This document shows, piece by piece, positions 1 through 64,000 of a stretch of 64,000 nt of DNA (position 1 is its first letter; each line of letters opens with the position of its first letter). Location of the stretch: NCBI GenBank assembly GCA_007694145.1, contig RECF01000078.1, positions 1 to 64,000 of the forward strand, in the 5' to 3' direction. The notes below the pieces were generated by a model. The model was not told where the DNA came from. It ran no database searches and saw only the letters and a list, made by a program, of their open reading frames with translations. Source of the stretch: Acholeplasmatales bacterium. GTDB taxonomy: Bacteria > Bacillota_I > Bacilli_A > Izemoplasmatales > Izemoplasmataceae. The position numbers and the translations under genes are program-made.

Positions 1-1
1 T

Positions 2-55
2 ATGAAGGGTGCTGTAAATTTTTCTTGGGGTGCGCAATTGTATCAAAATAGGTAG
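2..55 (+). other. possible 3' tail of a gene cut by the window start
   Basis: A frame is open from base 2 to a TAG stop at 53-55 and is followed at 81 by a hairpin with a T run, so it could be the end of a gene lying outside the window. Only 17 codons are visible and nothing identifies the product. Its last codons share 16 of 17 bases with the end of the SWIM gene region at 3084-3100. Confidence 0.25.
38..54 (+). repeat. 17-base near-direct repeat, left copy
   Basis: TTGTATCAAAATAGGTA at this site recurs at 3084-3100 with one difference (C to T at the seventh base). The two copies bracket about 3 kb of AT-rich DNA carrying the ATPase, C39-like and SWIM genes. They could be remnants of an insertion or duplication, or homologous gene ends. 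AT-rich composition makes coincidence possible. Confidence 0.4.
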
Positions 56-80
56 TCTTTCACATTAGACGAGCATTGGT

Positions 81-109
81 CTGATACGATTATGTATCAG
101 GCTTTTTTT
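81..109 (+). terminator. hairpin with T run
   Basis: CTGATAC at 81-87 pairs with GTATCAG at 94-100 around a six-base loop, and seven T follow. This has the form of an intrinsic terminator for a gene upstream of the window. Confidence 0.6.
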
Positions 110-184
110 GTCTTAATAAAGACATTTATATATTTTTGTATTGTACTATAAAAGGGAAGCTGATTGATATTGAAAGCATAGGTT

Positions 185-209
185 TGATACAATTGTATCA
201 GGCCTTTTT
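185..209 (+). terminator. second palindromic hairpin with T run
   Basis: The 16-base palindrome TGATACAATTGTATCA at 185-200 is followed by GGCC and a T run. It repeats the GTATCA core of the hairpin at 81-109 although no gene lies between them. It may be a terminator or a copy of a small repeat. Confidence 0.45.
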
Positions 210-304
210 TTGCGCTATATAGGGCCGTTTCTCCATCTGCTCATATTTATGGAGCCTAAAAACACTCTGGTTTTACTGAATTTTAGATGTTTCAATAGAA
301 TTTC

Positions 305-353
305 TACACGATTACAGTTTGAAATACACGATTTAAAATGAATTTACACGATT
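305..353 (+). repeat. three direct repeats of TACACGATT, period 20
   Basis: TACACGATT occurs at 305-313, 325-333 and 345-353, exactly 20 bases apart, in the gap before the ATPase gene. Even spacing near two helical turns suggests a protein-binding array or the end of a mobile element. No matching array is seen elsewhere nearby. Confidence 0.6.
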
Positions 354-432
354 ATAGATTGCACACTTTATATTTTATTAAATGGGAAATAAACCCCAAA
401 AGTAAAATAGTTTTCGATTTTTTTAAGATTTG

Positions 433-441
433 TGGTATACT
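433..441 (+). promoter_or_regulatory. extended -10 promoter of the ATPase gene
   Basis: TGG followed by TATACT at 436-441 forms an extended -10 element 51 bases before the start codon. The -35 position has only a weak TTCGAT at 413-418. Confidence 0.5.
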
Positions 442-491
442 TATTTTATAAAAAGGGGTAAATTGCCCGGAAAATAAAACAGGTGATATGA

Positions 492-1742
492 ATGGTAATT
501 AAAAGAGATGATTATTTAAGTAAAATAATAAGGCATAAAAACAACGGATTGATTAAAGTGGTAACAGGTATGCGAAGGGTAGGGAAATCATATCTTTTGT
601 TTAACTTGTTTTACGACTATCTAATCAGTATAGGAATTGATAAAAGCCATATAATAACATATGCATTAGATGACAGAAGAAACAAAGTGTTAAGAAACCC
701 TGATGAATTACTAAATGCAATTGATGAAGGGATAAAAGATGATGATATATATTACATCTTACTAGATGAAATTCAAATGGTTGATGAGTTTGAAGATGTT
801 TTAAATAGTTTGCTGCATATTAAAAACGTTGATACATATGTTACAGGTAGTAATTCGAAATTTTTATCAAAAGATTTGATAACTGAGTTTAGGGGAAGAA
901 GTGATGAAATACGAGTTTACCCTTTAACATTTAAAGAATTTACGTCCGTATTTGATGGTGATGTAAATGAAGCATGGAATCAATACTATACATATGGCGG
1001 TTTACCTTTAACGCTTAATTTCACTGAACACGAAGAAAAATCTAATTATTTAGTAAAACAGTTTGAAAAAGTATATATTAGCGATATTGTTGATAGAAAT
1101 AATATCAGAAATATTAATGAATTAGAAGAATTAGTAAATATTCTAGCTTCAAATATTGGATCGTTAACTAACCCAAAGAAGTTATCGAATACATTTAAAA
1201 GTATTAAAGGAGTGTCTGTTACAGAACCAACAATCAAATCATATTTAACTTATCTAGAAGATGCATTTTTAATAGAAAAGTCTATGAGATATGATGTAAA
1301 AGGCAAAAAGTACATATCAACTCCAAGCAAGTATTATTTCACTGATTTGGGATTAAGAAATGGTAGACTGAATTTTAGACAACAAGAAGAAAATCACATT
1401 ATGGAAAATATAATTTATAACGAACTAAAAGTTCGTGGATTTAATTTAGATGTTGGTGTAGTTGAAGTTAGAGAACAACATAAAGGAAAATTACTTAAGA
1501 AAAAATTAGAAGTAGACTTTATTGCTCAAAGAGGAAATAAAAAATATTATATTCAGTCAGCTTATGAAATGAGTACTATAGAAAAAAGAAAACAAGAAGA
1601 AAGATCTCTACTAAATATACCTGATTCATTTAAAAAGGTTATTATTGTAAAAGATAATATTATGCCTAAACGAGATGAAAATGGAGTAATAACGATTGGT
1701 TTGTTTGATTTTCTATTAGGGAAGGTTGGTCTTGATTACTAA
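492..1742 (+). CDS. AAA-type ATP-binding protein with DUF4143 domain
   Basis: This 416-residue protein belongs to the widespread AAA_14/DUF4143 family of predicted P-loop ATPases, whose cellular role is not established. The Walker A motif GMRRVGKS lies at residues 26-33 and the Walker B segment ending LDEIQ at 91-95. A TGSN motif at 118-121 fits the sensor strand. The C-terminal half (about 200-400) matches the DUF4143 layout, with a nuclease-like EVDFI stretch near residue 340. The start is set by AGGTG seven bases upstream. The gene is AT-rich like its neighbours and unlike the rest of the window, which suggests acquisition. Members often travel singly in accessory regions, so partnership with the next gene is not assured. 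Confidence 0.85.
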   Translation: MVIKRDDYLSKIIRHKNNGLIKVVTGMRRVGKSYLLFNLFYDYLISIGIDKSHIITYALDDRRNKVLRNPDELLNAIDEGIKDDDIYYILLDEIQMVDEFEDVLNSLLHIKNVDTYVTGSNSKFLSKDLITEFRGRSDEIRVYPLTFKEFTSVFDGDVNEAWNQYYTYGGLPLTLNFTEHEEKSNYLVKQFEKVYISDIVDRNNIRNINELEELVNILASNIGSLTNPKKLSNTFKSIKGVSVTEPTIKSYLTYLEDAFLIEKSMRYDVKGKKYISTPSKYYFTDLGLRNGRLNFRQQEENHIMENIIYNELKVRGFNLDVGVVEVREQHKGKLLKKKLEVDFIAQRGNKKYYIQSAYEMSTIEKRKQEERSLLNIPDSFKKVIIVKDNIMPKRDENGVITIGLFDFLLGKVGLDY

Positions 1743-1784
1743 GATAAATCGAAAATTTCAATCAAGTGAAAAGGAGTTTTTTAA

Positions 1785-2339
1785 ATGAAATATATGAGTT
1801 TTAATCGTTCATGTTCTTATACATGTTTAGCATATATGATAGAGGACTATGATTTAGATTATACAGACAAAAATATTGCAATAGAAATGAAACTGGCATA
1901 TCTCTTTTACAATGGAGCTAAGAATAATGAATACTTATCCGGTGCTATGTTACAAGGTAAAAGATGGTTTGATTTATTTCTGAATCGACATTCATTAGAG
2001 TTTGGTGAAATTAAATATAATAAAGTTGATGCTATAACTGTAATTAAGAAATCAGTGCGAAAACTAATGATCGGAATGAATTTGAAGACTGGTAAACATG
2101 CTATGGTATATTGTCCATTAGATAAGCAACTGTTTCGATTCTTCAACCCTCATTATGAGAAATATGGTGCTCTGGATTTCTTTGTTTATTCAGAAAATGA
2201 GTTACTTGATCTTCTTGATGATGAAGTCACGATAGGATATATTACTCATAATCCTGAAATTGTATCTCCCGAGTTAGAATTATACGACCATTCAATTGGA
2301 TACCTTGATAAGTATGTGGTAGATATAATTGAATTTTGA
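1785..2339 (+). CDS. C39-like cysteine protein, function unknown
   Basis: A 184-residue cytoplasmic protein with no clear family name. The N-terminal pattern with C10 and C14 before a helix, a GKHAMVY segment with H105, and a following FNPH segment (121-124) resemble the Cys, His and Asp/Asn order of C39 papain-like peptidases. No signal peptide or membrane segment is seen. AAGGAG lies eight bases before the ATG. It follows the DUF4143 ATPase by 42 bases and may share its transcript. A peptidase-fold role is inferred from motif order only; activity is untested, and an inactive fold is equally possible. Confidence 0.6.
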   Translation: MKYMSFNRSCSYTCLAYMIEDYDLDYTDKNIAIEMKLAYLFYNGAKNNEYLSGAMLQGKRWFDLFLNRHSLEFGEIKYNKVDAITVIKKSVRKLMIGMNLKTGKHAMVYCPLDKQLFRFFNPHYEKYGALDFFVYSENELLDLLDDEVTIGYITHNPEIVSPELELYDHSIGYLDKYVVDIIEF

Positions 2340-2366
2340 TCAGATGAACATACAATAGAAGAAATC

Positions 2367-2642
2367 ATGGAGGTGAGAGAATCATTATTTGCAGGATTGT
2401 TACTATCAACGATTCCATTGTTAGAATCTGAGAAAGAAAATGAACTTATTGAATGCTTAAAAAAACTGCAAAAAGACTTCATTAGTGCTCTTCAGCAAAA
2501 CAAAAAGACAATTAAGTTGATTGATTATTTAAATCCAATTGAGCTTAATGCATGCGCTAGAAAATATAAAGATGCAATTAGGAAGAATACACCACCTAAA
2601 TGTGAAAATCTATTGTATTATTGGAGGCAAATATGGGATTGA
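2367..2642 (+). CDS. small hypothetical protein
   Basis: A 91-residue, mostly helical, charged protein with no family I recognise. It begins 27 bases after the C39-like gene and overlaps the start of the SWIM gene by ten bases, which suggests one transcript and coupled translation. The ribosome binding site is weak (AGAAGA before the ATG). Base composition matches the AT-rich block. Because both the site and the product are weak evidence, the gene is less certain than its neighbours. Confidence 0.5.
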   Translation: MEVRESLFAGLLLSTIPLLESEKENELIECLKKLQKDFISALQQNKKTIKLIDYLNPIELNACARKYKDAIRKNTPPKCENLLYYWRQIWD

Positions 2643-2998
2643 AAGAGTTAAGTAGTTATAGGTCCATGTGGAAAGGGTATGATTATTACATACAAGGAAA
2701 TGTTTTAGAAATAGAGAAACTGAACGATCAAGAGTTTAATGCAAAAGTAAGAAATGATGAAAATAAGATATATAATATTCACTTAGACTTAAATCATCCA
2801 CGAAAATCTACATGTAACTGTCCTCCTGCAGATGGAAGAAGAGTTATTTGCAAACATATGGTATCATCATACTTTGCTATTTTCCCAGAAAAAGCAAAAG
2901 AATACATTGAAGAAATTGAGCGTTATGAGAAAGAGGAAGAAGAACGTTTCCAACAAACAATCAATAATAATGCGAGAAGAACGAACAAAAGACATTGA
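2633..2998 (+). CDS. SWIM zinc-finger protein, apparently frameshifted at its 3' end
   Basis: The 121-residue product carries a SWIM zinc-binding motif CxC-x9-CxH (C61, C63, C73, H75). SWIM domains are known from DNA- or protein-binding proteins in bacteria and eukaryotes; the role here is unknown. The ATG at 2633 is preferred over an upstream TTG because GGAGG lies five bases before it. After the motif comes a Glu-rich helix, and the frame stops at 2998. The next frame then encodes a Lys/Glu-rich tail typical of the family's C-terminus up to 3092. This suggests a single-base loss or gain near 2960-2985, or a sequencing error. Confidence 0.7.
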   Translation: MGLKELSSYRSMWKGYDYYIQGNVLEIEKLNDQEFNAKVRNDENKIYNIHLDLNHPRKSTCNCPPADGRRVICKHMVSSYFAIFPEKAKEYIEEIERYEKEEEERFQQTINNNARRTNKRH

Positions 2999-3092
2999 GA
3001 AATATGTAAATAAACTAACAAAAAAAGAGTTAAAGGAAAAGCTTCTGGAATATATGATCGATTCTGAATTTTTTGATGATGACTTGTATTAA
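2970..3092 (+). other. out-of-frame C-terminal tail of the SWIM gene
   Basis: From about 2970 the +1 frame encodes some 40 residues rich in Lys and Glu, containing YVNKLTKKELKEKLLEY, and ends at TAA 3090-3092. Such a helix after the zinc finger is what I recall from SWIM-family proteins. An ATG at 2970 has no ribosome binding site, so a separate gene is unlikely. It is best read as the displaced end of the gene at 2633. Confidence 0.5.
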
Positions 3093-3100
3093 AATAGGTA
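3084..3100 (+). repeat. 17-base near-direct repeat, right copy
   Basis: This copy matches 38-54 at 16 of 17 positions and spans the stop codon of the displaced SWIM tail. The single difference changes a CAA codon in the left copy to the TAA stop here. Confidence 0.4.
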
Positions 3101-3124
3101 ATTCAACCCAAATAGTAAATAAAG

Positions 3125-3159
3125 TTCATTTGTCAATACTATTGATAAATGAATTTTTT
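3125..3159 (+). terminator. intrinsic terminator after the SWIM gene
   Basis: A 12-base stem (3125-3136 with 3142-3153, one G-U pair) with a five-base loop is followed by six T. It separates the ATPase-to-SWIM group from the Fic gene. Confidence 0.75.
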
Positions 3160-3220
3160 AATATACGATATTCTTCATAATAAATATTTCAATAAAAATA
3201 TTTATAAAAATAAACATTTA

Positions 3221-3229
3221 TGGTATAAT
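3221..3229 (+). promoter_or_regulatory. extended -10 promoter of the Fic gene
   Basis: TGG plus a perfect TATAAT at 3224-3229 lies 22 bases before the ATG of the Fic gene, in very AT-rich DNA. No good -35 is visible. Confidence 0.65.
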
Positions 3230-3251
3230 ATTCACAAAAGGGGTGACTAGC

Positions 3252-4202
3252 ATGGCGATTAACTACAATGGATTATTTAAACAGCTTAAGGAGAAGAATA
3301 TTAAGCTTTCTAAAATGTCTGATGACTTAGCGCTTTCTTCAGCCATAAGAGCAAAGTTTAAAAAAGGCGATTATGTTTCTTTAAAAACACTTGAATCCAT
3401 ATGTAAATACTTAGGTGTAAAGCTTGGTGAAGTGGTTGATTTTGAAGCAAATAGTCATCATTCAGAACTCTATAGCCGCTTAAAAGAAGAGATGGAACAC
3501 AAAATTATGGGCGGCATCTACCATGAAACGCAAATCTTACTAACCTACAACTCAAACCATATTGAAGGTAGTATGCTTAGTTTTGATCAAACACGCTATA
3601 TTTTTGAAACAAATACAATTGGCGTCGATGAAAAAGAATCGGTAAATGTCGATGATATTATTGAGACACAAAACCACTTTAGATGCATAGATTATATGAT
3701 AAAGACAGCATTAGAACCGCTAACAGAAACATTGATTAAAGATTTGCACAAAATACTTAAAACAGGGACGAGTGATGCAACACTAGACTGGTTTTCTGTT
3801 GGCGATTATAAAAAGCGTGCGAATATGGTAGGCGGGCAAGTAACAGTAAAACCAAGTGAAGTTAGTGCTGAAATGGCTAAACTTATCGGACTTTATGAAA
3901 ACAAAGACAGTTATTCATTTGAAGACATTGTTGCGTTTCATTATACGTTTGAGTGTATTCATCCTTTTCAAGATGGGAATGGGCGTGTAGGAAGATTAAT
4001 TGCTTTTAAAGAATGCTTAAGACATGGATTTGTCCCCTTTACGATTGATGAGAATCTAAAAATGTTTTATTACCGTGGTTTAAAAAAATGGAATGAAGAA
4101 AAAGGGTATTTACTTGATACGTGCTTAACAGGTCAAGACAAATACAAGAAGCTTCTTGATCGATTTGATGTTCTAGAAGAAAAAAGCGAGGAGCGATTAT
4201 GA
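3252..4202 (+). CDS. Fic-domain protein with N-terminal HTH and inhibitory helix
   Basis: Fic enzymes usually transfer AMP or another nucleotide group to hydroxyl side chains of target proteins. This 316-residue protein has the complete active-site motif HPFQDGNGRVGR at residues 237-248. An autoinhibitory (S/T)xxxE(G/N) motif (S101 to E105-G106) lies before the Fic core, as in class II Fic proteins. Residues 5-65 resemble a Cro/XRE-type helix-turn-helix, so it may bind its own operator. ATG 3252 is chosen over GTG 3243 because AGGGGTG then sits seven bases upstream. Its stop overlaps the next start (ATGA), coupling it to the nitrilase-like gene. The target is unknown. Confidence 0.88.
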   Translation: MAINYNGLFKQLKEKNIKLSKMSDDLALSSAIRAKFKKGDYVSLKTLESICKYLGVKLGEVVDFEANSHHSELYSRLKEEMEHKIMGGIYHETQILLTYNSNHIEGSMLSFDQTRYIFETNTIGVDEKESVNVDDIIETQNHFRCIDYMIKTALEPLTETLIKDLHKILKTGTSDATLDWFSVGDYKKRANMVGGQVTVKPSEVSAEMAKLIGLYENKDSYSFEDIVAFHYTFECIHPFQDGNGRVGRLIAFKECLRHGFVPFTIDENLKMFYYRGLKKWNEEKGYLLDTCLTGQDKYKKLLDRFDVLEEKSEERL

Positions 4203-4921
4203 GAGTTGCCTTAGCCTCAGCATTATCCATTGATAATGATATCGAAAAAAATATAAACACACTAAAAACGGTTGTCAGTGAACACAAAAATCAAGTGGAT
4301 TTAATTTGTTTCGGAGAAGCTTTTTTGCAAGGCTTTGATGCTTTATCATGGTATTACGATCGTGATAAAAATATCGCAAGTGCACTAGATTCTAAACCTA
4401 TAGAGTATATTAAGACGATAGCCAAAGAAAACAAGGTGGGCATAGGCTTTGGATTTTTTGAAGTAGATGAAACGGAAAACAGTATTTATTGTGCTTACAT
4501 GATTGTAGATTATTTAGGAAAATCTATAAATCATTTCCGTAGAGTTTCAACGGGTTGGAAAGAAGTAGACATAGTAGACCATCATTATAAAGAAGGCAAC
4601 CAATTTCATGTTTTTAAGTATCAGGATAAGAAAATCACTTTAGCACTCTGCGGTGATCTTTGGTGTGAGGGAAACATAAATAAAATTAATAGTTTGGACA
4701 AAGATTTTATCTTGTGGCCACTGCACATTGACTACACCCTCGATCAATGGCAAAAGGAAAAAGTAGATTACATTAATCAATCATCAAAAGTGAATGTCCC
4801 AGTCTTAATGGTTAATAATATATCACAAACGAGTTATGGCGGTGCCTATCACTTTAATAAGAATGAAATAATAGACTCTTTAGAACTAGGAAGAAGTGGG
4901 GTTTTGATTGTCGATGTCTAG
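4199..4921 (+). CDS. carbon-nitrogen hydrolase (nitrilase superfamily)
   Basis: This 240-residue protein has the nitrilase-fold triad: E40 in FGEAF, a lysine probably K121 in GWKE, and C151 in LCGDLW. Family members cleave amides, nitriles or carbamoyl groups. The lysine lies in an RRVSTGWKE context instead of the more usual YRK, so the subfamily is unusual and the substrate cannot be named. It overlaps the Fic gene by four bases. The pair may form a small regulatory or modification unit, but no direct partner evidence exists. Composition is AT-rich, and the island ends shortly after this gene. Confidence 0.8.
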   Translation: MRVALASALSIDNDIEKNINTLKTVVSEHKNQVDLICFGEAFLQGFDALSWYYDRDKNIASALDSKPIEYIKTIAKENKVGIGFGFFEVDETENSIYCAYMIVDYLGKSINHFRRVSTGWKEVDIVDHHYKEGNQFHVFKYQDKKITLALCGDLWCEGNINKINSLDKDFILWPLHIDYTLDQWQKEKVDYINQSSKVNVPVLMVNNISQTSYGGAYHFNKNEIIDSLELGRSGVLIVDV

Positions 4922-5050
4922 TTACATTTTTAGAAGAACATCTCATGCTTTAAGCACAAAATAAATATACTCGTACAACTATTGCCGAAAAAAATGATCT
5001 TCTTTTTTTAATCGCATGACCAATTTTTGGATGTCATTTTCCTATATCCA

Positions 5051-5059
5051 TGCTATAAT
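5051..5059 (+). promoter_or_regulatory. extended -10 promoter
   Basis: TGC plus TATAAT (5054-5059) precedes the membrane-anchored protein gene by about 80 bases. The -35 is weak. Confidence 0.55.
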
Positions 5060-5140
5060 AAGCACCGATAACTTGAAACGCCATGTGTGTAAGGGGAGGA
5101 CAAACGGTGTGTGATGACATGTGTATCCCGGAGGCGCTTC

Positions 5141-5875
5141 ATGAAAATTAAGAGACTATTATTACTTGCACTGATTGCTTTCACGGTTTTTACCCTCACT
5201 CGAATTGAACGATACAGTTTGTATATATACCATTTGGATGCATCTTATGTGAGCTTGAATACCGAGGGCGAAGGACGAACACAAGTGGCTTCAGTACCCA
5301 TGACGACTTGTGACACATATGTTTGCATAGAAAGTCTTATTGAGGTTTTTTACAACGAGCAAAGCCGTGTATACTTCATGTTAGCGACGGTGACATTTGA
5401 GCCGCTTACTGATGTAGCGGTCGATCATTACACAATGTTGCACCAGATTCGGGTTGAAGCGGAACTTGACAAAACAGTCGACACACTCGAGCGCACACCG
5501 CGGATTATCAATGCTTTAATGACCAATCCGTTGCTAGATAGTCACGTTGGATTGGATTTTCACCCAAGAAATGTTCTCGGTCAACGGGACTTCAGCGATA
5601 CAGTAGAAAAGGTTGGGTATCGCATGACAGCATCGCTAACATCGGGTCAGTTTCGCGGTATCTTCGACTTTTACGACGTGATATCTTCAAAAACTGTTGC
5701 AACATACTTTGTTTATGAGTCCAGTGACCTGCTCGATCAAAATGCACTAGATTCGGTTCAGGTGTCGGTTGAGTACCGTCATCACATGCCTCAGTTTCTC
5801 TGGTTTAACGACACGATAAAAGAGACGATTACCCATATTCATCCGCTTGTGAAGGCGCCACTAGAAACCGACTGA
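5141..5875 (+). CDS. membrane-anchored protein of unknown function
   Basis: A 244-residue protein with a hydrophobic segment at about residues 5-19 acting as an uncleaved anchor or signal peptide, then a mostly beta-rich extracellular part. Two cysteines (C57, C62) could form a disulfide. I recognise no family. The start ATG 5141 has GGAGG six bases upstream; an earlier GTG at 5111 in the same frame is less likely. It is followed after 22 bases by the PP-loop gene, so the two probably share a transcript. This is the first gene with the higher GC content of the main chromosome. Confidence 0.7.
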   Translation: MKIKRLLLLALIAFTVFTLTRIERYSLYIYHLDASYVSLNTEGEGRTQVASVPMTTCDTYVCIESLIEVFYNEQSRVYFMLATVTFEPLTDVAVDHYTMLHQIRVEAELDKTVDTLERTPRIINALMTNPLLDSHVGLDFHPRNVLGQRDFSDTVEKVGYRMTASLTSGQFRGIFDFYDVISSKTVATYFVYESSDLLDQNALDSVQVSVEYRHHMPQFLWFNDTIKETITHIHPLVKAPLETD

Positions 5876-5897
5876 GCCGATTGCAAAGGGGGTTAAC

Positions 5898-7301
5898 ATG
5901 CATACATTACAAAACCGCTGGATCTATGAGGCGGGCGTGCTGAAATATTATGGTATGCGCAACCGTCCCAATTTGTTTCAAAACACCTTGCGCGTTCCTA
6001 AAAGTGTACGCGTTTTATTTGCGTCATTACCCAAAACGTTGTCACCAGAGGAGAAAAGAAAACTGTCAGGGTGGCTTGATGCGGGCATCATTGTCGAAGA
6101 CTCGCGCCAGAAGACGACCCCTGAGACACTTGAAAAAGCTCAGTTTTGCACGGGCTGCGTCGCCAATGATTTTATGATTCCCGGGCTTGAGTTCAACGAT
6201 GCTGGCCTGTGCCCGATGTGTCAAAGTGTTGACTTAACCACGACATTCACGAGTGTTCTCCCGGTCAAAAAGACGTTTGAGCATGCGAAAAATAGTCGCT
6301 TTGACATTGCCCTCTTTTATACAGGAGGAAAAGATTCGTCCTATCTACTCCATTACTTGTCTAAAGTACTCAAATTGCGTGTCTTGGCACTGACATGGGA
6401 AATTCCTTTCATGTCAGATAGTGCACGCCAAAGTATTGAAGCAGCCAAGTTGCGGTGCCCAAATGTCGAGTTTGTCACCCGCAAAATCAGTGATGACGAC
6501 TTGCGCCGCATTTACCGCGACTTGTATCAACGTGCTGGCAACACATGCGCATGTCCAAGCTTGGCCTATATTGTGTTTTTCCCGGATTTGGTTGCGGAGC
6601 GTGTGCCTTACTTCGTCGCAGGGAATGAACCGGCGCAAATGTTGAACTTGTACTTCAATCACTTCGCACCACCCCTTGCCTTTTCCAATCGCGTCCACCG
6701 CATGTTGCTTGGCGTGACCAATCTGTTTCGGGTACTGACCCTTCGTCCACCCCTCAAGTCAGGGCAAATGCAAAGTTTGGTCACGATGAAACAATTGGCC
6801 TATGGCGATCCTTGGTTCAAACGTTGGTCGAGCTATGATCAAGAAATACTCACGCACATCCTTGCCTCGTTTGACACGGTGCCGCATTTGCTTGACCCGC
6901 TCAAACGGGCCATAAAAAAAGCCTCCCGTAGTGGCAAGGTACCAGCCTTCGTCCATATTGACATGGCGGATATTGCAGAGGGGGAAGCGTATGATTGGCG
7001 TTATGTCAAGCGCGTGATTACCGAATCGCTAGGCTGGGTCGGTCCTGAAGTAGACAAGGGACTGCACACAAGTTGCAAGATTGAACGTTGTAAGGATTTC
7101 ACACAGTTCCGTAGGTTTTATGACATGAAAAGTCAAATGATTCCGTTCTCCGCCATTGAGTTGTCGGTTGCCTCACAAGCGCGTCATACCGATAAAGACC
7201 AAGCGATGACGGAAATCCGCAAGCATCTTGGTTTTTGTCTTGAAGGGGTGCCGGAATGCCGGTTTATGCATGACTATCTTGAGGGTGAAAACAAAGCCTG
7301 A
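5898..7301 (+). CDS. PP-loop ATPase, sugar amidotransferase-like
   Basis: A 467-residue enzyme of the ATP pyrophosphatase (PP-loop) superfamily, which adenylates a substrate for amidation or thiolation. Residues 84-108 carry a zinc-ribbon CxxC-x17-CxxC, followed by the nucleotide loop TGGKDS at 142-147. This order is that of WbpG-type N-acetyl sugar amidotransferases. A late HTSC segment also fits that family. AAAGGGGG lies five bases before ATG. No matching HisH/HisF-type glutaminase or ammonia-channel gene is next to it, so the substrate is open. Its 3' end overlaps the convergent ferredoxin gene by 38 bases. Confidence 0.75.
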   Translation: MHTLQNRWIYEAGVLKYYGMRNRPNLFQNTLRVPKSVRVLFASLPKTLSPEEKRKLSGWLDAGIIVEDSRQKTTPETLEKAQFCTGCVANDFMIPGLEFNDAGLCPMCQSVDLTTTFTSVLPVKKTFEHAKNSRFDIALFYTGGKDSSYLLHYLSKVLKLRVLALTWEIPFMSDSARQSIEAAKLRCPNVEFVTRKISDDDLRRIYRDLYQRAGNTCACPSLAYIVFFPDLVAERVPYFVAGNEPAQMLNLYFNHFAPPLAFSNRVHRMLLGVTNLFRVLTLRPPLKSGQMQSLVTMKQLAYGDPWFKRWSSYDQEILTHILASFDTVPHLLDPLKRAIKKASRSGKVPAFVHIDMADIAEGEAYDWRYVKRVITESLGWVGPEVDKGLHTSCKIERCKDFTQFRRFYDMKSQMIPFSAIELSVASQARHTDKDQAMTEIRKHLGFCLEGVPECRFMHDYLEGENKA

Positions 7302-8007
7302 GGATGGGCTTGCGTGATTTGGCAAGGTAACGCTTGAGAAACCATGAGCGTGTTGCAGTAAAGCCTGAGGTCTGGCAAACTCTGACACAGCGTCCACAGC
7401 GCAAACATGAGGGATCAAGCCGATAATTTTCTTTGATCGCTTGCACGGGACATGCCTGCTTACAACGCTTACATTGCGTGCACCGTTCCGGATGGTGTTT
7501 CAAACGATAATTGAAGCGTGTTCGTAGCGACTCCGTCCAGTCTAGCCATAATGGCCATCGTGTGTTTGGCGGTGTAACGGGGTTGGGATGATTCGCTGTC
7601 ATCGCACGGATCAAGGGGTCAAGCTGACGTAAATCGGTGGTGTTCTGAAAACCACCATAAGTATGTTTGACGGGAATGATGGCATAGGAACATAAACATG
7701 TATGGTGGATGGCTGAGGCCACTTCACGAACTGTGATACCCGCTGTGACACCCCCGTAAGTAACGAAAATGCTGAGCCGGTGCGTCCGTAGTTTTTGAAG
7801 CAAGGGCATAAGCGGTTTAGGGACATGGCCGGCGTAGACGGGAACATAGAGCGCAATGTGTTCATGTTGCTTTTCAAGGTCAAAGTTCTGCCGGGCATGC
7901 ACAGGGGTCAAATCGATGAGGACGCCACCTGTTTGATGTTGGACATGGCGGGCAACGCAGGCGGTTTCACCACCCGGTGAAAAGAATACATGTGTCAAGG
8001 TCATCAT
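7264..8007 (-). CDS. EFR1-type flavodoxin-ferredoxin fusion protein
   Basis: The first 140 residues are flavodoxin-like, with a VTYGG loop near residue 82. The C-terminal part holds two [4Fe-4S] motifs: C176, C179, C182, C186 and C201, C204, C207, C211. This layout is that of the EFR1-family ferredoxin proteins, which move electrons in anaerobes; the redox partner is not known. Two adjacent ATG codons follow a GGGGG site. A minus-strand TATAAT lies at 8037-8042. The gene converges on and overlaps the PP-loop gene by 38 bases. Confidence 0.82.
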   Translation of the reverse strand: MMTLTHVFFSPGGETACVARHVQHQTGGVLIDLTPVHARQNFDLEKQHEHIALYVPVYAGHVPKPLMPLLQKLRTHRLSIFVTYGGVTAGITVREVASAIHHTCLCSYAIIPVKHTYGGFQNTTDLRQLDPLIRAMTANHPNPVTPPNTRWPLWLDWTESLRTRFNYRLKHHPERCTQCKRCKQACPVQAIKENYRLDPSCLRCGRCVRVCQTSGFTATRSWFLKRYLAKSRKPILRLCFHPQDSHA

Positions 8008-8036
8008 GATACCCCCATTTGAGAACAGATACGTAT

Positions 8037-8042
8037 ATTATA
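8037..8042 (-). promoter_or_regulatory. -10 element of the ferredoxin gene
   Basis: Read on the minus strand this is TATAAT, 30 bases before the EFR1 start, in the 89-base gap between two divergent genes. Confidence 0.5.
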
Positions 8043-8096
8043 GCCTATCCTATCCATTAATGATAGAGACTCAATAATGAAAGAAGGAAGCCATCT

Positions 8097-8495
8097 ATGA
8101 AAAAACCACTCATTCTTTGGAGTATCATGACCGGGGTGCTCTACACGGTTCTTACCCTGCTCAGCAGCACGATCGCCCTTGCCATGGGAAACACCCATGA
8201 TACCCATGCGCACTTGCTGATGCGCTTTGGCTTCGTGGCCACAGGGGTCACTGCCACCGTGCTTTATCTGTACTGGCCTATCAAAGAGAAGTTGACCATC
8301 TTGCGGTACGTGCTCCCCTATGTTGTCGCACAAGGACTGGTGCTGGTGATGGTGTTTTTCACGGGGCTTGCAACGACACTACATCCGGATGCTTACCGGG
8401 ATGCGTTCTTCAACTTCACGTTTGTGGCCATTCCCATTATTATCGGCTTAGCCGTGTATGATCGCGTCCGCTTGAACAAGACTTCAAAAGTATGA
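8097..8495 (+). CDS. four-helix membrane protein, unknown
   Basis: A 132-residue protein with four predicted membrane segments (about residues 5-28, 41-60, 68-92 and 105-122) and little else. The second loop contains DTHAHLLMR. I do not recognise the family. AAGGAAG precedes the ATG. It is transcribed away from the ferredoxin gene and ends at a strong terminator shared with lgt, so it is probably a single-gene unit. Confidence 0.7.
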   Translation: MKKPLILWSIMTGVLYTVLTLLSSTIALAMGNTHDTHAHLLMRFGFVATGVTATVLYLYWPIKEKLTILRYVLPYVVAQGLVLVMVFFTGLATTLHPDAYRDAFFNFTFVAIPIIIGLAVYDRVRLNKTSKV

Positions 8496-8497
8496 AA

Positions 8498-8540
8498 AAC
8501 GCCGGCCTCCTGATGATTAGGGGGTCCGGCGTTCTTTTTT
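8498..8540. terminator. bidirectional terminator
   Basis: AACGCCGG at 8498-8505 pairs with CCGGCGTT at 8526-8533, with further CC/GG pairs inside. A T run follows and an A run precedes, so it can serve both the 8097 gene and the convergent lgt gene, whose stop codon lies in the T run. Confidence 0.8.
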
Positions 8541-9387
8541 ATTGTTGATCGGCAACGGCCTTGCTTTCAAGGTGGCGACGATACGATTTAGAGAGCGGTT
8601 CGGTTTTTCTAAATAGCGGCAGCCGTTCGGCTTTGGCAATCAACAGAAAAACACCGAAAGCGACCACGAAAAGGCTGATCCATTGCGACGTCGACAAGAT
8701 GTAGATGCCACGAATCAAATCGCCGCGGAAAAACTCGTTGATAAATCGGAATGTGCCATACCCGATCATATAAAGTGCGATGAACACATAAGGCTTGTGC
8801 CGGTTCCGATACTTGTAAAAAAGACCAAGCATCACAACGAAGAGCAAGATATTGAAGGCGACCTCATACAGTTGTGTCGGATGCAAAGGTTCGGTGGCTT
8901 CTGGGTGAACCGGACCTTCAGGGAAGACAACACCCATCCAGGCATCCGTCGGTCGACCGTAACAACACCCTGTCATAAAGCAGCCGACACGTCCGAAAGC
9001 GTGTCCGGCCGGTACAGCCAAAATAAACAGGTTCGCGTAGCGAATCGGATCAAGGCCGTACTGCTTGACATAGACAAATCCCATCACCACACCCCCGATC
9101 AAACCGCCATAAAACACCAGACCACCACTGAGAAGAACCGGCAAAAAGAGTGAAGGGTTCTCGATGATGCGCGGGATGTAGGTGAAGACGAACATGAGAC
9201 GCGCACCAAGCAAGACACCGACAATGATATAAAGCATCAAGAAAATCACATCTTGAAGCGGAAGTTTATACAGTGGGTGATGCTTGTTGTTGAAGAGGAT
9301 GATGGCGATTCCGACCATAAAACCGATAACGGCCATGGTCCAGTAGGCGTTCAGCTGCAAAAATCCTAAATCGATGTTTGGCATCAT
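8539..9387 (-). CDS. lgt: prolipoprotein diacylglyceryl transferase
   Basis: Lgt moves diacylglycerol from phosphatidylglycerol to the lipobox cysteine of prolipoproteins at the membrane, the first step of lipoprotein maturation. The 282-residue protein has about seven membrane segments, the GHAFGRVGCF and GCCYG motifs of the family near the middle, and a YGGLIGG loop. The start at 9387 is preferred over one 42 bases upstream because AAGGAAG lies six bases before it. No lspA is in the window. The gene stands alone on the minus strand and shares a terminator with the 8097 gene. Confidence 0.95.
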   Translation of the reverse strand: MMPNIDLGFLQLNAYWTMAVIGFMVGIAIILFNNKHHPLYKLPLQDVIFLMLYIIVGVLLGARLMFVFTYIPRIIENPSLFLPVLLSGGLVFYGGLIGGVVMGFVYVKQYGLDPIRYANLFILAVPAGHAFGRVGCFMTGCCYGRPTDAWMGVVFPEGPVHPEATEPLHPTQLYEVAFNILLFVVMLGLFYKYRNRHKPYVFIALYMIGYGTFRFINEFFRGDLIRGIYILSTSQWISLFVVAFGVFLLIAKAERLPLFRKTEPLSKSYRRHLESKAVADQQ

Positions 9388-9577
9388 GGTGATCTTCCTT
9401 TCCACATAAAGAAGTGGGTCTGCCTGCATTGTATACCATCACGGTCAATCGGTCAATGCCAGTTCTATGAAATCCGCAGCATTGGCCAGGACTTTTCAAA
9501 TAGGCGGGTTGTTTTTCAATATGCTCGGTGCAATCGCTTGAAATCACGCGCAAATGATGCAAATCGCCTAAAATTTA

Positions 9578-9605
9578 TTGTATCGGGGCGTGCGCATGAT
9601 ATAAT
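9578..9605 (+). promoter_or_regulatory. promoter of the synthase-reductase pair
   Basis: TTGTAT at 9578-9583 and TATAAT at 9600-9605 are separated by 16 bases, with a TG extension at 9597. This lies 40 bases before the synthase start. Confidence 0.75.
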
Positions 9606-9644
9606 TGTCTTGTTAACAGCTTGGCGGGACACATGGAGGATGGT

Positions 9645-10868
9645 ATGATGAACCTATTTGACAAAATCAAAGATTTTAAGGTGGTCCAGGAAACCAAGGC
9701 ACTTGGTCTGTACCCCTATTTCCATGCTCTTGAGTCTAAACAGGATATCGAAGTCACGATGGAAGGCCACCGGAAAATCATGATCGGGTCGAACAACTAT
9801 CTCGGTCTAACAAGCGATGACCGGGTGATCGAGGCGGCCGTTGAAGCAATTAAGCAGTATGGTAGTGGCGTATCCGGCTCCCGCTTTCTCAATGGGACGT
9901 TATCCCTTCATCTTGAGCTTGAGCGGGCTTTAGCGGACTTTTTGAACAAGGAATCATGCATGGTGTTTTCCACGGGTTTTTCAAGCAATCTCGGTATCAT
10001 TGATGGCATTGCCGGTCGTAAAGACATCATCTTTTGCGACAGAGAGAATCATGCCAGCATTTATGATGCCGCCCGTCTCAGTCTTGCCCAAATGGTGCGC
10101 TACAAACATAATGATATGGCTGATCTTGAAGAACAATTGAAGAACAGTCCGGCTTCACGCGGGAAACTGATTGTGACAGACGGTGTGTTTAGCATGACCG
10201 GCGCCATTTGCAATTTACCCGAAATTGTCGCGCTTGCCAAGCAATATAATGCCCGAGTGATGGTTGATGATGCCCATGGCATCGGGACGATTGGTCCAGG
10301 CGGACGGGGCACAGCGGCCCACTTCGGTCTTGAAAGTGAAGTCGACTTGATTATGGGGACGTTCTCGAAATCATTGGCCAGCTTAGGTGGCTATCTCGTT
10401 GCTACAGAAGAGGTCGTTGACTTTATTCGTCACAAAGCCCGATCCTTCATCTTTAGCGCTGCGATTACGCCGTCTAATGCAGCTGCAGCATTCAAAGCCT
10501 TGAAGATATTACAAGAAGAACCCCAACGTGTGGATGATTTGCTTGCCATCACCGCTTATATGCGGGCGAAACTCATCGAGAAGAAGCTTCATATTTACGA
10601 TGGTTCTATTGCCCCCATCATCCCCGTGTTTACATACACACCACTCAGGACGCTTGTTGCTTGCAAGGTCTTGTACGAGCGTGGGGTATATGTCAATCCT
10701 GTCATTCCACCCGCTACGCCTGAAGGTCAATGCTTGATTCGAACAAGTTACACATCGACGCATACGAAAGCGCTGATGGATGAAGCAGCGGATATCATCG
10801 CTGAAGTGTTACACGCCTTGCCGCATGATGATGCATCGTTGCTTGCATACGTCAAGGAACATGTTTAA
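9645..10868 (+). CDS. alpha-oxoamine synthase, serine palmitoyltransferase-like
   Basis: PLP-dependent alpha-oxoamine synthases condense an amino acid with an acyl thioester. The 407-residue protein carries K242 in GTFSKSLASLGG, the cofactor lysine, plus DDAH at 208-211 and H136. The SKSLAS context and the early YPYFHALES segment resemble bacterial (Bacteroides-type) serine palmitoyltransferase more than BioF or glycine C-acetyltransferase, which usually have GKALG-type contexts. The next gene, a reductase, overlaps by eight bases, the order expected for a 3-ketosphinganine route. GGAGGA sets the start at 9645 or 9648. 2-amino-3-ketobutyrate ligase or another oxoamine product remains possible. 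Confidence 0.8.
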   Translation: MMNLFDKIKDFKVVQETKALGLYPYFHALESKQDIEVTMEGHRKIMIGSNNYLGLTSDDRVIEAAVEAIKQYGSGVSGSRFLNGTLSLHLELERALADFLNKESCMVFSTGFSSNLGIIDGIAGRKDIIFCDRENHASIYDAARLSLAQMVRYKHNDMADLEEQLKNSPASRGKLIVTDGVFSMTGAICNLPEIVALAKQYNARVMVDDAHGIGTIGPGGRGTAAHFGLESEVDLIMGTFSKSLASLGGYLVATEEVVDFIRHKARSFIFSAAITPSNAAAAFKALKILQEEPQRVDDLLAITAYMRAKLIEKKLHIYDGSIAPIIPVFTYTPLRTLVACKVLYERGVYVNPVIPPATPEGQCLIRTSYTSTHTKALMDEAADIIAEVLHALPHDDASLLAYVKEHV

Positions 10869-11655
10869 GCATATTTTGATTACCGGTGCTTCAAGTGGCA
10901 TCGGCTTGGCGCTTGCACAGTATTACACGCAAAAAGGTGTCCGAGTGATTGGTGTGTCGAGACACTATCCCCAACTGCCTTATGATTGGGATCACCGTCT
11001 GGCGGATCTTGCCGAGGCAGAGCAAGTGCGGGCACTGGTTCAGGGTATTGAGACAGAGTATGGTCATCTCGATGTGCTTATCAACAATGCGGGTTACGGC
11101 ATCGCGGATGCCCTTGAATATACCGATACAGACGCCATGCGGCGCATGTTTGATGTCAATGTGTTTGGTGCCTTTATCTTGACGAAGGCGTGTTTGGGAC
11201 TCTTACAAAGAAGTCGTAAACCGCAAGTTGTGCATATCGGATCCGTTGCCGGTGAGATTCCCATTCCCTTTCAGGCGGTTTATTCGATGTGCAAAGCGGC
11301 GATGCATACGATGAGTGATGCATGGCGACTGGAGCTTCAACCACTAGGCATCGATGTATGTGCCGTGTTGCCTGGTGATACGCGGACCGGCTTTACACAA
11401 CATCGTCTCATTACAGCGAAACAGGACGCGCGTTATGGTGACCGAATCACGCGTTCAATCGCTAAAATGGCGCGCGATGAGCAACGAGGCATGCCGGTCG
11501 ATGCGGTGGTTCGTACCGTCAACAGGCAGCTGAAACGAAAGCGGATGAAGGCCCGCGTTACGGTCGGATTGAGCTATAAGCTGATTATGCTTCTATTCAA
11601 ACTGATGCCTAGGCGGCTCAGTCTTTGGTTGGTTTACCGACTCTACGGCCGCTGA
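10861..11655 (+). CDS. short-chain dehydrogenase/reductase, 3-ketosphinganine reductase-like
   Basis: A 264-residue classical SDR with the cofactor loop TGASSGIG (8-15), NNAG (75-78) and the catalytic S128, Y141 and K145. The C-terminal 25 residues are hydrophobic and basic, which suits membrane attachment and a lipid substrate. Its ATG lies inside the end of the synthase gene, so translation is coupled. Taken with its neighbour, it would reduce the keto group made by the synthase, as 3-ketodihydrosphingosine reductases do. That substrate is inferred from context; SDR sequence alone does not fix it. Confidence 0.85.
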   Translation: MFKHILITGASSGIGLALAQYYTQKGVRVIGVSRHYPQLPYDWDHRLADLAEAEQVRALVQGIETEYGHLDVLINNAGYGIADALEYTDTDAMRRMFDVNVFGAFILTKACLGLLQRSRKPQVVHIGSVAGEIPIPFQAVYSMCKAAMHTMSDAWRLELQPLGIDVCAVLPGDTRTGFTQHRLITAKQDARYGDRITRSIAKMARDEQRGMPVDAVVRTVNRQLKRKRMKARVTVGLSYKLIMLLFKLMPRRLSLWLVYRLYGR

Positions 11656-11685
11656 AGGGCATTGCATAATGACTTCTAATGAGAT

Positions 11686-11728
11686 CGCTTGCTTAGGTGG
11701 CCGTTTGGTCATCGCAAGCGTTTTTTCT
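11686..11728 (+). terminator. intrinsic terminator
   Basis: CGCTTGC at 11686-11692 pairs with GCAAGCG at 11714-11720, followed by six T. It ends the synthase-reductase operon. Confidence 0.7.
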
Positions 11729-11847
11729 TGATTATCGTGATTCACAGTCATTTAACTTTTTTTGACTAGTCAAGATGCACCAGTTAGAGTAAAATATGAG
11801 TGACAACGCGGCGGACTTGAGGATAACTCACCTTATTGGAGGAAACC

Positions 11848-12567
11848 ATGTTTTGGTTCGATGAACAGTACGCACATTTTCAATGGTTCAGCTTAGCACA
11901 TCTCATCCCCTTTTGTCTGCTTGCATGTATGATTGTCGTTTTCAAAGTTTTCGGTAAATATTTCAAGGGTCCTGTGGAGCAAACAGTGCGGCGCAGTTTA
12001 ATCGTACTGACGTTGGCGATGGAGTGGACATTTTATGTCTGGGAAGTGAGTCGAAGTGGGTTGAGTGCCGATCTTTTGCCACTGGGTCTTTGTGCTGTGA
12101 CACTTTACTTGTCGTGCGTGATGCTATGGACGAAAAGCCGGTTCTTGTTTCGTTGGATTTTTGTCTACGCCATCAGCGGTTCGATGCTGTCGCTCATCAT
12201 CGTGGATATGCCCTACAGTTGGCCGCATTTTCGGTATTTTCATTACTTCGGCGTACACATGTTTTTCTTGTTGGCCTGTCTTTATGCCTGGATTGTCTGG
12301 GGCTACCGAATCACACATAAACATGTCTTGCAAGCGAGCCTTATTTTGGCGATTTATGCTGTTGTTATCAATCAGCTCAATCGTCTACTTGCAACAAATC
12401 ACTTGTTTCTTCAGGCATTGCCCGAGGAGGTTGCGTGGCTTTATCTGCAGATATTCGATCGGTTTTGGGTTATCGGCTTTGCCGCGTCAATCTTTTTCTT
12501 GTTCAATGTTTTGTATGGGTTACTTGCCGTGATTCAAAAGCGCATGGTCATCGAAACCGTCATATGA
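11848..12567 (+). CDS. TIGR02206/YwaF-type membrane protein
   Basis: A 239-residue protein with about seven membrane segments. The FHYFGVHMFF segment in the fourth or fifth helix is typical of the TIGR02206 (YwaF) group of uncharacterised integral membrane proteins. ATG 11848 is chosen because GGAGG lies five bases before it; an upstream TTG in frame is unlikely. A compact terminator follows at once, so the gene is probably monocistronic. Its role is not known. Confidence 0.8.
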   Translation: MFWFDEQYAHFQWFSLAHLIPFCLLACMIVVFKVFGKYFKGPVEQTVRRSLIVLTLAMEWTFYVWEVSRSGLSADLLPLGLCAVTLYLSCVMLWTKSRFLFRWIFVYAISGSMLSLIIVDMPYSWPHFRYFHYFGVHMFFLLACLYAWIVWGYRITHKHVLQASLILAIYAVVINQLNRLLATNHLFLQALPEEVAWLYLQIFDRFWVIGFAASIFFLFNVLYGLLAVIQKRMVIETVI

Positions 12568-12590
12568 ACGCCCGCTTTGGGCGTTTTTCA
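12567..12590 (+). terminator. intrinsic terminator
   Basis: AACGCCC pairs with GGGCGTT around a short loop, followed by a T run. It starts at the stop codon of the membrane protein gene. Confidence 0.8.
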
Positions 12591-12663
12591 TTCTTCAAGG
12601 TTGTCGTGGACGCCAATTTGGTGTATCATACTACTAAGTAAAGGACCTAGTGAGGTGTTCAAC

Positions 12664-14274
12664 ATGATGTTTACCCCGGTCTACCTGATCGTCTTACCCA
12701 TCATGGTCAGTCTGCTTGTCTATCTGATTAAGCGGCCTATTGTCCATGCTTTGGTATTTGGCGCTCAAGCCGTATTAACAGGACTCGCCCTCACCTATTT
12801 TTTCACTTATTATGCGGGCGGTGTTTTTGCAGCGCCGTTTTTTGTGGTCGGCGGTTGGCATGCCCGCATTGGCATCAGTCTATATGTGGATGCGCTGGGT
12901 ATCGCCTTCGTTTTTTTGACGATTTTCATCTGGTGGATGGTTTGGATTTACTTGTACGACCGACGCCGTGGTGATTACCAACTGCTTTTCTTTCTCATGT
13001 TTTTACAAGGCGTCTTTTTAGGTCTTGTCCAGACGAACGATTTGTTCAATCTGTTTGTTTTCGTTGAATTGACAACGATTATTGTAACCATTCTGATTGC
13101 CTACAAAAAGAGTGGTCAGTCATTCAGGGCGGCCATCTATTATCTGTTGCTTAATACGAGCGGCGTATTGATGTTTCTGATTGGGATTATCTTGCTATAT
13201 AACACCTTCGGCACCATCAACATGAACTACATTGCCGAGAACCTCGGCCAGCATGCCGAGGTGACCGCAATCCGTTATGCCTTCGTACTGATGATGGCTG
13301 GCGTTAGTGTCAAGTCCGCGTTGTTCCCGGTCTTTACTTGGCTGCCGAAAGCACACGGCTCGGCGCAGTCGGTCATCAGTGCCCTTTTGAGCGGCTTGAT
13401 TGTCAAGGGTGGTGTGTACATTTTCATCCGCATGCAGTTCATGTTTGCCGATGTCGGCTTCAATACTGCGGATTTCTTTTTTGCCGTGGGCGTGGTCACG
13501 GCACTGAGCGGCATCTTGTTTGCTTTGAGTCAAAAAGACTTGAAGCAAATGCTCGCCTATTCGACGGTCAGTCAGATCGGCCTGATTATCATCGGTCTAT
13601 CGAGTCCAGACATCCGTGTTTTTTATGGTGGCGTTTATCACATGTTCAACCATGCGCTATTCAAAGCGTTGCTCTTTATGGGAGTCGGCATTATCATCAA
13701 AGTGTTCCATCGTAAAAAAGTTGATGAACTACAAGGGGTCTTCATGGCACTCCCGCATGTCAGTATCGCGATGATCATCGGTATGTTGGCCATCACAGGG
13801 GCACCGCTATTGAACGGATTTATCAGTAAATCCGTCATCTTATATGGTTTTACCGGACAGTCTGTTCGTTATTGGATTCTCTTTGGACTCAACATCGCTA
13901 CGGCAACGCTCTTTGTCAAAATGGCCGGAATCTTTATCGGGCCACAACAGCTTTGTAGTATTGGCCACAGACAAGGCAAGCATCTTGCATTGTTGTTGCT
14001 TTCGATTGGATGCATCGTGCTCGGCAATGCGTATATACCACTCTTTCAGGGGCTGTTTTCGATTGATGTCTCCGACATCCGCCGCGTGTCTTTTGGGGCG
14101 TTGTTTGATTATGGCGTGACACTTTCACTCGCGGGGGCCCTCTATTGGCTCATCATCCGCAAAGATTTGGGTCCGATGAAAACATTGCGCAACTTCAAAC
14201 TGTCATTTGAGACAGCGAACTTCCTTTTTGTCGGTTATATCGTGGTGATGGTTTGGTTTTTCATTGTACTTTGA
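12664..14274 (+). CDS. stand-alone MrpD/NuoL-like proton-translocating subunit
   Basis: This 536-residue polytopic protein belongs to the family of antiporter-like subunits of complex I, Mrp antiporters and membrane hydrogenases. Conserved functional residues are visible: E135 in FVFVEL, K217 in SVKSALFP and K248 in SGLIVKGG. About 14 membrane helices are predicted. No other mrp, nuo or hydrogenase gene is nearby, so the protein either acts alone or joins subunits encoded elsewhere. GAGGTG six bases before ATG 12664 sets the start. The next gene is 60 bases downstream. Confidence 0.85.
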   Translation: MMFTPVYLIVLPIMVSLLVYLIKRPIVHALVFGAQAVLTGLALTYFFTYYAGGVFAAPFFVVGGWHARIGISLYVDALGIAFVFLTIFIWWMVWIYLYDRRRGDYQLLFFLMFLQGVFLGLVQTNDLFNLFVFVELTTIIVTILIAYKKSGQSFRAAIYYLLLNTSGVLMFLIGIILLYNTFGTINMNYIAENLGQHAEVTAIRYAFVLMMAGVSVKSALFPVFTWLPKAHGSAQSVISALLSGLIVKGGVYIFIRMQFMFADVGFNTADFFFAVGVVTALSGILFALSQKDLKQMLAYSTVSQIGLIIIGLSSPDIRVFYGGVYHMFNHALFKALLFMGVGIIIKVFHRKKVDELQGVFMALPHVSIAMIIGMLAITGAPLLNGFISKSVILYGFTGQSVRYWILFGLNIATATLFVKMAGIFIGPQQLCSIGHRQGKHLALLLLSIGCIVLGNAYIPLFQGLFSIDVSDIRRVSFGALFDYGVTLSLAGALYWLIIRKDLGPMKTLRNFKLSFETANFLFVGYIVVMVWFFIVL

Positions 14275-14333
14275 CTAGGTGGTATAACCGATCATCACGT
14301 GTTTTGCCAAGAATCATATATGAGGAGGCTATC

Positions 14334-15137
14334 ATGCCATCGGATGCAAAAGTAAATCAACATGCTTGGGAAGAAGCATATGCACACAAGAACGATTATG
14401 AACAAGATTTGCTTAAACATATCCAGTCGAAAACACTTTATTGTCTTGCAGAACCACTCAAAGATGCGATAGACGACCTCAAACTTGAAGCGGGCATGCA
14501 TGTCATGCAGTTTTGTGCGAACAATGGTCGGGAACTGCTTGATGTATGCCATGCGTTTCAGTGCCGTGGGACGGGGTTCGATTTGGCTAGAAACATGGTT
14601 GAAGCGGCCAACCAGTTCGCCGAAACACTGGGCGTGCCGGTCACGTTTCATGCAGGGGATTTGCTAGAGCAGGACATGTCGGTTCATGATGCCGCGGATA
14701 TGGTGATGATGACGGTGGGCTCGCTCTGCTGGTTTAAGTCGCTCGATGCCTTGTTTGCCCAAGCTGCAAGTGCCTTGAAGGATGATGGTATTTTGCTGGT
14801 TCATGACTCACATCCATTCACCTATAGCACCTTGGCTGCCGCATCAGAATCCAACTACGACCCGGAGTGCCCTGAACGCCCCGTCAACGACTACGGCCGG
14901 ACGGAACCTTGGGTTGAAGGCGGTGGCATGGGATACATGAGCACCATGAAAGATTCCGCAACATTTATCAGCTACAGCCATACGATGGCAGAACTGCTCA
15001 ATGCGCTCAGTCGACACCATCTGGTGCTTGAAAGCTTTACTGAATCATCCGTTGACTATGCCGGTGTTTTTTCCGAGGTCACGACGGTCAAACTGCCCTA
15101 TTCGATGTTACTCAAGGCACGGAAAAAGAAGCTTTAA
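14334..15137 (+). CDS. class I SAM-dependent methyltransferase
   Basis: The 267-residue protein has a Rossmann-type methyltransferase core: a divergent motif I (about residues 53-64, VMQFCANNGREL), an acidic loop GFDLA and a later DGILLVHDSHPF segment. The substrate cannot be told. GAGGAGG lies five bases before ATG. It sits between the antiporter-like gene and ohr and may be transcribed with the former. Some membrane-lipid and quinone methyltransferases look like this, but nothing proves either role. Confidence 0.8.
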   Translation: MPSDAKVNQHAWEEAYAHKNDYEQDLLKHIQSKTLYCLAEPLKDAIDDLKLEAGMHVMQFCANNGRELLDVCHAFQCRGTGFDLARNMVEAANQFAETLGVPVTFHAGDLLEQDMSVHDAADMVMMTVGSLCWFKSLDALFAQAASALKDDGILLVHDSHPFTYSTLAAASESNYDPECPERPVNDYGRTEPWVEGGGMGYMSTMKDSATFISYSHTMAELLNALSRHHLVLESFTESSVDYAGVFSEVTTVKLPYSMLLKARKKKL

Positions 15138-15139
15138 AG

Positions 15140-15169
15140 TTGCTAAAAAGGCACAACATTAGGTATACT
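15140..15169 (+). promoter_or_regulatory. promoter of ohr
   Basis: TTGCTA at 15140-15145 and TATACT at 15164-15169 are spaced by 18 bases, 36 bases before the ohr start. Confidence 0.65.
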
Positions 15170-15204
15170 GAGTACATAGATGAGCATGCCTAGGAGGTGT
15201 CTTG

Positions 15205-15618
15205 ATGAAAACATTTTTAAGCCGACGTGCCACAGTACGCGGTGGTCGGGACGGTACCGTTGAAGCCCACACGTCAAAACTGGTCTTTCCCCTTTCTAAA
15301 CCCGAAGAGATGGGCGGGAAGCTACCGGCAAAAACCAATCCCGAAGAGCTGTTTGCGGCCGGATATGCCGCGTGCTTTGCCAGTTCGCTTGAATACTTGC
15401 TCAATGAAGCGGACGTCGCGTACACGGACTTAGAAGTAACCGCCAGCACCGCACTTGTTGCGGATGGTGCAGAAGGCTTCAAGTTCGCTGTCACGTTGAC
15501 GCCGAGAATCGCTGGGCTTGCGCCTGAAGAGGCAGAAGCATACATCGAGCAGGCATTGGCATTTTGTCCGTACTCCAAAGCGATTAAGGGCAATGTTGAG
15601 GTAACCATAAAAAAGTGA
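15205..15618 (+). CDS. ohr: organic hydroperoxide resistance protein (OsmC/Ohr family)
   Basis: Ohr reduces organic peroxides with a reactive cysteine pair. The 137-residue protein has both: C57 in FAAGYAACF and C121 in FCPYSKA, and the TNPEELF segment of the Ohr branch of the family. AGGAGG lies seven bases before ATG 15205. It has its own promoter and ends at a terminator shared with the convergent DUF1295 gene. No OhrR or MarR-type regulator is next to it. Confidence 0.92.
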   Translation: MKTFLSRRATVRGGRDGTVEAHTSKLVFPLSKPEEMGGKLPAKTNPEELFAAGYAACFASSLEYLLNEADVAYTDLEVTASTALVADGAEGFKFAVTLTPRIAGLAPEEAEAYIEQALAFCPYSKAIKGNVEVTIKK

Positions 15619-15640
15619 AGGCATGGGCCTTCACTTTTTT
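15612..15640. terminator. bidirectional terminator
   Basis: AAAGTGAAGGC pairs with GCCTTCACTTT around ATGG, with a T run after and an A run before. It lies between ohr and the convergent DUF1295 gene, and overlaps the last codons of the latter. Confidence 0.8.
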
Positions 15641-16452
15641 GATGATTTGAGTTTACGTGGTTTCTTTGGAAAGAAAATACTGGTTTTTGCCGCATAAGCT
15701 TGGTAGGCAGGATCATCCTTGTATTTTTTCTCAAGCAATGGAACACCGGATATAAACAATAATAACAGTGTAATCAGGACCGGACTGACAAGAGCGGCGA
15801 CCATCCATATTTCCAGGACTGCCAAACTCATGATGAAGATGCCCCACCACAAAACCGTTTCACCGAAATAGTTCGGGTGACGGGTATAACGCCACAGGCC
15901 GCTTTGAATGATTTTGCCACGGTTTTTCGGATTGGCCTTGAAGTCGCTTAGTTCAGCATCGCTGACCGCTTCAAAATAGAAACCGATAAACCAAACAACG
16001 GCTCCGATGACAAGCAGGACAAACCCGAGTGGGCTGAGTGTTTCCGAACCGAAATGGTAACTCAGAACGAGTGGGAGAATCAGGATATAAGAGAGGATGG
16101 CCTGACCAAGATAGACTTTGACATACGCATGGAGGTAATGTCTTTTACCCCAGTTCTTGCGCATGGCCCGGTAACGAAAATCTTCTTTTTTCCCGGCGTT
16201 GCGTGCGCCGATGTGACCGGCTAAGCGGCCACCCCAAAGGATGATGAACAAACTCAGTACCGCAGCGGCGGGATAGAAGACCCCTTCACCGAAGTAATAG
16301 GTGATAAAGAGCGTCAGTGCTACGATGGCCGGTCCACCGCCCCAGGCGATATCAACCACGCTGTAGTTGTCCTTAATGCGGGCGATGAGGTAAAACAGGT
16401 TGAAAAAAATGAACAAGACAGCCGCAGAAATTGTAAATGCTAAAAATTCCAT
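15631..16452 (-). CDS. DUF1295 (steroid 5-alpha reductase-like) membrane protein
   Basis: A 273-residue membrane protein with about seven helices and the C-terminal motif [15 protein letters not shown], typical of DUF1295 and the steroid-reductase/isoprenyl-methyltransferase fold. Relatives are thought to act on membrane lipids or prenyl compounds. AGGAGGGA eight bases before ATG 16452 rules out an earlier in-frame start. It follows the DUF2177 gene by 14 bases, in one operon. In other bacteria DUF1295 and DUF2177 genes occur beside cyclopropane fatty acid synthase genes, but none is seen here. Confidence 0.85.
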
Positions 16453-16466
16453 AAATGTGTTCCCTC

Positions 16467-16868
16467 CTAAAAAATCAAGTGATAGATAAGATACGTGATG
16501 GTTGTGACCACGGTGCCAAGACAGGTTCCCCATGCCAAATCGACAACCGTGACCTTAAGGGGCCAATCTTTCAATGTCGCCAAGTTGGTCAAATCATAGG
16601 TTGCATACGTAATCAGTCCGAAGGCCCCCCCATAAAGTAAGGCCCTCAAGACGCTTTCAGCCTCTACTGCAGGCAGGATGGCGAAAAATACCAAGCCCGC
16701 AATAAACATAAGGTAGAAGATGATAGCGGCGGTCCAGTTGACAGGTTGCCTTAGTAAATGACCCAAATGTTTGTCGTAGAATGGTTTGGCAACGAGACCA
16801 AGCCATACCAAGTCAACGACGAAAAACGTTACAAAGGCAATCGCGTACAAAATCAGGAAGTCAAGCAT
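16467..16868 (-). CDS. DUF2177 membrane protein
   Basis: The 133-residue protein has four membrane segments and charged [13 protein letters not shown] and [13 protein letters not shown] segments typical of DUF2177. Its function is not known. GGAGG precedes the ATG. It is first in a two-gene operon with DUF1295, which points to a shared, probably lipid-linked, role in the membrane. Confidence 0.85.
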
Positions 16869-16973
16869 GGTATTCCTCCAATCAGTTTCCCCTTCATCAT
16901 ATCATGAAAAAACCGTCTTGACCATGTTTGCGAAAAAAAAACCATAATCCCCCTGCAAAGAATCCGTGGCATT

Positions 16974-16982
16974 TGATATAAT
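16974..16982 (+). promoter_or_regulatory. extended -10 promoter of the DUF1576 gene
   Basis: TGA plus TATAAT (16977-16982) lies 28 bases before ATG 17011. Its position inside a possible upstream extension argues that the protein starts at 17011. Confidence 0.65.
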
Positions 16983-17010
16983 AGGTAAGGAACCTAAAGG
17001 AGACGTGCCC

Positions 17011-18285
17011 ATGAAGACCTTGTATGCCTTGCTTAAACGCCGCATGATGATGCCTGTCATTTTTATTGTCCTCTTCGCCATGGCCTTCATGTTTGACGAT
17101 CTCAAAACGATTTATCGTGGTTATCTCAATATTTTACAAAGCCCGAGCGTCTTGATTAGTGATTATCTTCATATCGGCGGACTGGGTGCGACCTTGTTCA
17201 ATGTCGCGACCATCATGCTCATCAACATTATCATGCTGTCTGTGCTCAAGCTCAAGATGACGGGGCCAATCTTTGCCGGACTCTTGACGATTGCTGGTTT
17301 TTCTTTTTTTGGTAAGAATATTTTTAACACGATTCCCATCTACATCGGCATTTATCTACATGCGAGGGTACAGCGGCTCGAGTTCAAGTCTTTCATCATT
17401 GTCGTCTTGTTTTCTACAGGGATATCGCCGATTGTCAGTTTTCTGATTTTCGGTACCGGATGGCCCTTTTACATCGGGGTGCCAGCTGGAATCGCCATCG
17501 GCGTGTTGACCGGGTTTGTGTTGCCGGCACTCGGGGCGCACACCATTCGTTTTCACAAAGGATACAACCTGTACAACATCGGTTTTGCCATGGGCATCCT
17601 ATCTATGCTCTATGCAGCCATGTTGCAAACGTTGTTCAGGTTTGATCTCTTTCGCTTCGATTCGACCATCAGCGAAGCCTTTCATACTGAACTGCTTATA
17701 CTGACCATCCTGCTTTCGACCATTTTCATCATCAGCGGTTTCATCAATGACCGTGGCGTCTTGAAGAAGTATCCGAAACTGATGGCGACGACCGGCCGAC
17801 TTGTCAGCGACTACATTCGGGACCATGGTCGTGACATCGCGATGGTCAATGTCGGTGTCATGGGTTTTATTTCCGTGTTGGCTATTCTTTTGCTTGACAT
17901 TAAAATTAGCGGTGCGGTCATGGGCGGCATTTTGACGGTCATGGGTTTTGGGGCTTTTGGTAAACACCCGCGCAACTCAGTACCGGTCATGGTCGGGGCG
18001 GCCCTTTGGTACTTGTATGTGTTTCATGTCCGTGGCGAAGCATCCGTCGGCTTAGCGATCGCCGTGTTGTTTGTGACGGCCATCGCACCCATTGCCGGTC
18101 GGTTCGGGATTTTGTTTGGTATCTTCGCCGGTTTTGTCCACATTGTTTTGACACCGTTCACCTACGCGTTTCAAGGGGGGTTCGACTTGTACAATAATGG
18201 CTTTGCGGCTGGCTTTGTAGCGGCCATACTGGTGCCTATTTTCGAGTTCATCCGCAAGGATAATGGAAAGGAGATGTCATCATGA
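17011..18285 (+). CDS. DUF1576 polytopic membrane protein
   Basis: A 424-residue protein with about twelve membrane helices, formed by two similar halves (compare the SFFGKNIFNTIPIYIG and GAFGKHPRNSVPVMVG segments near residues 105 and 320). This repeat and the GxYNIGFA/DLYNNGFA segments match DUF1576, an uncharacterised family of transporter-like proteins. AAGGAGA precedes ATG 17011. The stop overlaps the next start by four bases, so the next protein is a likely partner. Confidence 0.85.
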   Translation: MKTLYALLKRRMMMPVIFIVLFAMAFMFDDLKTIYRGYLNILQSPSVLISDYLHIGGLGATLFNVATIMLINIIMLSVLKLKMTGPIFAGLLTIAGFSFFGKNIFNTIPIYIGIYLHARVQRLEFKSFIIVVLFSTGISPIVSFLIFGTGWPFYIGVPAGIAIGVLTGFVLPALGAHTIRFHKGYNLYNIGFAMGILSMLYAAMLQTLFRFDLFRFDSTISEAFHTELLILTILLSTIFIISGFINDRGVLKKYPKLMATTGRLVSDYIRDHGRDIAMVNVGVMGFISVLAILLLDIKISGAVMGGILTVMGFGAFGKHPRNSVPVMVGAALWYLYVFHVRGEASVGLAIAVLFVTAIAPIAGRFGILFGIFAGFVHIVLTPFTYAFQGGFDLYNNGFAAGFVAAILVPIFEFIRKDNGKEMSS

Positions 18286-18635
18286 GCAAACAAGAAATCC
18301 GGATTGTCACCAAGATTATCCGTGAGTTGAGCTTGTTTTTGATGCTTCACGGTTACAACACGTTTCAACTGAACACCTATCTTGAAGGCAAAACACGGGT
18401 GTTTATGCTAGATGTTGAAAACATGGCGTCAGATACGTTGGAAACGATGCGTGAAAAAATCGGCCGTAAACGTGAACTCGAAGTTGAAACATACGGTTGG
18501 GAGTTGCTTGGCGATACCGACACGAAGAATGAACTAGAAATCATCGGATTGTTGATTGACAGTTTGGACATCACGACAAAAGATCACCGGACCCGGCTTG
18601 TCTTGAAACGGGAAAGCAAGTACCTTGAAAAATAG
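18282..18635 (+). CDS. small soluble partner of the DUF1576 protein
   Basis: A 117-residue cytoplasmic protein, rich in charged residues, with alternating helix and strand character. I recognise no named family. Its ATG overlaps the stop of the DUF1576 gene (ATGA), so the two are translated together. It could be a cytoplasmic regulatory subunit. A terminator follows directly. Confidence 0.75.
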   Translation: MSKQEIRIVTKIIRELSLFLMLHGYNTFQLNTYLEGKTRVFMLDVENMASDTLETMREKIGRKRELEVETYGWELLGDTDTKNELEIIGLLIDSLDITTKDHRTRLVLKRESKYLEK

Positions 18636-18657
18636 ACGGCTGCGGCCGTCTTTCTTG
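18635..18657 (+). terminator. intrinsic terminator
   Basis: GACGGC pairs with GCCGTC around a TGCG loop, followed by TTTCTTGTT. It ends the DUF1576 operon. Confidence 0.7.
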
Positions 18658-18711
18658 TTCAATTTGTCCGTTCCCATGTTACAATGAGAACAAGGATGGA
18701 GCGTGATTTGC

Positions 18712-19104
18712 ATGCGTAGAACAGTCTTGGCAATTGGCTTGTTTGCGGTGCTTGTAATCGGTGGAAGTGGCGGTATGTTGATGTATTTGACCCATGCGAT
18801 GGACGGTGTTCGTACGGAGACCATCACGGCTGTTGATATCGGGGCAGTCGCCGATGGGACGTATCGTGGCGAGTATGTGCGTCAGCGCTTTAGCGTTACG
18901 GTGGATGTGACGGTCACCGATGGTGCGATAGACGCAGTGAACATTGTCCGTGATTTGCGCTTTAAAGATGAGACGGTCGCGGCTATCCTCTTTGAACGCA
19001 TGATAGAAGAAAATCGGCTTGATGTCGATGTAGTCAGCGGTGCAACACTGAGTAGTATCAGTTATCAAAAAGCGGTTGAACACGCCTTGAAAGGGGATGA
19101 ATGA
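18712..19104 (+). CDS. extracytoplasmic FMN-binding protein
   Basis: The 130-residue protein begins with a signal anchor (about residues 3-26) and then an FMN-binding domain. DVVSGATLSS near residues 106-115 fits the flavinylation motif, with T112 as the likely attachment site for FMN added by ApbE-type enzymes. Such proteins carry electrons outside the membrane. It overlaps the next gene by four bases, a membrane protein that may be its electron donor. No apbE or rnf gene is in the window. Confidence 0.85.
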   Translation: MRRTVLAIGLFAVLVIGGSGGMLMYLTHAMDGVRTETITAVDIGAVADGTYRGEYVRQRFSVTVDVTVTDGAIDAVNIVRDLRFKDETVAAILFERMIEENRLDVDVVSGATLSSISYQKAVEHALKGDE

Positions 19105-19886
19105 CCATGTTGAATCTGAAAAGAAACGATCAATGGACCATCGTTGCTTTTACGGTCCTCATCACCTTCTTGACAATGGTGGTGAGACTGGTCTCAGGTG
19201 TGCCTTTTGTGTGGATGAGAGCGTTGATTGTTTTACCCTTGATGTATGTGACATGCACCGTCATGGTTGCTTTATACCGCCGTCATGAGGCTTGGTTGCC
19301 TCTAAGCGGTGTCAAGAAAGGCATGCTTTATGGGGCCCTCATCGGCGCGGTATGGACGCTTGTACGTCTTGAAAACTGGTACTTGCGTGGTCTTTTTTCT
19401 TTGCGAACGGTCGACATAGGCATCATATTCATCAGCTTTCTTGCCCTGGGCATGACAATGGGACTGACAAATCGGACTCAGCGTCATCTGCTCATGCAGG
19501 ATGCTAGGTCGCTGGCCCCGCTGGGTCTGGCCTTTTTAGCGGGTCGCGTGATCCACCGACTCATCACAGCGTGGAGCATCCGGCCGTTTGTAAGTGGACG
19601 ACTGGTGATGATTTGGGGTCTTGGCACAGTGCTTTTTGCCTTGCTGGGTGTTTATGCTGGTGGCATTATTGCTAAAAAAAACCCCCGTCCGGGGGCAGCG
19701 TTCACACTGGTTGGATTACTTGCGCCTGTCATGGTACTGTCTTGGCTTGCTGAATGGCCGTTATATCTTGGCTTCGATGCACCGCCCTTCATGCAATGGA
19801 CGACCGTGCTGGTGGATTTAGTTTTTGTCGGTATCGGCTTTGCGGTGTTACTCGCGCATAAATGCGCTATCCGACGCCTTGATTGA
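19101..19886 (+). CDS. polytopic membrane protein paired with the FMN-binding protein
   Basis: A 261-residue protein with about eight membrane helices and short loops. No family is recognised. It is translationally coupled to the FMN-binding protein gene (ATGA overlap, AAGGGG before it), which suggests that it anchors, or passes electrons to, that protein. Its 3' end overlaps the convergent rnhC gene by 39 bases. Confidence 0.75.
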   Translation: MTMLNLKRNDQWTIVAFTVLITFLTMVVRLVSGVPFVWMRALIVLPLMYVTCTVMVALYRRHEAWLPLSGVKKGMLYGALIGAVWTLVRLENWYLRGLFSLRTVDIGIIFISFLALGMTMGLTNRTQRHLLMQDARSLAPLGLAFLAGRVIHRLITAWSIRPFVSGRLVMIWGLGTVLFALLGVYAGGIIAKKNPRPGAAFTLVGLLAPVMVLSWLAEWPLYLGFDAPPFMQWTTVLVDLVFVGIGFAVLLAHKCAIRRLD

Positions 19887-20777
19887 CAACGCTTTCTCCG
19901 TGGTTTTGAAATGCTTCTTTGCGATGGTATCAAGGATGCCGATACCATGTTTTTCAATCAGGAAAGCGGCTTGATGGTCGACGCGTTTAGACGCACCTTT
20001 TTCTAGGACGCATCCTAAGGTCTCACCTAAGGTGGCAAGCCGTTTGAGGTAGATATGCCTGGCGATGATGCTGGCCGCCGCAACACTGGCGTAACGACTA
20101 TCCGCCTTGGTTTCAAACCGTGATACCGCGGGTGCATGGTCGAAGTCGCCTACATATTGGCGGTATTGCGTTGCCGTACAAAACTGATCGACGATGATAT
20201 CAGCCGAGTGTCCTAGTTTTTCCAACAAACGCTTGTGGCACTGCGCATGGAGATGCGCTTTGAGTTTGTGGGCATTGAATCCTTTGTCAATGAGACGGTT
20301 ATAGCTCGGGTTATCAAGGACCAACAAGGCATAGGGCAATGTTTTTGCCAGCGGTTCGGCCATCGTCGCGATGACGGTGTCTTGTAGTTGTTTTGAATCA
20401 TTGACGCCGAGTGCTTTTAACCAAGGTTTGTCAGTGGCGGATACATAGGTAGCACAGACGACGAGCGGTCCGAAATAATCGCCCACACCGGTTTCATCAC
20501 TGCCGATGGAAGGCAAGTAGAAATCGGCGGGTTGGGCGGCAAGGGTTTTCTTGGTTTCGACAGTCTTAGAAAACAGCTTACCAATCTGTTCGGCTACCGG
20601 CTGGGCATCCGCACCCTGAATCATCAGGGTACCGGTACGATAAAGCGTCAATGTGGCGCCAGCGGTTTTGATCAAGGCACGCACCGTGTCAGCATGAGAA
20701 GGGTGTTGTTGATCTTGATACAGTTTGACGAAGCGATCGGCTTCATCCGCAGACAAGCGAAATACATAGGGCATCAT
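19848..20777 (-). CDS. rnhC: ribonuclease HIII
   Basis: RNase HIII cuts the RNA strand of RNA-DNA hybrids and clears R-loops and primers. The 309-residue protein has the N-terminal substrate-binding domain (about 1-85) and catalytic acidic residues D94 and E95 in GSDETGVGDYFGP, with D197 in IIVDQF. The start at 20777 has AGGA eight bases before it. It diverges from mutS2, 72 bases away. In many Bacillota rnhC and mutS2 bracket zapA, cvpA and polX; these are absent here and rnhC is inverted. Confidence 0.95.
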   Translation of the reverse strand: MMPYVFRLSADEADRFVKLYQDQQHPSHADTVRALIKTAGATLTLYRTGTLMIQGADAQPVAEQIGKLFSKTVETKKTLAAQPADFYLPSIGSDETGVGDYFGPLVVCATYVSATDKPWLKALGVNDSKQLQDTVIATMAEPLAKTLPYALLVLDNPSYNRLIDKGFNAHKLKAHLHAQCHKRLLEKLGHSADIIVDQFCTATQYRQYVGDFDHAPAVSRFETKADSRYASVAAASIIARHIYLKRLATLGETLGCVLEKGASKRVDHQAAFLIEKHGIGILDTIAKKHFKTTEKALSIKASDSAFMRE

Positions 20778-20849
20778 GTTCACCATCCTATGTGCATTGT
20801 ATCATGAAACCCCAAAAAATCAACCGAAGCATGTTAAGGAGGCTAGCCG

Positions 20850-23171
20850 ATGCGTTTTGACCTGAAGACATTGGAGTTTGACCGGATTATTGAAGAGATG
20901 GCATCGTATGCCGGCACGGCAATCGGTCAAGAGAACGTGCGTGCCCTGACACCAAGCGCCGATTTGGATACGGTCCTTGAAGCGTTGCATGAGACAGCTG
21001 AAGGCGCTTTGTATGTCGCAGAAGGTCTTGAACCGTCTTTTGGCGGTATCGACGACATCCGTGAAGCACTCAAACGGGCGAGAATTCAAGCCTTGCTGGC
21101 CGTGCCGGACTTGTTGGCCATTCGTCGCCACATTGCGGCGACTAAGCGTATCCGTCGAGAACTCGCGCGACTTAGCCAACATCTTGAGCAGCCCATCGAC
21201 CTTGAAGCATACTGTGAAGCATTGACCGTGACCAAAGAACTTGCCGATGCGATTGACCAGGTGATGGATGATCGTGGTGAAATCCTCGATACGGCATCGG
21301 TAGAGCTTAAGAAGATTCGCGGGTCGCTGTCGGCGACAGAACGGCGCATTAAAGAGACACTAGAAGGTTTGCTCAAGCGGGAAGCGAAAAAACTGACAGA
21401 GCAGTTGATTACTTTTCGACACAACCGCTATGTGATTCCCGTCAAAGTGTCAGACAAGAACCGCATCAAAGGCACCATCATGGACTACTCAAGTTCAGGC
21501 GAGACGGCGTATATTGAACCCGACATGGTTCGAGACCTTTCTAGTCGCAAACTGCGGCTTGAAGCGGATGAACGTCGTGAAATAGAGCGAATTCTCTATG
21601 CGTTGAGTGCCGTGGTCCATGATGTCCACGCGGTGCTCAAACAGAATAACGATACGCTCGGTCACCTTGACTTTGTGTTTGCTAAGGCACGTTATGGTTA
21701 CCAAATGGAAGCGGTCAAGCCCGACATGTCTACAAGGCTACACCTGATTAAGGCGCGGCACCCACTCATCAATCGCGATACCGTCGTCCCGAATACGATT
21801 ACGTTTGACGAAGGTGTCAAAACGATGATTATTACCGGCTCCAATACCGGCGGGAAAACAGTCACCTTGAAAACAACCGGTTTATTGGCTTGTATGGCCC
21901 AGGCCGGCTTGCTCATTCCGGTCAATCCCGGCAGCACCCTACCCTGTTTTAAGCAAATTCGTGCTGATATCGGTGACGAACAGAGCATTGAGCAGTCGCT
22001 GTCGACCTTTTCTTCCCACATGAAAAACATTGTCGATATTCTCAATACGGTCACCGACGGCAGTCTTGTTTTGCTCGATGAACTAGGGAGTGGGACCGAT
22101 CCGAATGAAGGCTCGAGTCTCGCCATGAGTCTTCTCGATGCCCTTGATGAGAAAAACCTGTTGACCATGGCTACGACACATTATCCTGAACTCAAGGCGT
22201 ATGCTTACACGAAAACCTCGATTGTCAATGCCAGTGTCGAGTTTGATGAAAACAGTTTGCAACCCACGTTTCGGTTGTTGCTTCGAACCCCGGGTGAATC
22301 CCATGCTTTTCTTATCGGTGAACGTCTCGGGTTGCCATCGTCTGTCATTGAAGCCGCCAAATCCCGCGCCCTTGTCTCTGAAACCGAGGTCAGTGATCTC
22401 ATCCATAAACTCAAAATCGAAAGCAAGCGACTCGATGCCATGATCCAAGAACAAGAACGTCTCAACCGTGAGACGGAAGCACTCAAAAAGGATACTGAAC
22501 AACTGCGGCGGACACTCCAACAGGAAAAAGAAACACTCAAGGAACGACTCCGTCTTGAAAATCACCGCATTCTAGAATCGCTTAAGGCCGAAGCCCTTGC
22601 TTTGATTCAAGATCTCGAACAGTTGAAAACTCAATCGTTCAAGGCCCATGAAGTCGCCGATGCGAAATACCGAGCTCGATCGCTTGGGGCGGAAGGTGAA
22701 ACCGAAAAATCACAGGAAACACGACAGTATGAACCGGGCGATACCGTCTACTTGTTCAAGTTCAACCGGCACGGTGAGTTACTTAAGAAACAAAAGAAGT
22801 CACAGTGGCTTGTCAAGATGGGAAGCGTTAAGAGTGTTTTCAAGGAAGAGGATTTCGAGTATGCGGAAGCATCGACTACGAAAAAAACGCAACCGCAAAC
22901 ACCAGCCCAAAAAACAGTGAAAAAATCGGTGCCCGGTACCCTCGATTTACGTGGCATGCGCGCACATGAAGCGGAAATCGTCTTGCAAAAGTATCTAGAT
23001 GACTGTGCGGTCGCGGATTTACCCTTTGCGAGTATTGTCCATGGTTTTGGCACGTTGGCCTTGAGAAACATGGTCAAGGATACGGTGTCGAAAAGCCCGT
23101 TAGTCGCTTCCTTTAGAGATGGGGAGAGCGGTGAAGGGGGTCAAGGTGTCACCGTCATATACTTCGGATGA
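20850..23171 (+). CDS. mutS2: endonuclease MutS2
   Basis: MutS2 proteins act on collided ribosomes and have also been linked to suppressing recombination. The 773-residue protein shows the MutS-type clamp region, the Walker A motif ITGSNTGGKT near residue 329, Walker B LLDELGSGTD near 407, a coiled-coil stretch at about 510-640, and a C-terminal Smr nuclease domain beginning LDLRGMRAHEAE near 697. AAGGAGG lies eight bases before the ATG. trxA follows, an order common in Bacillota. Confidence 0.97.
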   Translation: MRFDLKTLEFDRIIEEMASYAGTAIGQENVRALTPSADLDTVLEALHETAEGALYVAEGLEPSFGGIDDIREALKRARIQALLAVPDLLAIRRHIAATKRIRRELARLSQHLEQPIDLEAYCEALTVTKELADAIDQVMDDRGEILDTASVELKKIRGSLSATERRIKETLEGLLKREAKKLTEQLITFRHNRYVIPVKVSDKNRIKGTIMDYSSSGETAYIEPDMVRDLSSRKLRLEADERREIERILYALSAVVHDVHAVLKQNNDTLGHLDFVFAKARYGYQMEAVKPDMSTRLHLIKARHPLINRDTVVPNTITFDEGVKTMIITGSNTGGKTVTLKTTGLLACMAQAGLLIPVNPGSTLPCFKQIRADIGDEQSIEQSLSTFSSHMKNIVDILNTVTDGSLVLLDELGSGTDPNEGSSLAMSLLDALDEKNLLTMATTHYPELKAYAYTKTSIVNASVEFDENSLQPTFRLLLRTPGESHAFLIGERLGLPSSVIEAAKSRALVSETEVSDLIHKLKIESKRLDAMIQEQERLNRETEALKKDTEQLRRTLQQEKETLKERLRLENHRILESLKAEALALIQDLEQLKTQSFKAHEVADAKYRARSLGAEGETEKSQETRQYEPGDTVYLFKFNRHGELLKKQKKSQWLVKMGSVKSVFKEEDFEYAEASTTKKTQPQTPAQKTVKKSVPGTLDLRGMRAHEAEIVLQKYLDDCAVADLPFASIVHGFGTLALRNMVKDTVSKSPLVASFRDGESGEGGQGVTVIYFG

Positions 23172-23189
23172 ACCCGTCATGCAATTTAA

Positions 23190-23218
23190 TTGTAATTACC
23201 GGTCAAACACGTTATAAT
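23190..23218 (+). promoter_or_regulatory. promoter of trxA
   Basis: TTGTAA at 23190-23195 and TATAAT at 23213-23218, spaced by 17 bases, lie 31 bases before the trxA start. Confidence 0.75.
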
Positions 23219-23248
23219 AAATTTAAATCAAATAGGGAGGCACATACC

Positions 23249-23563
23249 ATGTCCAAAGTTGTTTATGCTGATAATACGAATCTTGAAGAAATCGTAAAAG
23301 AAGAAACGCTCGTATTGCTTGATTTTTATGCCGACTGGTGCGGCCCATGCAAGATGATCGGCCCCGTCCTTGAACAAGTCGCCACAGAAAACCCCGACAT
23401 CAAAGTGGTCAAGGTCAATGTTGATGAAAACATTGGTCTCGCACAAAAATACGGTGTTCAAGGCATCCCCGCTCTCTTTGTCCTCAAAGAAGGCGATGTC
23501 GTTGCTCAAAAAGCCGGTTTCATGCCTAAAGATTCACTTGTCAACTGGGTGAAGAGCGCTTAA
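23249..23563 (+). CDS. trxA: thioredoxin
   Basis: The 104-residue cytoplasmic redox protein has the active site W30-C-G-P-C34 and the cis-proline loop GIPAL. It supplies reducing power to reductases and keeps thiols reduced. GGGAGG eight bases before ATG 23249 sets the start. It has its own promoter and terminator. Confidence 0.96.
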   Translation: MSKVVYADNTNLEEIVKEETLVLLDFYADWCGPCKMIGPVLEQVATENPDIKVVKVNVDENIGLAQKYGVQGIPALFVLKEGDVVAQKAGFMPKDSLVNWVKSA

Positions 23564-23566
23564 TTG

Positions 23567-23590
23567 AAAAGTCCGCTTGCGGACTTTTTT
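23567..23590 (+). terminator. intrinsic terminator of trxA
   Basis: AAAAGTCCGC pairs with GCGGACTTTT across TT, followed by more T residues. It lies four bases after the stop. Confidence 0.85.
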
Positions 23591-23610
23591 CTTGTCGACC
23601 ATTTGAGGCT

Positions 23611-23638
23611 TTCACTCAGAGCGCGAATGGTGTATAAT
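23611..23638 (+). promoter_or_regulatory. promoter of truB-ribF
   Basis: TTCACT at 23611-23616 and TATAAT at 23633-23638 are spaced by 16 bases, 17 bases before the truB start. An ATG at 23637 overlaps the -10 and is not the start. Confidence 0.7.
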
Positions 23639-23654
23639 GGTGAAGGTGACGATT

Positions 23655-24536
23655 ATGAATGGCATTCTCATCATTGATAAACCGACGGGTCTAAGCAGCC
23701 ATGCGTGTGTCGCACGGCTGAGGCGCGTCTATGGAACAAAAAAAGTGGGTCATTCGGGCACCTTGGATGTTGAGGCATCGGGGGTGCTTGTTTTGGGTGT
23801 CAATCAGGGAACCAAAGTATTGAGTTATCTAAATCAGGATGACAAGGTATATCGTTTCGGCATTCGTTTTGGGCAGGAGACTGATACGCTTGATCATGCA
23901 GGTGAAATCATTCGCCATGTCCCCATCGACAACATCGATGGACTCGATGCGGCCCTTGCTCAGTGCGTCGGTCCGCTTCTACAGTACCCACCCGCCTACT
24001 CTGCCGTCAAGGTAGATGGCCGAAAACTTTACGACTATGTGCGTCGCGGCTTACCACTTCCGATGACCGAAGCACGACCTATGACCATTTACTCACTCAA
24101 ACGTGTCGCTGATATTGAACCGGTTGAAAACGGCTTTGAAACGGTCCTTGAGATGAGCGTTTCAAAGGGGTTCTACATTAGAAAGTTCGCTCAGGATCTT
24201 GCGCAGATGTTAAATACCGTTGCCCATACGACCATGATAAGACGCCTACAGGCTGGTCATTATGCACTCGCAGAAGCCGTGCCGCTTGAAGCAGTTGAAG
24301 CAGACACGCCGCTCATCACGATGGGTGATGCCTTGCGCGATCTGCCCGCTGAAGTCGTCACAGGGGCTGACGCCTTGTATGTCAGTCACGGTCGTCCACT
24401 TGTTTTCAAGCAAACAGCACCGTTACTGAAAGTACTCGATGCATCGGGTCGTTTGTTGGCGGTCTATGAGAAATCTGACCATCACTACCGGCCCCGGCAT
24501 GTATTTCAGACCATGGAAAGCGAGGAACCGCTATGA
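23655..24536 (+). CDS. truB: tRNA pseudouridine(55) synthase
   Basis: TruB makes pseudouridine 55 in the T loop of tRNA. In this 293-residue protein the catalytic aspartate is D38 in GHSGTLDVEASG, where the usual proline after Asp is valine. The C-terminal part is PUA-like. GAAGGTGA six bases before ATG 23655 fixes the start. The stop overlaps the ribF start by four bases. The truB-ribF-rpsO order is typical of Bacillota. Confidence 0.96.
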   Translation: MNGILIIDKPTGLSSHACVARLRRVYGTKKVGHSGTLDVEASGVLVLGVNQGTKVLSYLNQDDKVYRFGIRFGQETDTLDHAGEIIRHVPIDNIDGLDAALAQCVGPLLQYPPAYSAVKVDGRKLYDYVRRGLPLPMTEARPMTIYSLKRVADIEPVENGFETVLEMSVSKGFYIRKFAQDLAQMLNTVAHTTMIRRLQAGHYALAEAVPLEAVEADTPLITMGDALRDLPAEVVTGADALYVSHGRPLVFKQTAPLLKVLDASGRLLAVYEKSDHHYRPRHVFQTMESEEPL

Positions 24537-25438
24537 CCATCAAACCACTGAACGGCCAAACCATCACACCCGGTACAGTAGCGGGTATCGGTTTTTTTGA
24601 CGGGCTGCACCGAGCCCATCAAGTGTTGATCGAAACGACCATCGCACAGGCACGGTCTACAAACCGTCCGGCGGCCGTCATCACGTTTGATGTGCATCCG
24701 AAAAGTGTGTTGCTTGACTTAGACTATCAATATATCACACCCATAGATAAGAAAATCAAACTGCTTAAAGCGTTTGAACTTGACACCATCTATGTCATCG
24801 AGTTTGACAAGCAAAAGGCCAGCTTGACTCCTAAAGCCTTCATTGACACGTATTTGCATGGGTTGAGTGCCCTAGTTTGTGGTTTTGATTTCCATTTCGG
24901 TGTGCGGGGATCGGGCAATGTTGAGACACTGCGTGCCGCATCGAGATTTGCGACTATTGTGCTTGAACCGATGCTTCACGATGGTTTTAAGATCGGCAGT
25001 ACACACATTCGTGATTTGATTGCCGGGGGTCATGTCGATAGCGTGCCTGAAACGCTTAACCGTTTCTACAGTCTTGAAGGGACCGTCATCCATGGCGAGA
25101 AGAAAGGCCGGGAGATTGGATACCCAACCGCCAACCTTGATACAGGCAGTTATTTGATTCCCAAGAAAGGCGTCTATGCGACCCAAACACGACGCGGTGA
25201 CCGCTGGTATCGTTCGATGGCCACCATCGGCCACAATCCGACCCTAAACCGCAACAACGCTTTGAGTGTGGAAACGTACTTGTTCGATTTCGACGATAAC
25301 TTGTATGGAGAAACCATAGAGGTACGTTTTCTCAAACGTTTACGTGATGAACAAAAGTTCCCTGATGTAGCGGCCTTGATTGCTCAGATTGACAAGGATG
25401 CGGTCATCGCACTCGATATCATCAAAAAACATGAATAA
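24533..25438 (+). CDS. ribF: bifunctional riboflavin kinase/FAD synthetase
   Basis: RibF makes FMN from riboflavin and then FAD. The 301-residue protein has the adenylyltransferase motif GFFDGLHRAHQ near its start and the kinase motif GYPTANL at about residue 200. It is coupled to truB (ATGA). Its product is the cofactor needed by the FMN-binding protein at 18712. Confidence 0.96.
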   Translation: MTIKPLNGQTITPGTVAGIGFFDGLHRAHQVLIETTIAQARSTNRPAAVITFDVHPKSVLLDLDYQYITPIDKKIKLLKAFELDTIYVIEFDKQKASLTPKAFIDTYLHGLSALVCGFDFHFGVRGSGNVETLRAASRFATIVLEPMLHDGFKIGSTHIRDLIAGGHVDSVPETLNRFYSLEGTVIHGEKKGREIGYPTANLDTGSYLIPKKGVYATQTRRGDRWYRSMATIGHNPTLNRNNALSVETYLFDFDDNLYGETIEVRFLKRLRDEQKFPDVAALIAQIDKDAVIALDIIKKHE

Positions 25439-25441
25439 CGC

Positions 25442-25469
25442 TTGCACGGTCAGAAAAATGTGCTATAAT
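25442..25469 (+). promoter_or_regulatory. promoter of rpsO
   Basis: TTGCAC at 25442-25447 and TATAAT at 25464-25469, spaced by 16 bases with a TG extension. Confidence 0.75.
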
Positions 25470-25475
25470 AATAGT

Positions 25476-25552
25476 CGCGCCTGTTTCATGGATTGTCGGG
25501 TCTCCGTCGACTTTCTGGGATACAGGTAAGATAAAAAAAAGGAGGAGCTATC
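25476..25552 (+). promoter_or_regulatory. structured rpsO leader, possible S15 autoregulation
   Basis: The leader of about 75 bases can pair CCTGT (25480-25484) with ACAGG (25522-25526) and GTCG (25495-25498) with CGAC (25508-25511) before the AAAAGGAGG site. In several bacteria protein S15 binds such leaders to shut off its own translation. Whether this one binds S15 is inferred. Confidence 0.4.
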
Positions 25553-25822
25553 ATGGCATTGACCAAAGAACAGAAGAAAAACTTAGTTGAGACATTCCGT
25601 CAAAAAGAAGGCGACACAGGATCATCTGAGATTCAAATCGCGATTTTGACACATGAAATCCGTGAGTTGAATGAGCATTTGAAAATCCATAAGCATGACC
25701 ATCATTCCCGTCGCGGTCTACTCAAAAAAGTCGGACATCGACGCAATTTGATGAAGTACTTGAACAAGCAAGACCCTGAGCGTTACCAAGATATGATTAA
25801 AAAACTTGGCTTGCGCCGCTAA
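25553..25822 (+). CDS. rpsO: 30S ribosomal protein S15
   Basis: The 89-residue protein matches S15 along its full length, including [11 protein letters not shown] and the [17 protein letters not shown] segment that contacts 16S rRNA. It binds the central domain early in small-subunit assembly. AGGAGG precedes the ATG, and a strong terminator follows. Confidence 0.98.
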
Positions 25823-25839
25823 AAATCAGACAGTACAAG

Positions 25840-25868
25840 GCATCGGAAGTCATCCGGTGCTTTTTTTT
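25840..25868 (+). terminator. intrinsic terminator of rpsO
   Basis: GCATCGGA pairs with TCCGGTGC (one G-U) around AGTCA, followed by eight T. Confidence 0.85.
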
Positions 25869-25943
25869 GCTTCGACGATCTTAGTAATTTACTAAGGGTG
25901 TCTTTTGTTTCAATGAAAACAGCTTTAAATGTCAGGCAGATTG

Positions 25944-25952
25944 TTCTATAAT
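25944..25952 (+). promoter_or_regulatory. -10 element of the AI-2E-type transporter gene
   Basis: TATAAT at 25947-25952, 33 bases before the start, without a clear -35. Confidence 0.5.
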
Positions 25953-25984
25953 GGAAGAGACATCCGATAAGTGAGGTTATAGCT

Positions 25985-27112
25985 ATGTTAAGTAAAGAAA
26001 AAAGACTCAATTTGGCCATCAATCTTGGCATAGTCGTTTTGGTGCTAACCATTTTGCTGCTGGTGCGCGAGATTTTCGGCCGTGCCATCGGTTTATTTAT
26101 GACCGCCTTCATCGCCATTTTGCTGCCATTTTCCATCGCTTTATTCATCAGTTATCTGATTGCGCCTATTTTCAAGCTGCTTGAAAAGCACTTGCGTCAG
26201 CGCAACCGGATGATCAATATCGGTCTTGTTTTTGCCGGAACACTTGTTGTGCTCGTACTATTTGGACGGTTTGCCGGGCTGTTGATTTATGAACAAGGTG
26301 TGGCTTTTATCGAGAACGACTGGCCACGGGTCGTCGATTATTTTGACAACCTGTTCACACAAGATGCGCCGTTTGCTACAGTGTATCGGTGGATTGTCGC
26401 CAATGTTCGAATCGGCGAGACAGAAAAAATCAGTTTGAACTTAATCGCCATCTTCCAAAGTATCACCTTAATCATTATTACCATCGTCTTGGTCCCGGTG
26501 TTTTTATTCTTTCTATTGCATGACCGGCAGCGCATCTTTAAAAGTCTAATTATTTTCATACCGAAGAAGTATCGCATGGATACCATCGAACTGACTAAAC
26601 GGGCAAATCGTGTCGTCGAGGAATACTTCAACGGACGGTTCATCACCATGTTCGTCATGGCGGTGGTTTTCACGGTTGTCTTTTTTATCCTCGGTTTTCG
26701 TGAGCGTAGCGTACTATTTGGATTCATGCTTGGCTTCTTCGACATTGTGCCATACGTTGGTCCGTTCATCGCCATCATCTTGCCGGTGCTCTATAGCTTG
26801 ACAGAGACGGATACGCTGATGTTTGGCTCGTACGCACCGTTGGCGATTTTGATCATCAACGTCATCGGTCAAATGATCCAAAACAATGTTGCACAGCCAT
26901 TGATCATGGGGCGTGAAACGAAGATCCATCCCTTGCTTGTATTGAGTGCTTTCGTCTTTTTCGGTTACCTTTTTGGTATCGTCGGTTTGATTTTGGCTAT
27001 TCCGATTACTGGGACCATCAAGACAACCTTCTTGTATATCCGTGAGAAACACGATGATAAAATAGAGCTTGACGAGGCAGAAAAGTCAAAGATTGATGAA
27101 GCGACAGTTTAA
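25985..27112 (+). CDS. AI-2E family transporter (PerM/YtvI type)
   Basis: A 375-residue protein with about eight membrane helices and a long extracellular loop after the third. The late FFDIVPYVGPFIAII segment and the C-terminal PLIMGRETKIHPL segment are the hallmarks of the family. Members export autoinducer-2 or act as sodium/proton antiporters; the substrate cannot be read from sequence. GAGGTT precedes the ATG. It stands between rpsO and the DUF5698 gene with its own promoter. Confidence 0.88.
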   Translation: MLSKEKRLNLAINLGIVVLVLTILLLVREIFGRAIGLFMTAFIAILLPFSIALFISYLIAPIFKLLEKHLRQRNRMINIGLVFAGTLVVLVLFGRFAGLLIYEQGVAFIENDWPRVVDYFDNLFTQDAPFATVYRWIVANVRIGETEKISLNLIAIFQSITLIIITIVLVPVFLFFLLHDRQRIFKSLIIFIPKKYRMDTIELTKRANRVVEEYFNGRFITMFVMAVVFTVVFFILGFRERSVLFGFMLGFFDIVPYVGPFIAIILPVLYSLTETDTLMFGSYAPLAILIINVIGQMIQNNVAQPLIMGRETKIHPLLVLSAFVFFGYLFGIVGLILAIPITGTIKTTFLYIREKHDDKIELDEAEKSKIDEATV

Positions 27113-27205
27113 TCAATTTCCATGCATCATAAAAAGCGCTTATCAAGGTACGATCGATGCAAATTACACAGCAACCCATAACCATCAAAAAAGGAGAGGT
27201 TTCCC

Positions 27206-27748
27206 TTGTCCGATTTCCTGAGTACGTTACCACCGCTACTCGTTTATTTCTTGATTTTTGTGGTCAAGCTTATAGAAGTTTCCATGGCTGTCGTGCGGAT
27301 CGTGTTGATCACGAAAGGGGAAAAACTTAAAGGTGCCGTGATCGGTTTTTTTGAAGTGATTATCTGGGTCATTGTCGCAGCGACCGTCATCACTGATATT
27401 ACCAATGATCCGTTTAAAGTCGTTGTTTATGCATTAGCCTTCGCGATCGGAAATTATGTTGGTTCGCTCATCGAGAAAAAGATGGCCTTAGGAACTGTCA
27501 AGGTAGAAGCCATAGTCAAGAAAATTCACGGAAAACAACTGTCAGGTGAGTTAAGGCAGATGGGTTTCGCGGTGACCGCAGTCGATGCTTATGGTCGTGA
27601 CGATCGTAAAGAGGTATTGTTTTTACATGTGCCGAGGCGCCGGGTCAAAGAAACGATTCATGTCATTAAATCGTTTCAAAAAGATGTGGTTATTACCGTC
27701 AATGATATTCGACCTATCTATGGAGGACATGGCATCCTTCGTAAGTAA
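27206..27748 (+). CDS. DUF5698/DUF2179 (UPF0316) membrane protein
   Basis: A 180-residue protein with three N-terminal membrane segments (about 8-28, 40-62 and 66-85) and a C-terminal soluble DUF2179-like domain of about 80 residues. The order matches the UPF0316 group, whose role is unclear. The start is a TTG with AAGGAGAGG seven bases before it; no ATG lies near the correct N-terminus. A hairpin terminator follows. Confidence 0.85.
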   Translation: MSDFLSTLPPLLVYFLIFVVKLIEVSMAVVRIVLITKGEKLKGAVIGFFEVIIWVIVAATVITDITNDPFKVVVYALAFAIGNYVGSLIEKKMALGTVKVEAIVKKIHGKQLSGELRQMGFAVTAVDAYGRDDRKEVLFLHVPRRRVKETIHVIKSFQKDVVITVNDIRPIYGGHGILRK

Positions 27749-27762
27749 TAAACGCAAAGATT

Positions 27763-27784
27763 AAGCGGGATTTTCTCGCTTTTT
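27763..27784 (+). terminator. hairpin terminator
   Basis: AAGCGGGA pairs with TCTCGCTT (one G-U) around three T, followed by T residues. Confidence 0.6.
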
Positions 27785-27858
27785 CTATACTTAAAAGCAA
27801 AATTATGTTATGATAATATATTGTAGAAAATATAGAGAAGAGAAGAGGAAGAAATCCT

Positions 27859-30051
27859 ATGAGTGAAGCCAAAATTTTCACATTTGACTTCAATGGCAAG
27901 ACACTCACCGTTGAAATCGGTGGTGTCGCCAAGCAGGCAACTGCTGCAGCACTTGTCCGTTATGCGGATACGGCAGTTTTGTCAGTGACCCAAGCATCAA
28001 AAGAACCGTCCACGTTACCCTTCTTCCCGTTGATGGTCATGTATACGGAAAAACTGTATGCAGCTGGAAAAATCCCCGGTGGATTTTTCAAAAGAGAAGG
28101 TAGACCCTCTGAAAAAGAAACATTGACCGCACGTCTGATTGACCGCCCCTTGCGTCCCTTGTTTCCAGATGGGTTCAAAAATGACATCCAAGTCATCAAT
28201 ACTGTCTTAAGTGCATCGACGGAAGATTCGCCTTCGATGACGGCGATGTTCGGAAGTAGCTTGACCCTTGCGTTAAGCCCCATGCCTTTTGGCGGTCCCA
28301 TTGCAGGGGTGACGGTCGGTCGCATTGACGGCGAGTTTGTTGTCAATCCTTCGGAAGAAGACCTAGAAACATCAGACATCGACCTCATTGTTGCCGGTAC
28401 TGAAGACGCCATCAACATGGTTGAAGCCGGCGCACACGAAGTGACCGAAGAAGAGATGCTCGATGCGATGATGTTCGGCCATGAATGGATCAAGAAGTTG
28501 GTTCGGTTTCAAAAAGAAATCATCGCTGAGTGCGGTCAAGAAAAAGTCGAGTTTGTGCCGGAAGCACCCAACGCACAGATGCAAGCCTTTATTGATACAC
28601 ATGCTAGGGAGAACTTGGTCCAAGCAGCACGTATCCACGACCGTGAAGAACGTAAATTAGCCATAAAAGCGGTTCAAGCAGTGATTGAGGAAGGCCTTGA
28701 ACCACAACTTGAAGCGCTTGATACGGAAACACGTCAGAAAACCATCAAGCAAGCGCATAACATGATGGATGACATTGTCAAGGCTGAAGTCAGACGTCAA
28801 ATTATCGAAGAAAAAGTCCGTCCTGATGGACGCGACCTCCATGAAATTCGTGCACTCAAATCGGAAGTTGACCTGTTTGTAAGAACACACGGTAGTGCGA
28901 TGTTCACACGCGGACAGACGCAAGCACTCTCGATTACGACACTGGGTGCCCTTGGGGAACATCAAATCATTGATGGCCTCGGAGAAGAGGACTACAAACG
29001 CTTCATGTTGCACTACAACTTTCCACCATACAGTGTGGGAGAAAATGGTCGTTACGGGCCACCTGGACGCCGGGAAATCGGTCATGGTGTCTTAGGTGAG
29101 CGGGCACTCCTGATGGTTTTGCCCAATGAAGAAGACTTCCCCTACACCGTTCGCGTCGTATCTGAGATTCTTGAAAGCAATGGTTCTACCAGCCAAGCAT
29201 CGATTTGTGCGGCCTGCATGAGCTTGATGGCCGCTGGAGTACCACTCAAAGCACCCGTTGCCGGTATTGCGATGGGTCTCATCCAAGAAGGCGATGTCAA
29301 TCGAGTTCTTTCCGACATTCAAGGTCTTGAGGACCATCTCGGTGACATGGATTTCAAAGTAGCCGGCTCAAAAAATGGGATTACGGCACTGCAAATGGAC
29401 ATCAAGATTGAGGGCTTGTCGAAAGACATTCTCCAAACAGCACTCGAGCAAGCACGCGAAGGCCGCTTGGCCATTCTTGAAAACATGCTTGCGGCCATTC
29501 CCGAACCACGTAAGGAAGTTTCCAAGTACGCGCCGAAAGTCAAGATTTTGTTCATTAGTCCTGATAAAATCCGGGATGTCATTGGTCCAGGTGGCAAGGT
29601 GATTGCAAAAATCATCGAAGAGTGTGACGATGTCAAGATTGATATCGAACAAGACGGTCGCGTCACTGTCATGCATACTGAACTGCCTCCGATCGATAAG
29701 GCTGTCAAACGGATTGAAGAGATTGTCAAAGTCGCCGAAATCGGTGAAATATATGAAGGCAAAGTTGTTCGGATTGAAAAGTTTGGTTGTTTCGTTGAGT
29801 TGTGGCCCGGTACGGATGGTTTATGCCACATTTCTAAGCTAGACCATCAACGTGTCAACCGCGTTGAAGACGTCGTGAAGCTATACGACCGTATCAAAGT
29901 CAAGGTCATTGGCATCGATGATCGGGGTCGCATTGATTTATCCCACGCGGCCGTCAAACCCAAACCCGACAATTTACCACCTCAACAAGAACGTAGCAGT
30001 CAAGGACCCAGTCGTCCGCCACGTCGTCCGCAGAGACGTAAAGACAGTTAA
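27859..30051 (+). CDS. pnp: polynucleotide phosphorylase
   Basis: PNPase degrades RNA from the 3' end using phosphate and takes part in mRNA turnover. The 730-residue protein has two RNase PH domains, a KH domain starting near residue 561 ([12 protein letters not shown]) and an S1 domain near 632 ending in a Pro/Arg-rich tail. GAGGAAG lies before the ATG. rnpB begins 18 bases after its stop. Confidence 0.98.
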
Positions 30052-30053
30052 CG

Positions 30054-30062
30054 TGTTATAAT
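30054..30062 (+). promoter_or_regulatory. extended -10 promoter of rnpB
   Basis: TGT plus TATAAT (30057-30062) begins just after the pnp stop codon and lies seven bases before the predicted RNA 5' end. Confidence 0.65.
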
Positions 30063-30068
30063 GGAATC

Positions 30069-30428
30069 GATCAGACATTCCGGACAGCCGAGCACATTGC
30101 CTTACATGTGTTAGGAAAGTCCATGCTAGCACAGGCTGTGATGCCTGTAGTGATTGTGATAGCGGAAACCATAACGCTATGCACCTCATTCGAGGTGACG
30201 GCTGGGTACGCACCTGTCAAATGGTGTCAAGCCCTTTAAAAGTGCCACAGAGACGAGCTTGTCTGGAAACGGACGAGGTGGAACGGGTAAACCCCACAAG
30301 CTAGAAACCCAAATTTTGGTAGGGGCACCCTTCAAGAGGAAACGAACTTGCGAAGGGGCGACGATATGTCGCAGATAAATGGCTGTCGCCGGAAACGGTA
30401 CAGAACATGGCTTACAAGAATGCTGATC
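30069..30428 (+). ncRNA. rnpB: RNase P RNA
   Basis: The catalytic RNA that trims the 5' leader of tRNA precursors. Visible marks are the conserved AGGAAAGTCCATGCT segment (about 30112-30126), GGGTAAACCCC (about 30285), and the 3' segment AGAACATGGCTTACA. The ends pair as helix P1: GATCAGACATTC (30069-30080) with GAATGCTGATC (30418-30428), leaving one bulged A. The exact ends are predicted from this pairing and the promoter. A terminator follows within three bases. Confidence 0.95.
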
Positions 30429-30430
30429 AT

Positions 30431-30457
30431 AAAAAGACGCTTATCAGGCGTCTTTTT
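30431..30457 (+). terminator. intrinsic terminator of rnpB
   Basis: AAAAAGACGC pairs with GCGTCTTTTT around a seven-base loop. Confidence 0.85.
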
Positions 30458-30469
30458 ACATGATTTAAA

Positions 30470-30498
30470 TTGAAAAAATGTGTGTTTCATTGTACAAT
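30470..30498 (+). promoter_or_regulatory. promoter of lepA
   Basis: TTGAAA at 30470-30475 and TACAAT at 30493-30498 with a 17-base spacer. Confidence 0.75.
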
Positions 30499-30526
30499 GA
30501 TTAGTGCGTTTGAAAGGAAGATCACC

Positions 30527-32359
30527 ATGTCTAAAACGTTGGACTATCAAGCGATACGAGATCGTCAGCAACGTATCCGCAACTTTTCCATCATTGCTCA
30601 TATCGATCATGGAAAAAGTACCTTGGCCGACCGCATACTCGAACATACCAAGTCCATCACCGCGCGCGAAATGCGTGAGCAATTGCTAGATTCGATGGAT
30701 CTAGAACGTGAACGCGGCATTACCATCAAGTTGAATGCCGTGCAAATCAACTATGAACATCTCGATGGCAAGACGTATATTTTCCATTTGATTGATACAC
30801 CGGGACATGTTGATTTCACTTATGAAGTCTCAAGAAGTTTGGCGGCTTGTGAAGGCGCCCTTCTTGTCGTGGATGCCGCACAAGGCATCGAAGCGCAAAC
30901 ATTGGCGAACGTCTATTTGGCCATTGACAATGACCTCGAAATACTGCCCGTCATCAACAAAATCGATTTGCCCAGCGCCGATATTCCCAAAGTGCGCAAA
31001 GACATTGAAGACATCATCGGTCTAGATGCCAGTGATGCTGTGTTGGCCAGTGCGAAGGAAGGCATCGGTATTGAGGCCATTCTTGATCAAGTCATCGCCA
31101 AAGTACCAGCGCCCTCAGGGGATCCTGAAGCCCCATTGAAAGCGTTGATTTTCGACTCATTCTATGACCCGTATCGCGGTATTGTGCCCTCCATCAGGAT
31201 TGTTGATGGAACCATCATGAAAGGTGAACGCATCAAAATGATGGCCAGCGGCAAGACTTTTGAAGTGATTGAAGTCGGTGTGACCACGCCCAAGCAGGAA
31301 AAACGCGACTATTTGGCACCGGGTGATGTTGGCTATCTCACCGCGGCAATCAAAAATGTCGAAGATGTCAGGGTGGGTGATACGATTACACGTGCTCATA
31401 ACAGCGCGCTCAAAGCGTTGCCTGGCTACCGAAAACTCAACCCGATGGTTTTTTGCGGGTTATTCCCCATCGATTCGAACGACTATGATGATTTGCGTGA
31501 AGCCCTCGAACGTCTAAAACTTAATGATGCGAGTTTATTGTTTGAACCGGAGACATCTCAAGCACTCGGATTTGGTTTTCGTATCGGGTTTTTAGGGATG
31601 CTGCACATGGAAATTATCCAGGCACGCATCGATCGCGAGTTTGACATTCCCCTTATCGCCACGGCACCTAGTGTGATTTATCATGTCTATTTTGATAATG
31701 GTGAGAAAGTTGCGATCGACAATCCGGTCAACCTTCCTCAAGTTCAATACATCAACCGGATTGAGGAACCTTTTGTGGTGGCGACGTTGTTGACACCTAA
31801 AGAGTTTGTTGGCAATGTCATGGAACTTTGCCAAAACAAGCGGGGCCTATTTAAAGATATGCAATACCTTGGTGATACCCGTGTACAGTTGACGTACCAC
31901 TTGCCACTGCTTGAGATTGTCTATGACTTTTTTGACAAACTCAAATCATGCAGCAAAGGTTATGCCTCGCTAGATTACGAGTTTCATGACTATAAACCAA
32001 GCCATCTGGTGAAGATGGACATTTTGATTAATGGCGAGACCGTTGATGCTTTATCGACCATCGTTCATCGTGATTTTGCCTACCGACGCGGCAAGGCGAT
32101 TACGGATAAACTGAAAGATTTGATTCCTAGACAAATGTTTGAAATACCCATCCAAGCCGCGCTTGGCAGCAAAGTCATTGCGAGAAGTACGATTCGGGCT
32201 TTGCGGAAAAACGTTATTGCCAAATGTTATGGCGGCGACATTAGCCGTAAGAAGAAGTTGCTTGAAAAGCAAAAAGAGGGCAAGAAACGGATGAAAAGCG
32301 TCGGCAATGTCGATGTGCCTCAAGAGGCGTTCTTGTCGGTCCTTTCTTTGGACGATTAA
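30527..32359 (+). CDS. lepA: elongation factor 4
   Basis: LepA is a ribosome-bound GTPase linked to initiation and recovery of stalled ribosomes. The 610-residue protein has the G1 motif AHIDHGKST at residues 24-32, DTPGH for G3 and NKIDLP for G4, and the LepA-specific C-terminal domain. AAAGGAAG six bases before ATG 30527 fixes the start; an upstream in-frame codon at 30470 overlaps the promoter. hemW follows after 56 bases, the usual Bacillota order. Confidence 0.98.
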
Positions 32360-32415
32360 TCAAATCGATCCGTTAGTTTGTGACCTGAGGAACGCATGAA
32401 GGGAGAGACAAACCG

Positions 32416-33522
32416 ATGCGTGGTTTATATGTTCATATCCCATTTTGTCGTACTATCTGTACGTATTGTGATTTTGTCAAGGAAGTGGGTACCCTGCAAA
32501 AACGGGGCCGTTATCTTGAAGCCTTGATGAAGGAAATTGTTATGGTCGAAGCGAGCTTGTCTGATGTTCAAACGCTTTATTTTGGCGGGGGCACGCCGAG
32601 TTTATATGACCCTGAAGCACTCAAAATCCTGTTGCAAACCATCCATGCGCGGGTTGATCCAAAACACGTGGTTGAAACAACGATTGAATGCAACCCTGAA
32701 GATGTGACAGCATCGTTTGCGCAGGGAATCAAGGCACTGGGTATTGACCGGGTCAGCCTTGGCGTGCAAACCTTTCAACCAACGCTTCTAGACTTTTTAC
32801 ATCGCAAACATACCGCCGAGACGGCCATCAATGCGATGCGTCATTTGCGCCTGGCCGGGTTCACTCGAATCAGTATCGACATGATTTCTGGCTTGATGGG
32901 TCAAACCATGCCGATGCTTGAGGATGATTTGAAACAGTTGTTGCACCTAGAGCCAGACCACGTTTCCTACTACAGTTTGATTCTTGAGGAAAACACGCGC
33001 TTATGGCATCTTATGCGCCGCGGGTTGGTCACGCCCATAGATGAAGACCTTGAGGCGGATATGATTGAAACTGTCGTCCAAACTTTGAAGCATGCCGGTT
33101 ATGAGCACTATGAAATCAGCAATTTCGCTCGCCCAAATCAAGCATCGAGACACAACTTGTTGTACTGGCAAGATGAAGACTATGTTGGTGTCGGAGCAGG
33201 TGCGCATGGGCGAATCGGTGCAAAGCGACACGAAAACATCCATTCGGTCAAGCATTACATTGAAGCGATAGAGGCCGGTCGATTGCCAAGGGTGCGCACC
33301 GTGCCTGTTGAAGGGATGAAAGAGGCGTTGATGATGGGGCTGCGCCTCACGCGCGGTGTGTCCCTTGAACAACTTGAGAAGCGCTATGGACAACCCGTCT
33401 ATGCCACACACCCCCGCTTACTTGAAGCGAGGCAGCTTGGCTTGCTTGAAGAGGTTGCCGGTTTCTTGCGTTTTACATCCAGAGGTCGCATGCTTGGCAA
33501 TGAAGTCTTGACACGATTGTGA
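32416..33522 (+). CDS. hemW: radical SAM coproporphyrinogen III oxidase-like HemW
   Basis: HemW is a radical SAM protein that binds heme and is thought to act as a heme chaperone; it is often mislabelled as an oxygen-independent oxidase. The 368-residue protein has C11, C15 and C18 (CxxxCxxC) for the iron-sulfur cluster, then YFGGGTPS. The C-terminal HemW domain is complete. AGGGAGAG precedes the ATG. xerD begins ten bases later. Confidence 0.92.
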   Translation: MRGLYVHIPFCRTICTYCDFVKEVGTLQKRGRYLEALMKEIVMVEASLSDVQTLYFGGGTPSLYDPEALKILLQTIHARVDPKHVVETTIECNPEDVTASFAQGIKALGIDRVSLGVQTFQPTLLDFLHRKHTAETAINAMRHLRLAGFTRISIDMISGLMGQTMPMLEDDLKQLLHLEPDHVSYYSLILEENTRLWHLMRRGLVTPIDEDLEADMIETVVQTLKHAGYEHYEISNFARPNQASRHNLLYWQDEDYVGVGAGAHGRIGAKRHENIHSVKHYIEAIEAGRLPRVRTVPVEGMKEALMMGLRLTRGVSLEQLEKRYGQPVYATHPRLLEARQLGLLEEVAGFLRFTSRGRMLGNEVLTRL

Positions 33523-33532
33523 GGGAGGTTCC

Positions 33533-34435
33533 ATGTTAGAACAGCTCTTAAAGGAATACGAGTATGAACTCAAGTCGTCCCATACGTTGTCAGAATCTAG
33601 CATCAAAGCGTACATGAGTGATTTGCGACATTATACAGCATATCTTAAGTTCCGTTTAATCAAGCATCCAGCAGATGTGAACAAGCAAGTCCTGCAGTCG
33701 TATTTGATGACTTTACGAAAAAAACACCGCAGCGCAGCAACGATTAGTCGCAAACTGAGTGCGATAAAAAAGTTTCATCACTACTTGTTGCAAGAAAAAA
33801 TAGTGGATGAGAATGTTTTGCTGACCATCAACCGACCTAAACAAGGCAAACGGCTACCTGTCGTACTCAGCCTTGAAGAAATCGAGGCATTGATTGCGGC
33901 GGCACGCGGTGACACGCCGCTGAAAATCCGTAATTTGGCGATGATCGAGTTGCTTTATGGATCCGGTTTGCGCATTTCTGAGTTGCTGGAGCTTAAAACC
34001 GAGGATTTACATATCAACATGGGTTTCATCACTGTCACGGGCAAAGGTTCGAAAGAACGGATTGTACCGATTGGTTCAGAAGCAGCCAAAGCGCTGAAAA
34101 AATATCTTGAAGCCGCAAGGATCACCTTAAGCAAAGCATCGACCCCTTTTGTCTTTTTGAATCGATTTGGTCAACCGATGAGCCGGATAGGCTTTTACCA
34201 GATTCTCAAGGAGTTAGCCTTAGCGGCAAACCTTGGCAAAGATGTCAGTCCGCATACCCTCCGCCACAGTTTTGCCACCCACCTTCTTGAGGCGGGTGTC
34301 GATTTACGCTATGTACAAGAGATGCTCGGGCACAGTGACGTGGCGACAACGGAACTTTATACGCATTTAAGCAAAAAGCAACTGATTGCCGTCTATGACA
34401 TGCACCATCCCTATGCACGCAAGAAGGAGGAATAA
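33533..34435 (+). CDS. xerD: tyrosine site-specific recombinase XerD-type
   Basis: A 300-residue recombinase with an N-terminal core-binding domain (about 1-95) and a catalytic domain. The active-site residues are visible: R in GSGLRISE (about 146), H and R in HTLRHSF (about 240-243), a later H in LGHSDVATTE and the Y in LYTHL (about 276). Length and position beside deoB match the chromosomal XerD of Bacillota, so it is probably the dimer-resolution enzyme and not a mobile-element integrase. GGGAGG precedes the ATG. Confidence 0.9.
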   Translation: MLEQLLKEYEYELKSSHTLSESSIKAYMSDLRHYTAYLKFRLIKHPADVNKQVLQSYLMTLRKKHRSAATISRKLSAIKKFHHYLLQEKIVDENVLLTINRPKQGKRLPVVLSLEEIEALIAAARGDTPLKIRNLAMIELLYGSGLRISELLELKTEDLHINMGFITVTGKGSKERIVPIGSEAAKALKKYLEAARITLSKASTPFVFLNRFGQPMSRIGFYQILKELALAANLGKDVSPHTLRHSFATHLLEAGVDLRYVQEMLGHSDVATTELYTHLSKKQLIAVYDMHHPYARKKEE

Positions 34436-34438
34436 GTC

Positions 34439-35617
34439 ATGAGATTCAAACGGATCTTTCTCATCGTGATTGACAGCGTTGGTATCGGCGCGATGCCCGA
34501 TGCGGCCGCGTATGGCGATGAAGGCGCCAATACACTGGGTCACATCGCTGAGGTTTCCGGAGGCATCGAACTTCCGACTATGGCCCAACTCGGTTTGGGT
34601 CATTTAGGACCATTCAAGGGGGTTCCAATCCTAAACGATGTCAAAGGGTTTTACACGAAAATGGCTGAAAAAAGTGTCGGAAAAGATACGATGACAGGTC
34701 ACTGGGAGCTGATGGGCCTTTATGTCGATAGACCGTTCAAAACATTTACGGACACCGGTTTCCCTAAGTCGCTACTCGATGCAATCAGCAAGAAAACCGG
34801 ACGCGGCATAGTCGGTAACATCGCCGCAAGTGGCACGGAGATTATCGAGCAATATGGAGAACATCACCTTGAAACCGGGGATTGGATTGTTTATACGAGT
34901 GCCGACAGTGTCTTGCAAATTGCCGCACATGAGGAGAAAGTGGGGCTTGCGGCACTCTATGACGCATGTGCGTATGCCCGAAAGTTGACTTTGGCCGATG
35001 AGTACAAGCTTGGTCGCGTCATCGCTAGACCCTTCGTTGGCACGGGCAAAGGTGCTTTCTCCCGTACGTCAAATCGGCGTGATTATGCCTTGAAGCCTTT
35101 TGAGAAGACGGTGTTGGATCATCTTTCAGCCGGTGGATTTGATGTCCATGCGTTTGGTAAGATTCGCGATATTTTTGATGGCGAGGGGATTACCTGGTCA
35201 AAAAAACAACCGGACAATGATGCCGGCATGCAACACTTTACGGCCCATGTCAAGGTCGACTTTACCGGCTTGGCATTTCTCAACCTAGTTGATTTTGATG
35301 CGTTGTACGGTCATCGCCGTGATCCGGCGGGCTACAAGAAAGCGCTCGAAACCTTTGATGTCCAATTGTCGAGCTTGTGTGCTGCGCTTAAAGACGATGA
35401 CCTGCTTATGATCACAGCGGACCATGGCAATGATCCGACCCATCATGGTACCGATCACACCCGTGAGTATGTCCCGCTGTTAGTCTATGGTAAACAGCTC
35501 AGTGGTGGTCCATTGCCGATGCGGCAAAGTTTTGCGGACGTCGGGGCTACGATTGCCGACAATTTCGGCGTGACCGCTCCAGTACATGGCTTGACTTTTC
35601 TAGACCTTTTACGATAA
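34439..35617 (+). CDS. deoB: phosphopentomutase
   Basis: DeoB interconverts ribose 1-phosphate and ribose 5-phosphate (and the deoxy forms) in nucleoside salvage. The 392-residue protein belongs to the alkaline-phosphatase fold: metal-binding D in IDSVGIG at the start, GKDTMTGHWE near residue 80, and TADHGNDPT near the end. AAGGAGG lies before the ATG, three bases after the xerD stop. It works with DeoC and DeoD encoded at 54.6-56 kb. Confidence 0.97.
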   Translation: MRFKRIFLIVIDSVGIGAMPDAAAYGDEGANTLGHIAEVSGGIELPTMAQLGLGHLGPFKGVPILNDVKGFYTKMAEKSVGKDTMTGHWELMGLYVDRPFKTFTDTGFPKSLLDAISKKTGRGIVGNIAASGTEIIEQYGEHHLETGDWIVYTSADSVLQIAAHEEKVGLAALYDACAYARKLTLADEYKLGRVIARPFVGTGKGAFSRTSNRRDYALKPFEKTVLDHLSAGGFDVHAFGKIRDIFDGEGITWSKKQPDNDAGMQHFTAHVKVDFTGLAFLNLVDFDALYGHRRDPAGYKKALETFDVQLSSLCAALKDDDLLMITADHGNDPTHHGTDHTREYVPLLVYGKQLSGGPLPMRQSFADVGATIADNFGVTAPVHGLTFLDLLR

Positions 35618-35621
35618 AAAA

Positions 35622-35667
35622 AACGTCCCGCTTCGTAGACCGCATCTACTAAGTGGGACTTTTTTTG
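35622..35667. terminator. bidirectional terminator
   Basis: GTCCCGCTT (35625-35633) pairs with AAGTGGGAC (35651-35659), with an inner GTAGA/TCTAC stem, flanked by A and T runs. It serves deoB and the convergent coiled-coil gene. Confidence 0.8.
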
Positions 35668-35678
35668 GTGTCTAGGCA

Positions 35679-37787
35679 TCAAAAACGGTGGCGCGCTTCG
35701 TCGTGACGGATGCGATTGCGTTCTAGCGCTTGCACATGGTCTTGTTCAAGGCGCTGTAACGCATCCCGCATCGCTTTTGACGTTTTTGCTAAAGATGTAT
35801 CCGCTGCTTTTTTCTTGCTCATGAGTGCTTGCAAGTCACGGGCATGGGTTTCTTTGAGCGTGTCTAGTGCCACCTCAAAAGGCTTAAGAACATCGGCCAT
35901 TTTACGTTCAAAATCATGCTTTAGCACAGTGAGTTTTTCTTCAAAGGGGGCCAGTCGAGGCTTGATTTTCACCAGACCTTCATCGAGTGTTTGCTCGAGG
36001 GTTTGCAGGCGTTCATCAAGAGGTTGCACCGCTTCCTTTAGCATCTTTGCCTGCTCAGCACGGGCGTCTTTTTTTGCCTCATCAATGTGTGTCTTTAGCT
36101 CTGCAACTCCGAGTTCATGCGCTTCAATTAGAGCCTCTAACCGCTCAGTCTCCGATTTCCTTGAAACGTCGCGATCTTGACGGAGTGCTTTCAATTGGGT
36201 CTCGTAATTGTCATAGAAAGGCTTATAAGCCTGTTTCATGGCGCGCATGGACTGTCGCGCCCAACCTTCCATCACGTGGTGGATTTGATCGTGTAATGGT
36301 TTGATGTGCGCCCTGATTTTCGCATAGGTCGCCTTTTTCATGGACTTAAGTTTCTTGCGCGTTTTTTCAAACAACTCTTCTAGGGGCAGCCACAAGCCTT
36401 TCAAGTCATTTTCGGCTTGCGTCGCAATTTTTTTCATTTCAATCTGATGTTTTTTTTGCGCCGAATGTTGTTTTTTTTGAGAGCGTGTTTCGATGTCAAG
36501 TTGGTGTTGGCGCATCTGGGCATCCTGCTCGACATCGATGCGTTTGGCGAGCCAGGACGTTAGGGTCTGATGCAGCCGTTCCTGAAAATCTTCTGAAGCG
36601 ATTTCCATAAACTGGTCGATGTTTTCCTGTGCTTGATTCAAGGCTCGTTCAGCTTGAGTCAGCGTTTCTTGTAGCGCCTTCAAGTCGTGACGAATCTGAA
36701 TGTGATGTTGTTTTAGTTCTTTGTCGAGCTGATGGCGTTTTTCCCGTACATTCGCCTCGGGTGCGTCATAGCGTTCGTTGATTTCATTGATATGGTGTTG
36801 CTTTTTCTGTTGGAACGCGAGAATTTGATCGGCTTGTTGCTTGAGTTCAGCACGCAAACGTTTCTCCAAGTTTTTCTCTTTTTCACGCCCTTGCAGTTCA
36901 AGCGTCTTAAGCAAGGTTTCACGCTCGGTCCTTTTTTCTTGCAATGTCCTTTGCAGGTCCTCAAGCGATCTATCTTGTGCCTTGATGATTGCGTCACGTT
37001 CATATTCTAAAGGCACCCTTGTTTGTAAGGTTTTTTGCGCTTGATGCGCCCGTTCGATGTCACGGTTCAGAGCGATGATTTTGGATTGAGTAACGTACAG
37101 GTCGTGCTTGATATCAAGGGCTCTATCGACCATGCTGATTTCATGTTCATGGCGGCGGATTGCGAGTGCATGGGTCGCAGCCCAGTGGGCTTGTTGTCGT
37201 TCCTTGTCATGACGCACACACACATCGGCGTAACGTTTTAACACATCCGCACGCAAGCGCTGCGTCACGATGGCGAAAGGCTCCGAAACTGAAGAACCGG
37301 TTGTAGTGTGATACGCTTGAGCAAACGTGACAAACGGTCCATCAATTACTTTTTCAGCAGCTTTGATGCGACCATCCGCGTCGTTGCCATGTGAAGAGAG
37401 ATGTGTCGCAATCCGTGTGGCATCTTTTTGATAGGCCTTGTCAATCTGCTTACGCAGCTTGGGATTGTTTGGGATAACTGTCACAGTTTCCCAAAGCATG
37501 GTAAGGACTTCTTCATAACCTTTAATCAATACTTGGAAACGCGCTTTTTGTGTTGCGACACGACGCCGTTTTTCTTGTGCGTCAAACTCATGATTATGTT
37601 GCTTTTGTGTTTTGAGAAGAAGTTTATCTGCGTCTGCAGGTAGCTCTTTTTCCTTATTTTCAAGTTGTACGAGTGTCTTTTCAAGCTGTTGGCGTGCTTG
37701 ATACAGCGTATGCAAATCGTCTTCATGTTTTTTCTGAGTAGCTTGCAAAGCTTGTGCAAGTGTCTCTTCCGTCATAGCTACGGACAT
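35679..37787 (-). CDS. large coiled-coil protein, unknown
   Basis: The 702-residue protein is almost wholly alpha-helical, with long heptad-like runs of Glu, Lys, Gln and Leu across about residues 1-100 and 180-690. No nucleotide-binding motif, signal peptide or membrane segment is present, so it is not an SMC ATPase. It could be a cytoskeletal, scaffolding or nucleoid protein; I recognise no family. AAAGGAGG lies eight bases before the ATG, and a minus-strand TATAAT is at 37823-37828. It is monocistronic, between deoB and ruvB. Confidence 0.8.
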   Translation of the reverse strand: MSVAMTEETLAQALQATQKKHEDDLHTLYQARQQLEKTLVQLENKEKELPADADKLLLKTQKQHNHEFDAQEKRRRVATQKARFQVLIKGYEEVLTMLWETVTVIPNNPKLRKQIDKAYQKDATRIATHLSSHGNDADGRIKAAEKVIDGPFVTFAQAYHTTTGSSVSEPFAIVTQRLRADVLKRYADVCVRHDKERQQAHWAATHALAIRRHEHEISMVDRALDIKHDLYVTQSKIIALNRDIERAHQAQKTLQTRVPLEYERDAIIKAQDRSLEDLQRTLQEKRTERETLLKTLELQGREKEKNLEKRLRAELKQQADQILAFQQKKQHHINEINERYDAPEANVREKRHQLDKELKQHHIQIRHDLKALQETLTQAERALNQAQENIDQFMEIASEDFQERLHQTLTSWLAKRIDVEQDAQMRQHQLDIETRSQKKQHSAQKKHQIEMKKIATQAENDLKGLWLPLEELFEKTRKKLKSMKKATYAKIRAHIKPLHDQIHHVMEGWARQSMRAMKQAYKPFYDNYETQLKALRQDRDVSRKSETERLEALIEAHELGVAELKTHIDEAKKDARAEQAKMLKEAVQPLDERLQTLEQTLDEGLVKIKPRLAPFEEKLTVLKHDFERKMADVLKPFEVALDTLKETHARDLQALMSKKKAADTSLAKTSKAMRDALQRLEQDHVQALERNRIRHDEARHRF

Positions 37788-37822
37788 GAACTCACCTCCT
37801 TTGAAAAACCTTGACTGAGCCT

Positions 37823-37831
37823 ATTATAGCA
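37823..37831 (-). promoter_or_regulatory. extended -10 promoter of the coiled-coil gene
   Basis: On the minus strand this reads TGC then TATAAT, 36 bases before the start codon. Confidence 0.6.
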
Positions 37832-37916
37832 TGAAGAAAAACGCTTCACAATTCAATGTGGCAACGACCGTGTCTTTTGCCGAAGATTATTTCAACATTT
37901 ATCCAAGGACTTGGGA

Positions 37917-37944
37917 TTGAATTCATTGGCCTTTGGTGTATAAT
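37917..37944 (+). promoter_or_regulatory. promoter of ruvB-queA
   Basis: TTGAAT at 37917-37922 and TATAAT at 37939-37944 are spaced by 16 bases, 19 bases before ATG 37963. Confidence 0.7.
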
Positions 37945-37962
37945 GACCATGAGGTGCTGCCC

Positions 37963-38970
37963 ATGAATGAACGACTGGTGACTCCTGACACGGTTCAGGA
38001 AGATATTGAAACATTGAGTCTTCGCCCGACACGGCTTGCAGATTATATCGGCCAAGATCACGTCAAAGAGATGATGGATATTTTTATCCGTGCGGCCAGA
38101 CAGCGAAAAGAAAGTCTTGACCACGTGCTTTTATACGGTCCCCCAGGACTTGGCAAGACGACGCTTGCCAACATTGTCGCCCATGAGACAGGGGTCAAAA
38201 TCAAGGTCACAAGTGGCCCAAGCATCGAGAAGAGTGGCGATCTTGCCGTGTTGCTGACGAGCCTTGAACCCGGTGACATCTTATTCATCGATGAAATTCA
38301 TCGACTGCCGCGTGTGGTCGAAGAAGTGTTGTACCCAGCAATGGAAGATTTTGCCCTAGATATTATTGTCGGCAAGGAAGAAACATCGCGGGCGTTACGG
38401 GTTGACTTGCCACCCTTCACCCTGATTGGGGCCACCACACGTTTTGGTGATCTGTCTGCGCCTTTACGTGACCGGTTCGGGGTCGTGCACAAACTCGAAT
38501 ACTACGATCAGGAAGCGCTTGAAAAAATCTGTGCGCGAACCGCGCGGATCTATGAGGCTGAGATTGACAAGGCGAGCATTGTTGAGATTGCCTTGCGTAG
38601 CCGCGGTACGCCTAGGATTGTCAATCGGCTGTTCAGACGCATCCGTGATTTTGCTGACGTCTTGAATGATGGCATGATTACGCTTGACATTACCCGCCTC
38701 GCGCTAGATAAATTGGCGATTGATCCCTTGGGTCTTGACCCGATGGACTATGATTACTTGTATGGTCTAATCAATAAATTCGGAGGGGGTCCGGTCGGGG
38801 TTGAGAGTCTTGCTTCGGCGATTGCGGAAGAGGTGTCGACGCTTGAAGATGTCTATGAGCCGTTTTTACTCAAACTCGGTTTCATCCAACGGACACCACG
38901 TGGACGCGTGGCGACAGAAAAAGCTTACCGCCACTTGAAAGTTCCCCATCAAGGTGGTTTGTTCGAATGA
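37963..38970 (+). CDS. ruvB: Holliday junction helicase RuvB
   Basis: RuvB is the AAA+ motor that drives branch migration of Holliday junctions with RuvA. The 335-residue protein has Walker A GPPGLGKT at residues 59-66, Walker B FIDEIH near 107, and the C-terminal winged helix. GAGGTG six bases before ATG 37963 sets the start, because an upstream in-frame TTG lies before the -10 element. ruvA, normally just upstream, is not in the window. It overlaps queA by four bases. Confidence 0.97.
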
Positions 38971-39992
38971 AGCTTGAAGATTTTCATTATGATCTGCCTG
39001 AAGCATGCATTGCACAGCGCCCCCTAGAAAACCGAGGCGATTCACGGTTATTGGTTGTTGATCGTGAAACGGGTGACTTAAACGATGCCCAGTTTCGTGA
39101 CTTGGCTCGCTATCTCAAGGTTGGAGACGTGCTTGTCATCAATGATTCAGCTGTAATTCCGGCCCGTCTCATTGGTGAAAAGGCCGACACCAGAGCCACC
39201 GTAGAGATGCTTTTGCTCAGGCAAATTGAAACGAACCTTTGGGAGTGTTTGCTCAAAAAGGCGAAAAAAGTGCGCGTCGGAACGAAACTAATCTTTGGAA
39301 ACGGTTTGCTAGAAGCCGTGTGCACTGCGGAAAAACCAGATGGCATACGTTGGATGAGGCTAATCCATGCTGGGTTGTTTTATCCATTGCTTGAGCGTCT
39401 CGGTGAGATGCCACTTCCCCCATATATCCACGAGAAGCTCGACCAACCTGAACGGTACCAAACCGTCTATTCCAAACATCGCGGTAGCAGCGCAGCCCCA
39501 ACCGCAGGCCTCCACTTCACCACGGATCATCTCGAAGCGCTCAAAGCAGCCGGCATCATCTGTGTCGCCATCACGCTCCATGTCGGCCTAGGGACATTTC
39601 GCCCGGTGACTGTGAAGGATGTGACCACACATAAAATGCACGAGGAGATGTACACCGTATCCGCAGAAAGTGCCACCATCATCAACAAGGCAAAAGAAGA
39701 AGGTCGCCGGATTGTGGCAGTCGGAACAACCTCCATGCGCACGCTAGAGACCGTGCAAAAAGATGGCCGGGTTGTAGCAGGTAGTGGTATGAGCCAGCTG
39801 TTCATTTATCCGGGATTTGACTTCCAAGTCGTCGATGCGCTTTTGACCAATTTTCATCTGCCTGCATCAACGCTGCTCATGCTTGTCTCAGCGTTTTCAA
39901 GTCGTGATATCATCATGAAGGCGTATCAGCACGCCATCGCTTCGAACTACCGATTCTTTTCTTTTGGCGACGCCATGTTCTTGACACGTTAG
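38967..39992 (+). CDS. queA: S-adenosylmethionine:tRNA ribosyltransferase-isomerase
   Basis: QueA makes epoxyqueuosine from the preQ1 placed in tRNA by Tgt, using the ribosyl group of SAM. The 341-residue protein matches the family along its length, including [16 protein letters not shown] and the late [18 protein letters not shown] segment. It is coupled to ruvB. tgt is about 7 kb downstream, whereas in many Bacillota it follows directly. Confidence 0.97.
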
Positions 39993-40013
39993 CACCAGAG
40001 TGATCGAGAAGAT

Positions 40014-40041
40014 AAAAGCGCGGGTTTTGACCCGCGCTTTT
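40014..40041. terminator. bidirectional terminator
   Basis: AAAAGCGCGGG pairs perfectly with CCCGCGCTTTT around six bases. It lies between queA and the convergent MFS gene. Confidence 0.85.
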
Positions 40042-40056
40042 ATATTTCAGTGACAA

Positions 40057-41355
40057 TTAGAGACTGCTGAGTAGCCGATTGACAGTGGGGCTATAAAGAA
40101 TGGTCATCAAGGGTACGACACTGAGTAGACAAATCGCCATCAGCAGGAGGCCAAGATTGCTGTATTCAAGAATCAGACCTGCCAGTAGATAAGACACGGG
40201 AATCAACCCTGCAGTCAACGTGTTGACAATGGAAAACACCCGTCCACGGACTTCTGGTTGAATGGCGCGGGCAAGCCCGGTCCCAAAGGGAATATTCACA
40301 AACATGTTGCTGATGGCAAGAATAAACAACGAAGGAAGAAAAATGGCGGTAAACAGTGTGTAACTGACATGGGCGCCTGAACCGAGGACCATGATAGCAG
40401 ACAACCAAAAACCCATGAAGATAGTCAGTGTCAAACCGCGCTTCATGCTATTAGCGACGGTGATTTTGACACCGAGTGTACCAACGAGGATACCACCTAT
40501 CACCATACCGCTTGAAAAGGTGATATTCGCGATGGCTAGCTGCAACGCTTCCTGGTTCAAGGCGAGGTTATAAAGATAGGGTATCGCATTGGCAAAAAAC
40601 GGTGCAAAGGCAAAATTCAAAAAGAGTACAGCTGTGACAAACGGTAAGAGTCCAGGCTTGTCAAGGATGTAGCGGACACCGACTTTGAAATCGTGCTGCA
40701 GGGTGGTTTTTTCTTCGGCAGGTGGTTTTGTGTAAGGCGTTCTGATGAACATCTCACTGATGGCACTAAGGATGAAACTGATACCATTGATGATGAAAAT
40801 CATCTCAATGCCAAGTAAACCATACAATAGACCGGCAAGTAAAATACCGATAATGGTTTGAACGCTATTGATCAAGCTGAAAAAAGCATTCGCTTGCGTC
40901 AACTGACGGTCGTCAACGATTTCTGGAATCAACGTGGCGTTCGCAGGAAAGAAGAGGGCGTTATTCAAAGCGAGAACAACGGTGACAGCATAAAGTAAAA
41001 AGAGAAGTTGCGGCTCACTTTGAAGGCCAAGAATCAACGCCCCCCCAGCTAAGACCGTCAGACCCCGAATGAAATCGGTGACATAGAGGATGCGCACTTT
41101 GTTGAGGCGATCGATAAACACACCGGCAAGTGGTGAAGCAAGTAGTTCTACGATGCCGCCAAGTGCGATGTAAAGCCCCATCATCAAAGGGGATTCTGTC
41201 AAGGTCAAAATAAACCAGCCCACAGCAAAGTTATAAAAGGTTGTTCCGATTCGTGAGACAAAATTACCGGCAAACAACAGGGAAAAGTTCTTGTCTTTTA
41301 AGAGTGCGAGCATGCCTGGTGTTTTATTCGATGACGATTTCAACCTTGTCACCAT
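40057..41355 (-). CDS. MFS transporter
   Basis: A 12-helix major facilitator transporter of the group related to drug-export proteins, with a cytoplasmic motif-A-like FIDRLNKVR loop after the second helix. The longest reading is 432 residues; the likely start by homology is the internal ATG at 41313, ten bases after the stop of the preceding gene, since the extra 14 residues look unrelated. It ends the operon that begins at 42475 with DUF2089 and SHOCT-like proteins. The substrate is unknown. Confidence 0.85.
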   Translation of the reverse strand: MVTRLKSSSNKTPGMLALLKDKNFSLLFAGNFVSRIGTTFYNFAVGWFILTLTESPLMMGLYIALGGIVELLASPLAGVFIDRLNKVRILYVTDFIRGLTVLAGGALILGLQSEPQLLFLLYAVTVVLALNNALFFPANATLIPEIVDDRQLTQANAFFSLINSVQTIIGILLAGLLYGLLGIEMIFIINGISFILSAISEMFIRTPYTKPPAEEKTTLQHDFKVGVRYILDKPGLLPFVTAVLFLNFAFAPFFANAIPYLYNLALNQEALQLAIANITFSSGMVIGGILVGTLGVKITVANSMKRGLTLTIFMGFWLSAIMVLGSGAHVSYTLFTAIFLPSLFILAISNMFVNIPFGTGLARAIQPEVRGRVFSIVNTLTAGLIPVSYLLAGLILEYSNLGLLLMAICLLSVVPLMTILYSPTVNRLLSSL

Positions 41356-41704
41356 CGCCGCTTTCTATGTCCACTATTTTGCCGAGGACACCTTCTTCAA
41401 TCATTTCAAGGATCATATCGATGTCTAAGTCGAGGTCCATATCATCGAGTTTGTTCATCTTCATGATGCCTTTTTTTCCGCCGCTCTTCAAGGCGACTTT
41501 GGCAAACTCTAGTGGAATCTGGACATTCACCTTGTCACCATCACTGCTCAAGATTTTGATTTTGAACATTTTGAAAGCATCTTTGCGGACCGCTTTTGCT
41601 GGTCGTTCGCTTTTATCGATTGCTTGCAAAAGCTCAGCACCTTCTTGGGGTGTGATGACTTTGCTTGAGATCATCTCGAGGATTTTCAGTTTTTCCTGAC
41701 TCAT
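41324..41704 (-). CDS. SHOCT-like/YvlB-related protein
   Basis: A 126-residue protein with an N-terminal SHOCT-like helix pair (about 1-30) and a C-terminal strand-rich part ending in acidic residues. Such proteins occur with DUF2089 regulators and YvlB-type adhesin-fold proteins, and may form envelope-stress switches. The gene sits 12 bases after the DUF2089 gene and overlaps the longest reading of the transporter gene. Confidence 0.7.
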   Translation of the reverse strand: MSQEKLKILEMISSKVITPQEGAELLQAIDKSERPAKAVRKDAFKMFKIKILSSDGDKVNVQIPLEFAKVALKSGGKKGIMKMNKLDDMDLDLDIDMILEMIEEGVLGKIVDIESGDGDKVEIVIE

Positions 41705-41716
41705 ATCAATCGCTCC

Positions 41717-42079
41717 TTATTTAAGCAGTTTGAGGGCTTCGTCGGGCTTGATTTTTCCCTCGGCAATTTTTTGAAGAATATCATTGCGTTTCGCTTCATC
41801 CTCATCTTCAGTCACGGTATAACCCAGATTGACGATGGCTTCTTCGAGCATTTTCTTGACGGTGGGGTAGGAGACGTTGAGCTCTTTCTCAAGTTGCTTG
41901 ATGTTGCCTTTGTTTTTGATAAAGAGTTCAATAAAGTACAAGTTTTCTTTAGATAGGTAGTTGAACTTCGAAAGTTGGAAAGCACCGGCAATTTCCGTCT
42001 CGCAGTTGCCGCACTTCAGTTTTGTCACATGTAAATCATGGCTACAAATTGGACATTCACCGATTACAAACTTTTTCAT
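41717..42079 (-). CDS. DUF2089 zinc-ribbon HTH regulator
   Basis: The 120-residue protein has a zinc ribbon (C9, C12, C23, C26) and then a helix-turn-helix (about residues 55-85, NVSYPTVKKMLEE), followed by a SHOCT-like C-terminus. DUF2089 proteins are predicted DNA-binding regulators. It lies between two small genes and upstream of the transporter, so it may control the operon. Inverted repeats at 42545-42578 and 42656-42671 are possible sites. Confidence 0.82.
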   Translation of the reverse strand: MKKFVIGECPICSHDLHVTKLKCGNCETEIAGAFQLSKFNYLSKENLYFIELFIKNKGNIKQLEKELNVSYPTVKKMLEEAIVNLGYTVTEDEDEAKRNDILQKIAEGKIKPDEALKLLK

Positions 42080-42097
42080 AAGAGTTCTCCTGCTTTC

Positions 42098-42475
42098 TTA
42101 TCGTATTTTAATGGAAACCAAGGCATCATCAGTATCAATACGAACGGTTGTGCCTCGGGCATATCGGATTAAACGATACAGTTCTTTCGGCCCCATAGCC
42201 TGAAAATCTCCGAATTCTTCACTGAGGCTGTCGAACATTTTTTTGGGTGCGAAACGCACAGCGATACGGAGTAAGACAACCGGGAAAGGGCATAAGAACA
42301 ACAAGCGAAGTAACAGATTCGGGAAGAGCCCCTCTTCGCGTGCGACAATTCGCAGTTTGATGAACCGTGCCTTTTTCAAGGCGCGGAAATCAATGGGTGG
42401 ACTAAGAGCCGCCATGGCGTCTTGTGGCGCTAAGTGACCCGCATAGAGTTTTTCGAGTACTTCAAGTTGGTGCAT
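42098..42475 (-). CDS. SHOCT-like protein, unknown role
   Basis: A 125-residue protein with an N-terminal SHOCT-like helix pair (about 1-25), a hydrophobic stretch (about 53-73) and a C-terminal strand-rich part resembling that of the 41324 protein. It is the first gene of the operon. It may be membrane-associated. No specific function is recognised. Confidence 0.6.
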   Translation of the reverse strand: MHQLEVLEKLYAGHLAPQDAMAALSPPIDFRALKKARFIKLRIVAREEGLFPNLLLRLLFLCPFPVVLLRIAVRFAPKKMFDSLSEEFGDFQAMGPKELYRLIRYARGTTVRIDTDDALVSIKIR

Positions 42476-42544
42476 ACCATCACCTCAGAACCGGATACTC
42501 TCTTGACGGCTCTATTTTACATGGAAAAACGAATAATGTCAAAT

Positions 42545-42671
42545 ATTTCATTAAAAAAGTTTAAAAAAATAACGAAATAGATTAATTATATTAATAGAGT
42601 ATAGTCATTCAGGGTGTGATATCTAGTTTATAAACCCGCTCGTTTATATAGAAACTGCCAAACCGGTGGCA
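42545..42671. promoter_or_regulatory. inverted repeats in the divergent intergenic region
   Basis: ATTTCATTA (42545-42553) faces TAACGAAAT (42570-42578), one mismatch, and TGCCA (42656-42660) faces TGGCA (42667-42671). The region between the SHOCT-like operon and the activase operon is unusually AT-rich. The arms may be regulator sites; the binding protein is unknown. Confidence 0.4.
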
Positions 42672-42737
42672 TTTGAGGGGCATTTAATATATAATTAATA
42701 AGAAATCTTGTAGACATTCCGTGAAACAGGTGACACT

Positions 42738-45683
42738 ATGAATGAGTTGCGTGTAGGTATCGATATTGGCAGTACTACCATCAAGGTTGTCGTGGTTGAT
42801 GAGACATGTCAAGTTCGATACCGCTCCTATACAAGGCACTTGAGCAGTGTCTCAAAATCACTTCATACGCTGCTTGATGGCTTAAAAGAAACATTTGCGG
42901 CACAGCCGATGCGGTTCAACTTCACCGGCAGTGCCGGTTTAAGCATGGCGAAAAAAATCGGCGCACAGTTTACGCAGGAAGTCATCAGTGCCACCAGTGC
43001 ACTGCGCCACCACGTTGATGACGTCGATGTCTGCATCGAACTCGGCGGTGAGGATGCTAAAATCATCTTTTTCGATGGTGCTAATATCGAGCAGCGGATG
43101 AACGGGACGTGCGCCGGTGGGACGGGTGCGTTCATCGATCAGATGGCCTCTTTGCTCGATACGGATGCGGCCGGTCTTGATGGTCTTGCCGAAAACTACG
43201 AGCGGCTCTACGATATTGCCTCGCGTTGTGGTGTGTTTGCCAAATCCGATATCCAACCGCTTCTTAATCAAGGTGCCCGCAAGACCGATATCGCCGCATC
43301 CATTTATCAAGCCATAGTCAATCAGACGATTGCCGGCCTCAGTCAAGGCCGGAAAATCCGGGGAAAAGTTGCTTTTCTTGGTGGACCGTTGACGTTTTCA
43401 GCGCAGCTGCGTCGTCGATTTATCGAGTTTTTAAACTTGAAGGATGTGTTTATCCCCGAACATGGCGAGACGTTTGTAGCGTATGGTGCCGCCCTTGAAG
43501 CGACGGCAAAGCCGCTTGATATTGAAACGGTCCGTGCGGAAATCGCTGCCTATCGAAAAGCGTTCAAGGATACAGCCCGCAAGATGATGGCGCCGCTTTT
43601 TGAGGATGAAGAATCATATGAGACCTTCAAGGCCCGTCATGCCAAAGCGACGGTAGCGGAAGTGGACCCTGAAACGTATCACGGGCCTGCATACCTAGGC
43701 ATCGATGCTGGTAGTACGACGACCAAGTTGGTTTTGATGAGTTCTGATCAGGCAATATTATACTCATTTTATCAGCATAATCGTGGTAATCCTGTTGAAG
43801 TGGTGCGTCATGCTTTGTTAGCGATGTATGACGTGTTGCATCCGGGCATTGAGATTCGGCATGCTTTTGCGACCGGTTATGGCGAAGCACTGATCAAGAA
43901 CGCTTTCCGCCTCGATGGTGGCGAAGTCGAGACCATCTGCCACTACGAAGCAGCCCGACACTTCAACAAAGACGTCTCGTTTGTTGTCGATATCGGTGGT
44001 CAGGACATGAAGTGTTTCAAGATTGAAGAGGGTGTTATCACCTCGGTCATCTTGAATGAAGCATGTAGCAGTGGCTGTGGTTCGTTCATCGAGACATTCG
44101 CCGAATCGCTTGGCTATCCGATTGAGACATTCGCAGACATGGCCGTTAACGCCCGGCATCCAGTGGATTTGGGTAGTCGTTGTACCGTGTTCATGAACTC
44201 GAGTGTCAAACAGGCACAGTCCGAAGCCGCCGGCAGCAAAGATATCAGTGCCGGCCTTGCCGTGAGTGTTGTCAAAAATGCCCTGTACAAAGTCATCCGG
44301 GCGCATGATGTGAAAGAAGAGTATGGTGATCAAATCATCGTACAAGGTGGTACGTTCAAGAACGATGCCGTCTTGCGTGCCTTTGAACGCGAGACGGGAC
44401 TTGAAGTCACCCGGCCATCCATCGCCGGTCTGATGGGCGCTTTTGGTGCCGCCTTGTTGGCGATGCAAGCGGATGAGGGGGGTGGAAGCACCATTCTCGC
44501 CGGCGAAACGCTTTCTAGCTTCACCTATGAGACCCGATCGGCAGTGTGCCATCAATGTGCGAACTTGTGTGCCTTGACCATTAATATGTTTCAAGATGGC
44601 AAACGTTACATCAGTGGGAACCGGTGTGAAAAAGGTGCCGGAATCAAAGTTGGCTTTGATGATATTCCCAACTTGTATCTTTACAAATATGACAAAATTT
44701 TATCCTACCGTTCCGAGGGTGAAACCTACGCTGAAACGGTTGGGATTCCACTCGTTTTGAACATGTATGAGAACTTGCCTTTTTGGCAACCTTTCTTTGA
44801 AGCGTTGGGTGTACGGGTGGTGTTGAGCGACCGCTCAAACAAAGCACTTTACGAAAAAGGCCAGGACACGATTCCAAGTGACACCATTTGTTATCCGGCC
44901 AAGATGGTGCACGGGCACATCGAATCGCTTTATGAGAAAGACGTTGACTTTATTTTCTATCCGAATATCGCCTTCAACTTCCTTGAAAAATCGTATGCGC
45001 ACAACCATTACAACTGTCCTATCGTTGCGCATTATCCTGAGGTGATCGAGGCGAACATGGATCATCTAGACATGAAACGGTTTGTTCAACCTTACTTGAC
45101 ACTGAATGACAAAAAGAAGTTCATCGAAGCCGCCTATGCGATGCTCCGTGAACATGTCTCTGCGCCCAAATCGCGTTATGGCCGTGCTTTTGATGCGGGC
45201 ATGGCGTCCTATCATGCTTTCCGTGAAGCGGTCCAAGCCGAAGGAGAACGCGCCCTTGCGTATGCTAAGGCCGAACGGTTACCGGTTATTGTCCTTGCCG
45301 GACGGCCCTATCACATCGATCCTGAAATCAACCATGGCATCCCTAAAATGATTCGCAGCATGCAAGTGGTGGTTGTGAGCGAAGACGCCTTGAATCACCT
45401 TGCTGAGCAACCCTCAGTCAATGTGCTCAATCAGTGGACCTATCACACACGCCTTTACGATGTTGCTCGCTATGTCGGCGATAAAGAGGATATCAACCTG
45501 GTGCAGCTGGTCTCGTTTGGTTGTGGGCTTGATGCCATCACCGCCGATGAAGTGAAGGACATTCTTGAAGCGAATCATAAACTGTATACACAAATCAAAA
45601 TCGACGAGATTTCCAATCTTGGTGCTGTCAGCATAAGACTCCGGAGTCTATTGTCAACGATGAGGAGGGTGGACCTTGGCTGA
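42738..45683 (+). CDS. 2-hydroxyacyl-CoA dehydratase-type activase, large subunit
   Basis: The 981-residue protein has two BcrAD/BadFG (ASKHA) ATPase domains in tandem, each starting GIDIGST/GIDAGSTTTK (about residues 8 and 325), with cluster-binding cysteines in NGTCAGGTG, ASRCGVF, EACSSGCGSF and GSRCTVF. A DUF2229 part follows. Such activases use ATP to push one electron into dehydratases or reductases. Their own substrate is unknown in these long forms. In relatives the whole is one protein of about 1,400 residues; here the end is encoded by the next gene. Confidence 0.85.
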   Translation: MNELRVGIDIGSTTIKVVVVDETCQVRYRSYTRHLSSVSKSLHTLLDGLKETFAAQPMRFNFTGSAGLSMAKKIGAQFTQEVISATSALRHHVDDVDVCIELGGEDAKIIFFDGANIEQRMNGTCAGGTGAFIDQMASLLDTDAAGLDGLAENYERLYDIASRCGVFAKSDIQPLLNQGARKTDIAASIYQAIVNQTIAGLSQGRKIRGKVAFLGGPLTFSAQLRRRFIEFLNLKDVFIPEHGETFVAYGAALEATAKPLDIETVRAEIAAYRKAFKDTARKMMAPLFEDEESYETFKARHAKATVAEVDPETYHGPAYLGIDAGSTTTKLVLMSSDQAILYSFYQHNRGNPVEVVRHALLAMYDVLHPGIEIRHAFATGYGEALIKNAFRLDGGEVETICHYEAARHFNKDVSFVVDIGGQDMKCFKIEEGVITSVILNEACSSGCGSFIETFAESLGYPIETFADMAVNARHPVDLGSRCTVFMNSSVKQAQSEAAGSKDISAGLAVSVVKNALYKVIRAHDVKEEYGDQIIVQGGTFKNDAVLRAFERETGLEVTRPSIAGLMGAFGAALLAMQADEGGGSTILAGETLSSFTYETRSAVCHQCANLCALTINMFQDGKRYISGNRCEKGAGIKVGFDDIPNLYLYKYDKILSYRSEGETYAETVGIPLVLNMYENLPFWQPFFEALGVRVVLSDRSNKALYEKGQDTIPSDTICYPAKMVHGHIESLYEKDVDFIFYPNIAFNFLEKSYAHNHYNCPIVAHYPEVIEANMDHLDMKRFVQPYLTLNDKKKFIEAAYAMLREHVSAPKSRYGRAFDAGMASYHAFREAVQAEGERALAYAKAERLPVIVLAGRPYHIDPEINHGIPKMIRSMQVVVVSEDALNHLAEQPSVNVLNQWTYHTRLYDVARYVGDKEDINLVQLVSFGCGLDAITADEVKDILEANHKLYTQIKIDEISNLGAVSIRLRSLLSTMRRVDLG

Positions 45684-46944
45684 ACTCATCTATGAAAACG
45701 GTCGCCTTCTATTTACGGCTGAAATGCGGCGTGAGTATACGATTCTCGTACCACAGATGGCGCCTTATCATTTTGATTTTGTCGTCGATGCATTCACGAG
45801 TGAAGGGTATCGCGCCGAGTTGCTTAAAACGACCGATTACGACTTGATTCATGAGGGTATGAAGTACGCGCACAATGATATTTGCGTCCCGGCCATGCTT
45901 GTGATCGGTCAGTTTATCGATGCGATTAAAAAACGTGCCTTGACCGCGGAAAAAGTAGCCTTGATCATCACGCAAACAGGTGGCGGGTGTCGGGCGAGCA
46001 ATTACATTGCCTTGTTGCGCAAGGCCCTTGTCAAGGCAGGCTTTCCGCATGTGCCGGTCATCTCATTGAATGCCGGGGGTTTAGAAAAAAATCCAGGTTT
46101 CCGTCTCACGCCGAGATTGTTGCATAAAGTCCATGACGCCATGATGTTTGGTGATTTGGTCATGACCTTGATCAATCAAGTCAGGCCGTATGAAACCTCT
46201 CAAGGCGCGACCAATGCAGTACACGAGCAGGTCAAAGTCTGGCTTGAGCAATATTTTCAGCATCGTCGTTTTCTAACTTGGCGGCGACACCATCGCATGT
46301 CAAAACGGATAGTCAAAGCGTTTGCAGACATGCCTGTTGATCGCACCATCGATAAACCGAAAGTGGGCATCGTCGGTGAAATATATGTCAAGTATTCACC
46401 GCTTGGCAACAATCATCTAGAAGCGACCCTTGAAGCGGAAGGTTGCGAAGTTGTGACACCGCCGCTTTATGATTTTTTCTTATACAGCTTTGACTCACGT
46501 GCTCATGATATTCGACGTTATGGCGGGCCACGCCTAGAGAAAATCGTCTTGACTTGGTTGGTCGGTTATGTCGAGTGGCGTCGTGGTAAAGTCAGGTCAT
46601 TGCTCAAACGGGCCGGCTTTGCACCGGGGATTGCCTACAAGGATTTGAAGCATCTTGTGGATGGTTTTATTGATGTAGGGACGCATAGCGGTGAAGGTTG
46701 GTTGTTGACGGCTGAAATGATTGACCTGATAAGACATGGTGCGCCGAACATCGTTTGCACCCAACCGTTTGGGTGTTTGCCGAACCATATTGCCGGTAAA
46801 GGCATGATTAAAAAATTGAAGAAGTACTATCCCGAAAGCAACATCGTCGCCATCGACTTTGATACGAGTGCCTCAAAAATCAACCAACTCAACCGCATCA
46901 ACTTGATGGTTTCGAATGCATTCAGAAACCAAGAAAAGAAGTGA
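45676..46944 (+). CDS. activase C-terminal half, split partner
   Basis: The 422-residue protein matches the C-terminal (DUF2229/HgdB-like) part of the long activases. It begins with a TTG at 45676 with GAGGAGG seven bases before it, and overlaps the stop of the preceding gene by eight bases. This arrangement gives coupled translation in a fixed ratio. Cysteines in [11 protein letters not shown] and [11 protein letters not shown] may hold a cluster. The target protein is not in the window. Confidence 0.82.
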
Positions 46945-46948
46945 TGAC

Positions 46949-48064
46949 ATGGCAGTCACGTATTCCTTGATGCATGTGTGCGCCCAAAGCGGTGCAAGGC
47001 TGGGTGTTTTACATACCCCGCGCGGTGATTTTCCGACCCCACTTTTTATGCCAGTGGGGACGCAAGCCACGGTCAAAACGCTTGATACGACCGAAGTGAT
47101 GACCGTCAGTGAAGGCTTGATTTTAGGGAACACCTATCATCTTTGGCTGCAGCCGGGTGAGGATATTGTCGGCCAACACGGCGGCCTGCATGCGTTCATG
47201 AACCATCCTGGGGCGTTGCTCACCGATTCGGGCGGGTACCAGGTTTTTAGTCTGAGTGCGATGCGGACCATTACCGAAGAAGGCGTCTCGTTTCGTCATC
47301 ATAAAAGTGGTGCGCCGCTTTTTTTGTCACCGGAAAAAAGCATCACCATCCAAAACACGTTGGGTGCGGATATTATTATGAGTTTCGACGAGTGTCCGCC
47401 CTTTGATGCGAATCGAAGCTACCATGAGCAGTCGCTAGAGCGGACACTGCGCTGGGCTGAACGGGGCAAACAGGCACACAAACGCAAAGACCAGGCGCTG
47501 TTTGGCATCGTTCAAGGTGGTCCATACGCCGACTTGCGCCAGCATGCACTCAAACGGCTTGTAGATATCGGATTTGACGGCATCGCGATCGGTGGATTGA
47601 GCGTGGGTGAAAGCAAGGCTGACATGTATGAAGTGCTTTTGGAGTTGGCGCCCCATCTTCCAGCGGACTCTCCGCACTATCTGATGGGCGTGGGAACACC
47701 TGACGATCTGCTTGAAAGTGTCATTCGCGGGATGGACATGTTTGACTGTGTCAACCCTACGCGTATGGCCCGCCACGGCGCGGCTTATACAGCTAAAGGG
47801 CGCATCAGCATCAAGAGCCAACGCTACGCTATGGACCGCTCACCCCTGGATGAAACATGCGGCTGCTCCGTCTGCCGGACTTATACGAGAAGCTATCTTC
47901 GCCATTTGTTCAAAGCCCAAGAGACGCTGGGTGCCCGGCTAATCAGCTACCACAACCTGTTTTTCTTGAAAGGCTTGATGGCCAATATCCGACAAGCGAT
48001 TGCAAAGGATCGGTTACTTGACTTCAAGTCGGCGTTTTTTGAACGCTTCTATGGTAAGTTATGA
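46949..48064 (+). CDS. tgt: tRNA-guanine transglycosylase
   Basis: Tgt swaps guanine 34 of certain tRNAs for preQ1, the step before QueA. The 371-residue protein has the catalytic aspartates in [10 protein letters not shown] and [12 protein letters not shown], and the zinc motif CGCSVC with a later H. The start 46949 follows the upstream stop; an earlier in-frame codon at 46916 lies within the preceding gene. The ribosome binding site is weak, so it may depend on coupling. Confidence 0.97.
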
Positions 48065-48097
48065 TGAAATGTGGTTTAATTATTTCCACAAATACGT

Positions 48098-48103
48098 TAT
48101 AAT
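48098..48103 (+). promoter_or_regulatory. -10 element of ftsZ
   Basis: TATAAT at this position, 30 bases before the start, with a weak TTTAAT at 48075-48080 as a possible -35. Confidence 0.5.
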
Positions 48104-48132
48104 GGTTCTAAAGACTCAATGGAGGTCATAGT

Positions 48133-49323
48133 ATGTTTGAACAAAACGACCATTTCAGTCAAAAACCTTCAATAAAAGTAATTGGTGTCGGCGGTGGCGG
48201 CGGTAACGCTGTCAATCGCATGATTGAAAACGAAGTACAAGGCGTCGATTTTGTCGCCATTAATACCGATGCACAGGTTTTGCGGCAATCTAAGGCGGCC
48301 ATCCGTTTGCAAATCGGTAAGCTGCTCACCCGGGGACTTGGTGCGGGTGCGGATCCTGAAATCGGTCGCCGTGCAGCGATTGAGTCAGAAGACGAGTTGC
48401 GCGAGCTGCTGCAAAATACCGACATGGTATTCATCACGGCAGGCATGGGCGGCGGAACCGGGACCGGTGCGGCGCCGGTCATTGCCAAAATCGCCCGCGA
48501 ACAAGGTTGCTTGACAGTCGGTATTGTCACCAAACCGTTCAAGTTTGAAGGACGCCGTCGGGTGGCCACAGCACTTGAAGGACTCGATGCGCTGAAGCCT
48601 TATGTGGATACACTGATCATCGTCCCCAATGACCGTTTGCTCTATGTCACTGACCGCAACACCTCCATGCTTGAAGCTTTCCGTGAAGCAGACAACGTCT
48701 TACGTCAAGGTGTGCAAGGGATTGCCGAGGTCATTACGGTGCCTGGTCTGATCAACCTTGACTTTGCGGATGTCAAGACTGTCATGAAAGACAAAGGGAC
48801 AGCATTGATGGGAATCGGGATTGCCGAAGGGGAAAACCGGGCGGTTGAAGCCGCCAAGAAAGCCATCCATTCTCCACTGCTTGATGCAAATATCGATGGG
48901 GCGACCGATGCCATTGTCAACGTGACAAGCGGCCCGCAAATTGCTTTGTGGGAAGTCACCGAGGCGATTGAAGCCATCCAAGCAGCAAGCGAAACAGAAA
49001 TCAATGTCATTTATGGTACGACCATCAATCAAGATTTGGGCGAAGAAGTCATCGTTACGGTCATCGCCGCTGGATTTGACGAGAACCGTAAGATTGAGCT
49101 AGACAAACTGGGGACTGACGACTATGTTCGTCCTACCGATGCCCCCGATCTTGATGATGACGATGAACCCATTACACCCAAAGGCACCAACAAGAAGAAA
49201 AAGAAAGACAAGAAAAATAAGAAAGCTAAAAGGAAACCACCTTCGACGACAAAACCGGATGCAGAAACTGACGATGCGTCAAAAACCAACATCCCATCCT
49301 GGTTGAAATCGCGCTTCAAATGA
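48133..49323 (+). CDS. ftsZ: cell division protein FtsZ
   Basis: FtsZ is the GTP-dependent filament that forms the division ring. The 396-residue protein has the tubulin signature GGGTGTG at 106-112, a Lys-rich unstructured linker near residues 345-385, and the C-terminal anchor-binding peptide [15 protein letters not shown] precedes the ATG. No ftsA or ftsQ is next to it, unlike most walled Bacillota; tgt precedes it. Confidence 0.98.
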
Positions 49324-49331
49324 TGATTTCA

Positions 49332-49362
49332 AGAAAGTATGTCACGCATACTTTCTTTTTTT
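49332..49362 (+). terminator. intrinsic terminator of ftsZ
   Basis: AGAAAGTATG (49332-49341) pairs with CATACTTTCT (49347-49356) around a five-base loop, followed by T residues. Confidence 0.85.
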
Positions 49363-49390
49363 ATGATATGATGGTAAAGGGGGGAGTACT

Positions 49391-49561
49391 ATGCGCAGCC
49401 TATACAATGCCATCTATCTCATCGTTGTTTTTGTTGCGGTCGTCGTTATGTGGGGATTTGAAGAAGACGTCCCGGTCATGTTGCAGTGGTTGCTTGGCAC
49501 CGTGTTGCTTGTCCTGACGGCAGTCTTTACTTTTATCAACAGGAGGCATCGTCGTGAATAG
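49391..49561 (+). CDS. 56-residue two-helix membrane protein
   Basis: The frame from ATG 49391 to TAG 49559-49561 encodes 56 residues with two hydrophobic helices (about 5-21 and 30-48) and a basic end RRHRRE. GGGGGAG precedes it. Its end overlaps the GTG start of yggS by eight bases, so it is the first gene of the yggS-sepF-yggT operon. No family is recognised. The position between ftsZ and sepF suggests a membrane role in division, which is inference only. Confidence 0.6.
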   Translation: MRSLYNAIYLIVVFVAVVVMWGFEEDVPVMLQWLLGTVLLVLTAVFTFINRRHRRE

Positions 49562-50201
49562 AGCGCTTCTTGATTGGCTCAGTGCCAACTATCCCGATGT
49601 CGCCGTCGTGATGGCAAGCAAATACTTGACCGATGCGGCGGCTTTTAAGCCGTTTATCGAGGCCGGCATCTTGGACTTTGGTGAAAATCGAGCTGAGGCT
49701 TTGCTTGAAAAAAAAGCCTGGTTCAAAGATCAACCGATTCGTTGGCATTACATCGGAACGTTGCAGACCAAAAAGGTCCGGAAGGTCATCGAGCATATTG
49801 ATGTACTGCATGCTTTGGACCGGCTGAAACTCGCTGAGGCAATCGAAACACATCGCACAGGTGTCTTGCCTTGCTATGTGCAAGTCAACATTTCAAATGA
49901 GCCACAAAAACAAGGTGTTGCCATCGCTGAAACCGTGGCTTTTGTCAAGCAGCTGTCATCGTTTAAACACCTCCGTGTCATCGGCCTAATGGGGATGGCT
50001 GAGGAAACTGAAGACACGGAGCGCATCCGCGCGCAGTTCAATACACTGCGCCAGTTGCGGGATGAGATTCATCAAGATTATCCCGATGTGAGGGGACTGT
50101 CGATGGGTATGACACAGGATTATCATATCGCTTTGGAACTCGGTTCAAGCGTGTTAAGATTAGGTCGGATATTGTTAGCGGGGGAATCGTATGGGACGTA
50201 A
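49554..50201 (+). CDS. yggS: YggS family PLP-binding protein
   Basis: A 215-residue PLP-homeostasis protein of the PROSC/YggS type with the cofactor lysine K23 in MASKYLT, FGENRAE, HYIGTLQ, and the late SMGMTQDY segment. It buffers vitamin B6 and affects amino-acid pools. The start is a GTG with AGGAGG seven bases before it. It overlaps both neighbours, in the order found in other Bacillota division clusters. Confidence 0.93.
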   Translation: MNRALLDWLSANYPDVAVVMASKYLTDAAAFKPFIEAGILDFGENRAEALLEKKAWFKDQPIRWHYIGTLQTKKVRKVIEHIDVLHALDRLKLAEAIETHRTGVLPCYVQVNISNEPQKQGVAIAETVAFVKQLSSFKHLRVIGLMGMAEETEDTERIRAQFNTLRQLRDEIHQDYPDVRGLSMGMTQDYHIALELGSSVLRLGRILLAGESYGT

Positions 50202-50481
50202 AGAAAAAACTGCTTATGCACGAACAGCGTTTATCAAGATGTCAGAAGACATCGATGTGTTTGATCTTGCTGACAAGTTGATGTTGCGCCAGCCGCTCAT
50301 TGTCAACTTCGAAACCTATGATCTTGTCGAAAGCAACCGCGTCATTGTGTTTCTGAGTGGCGTGATTTATGCACTCGATGGTGAGGTTGAAGTGCTACGG
50401 GAACGCATTTTTGCTTTTGCAACGAAACCGGACATGAAAGACAAAACCTTACGAGAGTTCATCGCCCGATACAAAGAATAA
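50191..50481 (+). CDS. sepF: SepF-type division protein, short
   Basis: SepF binds the FtsZ tail and, through an N-terminal amphipathic helix, tethers it to the membrane. This 96-residue form has the SepF core (about 12-90; VNFETYDLVESNRVIVFLSG) but begins with a basic, charged stretch and no clear amphipathic helix. GGGGGA precedes the ATG inside the end of yggS. Either the tether is another protein, such as the small membrane protein at 49391, or a weaker N-terminus suffices. Confidence 0.85.
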   Translation: MGRKEKTAYARTAFIKMSEDIDVFDLADKLMLRQPLIVNFETYDLVESNRVIVFLSGVIYALDGEVEVLRERIFAFATKPDMKDKTLREFIARYKE

Positions 50482-50498
50482 GTCCCGAGGTGTTTCAC

Positions 50499-50765
50499 AT
50501 GACCGTTTTAATTCTCGCACTCAGTGCCCTGTATTATGTGCTACAAATCTATTTTTTCATTTTGATTGCGTATGTGTTGCTCAGCTGGGTCCCTGACATC
50601 AAGCAGACCCGCTTTTACTATATGCTCCATGTGCTGGCCAACCCCTATATGCGACTTTTTCGGGGGATTATTGTCATCGGCGCGTTTGATTTCACACCGA
50701 TTGTCGGGTTCATGCTTTACAGTTTCGGCCTCAATGCGTTTGGTCAGATGATTCAATCATTATAA
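50499..50765 (+). CDS. yggT: YggT family membrane protein
   Basis: An 88-residue protein with two membrane helices and the YVLLSWVPD and ANPYMRLFR segments typical of YggT. Members sit in division clusters; their role is unclear. GAGGTG lies before ATG 50499, which is preferred over a GTG at 50490. Confidence 0.9.
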   Translation: MTVLILALSALYYVLQIYFFILIAYVLLSWVPDIKQTRFYYMLHVLANPYMRLFRGIIVIGAFDFTPIVGFMLYSFGLNAFGQMIQSL

Positions 50766-50789
50766 GGAATATGAGTTAGGAGTGTTACC

Positions 50790-51563
50790 ATGATTTTTGA
50801 TTTTAAGACAAACCGGTTGATTTTTGGCGTCGGGATGGGTATTTTGTTCGCTTTGACGTTGGTTCTTGTGGCAGTCTTTCAGGTGGATTTGTTCACCATT
50901 TTGCTTTTGTCTGCAGTCTTTATCCTGATGATCAATATCCTGATGAAAAGGGTGGCCAATCGGGCCTATCAGCACGTCCATCAGTTGTTGTTCATTTACT
51001 GTGATGCGGAAAGTTATCTCGAGCATGTACTGGCTTTGTACAAGCGCGGATCACGGGCAAGAAAGATTTTTACAGGTGTCAAATGGCAAAATGTCATTAT
51101 GGCGCATGTTTTCACCGGTGACTTTGACGAAGCTGAAAAGCAGTATGAAGCGTTCAAGGAAACGTTTGGTCAAATGGCAGAAGGTCAAGGTTCGATGCGT
51201 TTTTCCCACCTCATCATTGAAGCACTGCTCGCCGTTTTTCAACATCAAACAACCCGCTTAGAAGCGGCACTTGAGCGGCTTGAGGGCGATATTGATCGAC
51301 TGAAGGGCCCCTCACAACAATACGTCCGGGAAAACCCGTACTCAGTCTATTATATGATTCGTCGCGCGCAAGCGTTTCTAGAAAGTGATGATCTTGATAC
51401 GCATGCCCTTGTCCACGAACTCCAAGAAGCCAACGAGTTTTTGCGCACGTGCCTGCTCTACATTTTGTTGAAGCACGATAAGATCGATGAGACGGTCGCA
51501 CAACCTTTCACAAGGATGGAGCGGAACACGTTGTTTTATCTTGATACACAGAGAAAGTTTTAA
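50790..51563 (+). CDS. membrane-anchored helical-repeat protein, unknown
   Basis: The 257-residue protein has two N-terminal membrane segments (about 10-30 and 34-52) and then a soluble helical part with TPR-like helix pairs (about 60-240). It occupies the place where divIVA and an RNA-binding protein usually lie between yggT and ileS. No family is recognised. A link to division or envelope growth is inferred from position alone. It starts 24 bases after yggT, with TTAGGAG before the ATG. Confidence 0.7.
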   Translation: MIFDFKTNRLIFGVGMGILFALTLVLVAVFQVDLFTILLLSAVFILMINILMKRVANRAYQHVHQLLFIYCDAESYLEHVLALYKRGSRARKIFTGVKWQNVIMAHVFTGDFDEAEKQYEAFKETFGQMAEGQGSMRFSHLIIEALLAVFQHQTTRLEAALERLEGDIDRLKGPSQQYVRENPYSVYYMIRRAQAFLESDDLDTHALVHELQEANEFLRTCLLYILLKHDKIDETVAQPFTRMERNTLFYLDTQRKF

Positions 51564-51568
51564 AAGGG

Positions 51569-51596
51569 TTGAAAAAAACATCAGTTTTGGTATAAT
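51569..51596 (+). promoter_or_regulatory. promoter of the ileS T-box transcript
   Basis: TTGAAA at 51569-51574 and TATAAT at 51591-51596 with a 16-base spacer and TGG extension. Confidence 0.75.
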
Positions 51597-51602
51597 GATA
51601 TA

Positions 51603-51820
51603 AAGTCACTGAAGCGGACACGTCTTCAAAAGATTGATCGTTACAGAGAGCGGTGGCGTGCTGAAACACCGTACGATGCTTCTGAAGGTATCCCCGTTGA
51701 GATGAGGGTCCGACATGTAGGGTCCTCCGTTTCCCACGTTATGGGTTAAAGTGCCGGTGCAAGCCGGAACAAAGGTGGTACCGCGGATTCCATCCGTCCT
51801 TTCTTAAGGACGTTTTTTTT
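51603..51820 (+). promoter_or_regulatory. T-box leader of ileS
   Basis: The leader has the Stem I distal motif AGAGAG (about 51645), a specifier loop with an ATC codon (51690-51692, isoleucine), and the T-box sequence AAGGTGGTACCGCGG (51772-51786). A terminator (CGTCCT with AGGACG, 51795-51812, then eight T) follows. Uncharged tRNA-Ile is expected to hold the antiterminator open so that ileS is transcribed. The specifier is read from sequence and not from structure mapping. Confidence 0.92.
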
Positions 51821-51857
51821 ATACTAAGGTGTCTTCAGGCACCGAAGGAGGATCACG

Positions 51858-54584
51858 ATGAAAGACTACAAAGAGACATTGCTGATGCCTAAGACAGAGT
51901 TTCCTATGCGGGGCAATCTTGGCAAAAATGAACCGACGTGGCAAGAAAAATGGGCAGCAGAGGCTGTCTATGAAGCCCGTTTGACTAAAAATGAGGGCAA
52001 CCCGACCTACACGTTGCATGATGGACCGCCTTATGCAAACGGCGATATTCATATCGGCCATGCCCTAAACAAGGTGCTCAAAGATATTATCGTCCGGGAA
52101 AGAAACATGCGCGGTCGCTACGCCCGGTATGTACCTGGCTGGGATACACATGGCTTACCCATTGAATCGGCGCTGACGAACAAGGAAAAAGTCGATCGCA
52201 AGAAACTCACGCTGGCGGAGTTTCGGGAAAAATGTGCCGATTACGCAATGCGTCAAATCGAGATCCAGAGAACGCAGTTCAAACGACTGGGCGTACTGGG
52301 TGAATGGGACAAGCCGTATGTGACCCTCGACAAGAACTATGAAGCGAGTCAGTTGCGTATCTTTGCAAAAATGGTCGAGAAAGGTCTGATCTTCAAAGGT
52401 CTGAAACCTGTCTTTTGGTCGCCCTCTAGTGAGACGGCGCTTGCGGAAGCTGAAATCGAGTATCAGGACAAAAAGTCACCATCTGTCTATGTGGCGCTTG
52501 AGGCGGTTGAGCGCGGTCCGTTTACGCAAGCATTCGCTTTTTTGATCTGGACGACGACACCTTGGACCATTCCGGCAAACTTGGCGGTTGCCGTCAATGA
52601 AGGTTTGGACTATGTACTCGTACGCGTCGATGGCAAGCATTATGTATTCGCGCAGGCATTGCTCGATACATTGAAGGACATCCTCGCCTTTACCGAGGTT
52701 GACATCATCAGTCAAGTCAAGGGTAGCGAACTGCTCGGATGTACATACAAACATCCGCTCTATGATAGAATCAGTCCGATTTTACCGGGACATCACGTGA
52801 CGACGGAATCAGGTACGGGTCTGGTGCATATCGCACCTGGACATGGTGAAGACGATTTCATCATCGGTCAAAGTCACGGTCTTGAAACCTTGTGCCCTGT
52901 CAATGCAACCGGCCATATGACCGCTGAAAGCGGCCCTTATGAAGGACTGTTTATTGAAGATTGTTCCAAAGCGGTCGTGCAAGACCTTGATCGACTCGGC
53001 GCCTTGCTCAAGATGACCTGGGTCACCCATAGTTATCCCCACGACTGGCGGACGAAACAGCCGGTTATTTTCAGGGCGACCGACCAGTGGTTTGCCTCGA
53101 TTGAATCATTGAAGCAAGACTTGCTTGCGGCCGTACACGCCATTGAATGGACGCCTAAATGGGGTGCGCAGCGGATGGAAAACATGATCAAGGACCGAGC
53201 CGCGTGGTGCATCAGTCGCCAGCGTGCTTGGGGCGTGCCGATTCCAGTCTTCTACCACGAAGACGGCAGCCCGATTCTTGATAGCGAAATCATCGAACAT
53301 GTTGCGGATCTTTTCGCTGAGCACGGTTCAAACATCTGGTTTACTTGGCCGGTGGAAGATCTGTTACCTTCGGGCTATGCCGATGTTGTACGCAGTCCTC
53401 AAAGTGCCTTCCGCAAAGAGACGGACATTCTCGATGTCTGGTTTGACTCGGGGACGTCGCATCTTGGCGGGATGGTCGACTTCAATCTGCCCTATCCAGC
53501 CGATTTATATCTTGAAGGTTCTGATCAATACCGCGGTTGGTTCAACTCGAGTCTTTCAACCGGCATTGCGGCAAACGGAAAGTCCCCTTACTTGCAATGT
53601 GTCACCCATGGTTTCGTACTGGATGGCGAGGGTCGGAAGATGAGCAAATCGCTTGGCAACGTGGTCGACCCCATCAAAGTCATGGATCAACTGGGTGCTG
53701 ATATTTTACGTCTTTGGGTGGCCAGTGTTGACTATCAAAGTGATGTGCGTATCAGTCAGGATATGATGAAACAAGTCAGCGAACACTACCGGAAAATCCG
53801 CAACACGTTCCGTTTCATGCTTGGGGCGCTCGATGGTTTCAACCCCAACTTGCACACAGTCAAGACGGAGGATATGCCGGAAATCGATCGGTACATGATG
53901 CAGAAGTTGCATCATTTGATCCGCAAAATCGATCTAGCCTATGCGGCCTATCAATTTGATGACGTCACCCGGCTTGTCACGCAGTTTGTCACCCGGGAGC
54001 TCAGCGCATTTTATCTCGATTACACGAAAGATATTTTATATATCGAACGCGCAGCGGATCCGCAACGTTTAAGTGTTCAAACCGTCATTTACGAAGCACT
54101 GACAGCATTGCTTAAGTTGATGACACCCATTATTCCGCATACGACAGAAGAGGCCTATGCGTATTTGCCAGGCCGCACTGAAAGCAGTGTCTATCTTGAA
54201 AACATGCCTGAATCTAAACTGCCGATTGACACTGAACTTCTTGCCCGTTATGACGCATTCATGCACTTGCGTGATCATGTTCTCAAGGCGCTAGAAGAAG
54301 CGCGAAATGAAAAAGTTATCGGTAAAAGCTTACAAGCACATGTGGTGCTTTATCCGGATGCTCCGACACGAAAAGTGCTTGATGAGATCCGCAATTTGGA
54401 CAAATTGTGTATCGTCAGTGCCCTAACCATTCAAGATACCGGGACGGGACAATACACATTCCCAGGCGTGTCGATTGATATCTTGCGTGCCGAAGGTGAA
54501 ACGTGTGCACGCTGCTGGCATGTTCGCGAGGTGGATGAAGCCTCTTTATGTGACCGTTGCCGTGACGTGATTGAAGGCCGGTAG
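51858..54584 (+). CDS. ileS: isoleucyl-tRNA synthetase
   Basis: The 908-residue class I synthetase charges tRNA-Ile and edits valine. HIGH is at residues 65-68 and KMSKS near 595, with the editing domain between. A C-terminal zinc site CARCW and CDRC lies near residues 883-903. Full length for the bacterial type. AAGGAGG precedes the ATG. Regulated by the T-box upstream. Confidence 0.98.
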   Translation: MKDYKETLLMPKTEFPMRGNLGKNEPTWQEKWAAEAVYEARLTKNEGNPTYTLHDGPPYANGDIHIGHALNKVLKDIIVRERNMRGRYARYVPGWDTHGLPIESALTNKEKVDRKKLTLAEFREKCADYAMRQIEIQRTQFKRLGVLGEWDKPYVTLDKNYEASQLRIFAKMVEKGLIFKGLKPVFWSPSSETALAEAEIEYQDKKSPSVYVALEAVERGPFTQAFAFLIWTTTPWTIPANLAVAVNEGLDYVLVRVDGKHYVFAQALLDTLKDILAFTEVDIISQVKGSELLGCTYKHPLYDRISPILPGHHVTTESGTGLVHIAPGHGEDDFIIGQSHGLETLCPVNATGHMTAESGPYEGLFIEDCSKAVVQDLDRLGALLKMTWVTHSYPHDWRTKQPVIFRATDQWFASIESLKQDLLAAVHAIEWTPKWGAQRMENMIKDRAAWCISRQRAWGVPIPVFYHEDGSPILDSEIIEHVADLFAEHGSNIWFTWPVEDLLPSGYADVVRSPQSAFRKETDILDVWFDSGTSHLGGMVDFNLPYPADLYLEGSDQYRGWFNSSLSTGIAANGKSPYLQCVTHGFVLDGEGRKMSKSLGNVVDPIKVMDQLGADILRLWVASVDYQSDVRISQDMMKQVSEHYRKIRNTFRFMLGALDGFNPNLHTVKTEDMPEIDRYMMQKLHHLIRKIDLAYAAYQFDDVTRLVTQFVTRELSAFYLDYTKDILYIERAADPQRLSVQTVIYEALTALLKLMTPIIPHTTEEAYAYLPGRTESSVYLENMPESKLPIDTELLARYDAFMHLRDHVLKALEEARNEKVIGKSLQAHVVLYPDAPTRKVLDEIRNLDKLCIVSALTIQDTGTGQYTFPGVSIDILRAEGETCARCWHVREVDEASLCDRCRDVIEGR

Positions 54585-54587
54585 ACA

Positions 54588-54616
54588 TTGCATTCGCTTG
54601 CGCTATCGGGTACAAT
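54588..54616 (+). promoter_or_regulatory. promoter of deoC-deoD
   Basis: TTGCAT at 54588-54593 and TACAAT at 54611-54616 with a 17-base spacer. Confidence 0.7.
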
Positions 54617-54661
54617 GGTAGTTGAACCATTGAGGAAACCACAAATATTAAGGAGGCCCTT

Positions 54662-55324
54662 ATGGCGTTAATCAACCAAATGATTGATCACACATTTCTC
54701 AAGCCCTTCGGGACAAAAGAAGACATCGACACCTTGCTCGATGAAGCGTTGACGTACCAGTTTAAAAGCGTCTGTGTTCATCCGACCTGGGTGACCTATG
54801 CAGCGGAGAGTCTGAAAAAATCTGAGGTGCTTGTCTGTACGGTCATCGGCTTCCCTCTTGGGGCCTCGACAACACGGACTAAAGTGTTTGAAACAGAAGA
54901 TGCCCTGCGTAACGGTGCCGATGAAATCGACATGGTGCTCAATGTAGGCTGGGTGCTTGAGGGTCACTATGACAAGGTTGAAGAGGAGATACAGCGGATC
55001 AAGGAAGTGTGCGGTCTAAAAGTATTGAAAGTCATCCTTGAAACGTGTTATCTCGATGCAGAGCAAATTGCCCGAGCTACCGAAGCAGCGGTCAAAGCCG
55101 GGGCGGATTTTGTGAAAACCAGCACGGGCTTTGGGACAGGCGGTGCCACACTTGAAGCGGTGACCATCATGGTCAAACATGCACAAGGTCGCGGTGTCAA
55201 GGCCAGCGGTGGTGTGAAAACGGCAGAGGATGTTCAAAAAATGGTCGATTTAGGCGCAACGCGAATTGGGACTTCAAGCGGTGTATCCCTTGTACAAGGG
55301 AAAACCGCCCAGACCGATTATTAA
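54662..55324 (+). CDS. deoC: deoxyribose-phosphate aldolase
   Basis: DeoC splits deoxyribose 5-phosphate into glyceraldehyde 3-phosphate and acetaldehyde. The 220-residue TIM-barrel protein has the Schiff-base lysine K152 in VKTSTGFG and a second K123 in VLKVILET. AAGGAGG precedes the ATG. It is followed by deoD after 13 bases. deoB, the enzyme supplying its substrate, is at 34.4 kb. Confidence 0.97.
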   Translation: MALINQMIDHTFLKPFGTKEDIDTLLDEALTYQFKSVCVHPTWVTYAAESLKKSEVLVCTVIGFPLGASTTRTKVFETEDALRNGADEIDMVLNVGWVLEGHYDKVEEEIQRIKEVCGLKVLKVILETCYLDAEQIARATEAAVKAGADFVKTSTGFGTGGATLEAVTIMVKHAQGRGVKASGGVKTAEDVQKMVDLGATRIGTSSGVSLVQGKTAQTDY

Positions 55325-55337
55325 AGGAGAGATGCTC

Positions 55338-56054
55338 ATGTCAATTCCAACCCCTCATATTGCCGCACATGATGCGGCGGACATCGCCAAACTCGTTTTG
55401 ATGCCGGGCGACCCACTGCGCGCGAAGACCATCGCCGATACGTATCTTGACAATGTCAAGCAGTTCAATACCGTACGAAACATGTTCGGTTATACAGGCA
55501 CGTACAAGGGGCGTCCAATTTCGGTGATGGGCAGCGGAATGGGTATGCCCTCTATTGGCATTTATTCTTATGAGTTGTTCAAGTTTTATGGCGTCGAGGC
55601 CATTGTGCGCATCGGTTCATGCGGTGCGTACGATCCGAAACTGAAACTTTACGACGTCTTACTCGCTGTCAGTGCCTACAGCGAGTCATCGTATGCCCGC
55701 ACCCAATCCGGCGATTACGATGATGCTTACACCTATCCAAGCACCGTACTCAACCAGCAAATTGAAGCCGGTGCCAAAGCATTGGGTATCCCACTGACCA
55801 AGGGCGTCATTCACTCAAGTGACGTGTTCTACCGGGAACACTTTGATGATTACAAGACAATTCACCGTGAGCATAATGCCATTGCCGTTGAGATGGAGGC
55901 GTTTGCACTCTTTCACAATGCCCGGGTGACCGGCAAGCAGGCCGCGTGTCTGCTTACGGTATCCGATTCTTTGGTTACCCATGAAGCCACCACGGCCGAA
56001 GAACGGCAAAATGCGTTTACTAAAATGATGGAAATCGCCTTATCACTTACATAA
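55338..56054 (+). CDS. deoD: purine nucleoside phosphorylase DeoD-type
   Basis: The 238-residue enzyme cleaves purine (deoxy)nucleosides with phosphate to the base and sugar 1-phosphate. Key marks are MPGDPLRAK near residue 25, GSGMGMPS, the VEMEAFALF segment, and the SDSLVTHE end where the usual SDH is replaced. AAAGGAGAG precedes ATG 55338. Together with DeoB and DeoC it completes nucleoside catabolism. Confidence 0.95.
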   Translation: MSIPTPHIAAHDAADIAKLVLMPGDPLRAKTIADTYLDNVKQFNTVRNMFGYTGTYKGRPISVMGSGMGMPSIGIYSYELFKFYGVEAIVRIGSCGAYDPKLKLYDVLLAVSAYSESSYARTQSGDYDDAYTYPSTVLNQQIEAGAKALGIPLTKGVIHSSDVFYREHFDDYKTIHREHNAIAVEMEAFALFHNARVTGKQAACLLTVSDSLVTHEATTAEERQNAFTKMMEIALSLT

Positions 56055-56059
56055 ACTTG

Positions 56060-56083
56060 AAAAGTGCTTCGGCACTTTTTTTG
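56060..56083 (+). terminator. intrinsic terminator of deoCD
   Basis: AAGTGC and GCACTT pair around a TTCG tetraloop, followed by seven T. The T run abuts the ribosome binding site of the next gene. Confidence 0.85.
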
Positions 56084-56091
56084 GAGGGCCT

Positions 56092-57351
56092 ATGGACTTA
56101 ACCGTTAAACAGCATGAACAGACATTGTACCACTATGTGCGGACTGAACAGTTCAAAGCACGCATTTTGAACGTGCGTTTCATGGCCGATCTAGACTGCA
56201 TCGACCCAACCACGCGCGGACTCATGTCGGCGATGCTGCGGGCGAAAAACAAAGTCTATCCAACCCGCCGCAAGTTGCGACAGCAGTTAGAGACGATGTA
56301 TGATACGGTGTATTCTGCCAGCGTGTCGCGTTTTGGGACCAAACATGTCGTCGATATGACGCTCATCATGATTGATGAACGGTTTACACTCGAAGGGACG
56401 CTGCTTGAAGAAGGGGTGCGCTTTTTGCGTGATGCGCTTAGGCAACCTTTGTTTGAATCGACGACGCTTGAAGAAGAAAAGCAGTTTCTCATCGACTATT
56501 TCAAAGCCGAATACGCCAGCAAGAGTCGTTATGCTCAAAAAAGGTTTCAACACCACCTGATGCAACAGCACCCTTATCGAGGCCACGCCTATGGCACCAT
56601 TGAAGCGGTGGCTGGTGTCACGCTTGAAGCCATTGAAGACGCCTATAAAACCATGTTACAAGAAGATAGCGTCTACGTGTCTTATCTCGGACCTGAAGAC
56701 CCTAAAGAGGTCCATGAACAGCTTACGCAGGCGTTGTCATTGACAAGCGGGCAGGCAAAGACGCCTATTTTGTATCGACATGCCTTCACCCCGATGGCAT
56801 CGATGAAGGAAGCCCATCCCGTGACACAACAGCGTTGGTTCACTGCCTTAAAAAGCGACATCTACTTTCAAGATGATGATTATTATGCGATGCTGGTCAC
56901 GAATACGTTGCTTGGTGAGGGTGGTGATTCCTTGCTTTTCAAAACGGTTCGCGATGACCATGCTTTGGCCTATTATGTTGGCTCAAGTTACTCGCCTTTC
57001 ACCGGATTAGTCAGCATCACCAGCGGGATGGATGCCCGCAATATCCCCAAAGTCAAGGAACTTGTCGCGAGGATCATCGAAGACATCCAAAATGGTCGGT
57101 TCAGCGATGAGGACCTAATGCTAGCGAAAACGTATCTAACAGGTCACTACAAGAAAAGTTACGATGCACCAGGGGCCCTGATTGCTAGAGCCCTCAATGC
57201 CTCACTCTTCAACTTGCCTTTCACGGAAAATCGCTTCCTCAAGGCAATCACAGCGGTCAAGCGCGAAGCCGTCATACGGATCGCGAGTCGACTCATACCC
57301 GTTTTTGATTTCGAGTTTGGAGGTGCATCCGGTGACGACTCAATATTATAA
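56092..57351 (+). CDS. M16-like peptidase, inactive partner
   Basis: A 419-residue protein of the insulinase (M16) fold, of the YfmF type. The region that should hold the HxxEH zinc motif lacks it, so this subunit is probably catalytically dead. It has two M16 repeats. GGAGGG precedes the ATG. The next gene encodes an active partner and overlaps by 20 bases, as in the heterodimeric M16B pairs of Bacillota. Confidence 0.85.
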   Translation: MDLTVKQHEQTLYHYVRTEQFKARILNVRFMADLDCIDPTTRGLMSAMLRAKNKVYPTRRKLRQQLETMYDTVYSASVSRFGTKHVVDMTLIMIDERFTLEGTLLEEGVRFLRDALRQPLFESTTLEEEKQFLIDYFKAEYASKSRYAQKRFQHHLMQQHPYRGHAYGTIEAVAGVTLEAIEDAYKTMLQEDSVYVSYLGPEDPKEVHEQLTQALSLTSGQAKTPILYRHAFTPMASMKEAHPVTQQRWFTALKSDIYFQDDDYYAMLVTNTLLGEGGDSLLFKTVRDDHALAYYVGSSYSPFTGLVSITSGMDARNIPKVKELVARIIEDIQNGRFSDEDLMLAKTYLTGHYKKSYDAPGALIARALNASLFNLPFTENRFLKAITAVKREAVIRIASRLIPVFDFEFGGASGDDSIL

Positions 57352-58639
57352 GCAATACGGTGAGACCGTACATCGTCTCACCTTACAGGGCCGCTTGCCT
57401 GTGACGTTCATCGAAAAACCTGGCTACCACAAGGTTTATGTGACCTTGACAGCACCGCTTGGTGCGGTTCACCGTCACTATCTCGATGCATCCGCAGCAC
57501 GCAAAGAAGTCCCAGCTGGCATCGCTCATTTTCTCGAACATAAGATTTTCGAGCAAGTAGGCGAAGATATTTCCCGTCATTTTGCCCTCCATGAAGCGCA
57601 AGTGAATGCCTATACGGAGCATCACCGAACAACCTATTTGTTCAGTGCCACGAATCATGTACTTGACAATACGGTCCGGTTGCTCGAGATGTTTTTTTAC
57701 CCGCGTTTCACACCTGAAGGTGTCGAAAAGGAAAAAAACATCATTATTGAAGAGTTGAACATGCATCTTGACAACCCCCATTACCAGCAGTATTATCAGC
57801 TGCTCAAGCATATGTTTCACGATCATCCTGTCACTGTGGACATTCTCGGCACCAAAGAGAGCATCCAGGCCATTAGTTACGAAGCTTTGTCAAACGTGCA
57901 TCGTGCATATTATCAACCGGAAAAGTGCCACTTGACGCTTGTGGGCGATCCTCAACATCTCAAAGTACTTGAAGCCTTAGAAGCCCATGTCACCTTGCCT
58001 ACAGGTCAAGGCACAGATGTTCAGGACTTCAGTCATGCTGAAGCAACGTGTGTGGCATCCAGCGGCAACGTACTGGAAGCGGATGTCCTAATGCCAAGTG
58101 TCATGTTCGGGATCAAACGTATGCAAGAAGGCCGCCTGGAAAAAGAAGAAAAACTGCGCCATCAAATTGCCACCACACTCTTTTTTGATTTGGTGTTTGG
58201 TCAAAGCGGCCCTTATTATGAAGCGTGGCTGGATGCGGGGCTCATCAATGACGCCTATGACTATGAAGTATCATTTGAACCTTCCTACGGTATGGTGTTC
58301 ATCTATGCCGAAACCGATAAGCCAAAAGCGTTTGTTCAAACATTACATGAAACCATGTCGACCCTCGCAACCACCGCACCGATTGAAGAGGACGACTTCA
58401 AGCGTGTCAAACGGCAAATGCTTGGCAACTTTGTTCGGTCACTGGATGCGCTTGAGCATCTCGCGCATGAGTCGGCACGCCTTGCCCTGCAAGGTGTTTC
58501 GGTCTACGATCTCCTCGAAGTCGCTCAAACCGTCTCCCTCGCTGCGGTTCGGGATGTTGCCAAAACATTGGCGGCGGACACCTTGTCTTCAGTAACGATG
58601 CTACCAATACCCACAAATAAAGCGCCTGACAGCGAATAA
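57332..58639 (+). CDS. M16 zinc metallopeptidase, active partner
   Basis: The 435-residue YfmH-type protein has the inverted zinc motif HFLEH in GIAHFLEHKIFE near residue 70. Two such subunits usually form one chamber with the inactive partner and degrade peptides. The start is a GTG with GGAGG eight bases before it, inside the end of the preceding gene. It runs up to the convergent hydrolase gene with four bases between. Confidence 0.9.
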   Translation: MTTQYYKQYGETVHRLTLQGRLPVTFIEKPGYHKVYVTLTAPLGAVHRHYLDASAARKEVPAGIAHFLEHKIFEQVGEDISRHFALHEAQVNAYTEHHRTTYLFSATNHVLDNTVRLLEMFFYPRFTPEGVEKEKNIIIEELNMHLDNPHYQQYYQLLKHMFHDHPVTVDILGTKESIQAISYEALSNVHRAYYQPEKCHLTLVGDPQHLKVLEALEAHVTLPTGQGTDVQDFSHAEATCVASSGNVLEADVLMPSVMFGIKRMQEGRLEKEEKLRHQIATTLFFDLVFGQSGPYYEAWLDAGLINDAYDYEVSFEPSYGMVFIYAETDKPKAFVQTLHETMSTLATTAPIEEDDFKRVKRQMLGNFVRSLDALEHLAHESARLALQGVSVYDLLEVAQTVSLAAVRDVAKTLAADTLSSVTMLPIPTNKAPDSE

Positions 58640-58643
58640 GCCG

Positions 58644-59582
58644 TCAAGCGCTTTCTTCATCAATCCAAGCCTCAAGCATGTCCCGTATGTCACCGAAAAT
58701 GGTCTCCCTAACCGTTTCCTGAAGTATCTCATGGCGTAAGCCTTGATAACACCGGGATAGGATGCGTTGCTTGCAAAACGGTGCATATAAGGTCGACAAT
58801 GTGTCCACCCCTGCTCCAAAATCACACACTGGATCTTCATCACCGCACAAAATGGCCAGATGTCCCGTCACGCTATCGTGTTTCAAATGATGGACCTGTT
58901 GTGCCTTGAGCATCAATGACATCAGCACGATTTGCGATGTAATGGTAAAAGGCACACCGATTTCCGGGTCATTCTTAGCGAGGGTGCGTATGTCTTCATC
59001 GTGGGTTACCCACTCATCACGATGGGTGATTAACCCGCGCTTGACCATGGCTTTGTATGGTCGATCCTGCGTCAGTCTTGTCAAAAAACCTGAAACGTGG
59101 GTCGGTCCGAAAAATCGTCGCAGACCTTTAGCCACCTGACGAACGACACGCAGTTGCCAGGCGGAAAAGACGGAAGAACCGATCAACATCGTACCATCGG
59201 TCGCATCCGGTTGTTGATGCAAGACGCTACGCATCACAAAAGCGCCCATAGAGTGAGCAATGGCGAAAACCGGTCGGTGGGGAACCCAACCCCTTGCCCA
59301 GGCAAGGACCGTCAAGACATCCTCAATCAAGTCTTGTGCCTGGGCCGTATCGCCCATGTGTGTCGAGGTCTGATTGTTCAAGTTCTTACCATGGCCACGT
59401 TGGTCATAGGTTAAAACAGCAAAGCCAGAACGCGCTAAAAAAGATGCGAACTCACTATAGCGTCGTCCATGTTCTCCAGCACCGTGGATGATGAGAATCA
59501 CAGCTTTAGCAGGTGGACTTGGATCAAAGCAGTAAACCGGTACAGCGAAACCATCATGCAAGGTGACCCTTGTTTCACGCAT
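58644..59582 (-). CDS. alpha/beta hydrolase, monoacylglycerol lipase-like
   Basis: The 312-residue protein has the nucleophile S111 in AHSMGA, D250 in GDEDPV and H284 in GLRHEI, and an oxyanion HGAGEHG loop. This is the monoacylglycerol lipase/lysophospholipase pattern. No signal peptide. The start is inside the end of the PtsI-like gene (eight-base overlap) with AAAGGTGG before it, so the two are in one operon. The true substrate is not shown. Confidence 0.87.
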   Translation of the reverse strand: MRETRVTLHDGFAVPVYCFDPSPPAKAVILIIHGAGEHGRRYSEFASFLARSGFAVLTYDQRGHGKNLNNQTSTHMGDTAQAQDLIEDVLTVLAWARGWVPHRPVFAIAHSMGAFVMRSVLHQQPDATDGTMLIGSSVFSAWQLRVVRQVAKGLRRFFGPTHVSGFLTRLTQDRPYKAMVKRGLITHRDEWVTHDEDIRTLAKNDPEIGVPFTITSQIVLMSLMLKAQQVHHLKHDSVTGHLAILCGDEDPVCDFGAGVDTLSTLYAPFCKQRILSRCYQGLRHEILQETVRETIFGDIRDMLEAWIDEESA

Positions 59583-61245
59583 GTTCAGCAACCACCTTTC
59601 GCAACGCATCAAGCTTTATTTGACGCGGTGCACTTTCAGTCGATGCAAGCAGACGTGCGCGTAAATCCAAGGCATCGGAAGAACCGTTGAGACGGCTAAG
59701 GTGAGCACATAGCTTTTTATACACAGTCGGTGGCACACTCAAGGTGACTGTGCCAAGACCGCTAAGCAACCAAGCCGATAAAGGATCCGCAGCCATCTGG
59801 CCACAGATGGTCACGGGAATGGCGCGTTGATTGGCGGTGTCAATCACCTTTTTGATGAGCCCCAAAAAGCTGGAATCAAGAACATCATACAACGCTGAAA
59901 GCTGCGGGTCATAGCGATCGACTGCAAAGAAGTACTGATGAAGATCGTTGGTACCAATGGCCACGAAATCACACGCATCCGCATAGCGTTCAAAGGCCCA
60001 AGCAGCGGAGGGTACTTCGATGAGCGGCCCAAAGTTGACGTGTTTAGGTCGTGGTAAATTACGCGCTTGTCGCGTCTTTAGAAGTTTCTTAGCCATGGAG
60101 ACGCCCCAAGCATACTCTTCAGGTGTCCTTACCATGGGAAATTCAATATTGAGAATCTTGCCGCCCGCGGCTTCATACAAAGCATGCAACTGTGTGTTCA
60201 TGACCGAAGGGTGATCCCTTAACCACCGCAGTCCCCGCAACCCAAGTTGAGACGGTGGATTGGCTTGTTCGGTATGCGGGGCAGATTTATCCGCACCATA
60301 ATCAAATAAACGGACGATGATCGGGACGCCGAGTGCAAAAAAAGGTTGGTACGCAGCCACTTGACCCCCGCGTGTCACATCGTTGAGAAATTCTGTTCTA
60401 AACAAGCCGATAGCCGGTGCACCACTGGCCTTGAATGTTGTGATATCGTTGACACCCATGACGTTGACAGCCACGGTGCATGGCAAGTTGGCATGCCCAC
60501 TTTCAAGGCTTTCGATTGAGGGTCTTTTTTGATTATAGGTCGCACCGTCTTGACGGGCAACAGCTTTGCAAACACATCCTGTGTCACCATCGACATCGAC
60601 GTAACTGCCTGAGGGAAATGCCGTGTGAAGATGGGTGACTTGCATGATGACAGGTATGCCGAGTTGTTGTGAAACAATGGCGGTATGGCTGTTTAAACTG
60701 CCTTGTTCAAGCACGACAGCAACACAACGAGGCTGCATAAGATCTAGTAACACACCCGGGTGCAAGTCACTGGCCATCAAAACGGTGTTCTCATGAAAGA
60801 CCGGTGTTTTCTGGTTGAAGCCATGATAGTGCGTCAAGACACGCTGCAGCACATCTTTGATGTCTTGTGCCCGCTGTTTGAACTGTCCTTCTTCCATCTT
60901 CTCAAACCATGCAACAAAGGCAAGCATGGCGTCTGTATACGCTTCATCACCAGCTTTACCCTTTTCATAAATGGCTTGTTTTGCTTGCGCCATGACGTCT
61001 ATATCTTTAGCCATGGCAATCTGTGCCTGAAGGATGTCATTCGATACGGACGTGTCTGCATGAGCGAGCGTGTCAGATAATGCCTGCCACGCTACTTCGG
61101 CCTGCTTGATGGCATCATTCAGCCGTTCCCAATGCCAGTCGGGATTTTGAGGTATCGGCTTGGCGGTACCAACAGGTGCCGTTTCCACATACCAGTGCAC
61201 TTTGCCGGTCGCGCGCCCCGGATGGAGTGGTTTACCGTGCAACAT
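59575..61245 (-). CDS. PtsI-like phosphoenolpyruvate-protein phosphotransferase
   Basis: The 556-residue protein has the phosphorylated histidine H187 in GSLNSHTAI, the GLFRTEFL and GTNDLHQYFF segments of the PEP-binding barrel, and C in ICGQMAADP, where enzyme I normally has CGEMAGD. AGGGAGG lies before ATG 61245. There is no HPr or enzyme II nearby. It may be a normal enzyme I or a regulatory paralogue; its pairing with a lipase gene is unusual. Confidence 0.88.
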   Translation of the reverse strand: MLHGKPLHPGRATGKVHWYVETAPVGTAKPIPQNPDWHWERLNDAIKQAEVAWQALSDTLAHADTSVSNDILQAQIAMAKDIDVMAQAKQAIYEKGKAGDEAYTDAMLAFVAWFEKMEEGQFKQRAQDIKDVLQRVLTHYHGFNQKTPVFHENTVLMASDLHPGVLLDLMQPRCVAVVLEQGSLNSHTAIVSQQLGIPVIMQVTHLHTAFPSGSYVDVDGDTGCVCKAVARQDGATYNQKRPSIESLESGHANLPCTVAVNVMGVNDITTFKASGAPAIGLFRTEFLNDVTRGGQVAAYQPFFALGVPIIVRLFDYGADKSAPHTEQANPPSQLGLRGLRWLRDHPSVMNTQLHALYEAAGGKILNIEFPMVRTPEEYAWGVSMAKKLLKTRQARNLPRPKHVNFGPLIEVPSAAWAFERYADACDFVAIGTNDLHQYFFAVDRYDPQLSALYDVLDSSFLGLIKKVIDTANQRAIPVTICGQMAADPLSAWLLSGLGTVTLSVPPTVYKKLCAHLSRLNGSSDALDLRARLLASTESAPRQIKLDALRKVVAEHA

Positions 61246-61324
61246 AAGCAGAACCTCCCTGTACTTTCTGATAATCATTGTAGCATGACCGCCGGACAAA
61301 ATAAACGAATTTCCCTTAAACACA

Positions 61325-61352
61325 TTCACATTTAGAGGTCCATGTTGTATAA
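61325..61352 (+). promoter_or_regulatory. promoter of the DUF3137-LemA operon
   Basis: TTCACA at 61325-61330 and TATAAT at 61347-61352 with a 16-base spacer. It shows that the protein starts downstream. Confidence 0.7.
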
Positions 61353-61389
61353 TGATTTAGGTATCATGGACGTGAAAGGCGGTAAACAC

Positions 61390-62274
61390 ATGGAAAAAGG
61401 ACTCGAACAAACGCTCGAGAGCTTCCAAATACGCAAAAGCAAAGCGGAAAAGTTCATACTATTAGGCGGTATTGCCATGGTAGTAGCCGTGTTGATGTTC
61501 GCCTTGTTTAGTGAACAGGGCATGGTTGTACCGGGCATCATCATAGGTGTCGTTGCAGCGGTATTGCTCGTAATGGGTTTATCAGGGTTTTCCAAAGTGA
61601 CCCATGACTTCAAACACAATTTTCTTGTTAAAATGATGGGTGAGTTAATCGAGGATGGCGTTTACGAACCGAAAAACGGTTTGAGTCATCACCAGGTTTA
61701 TGCCACAGAGTTTCTTAAAAAAGCCGATCGTTTCAAGACCGAAGACATGATTCGCGGCAAGATTGACGGTGTGTCGTTCATCTCAAGCGACGTGAAACTT
61801 GAAGAACGTCGTGTCCGTCATACTAAAAACGGAACCCAAACGTATTATGTGACGTACTTCCTTGGGCGCATCTTTGTTTTTGAGTTCAACAAGGAGTTTG
61901 ATGGTTATCTTCAGTGTCTTGAACAAGGACGCCCCACCGTCAACCGACGTTATGACAAAATTCAGTTGGAGTCCATCGAGTTCAACAAGAAGTTCACCAC
62001 ATACGCCACCAACCCCCATTCGGCGTTTTATGTACTTACCCCGCACTTTATGGAATCGATGATGAAGTTCGAGCGGGAGAACCCCGGCAAACTCGGGTTC
62101 TCATTTCTCGATACAAAGCTGTATGTCGGGATCAACAACAACAAGGACACGTTTGAACTGACGATGTTTAGAAAAATCGACAAGCAGCTGATTGAATCGT
62201 TCAAAAAGGATATCCAGGTCATTTATGATCTCGTAGATGATCTCAAATTGAATAATGATATCTTTAAAAAATAA
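61390..62274 (+). CDS. DUF3137 membrane protein
   Basis: A 294-residue protein with two membrane helices near its start (about 18-40 and 44-64) and a soluble C-terminal domain of about 220 residues. It matches the DUF3137 layout. AAAGGCGG eight bases before ATG 61390 is the better start than 61366. It is followed by lemA after 14 bases, a pairing seen in many bacteria; the function of the pair is not known. Confidence 0.85.
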   Translation: MEKGLEQTLESFQIRKSKAEKFILLGGIAMVVAVLMFALFSEQGMVVPGIIIGVVAAVLLVMGLSGFSKVTHDFKHNFLVKMMGELIEDGVYEPKNGLSHHQVYATEFLKKADRFKTEDMIRGKIDGVSFISSDVKLEERRVRHTKNGTQTYYVTYFLGRIFVFEFNKEFDGYLQCLEQGRPTVNRRYDKIQLESIEFNKKFTTYATNPHSAFYVLTPHFMESMMKFERENPGKLGFSFLDTKLYVGINNNKDTFELTMFRKIDKQLIESFKKDIQVIYDLVDDLKLNNDIFKK

Positions 62275-62288
62275 GGAGGCCATAAAAA

Positions 62289-62855
62289 ATGATTGATGGT
62301 ATTTGGATTGCATTAATTGTCATCGGTGTTCTGTTCCTATCTGTTTTGATTTGGTATATTGGCACCATGAACACGTTGCGCCAAAAAGAAGTGAAGGTTG
62401 AAGAAGCGGAGTCTGGCATTGATGTTGCTTTGACTAAACGATTCGACGTATTAAGCAAGATGGTCAATACCGTCAAAGGGTATGCCAAGCATGAGGCCGA
62501 GACGTTTGAAAAAGTCGTCAAATGGCGTGCAGGTCTGCCTAAGGAACTGTCGCTTGAGCAAAAACAGGAGTTTCAGCAAAAGATGGATGCCGTTCAATCA
62601 GGCATTAATGTTGCTGTTGAAGCGTATCCTGACTTGAAAGCGGAAAAAGTATTCACCAATCTACAGCGCTCAATCAGCGATGTTGAGGAGCATTTGCAAG
62701 CAGCCCGGAGATTGTACAACTCCAATGTCTCGCTGCTGAACAAACGCATTGTCACGTTCCCAACAAGTATTGTCGCCGGCATGATCGGTATGAGCCGCAA
62801 AGCGTTCTTTGAAGCCGAAGCATCCAAACGCGCCGACGTCGACATCAGTTTTTAA
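62289..62855 (+). CDS. lemA: LemA family protein
   Basis: The 188-residue protein has an N-terminal membrane helix (about 4-26) and a helical-bundle LemA domain. It is exposed at one face of the membrane and has no known activity. AAGGAGG lies before the ATG. Transcribed with the DUF3137 gene. Confidence 0.93.
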   Translation: MIDGIWIALIVIGVLFLSVLIWYIGTMNTLRQKEVKVEEAESGIDVALTKRFDVLSKMVNTVKGYAKHEAETFEKVVKWRAGLPKELSLEQKQEFQQKMDAVQSGINVAVEAYPDLKAEKVFTNLQRSISDVEEHLQAARRLYNSNVSLLNKRIVTFPTSIVAGMIGMSRKAFFEAEASKRADVDISF

Positions 62856-62896
62856 TCTTTGCATTAGCAGTTGATTTTTCCAAAAACGACCCTAAG

Positions 62897-62919
62897 CGGA
62901 CCCGTACGGTCCGTTTTTT
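62897..62919 (+). terminator. intrinsic terminator of the LemA operon
   Basis: CGGACC pairs with GGTCCG around CGTAC, followed by six T. Confidence 0.8.
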
Positions 62920-63036
62920 CACGTCAAACAAGGTGAAGTTGCCGCCGCCGATGCAATTTTGCACGCAGCGAGCTTCTAAGGTAAAGTGACAAGGTGAACG
63001 CGTTCGGGTATGATGGAAGCACAGAAGGAGGTCGAC

Positions 63037-63369
63037 ATGGTCAATCAGGTGATTCTTGTCGGGAGACTCGTTTATGATCCCGAACTAAAACTGCTCGATA
63101 GTGGTAAAAAAGTCGCCACCATCACGCTTGCTTTGCAGCGGTCGTTCAAAAGTGCCGACTCAGGTACGTATGAAACAGATTTTATCCGCTGTACACTTTG
63201 GAGCGGTATTGCCGAAAACACGGTGCAGTACTGTAAAAAAGGCTCAACAATCGGTGTCAAGGCCAGACTGGCGCAGCGCTACTTCGAGTATGGGGATGAA
63301 GAATCCTTTACTTACCCCGAAGTGGTCGCGGAAAAAGTCACATTTATCAGCCCCAAGGCGGGCGCGTAA
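63037..63369 (+). CDS. ssb: short single-stranded DNA-binding protein
   Basis: The 110-residue protein has the OB-fold of SSB (NQVILVGRLVYDPE at the start) but ends shortly after the fold, with no acidic tail ending in DDxPF. It therefore cannot recruit partner proteins in the usual way and is probably a second SSB, as in the YwpH/SsbB type. AAGGAGG five bases before ATG 63037 sets the start. A terminator separates it from thyA. Confidence 0.87.
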   Translation: MVNQVILVGRLVYDPELKLLDSGKKVATITLALQRSFKSADSGTYETDFIRCTLWSGIAENTVQYCKKGSTIGVKARLAQRYFEYGDEESFTYPEVVAEKVTFISPKAGA

Positions 63370-63401
63370 CCCCCTTCCCCTGAATACTCCCCCCCTGAAA
63401 G

Positions 63402-63426
63402 ACACATCGCCTGCGATGTGTTTTTC
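63402..63426 (+). terminator. intrinsic terminator of ssb
   Basis: ACACATCGC pairs with GCGATGTGT across CT, followed by T residues. Confidence 0.85.
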
Positions 63427-63450
63427 CTTATCGGAAAGGATGAAAGTTTG

Positions 63451-63459
63451 TGATATAAT
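63451..63459 (+). promoter_or_regulatory. extended -10 promoter of thyA
   Basis: TGA plus TATAAT (63454-63459), 48 bases before the start. Confidence 0.6.
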
Positions 63460-63507
63460 AAATGGGTATCAAGGATGTTTTGCCAGACAACACCAAGGGG
63501 GATCATC

Positions 63508-64000
63508 ATGGAGACATATTTAGCATTCTTGCGTGATATTATGGAACAAGGCGTAGACCGCATCGATCGTACTGGCACCGGCACACGGGCGATTTTTGGG
63601 TACCAGATGCGGTTTGATTTACGTGAGGACTTTCCGCTACTAACGACTAAGAGCGTACATTTCAAAAGTGTGGTCGCTGAACTGCTCTGGTTCATCAAGG
63701 GTGACACCAACATTCGTGATTTGGTGCTTCAAGGGGTTCGGATTTGGAATGAATGGCCATATGCACATTATCGTAAAAGTTCAGCGTACCAAGGAGAAAC
63801 CTTGGAAGACTTTATCGAAAAGATCAAAATGGATCCGCACTTCGCGGCAAAACACGGTGATCTCGGTCCGGTTTATGGCCGGCAATGGCGTGCTTTTGAA
63901 GGGCGGGAAAAGACGGTTGATCAGCTTCAAGAAGTGCTGCGTCTGATCAAGGAAGAGCCGACCTCGCGGCGGATGATTGTCAACAGCTGGAATCCACCGT
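63508..64000 (+). CDS. thyA: thymidylate synthase, cut by the window end
   Basis: ThyA makes dTMP from dUMP with methylene-tetrahydrofolate. The visible 164 residues include [19 protein letters not shown] near the start, and GPVYGRQWR and [11 protein letters not shown] near the cut. The catalytic cysteine lies beyond the window. AAGGGGGA precedes ATG 63508. The frame is open to the last base. Confidence 0.96.

Follow-up and report, generated by a model that had tools for sequence, protein, structure and literature searches.

The closest described counterparts of the protein considered here are long helical proteins from other systems. FilP and Scy of Streptomyces contain extended hendecads, with a Scy rod of more than 1000 residues and Ala-rich cores in the dimeric hendecads of both proteins, according to a review (PMC9858780), which also puts an undistorted helix at 3.63 residues per turn and heptads at 3.5. 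Perilipin 4 is presented as a giant amphipathic helix (PMC5889406). The organisms concerned, Ca. Izemoplasmatales, are wall-less; electron microscopy revealed no wall in zrk13 (Xianfuyuplasma coldseepsis) or zrk29 (Hujiaoplasma) (PMC8397711, PMC10470597). The transpeptidase domain PF00905 was found in 0 of 61 genomes of the order, including the assembly analyzed here, with 10 of 14 controls positive.

The window, a 64,000-nucleotide stretch of contig RECF01000078.1 from a member of the Izemoplasmataceae, carries on its minus strand an open reading frame of 702 codons (35679–37787) encoding an all-helical protein, termed W. Its Shine-Dalgarno sequence AAAGGAGGTG (37793–37803, minus strand) places AGGAGG 7 nt from the ATG, and AGGAGG-like sites precede the corresponding gene, A, in at least 9 of 11 relatives. 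A promoter-like TTGTGA-17-TATAAT (37823–37851, minus strand; 10 of 12 matches, TG ahead of the −10) lies upstream, where the scan around W found 3 such sites against 2.3 expected from shuffles, and is divergent from a promoter-like site of ruvB (37917–37944, plus strand). The neighbors are housekeeping genes that served as synteny anchors: deoB (phosphopentomutase; 34439–35617, plus strand; TIGR01696, 535 bits) is convergent and 62 bp from W, and ruvB (37963–38970, plus strand; TIGR00635, 450 bits), followed by queA, is divergent. Between deoB and W, a hairpin flanked by T/A runs (35625–35659) forms a putative bidirectional terminator, with fold z-scores of −4.5 on the minus and −5.7 on the plus strand, neither of which was equaled in 200 shuffles; it is absent from the output of the pattern scan that listed the promoter-like sites. 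No Walker A pattern was found in W, and its highest 19-residue hydropathy of 0.83 indicates no membrane segment. Thus, the first-pass annotation of this locus was correct in describing a real 702-residue frame with a very strong ribosome binding site and a soluble product with neither ATPase nor membrane segment, and the promoter-like site agrees with its claim of an own promoter. Codon use is gene-like (+0.06 bits per codon, compared with −0.19 to +0.13 in 17 neighboring genes), but one antisense frame scores +0.097 bits per codon, a poor discrimination that makes codon use too weak as proof of coding. The AlphaFold model of W is all helical and weak (pLDDT 62.9, pTM 0.29). The net charge of W is +13; that of A averages −20.

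By sequence alone, W has no relative at E 0.001 in the 61 genomes other than itself, no match in GTDB contigs, viral contigs, plasmids or phages, and no second sequence in 49 family genomes, where the best other match reached E 0.066. A search for homology to SMC or phage tail proteins, the identification that the first-pass annotation had set against its own, returned nothing clear; only weak matches appeared, to SMC_prok_A (E 0.78, 7.3 bits, cut-off 729), phrog_3017 'head maturation protease' (E 0.0011, 19 bits) and PADLOC LmuB (E 1e-4, 18.6 bits), all of which we read as compositional. W was rejected as a phage tail protein on the grounds of its housekeeping neighbors, the lack of a tail family match in PHROGs and the absence of any match in phage and viral collections, and as an SMC or Rad50 member for want of a Walker A pattern or a significant SMC model match.

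The picture changes when the slot between ruvB and deoB is followed across the order. We fetched 53 loci around ruvB from relatives (L032–L084) and called gene A at profile scores above 100 bits. A is present in 46 of them and divergent from ruvB in all 46, at a distance of ~4.4 kb in three. A second gene, B, accompanies A in 37 loci, in every case adjacent, on the same strand and behind A, so that it sits between A and the end of the slot occupied by the hairpin in the window. The median A–B gap is 13 nt, the single overlap of 257 nt reflecting an over-extended start, and B is convergent with deoB in all 24 loci where both are visible. A measures 1086–1243 aa (40 sequences, two of them cut at the locus end and some with over-extended starts) and B 922–989 aa (34 sequences). 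Of 61 relatives, B was detected in 46 and A in 50, the count for A taking in the window genome, which itself contributed a row to the alignment. Among 395 genomes of the class, A gave 53 matches and B 55. Those inside the order, 48 for A and 46 for B, score at least 67 and 150 bits, respectively; the 5 (A) and 9 (B) beyond it reach no more than 26.5 and 22 bits and are read as chance between helical proteins. The earlier description of W as lineage-specific therefore holds at the level of the order among these 395 genomes, whereas that of an orphan does not: sequence-only searches are empty, yet W occupies the slot of a conserved gene and matches its profile. In GTDB contigs, 28 loci with B came up, under titles that name Candidatus Izimaplasma/Izemoplasma and Mollicutes bacteria. 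Six A/B proteins were scanned without any Pfam or NCBIfam family above cut-off, and searches of open-licence PMC papers brought up none on these proteins or on the C family described below, although prior mention elsewhere is possible.

Seven loci have no A (L033, L034, L047, L076, L077, L083 and L084). L034 ends at a contig end, where a short piece of A was detected, and four others (L076, L077, L083, L084) are cut or otherwise arranged. In the remaining two, L033 (genome G012) and L047 (G034), the slot is intact with neither gene, ruvB lying directly behind deoB in G012 and a different gene filling the slot in G034. Neither A nor B was found elsewhere in these two assemblies, which indicates that the pair is dispensable in some members. 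In the f2 family (G037, represented by L072, and G039, G041 and G043), A is divergent too, at ~4.4 kb in three and 315 nt in L072, and B was recognized in G037 only. Separately, a contig titled 'Thermoplasmata archaeon isolate B1Sed10_34' (L123, PULU01000115.1) carries an A with the same score and ends as that of L120 and a B scoring nearly identically; it is probably a mis-binned contig in an archaeal assembly, L120 being the Mollicutes locus. In the B alignment (A6), residues 542–616 of the L120 protein contain near-invariant Q, R, G, T, Q, F, A, Q, E and R, and surround the break between two long helices in the predicted model, itself weak (pTM 0.36). This stretch, missing from A, is likely a hinge or binding site. 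A and B may be paralogues: they align by hhalign at E of about 1e-11, yet in two different registers and with reversed controls at 1e-5 to 3e-6.

W shares with A its locus, its orientation and its all-helical rod character. On a profile of A built without W, W scores 71.7 bits, compared with a maximum of −7.2 bits for 201 W decoys (reversed, heptad-block and register-preserving shuffles) and −7.6 bits for 34 B proteins; a 35th row filed as B (L054_B, 424.8 bits) is a cut A. By hhalign, residues 276–667 of W (35787–36962, minus strand) match A columns 621–1013 on one diagonal at E 2.7e-10, over 398 columns with 5 gaps in W and 4 in A; reversed A gives 0.034 and B gives 0.073. Residues 450–702 alone match A at E 5.8e-8 (208 columns), and residues 190–450 alone at E 0.0013 in a different register. 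Stricter decoys reveal how much of this is residue pattern. Those keeping the hydrophobic pattern of W reach 26.7 bits on the A profile, and those keeping its six-class residue pattern reach 64.2 (mean 21.1, n = 200) against 72.2 for W on a wider profile; on a family-only profile the values are 50.1 and 80.0. High scores of such decoys mean that much of the W–A match lies in the pattern, and C proteins, which reach 24.3 bits on the A profile, likewise show that part of any score is shared pattern. C itself was rejected as a closer relative of W, which scores −9.3 on the C profile. Pattern, register and locus nevertheless agree.

The differences from A are equally evident. The N-terminal ~190 residues of W (37218–37787, minus strand) have no detectable match to A or B, hhalign of residues 1–200 giving E 0.057 and 0.34, close to the 0.2 and 0.35 of the reversed profiles; the last ~150 residues of A are missing; and the conserved ID..FLDT..KEI motif of A is absent. 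No B lies behind W, and none was found in the 92.6%-complete window assembly, where one of the searches was run without a positive control. Given its shortness and the absent motif, W is called a reduced descendant rather than a typical member, and it is the only reduced form in the fetched set. G012, which lacks both genes, is among the closer relatives, its RuvB being 82% identical to that of the window genome. A RuvB+QueA tree groups the window genome with G003 and G018, but with clade supports of 0.39 and 0.63 and no value at the innermost node it serves as a hint only.

The type of helix was examined by Fourier analysis of hydrophobic residues in 100-residue windows. W peaks at 99.0 degrees, or 3.64 residues per turn, with a power of 6.3 (8.1 over residues 190–702) that 0 of 300 shuffles reached. 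Heptad power is 1.7 for the whole protein and 1.1 over residues 190–702, with shuffles at about 1.0. All 40 A proteins peak at 99.0–99.5 degrees and all 5 C proteins at 99.0, giving W, A and C a common period of 3.62–3.64 residues per turn; the signal of B is weaker, 25 of its 34 proteins falling at 98–101 degrees. Among control segments of MukB and SbcC, whose bounds are those we take to delimit the arms (for example MukB 340–560), four of five peak at 102.0–104.5 degrees, near 3.5 residues per turn, and MukB 340–560 at 121. Since 3.62–3.64 is the period of an undistorted helix, W is better described as a straight amphipathic rod than as the coiled coil, in the heptad sense, of the first-pass annotation. 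The period of W falls between 18/5 and 11/3, and its autocorrelation at 7, 11, 18, 29 and 40 reveals mixed 7- and 11-residue spacings. Large hydrophobic residues make up 65% of the innermost angular bin, in which the Ala fraction is 0.032 compared with 0.105 overall; following the reasoning of the review (PMC9858780), such an Ala-poor core would make tight hendecad dimers less likely and favor larger bundles or a surface such as a membrane. A proline-punctuated stretch spans residues 468–636, and no clear class-A (apolipoprotein) charge pattern was seen in W, A, B or C. Median identity among the A proteins is only 12.7%; that the helical period hardly varies at such low identity suggests selection on a physical property.

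C, the third family of giant helical proteins (about 880–900 aa), is unlinked to the ruvB slot. It was matched in 28 of 61 genomes, of which G026 drops out as a match to its own A gene; the other 27 all fall within 37 family genomes. The C of the window genome is full length at 900 aa (G000:C48:11549–14167; L143:3550–6252; 130 bits), has no Pfam match at E 0.1, and is followed by a gene named cardiolipin synthase in NCBIfam and then by an ABC-type ATPase-like ORF. Of 9 genomes inspected, 7 have C next to cardiolipin synthase, with PLD domains seen in two; C also lies close to a triple mreB in 5 of 11 mreB-bearing genomes (G006, G008, G010, G022 and G029). Loci L129, L130, L132 and L133 each show three tandem mreB genes, then a gene of 480–483 aa, then C; in L129 the intervening gene encodes an EAL protein. 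The MreB family PF06723 passes its cut-off in 53 of 61 genomes, but 42 do so only at 59–83 bits, mostly in frames of ~600 codons taken to be DnaK; 11 genomes have matches above 340 bits, and the window genome has the weak kind only.

The sequences themselves show the slot, the match to A, the period, the absence of B and transpeptidase genes from the assembly, and the linkage of C to cardiolipin synthase and mreB. W is most likely, at present or in the past, a structural rod: a shortened A whose partner B was lost. We give about an even chance to the fuller reading, in which W descends in reduced form from a scaffold family that has so far gone unannotated and that probably acts at the cell cortex or faces the membrane. 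An ancestral A, a giant helical protein divergent from ruvB with B normally behind it, would have been shortened to W, which would retain the central-to-posterior rod minus the ID..FLDT..KEI motif and the C-terminal end and, if still working, would act without B. A, W and C are straight rods with no supercoil, their hydrophobic stripe following the helix axis. Such rods may bundle laterally or line the membrane from within, and could in this way form a cortical scaffold in cells without a wall. The scaffold role proposed for A, B and C draws on four points: the type of helix, the missing wall, the conservation of the genes across the order, and the proximity of C to mreB and to genes of membrane-lipid synthesis.

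Whether W still functions is where a competing explanation enters, namely that it is a decaying remnant: B would have been lost, A would be eroding in this lineage, and the 702-codon frame would represent a recent stage. The losses favor decay, in that W has neither the conserved motif nor either end of A, stands alone as a reduced form in the fetched set, has no second sequence in the 49 family genomes and has in G012 a nearby relative without A and B; function is favored by a frame that runs through 702 codons without a break, by an intact Shine-Dalgarno, promoter-like site and terminator, and by a 3.64-residue period equally sharp in W and A. Decay is possible, if unlikely.

Possible to the same degree, if unlikely, is that A and W act in the cytoplasm as filament or polarity proteins analogous to FilP and Scy, hendecad-rich and without lipid contact. 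Like these actinobacterial, DivIVA-like proteins (PMC9858780), W would be a long soluble rod of heptad/hendecad type with no ATPase, and its mixed 7- and 11-residue spacings fit. However, a Pfam search at E 1 detected no DivIVA in W or the six A/B proteins, the core of W is poor in Ala where FilP and Scy have Ala-rich dimeric cores, and the phylum differs. Whatever the analogy, the filament-forming or polarity protein suggested by the first-pass annotation lies in the right neighborhood and may be kept as a candidate role for W.

A lipid coat, with W and A covering the membrane or lipid bodies in the manner of apolipoproteins or giant perilipins, is doubtful. W resembles apolipoproteins A-I/A-IV and perilipin 4 in being a very long amphipathic helix with a straight hydrophobic stripe and in its proline-punctuated stretch, and C adjoins cardiolipin synthase. 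The A profile, with W in the alignment, matches PDB apolipoproteins (best apoA-IV, E 1.7e-7, columns 779–949), and one of six A/B proteins matches Pfam Apolipoprotein at E 8e-4; but the best score to that family (PF01442), from one A protein, is 19.6 bits where the curated cut-off is 90, PF01442 is not matched in W, W alone has no PDB match, and B finds nothing better than E 0.09 in PDB. Amphipathic helices match one another by composition, the class-A charge pattern is not clearly seen, and the apolipoprotein match is treated as a likeness of helix type.

Finally, that W partners RuvB in the nucleoid or in DNA repair, or is an SMC relative without a head, is highly improbable: in the constant ruvB neighborhood, the sole support for the nucleoid role raised in the first-pass annotation, the gene is divergent from ruvB and not co-transcribed with it, W has no ATPase motif, and the long helical arms that W and A share with SMC, MukB and SbcC differ in period and in W and A come with no detected head domain, and MukB, which Foldseek ranks first for the B model and which is the only one of 278 listed matches at E ≤0.001 (E 1.6e-4), has a TM-score of 0.06. 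For W itself, none of the 242 matches listed by Foldseek reached E 0.001 or better, and with no convincing match and weak models for both W and B, fold comparison was dropped as evidence.

Returning to W as a shortened scaffold rod, a broader and more tentative proposal, which we think improbable as a whole, is that Izemoplasmatales possess a membrane skeleton of giant unsupercoiled amphipathic rods, formed by A, B and, in the Izemoplasmataceae, C, that mechanically replaces the lost wall. The window genome would then show this skeleton in its smallest form: an A rod of 702 residues and a full C, with B missing. If true, this skeleton would be one previously unannotated, in which C is associated with cardiolipin synthase and, in some genomes, with three MreBs. 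Rod proteins that sequence searches label orphans can be placed through synteny and helical period. The shape-keeping of free-living wall-less bacteria is poorly known beyond mycoplasmas and spiroplasmas, and an A/B pair confined, among the genomes searched, to one wall-less order would provide candidates in two cultured species.
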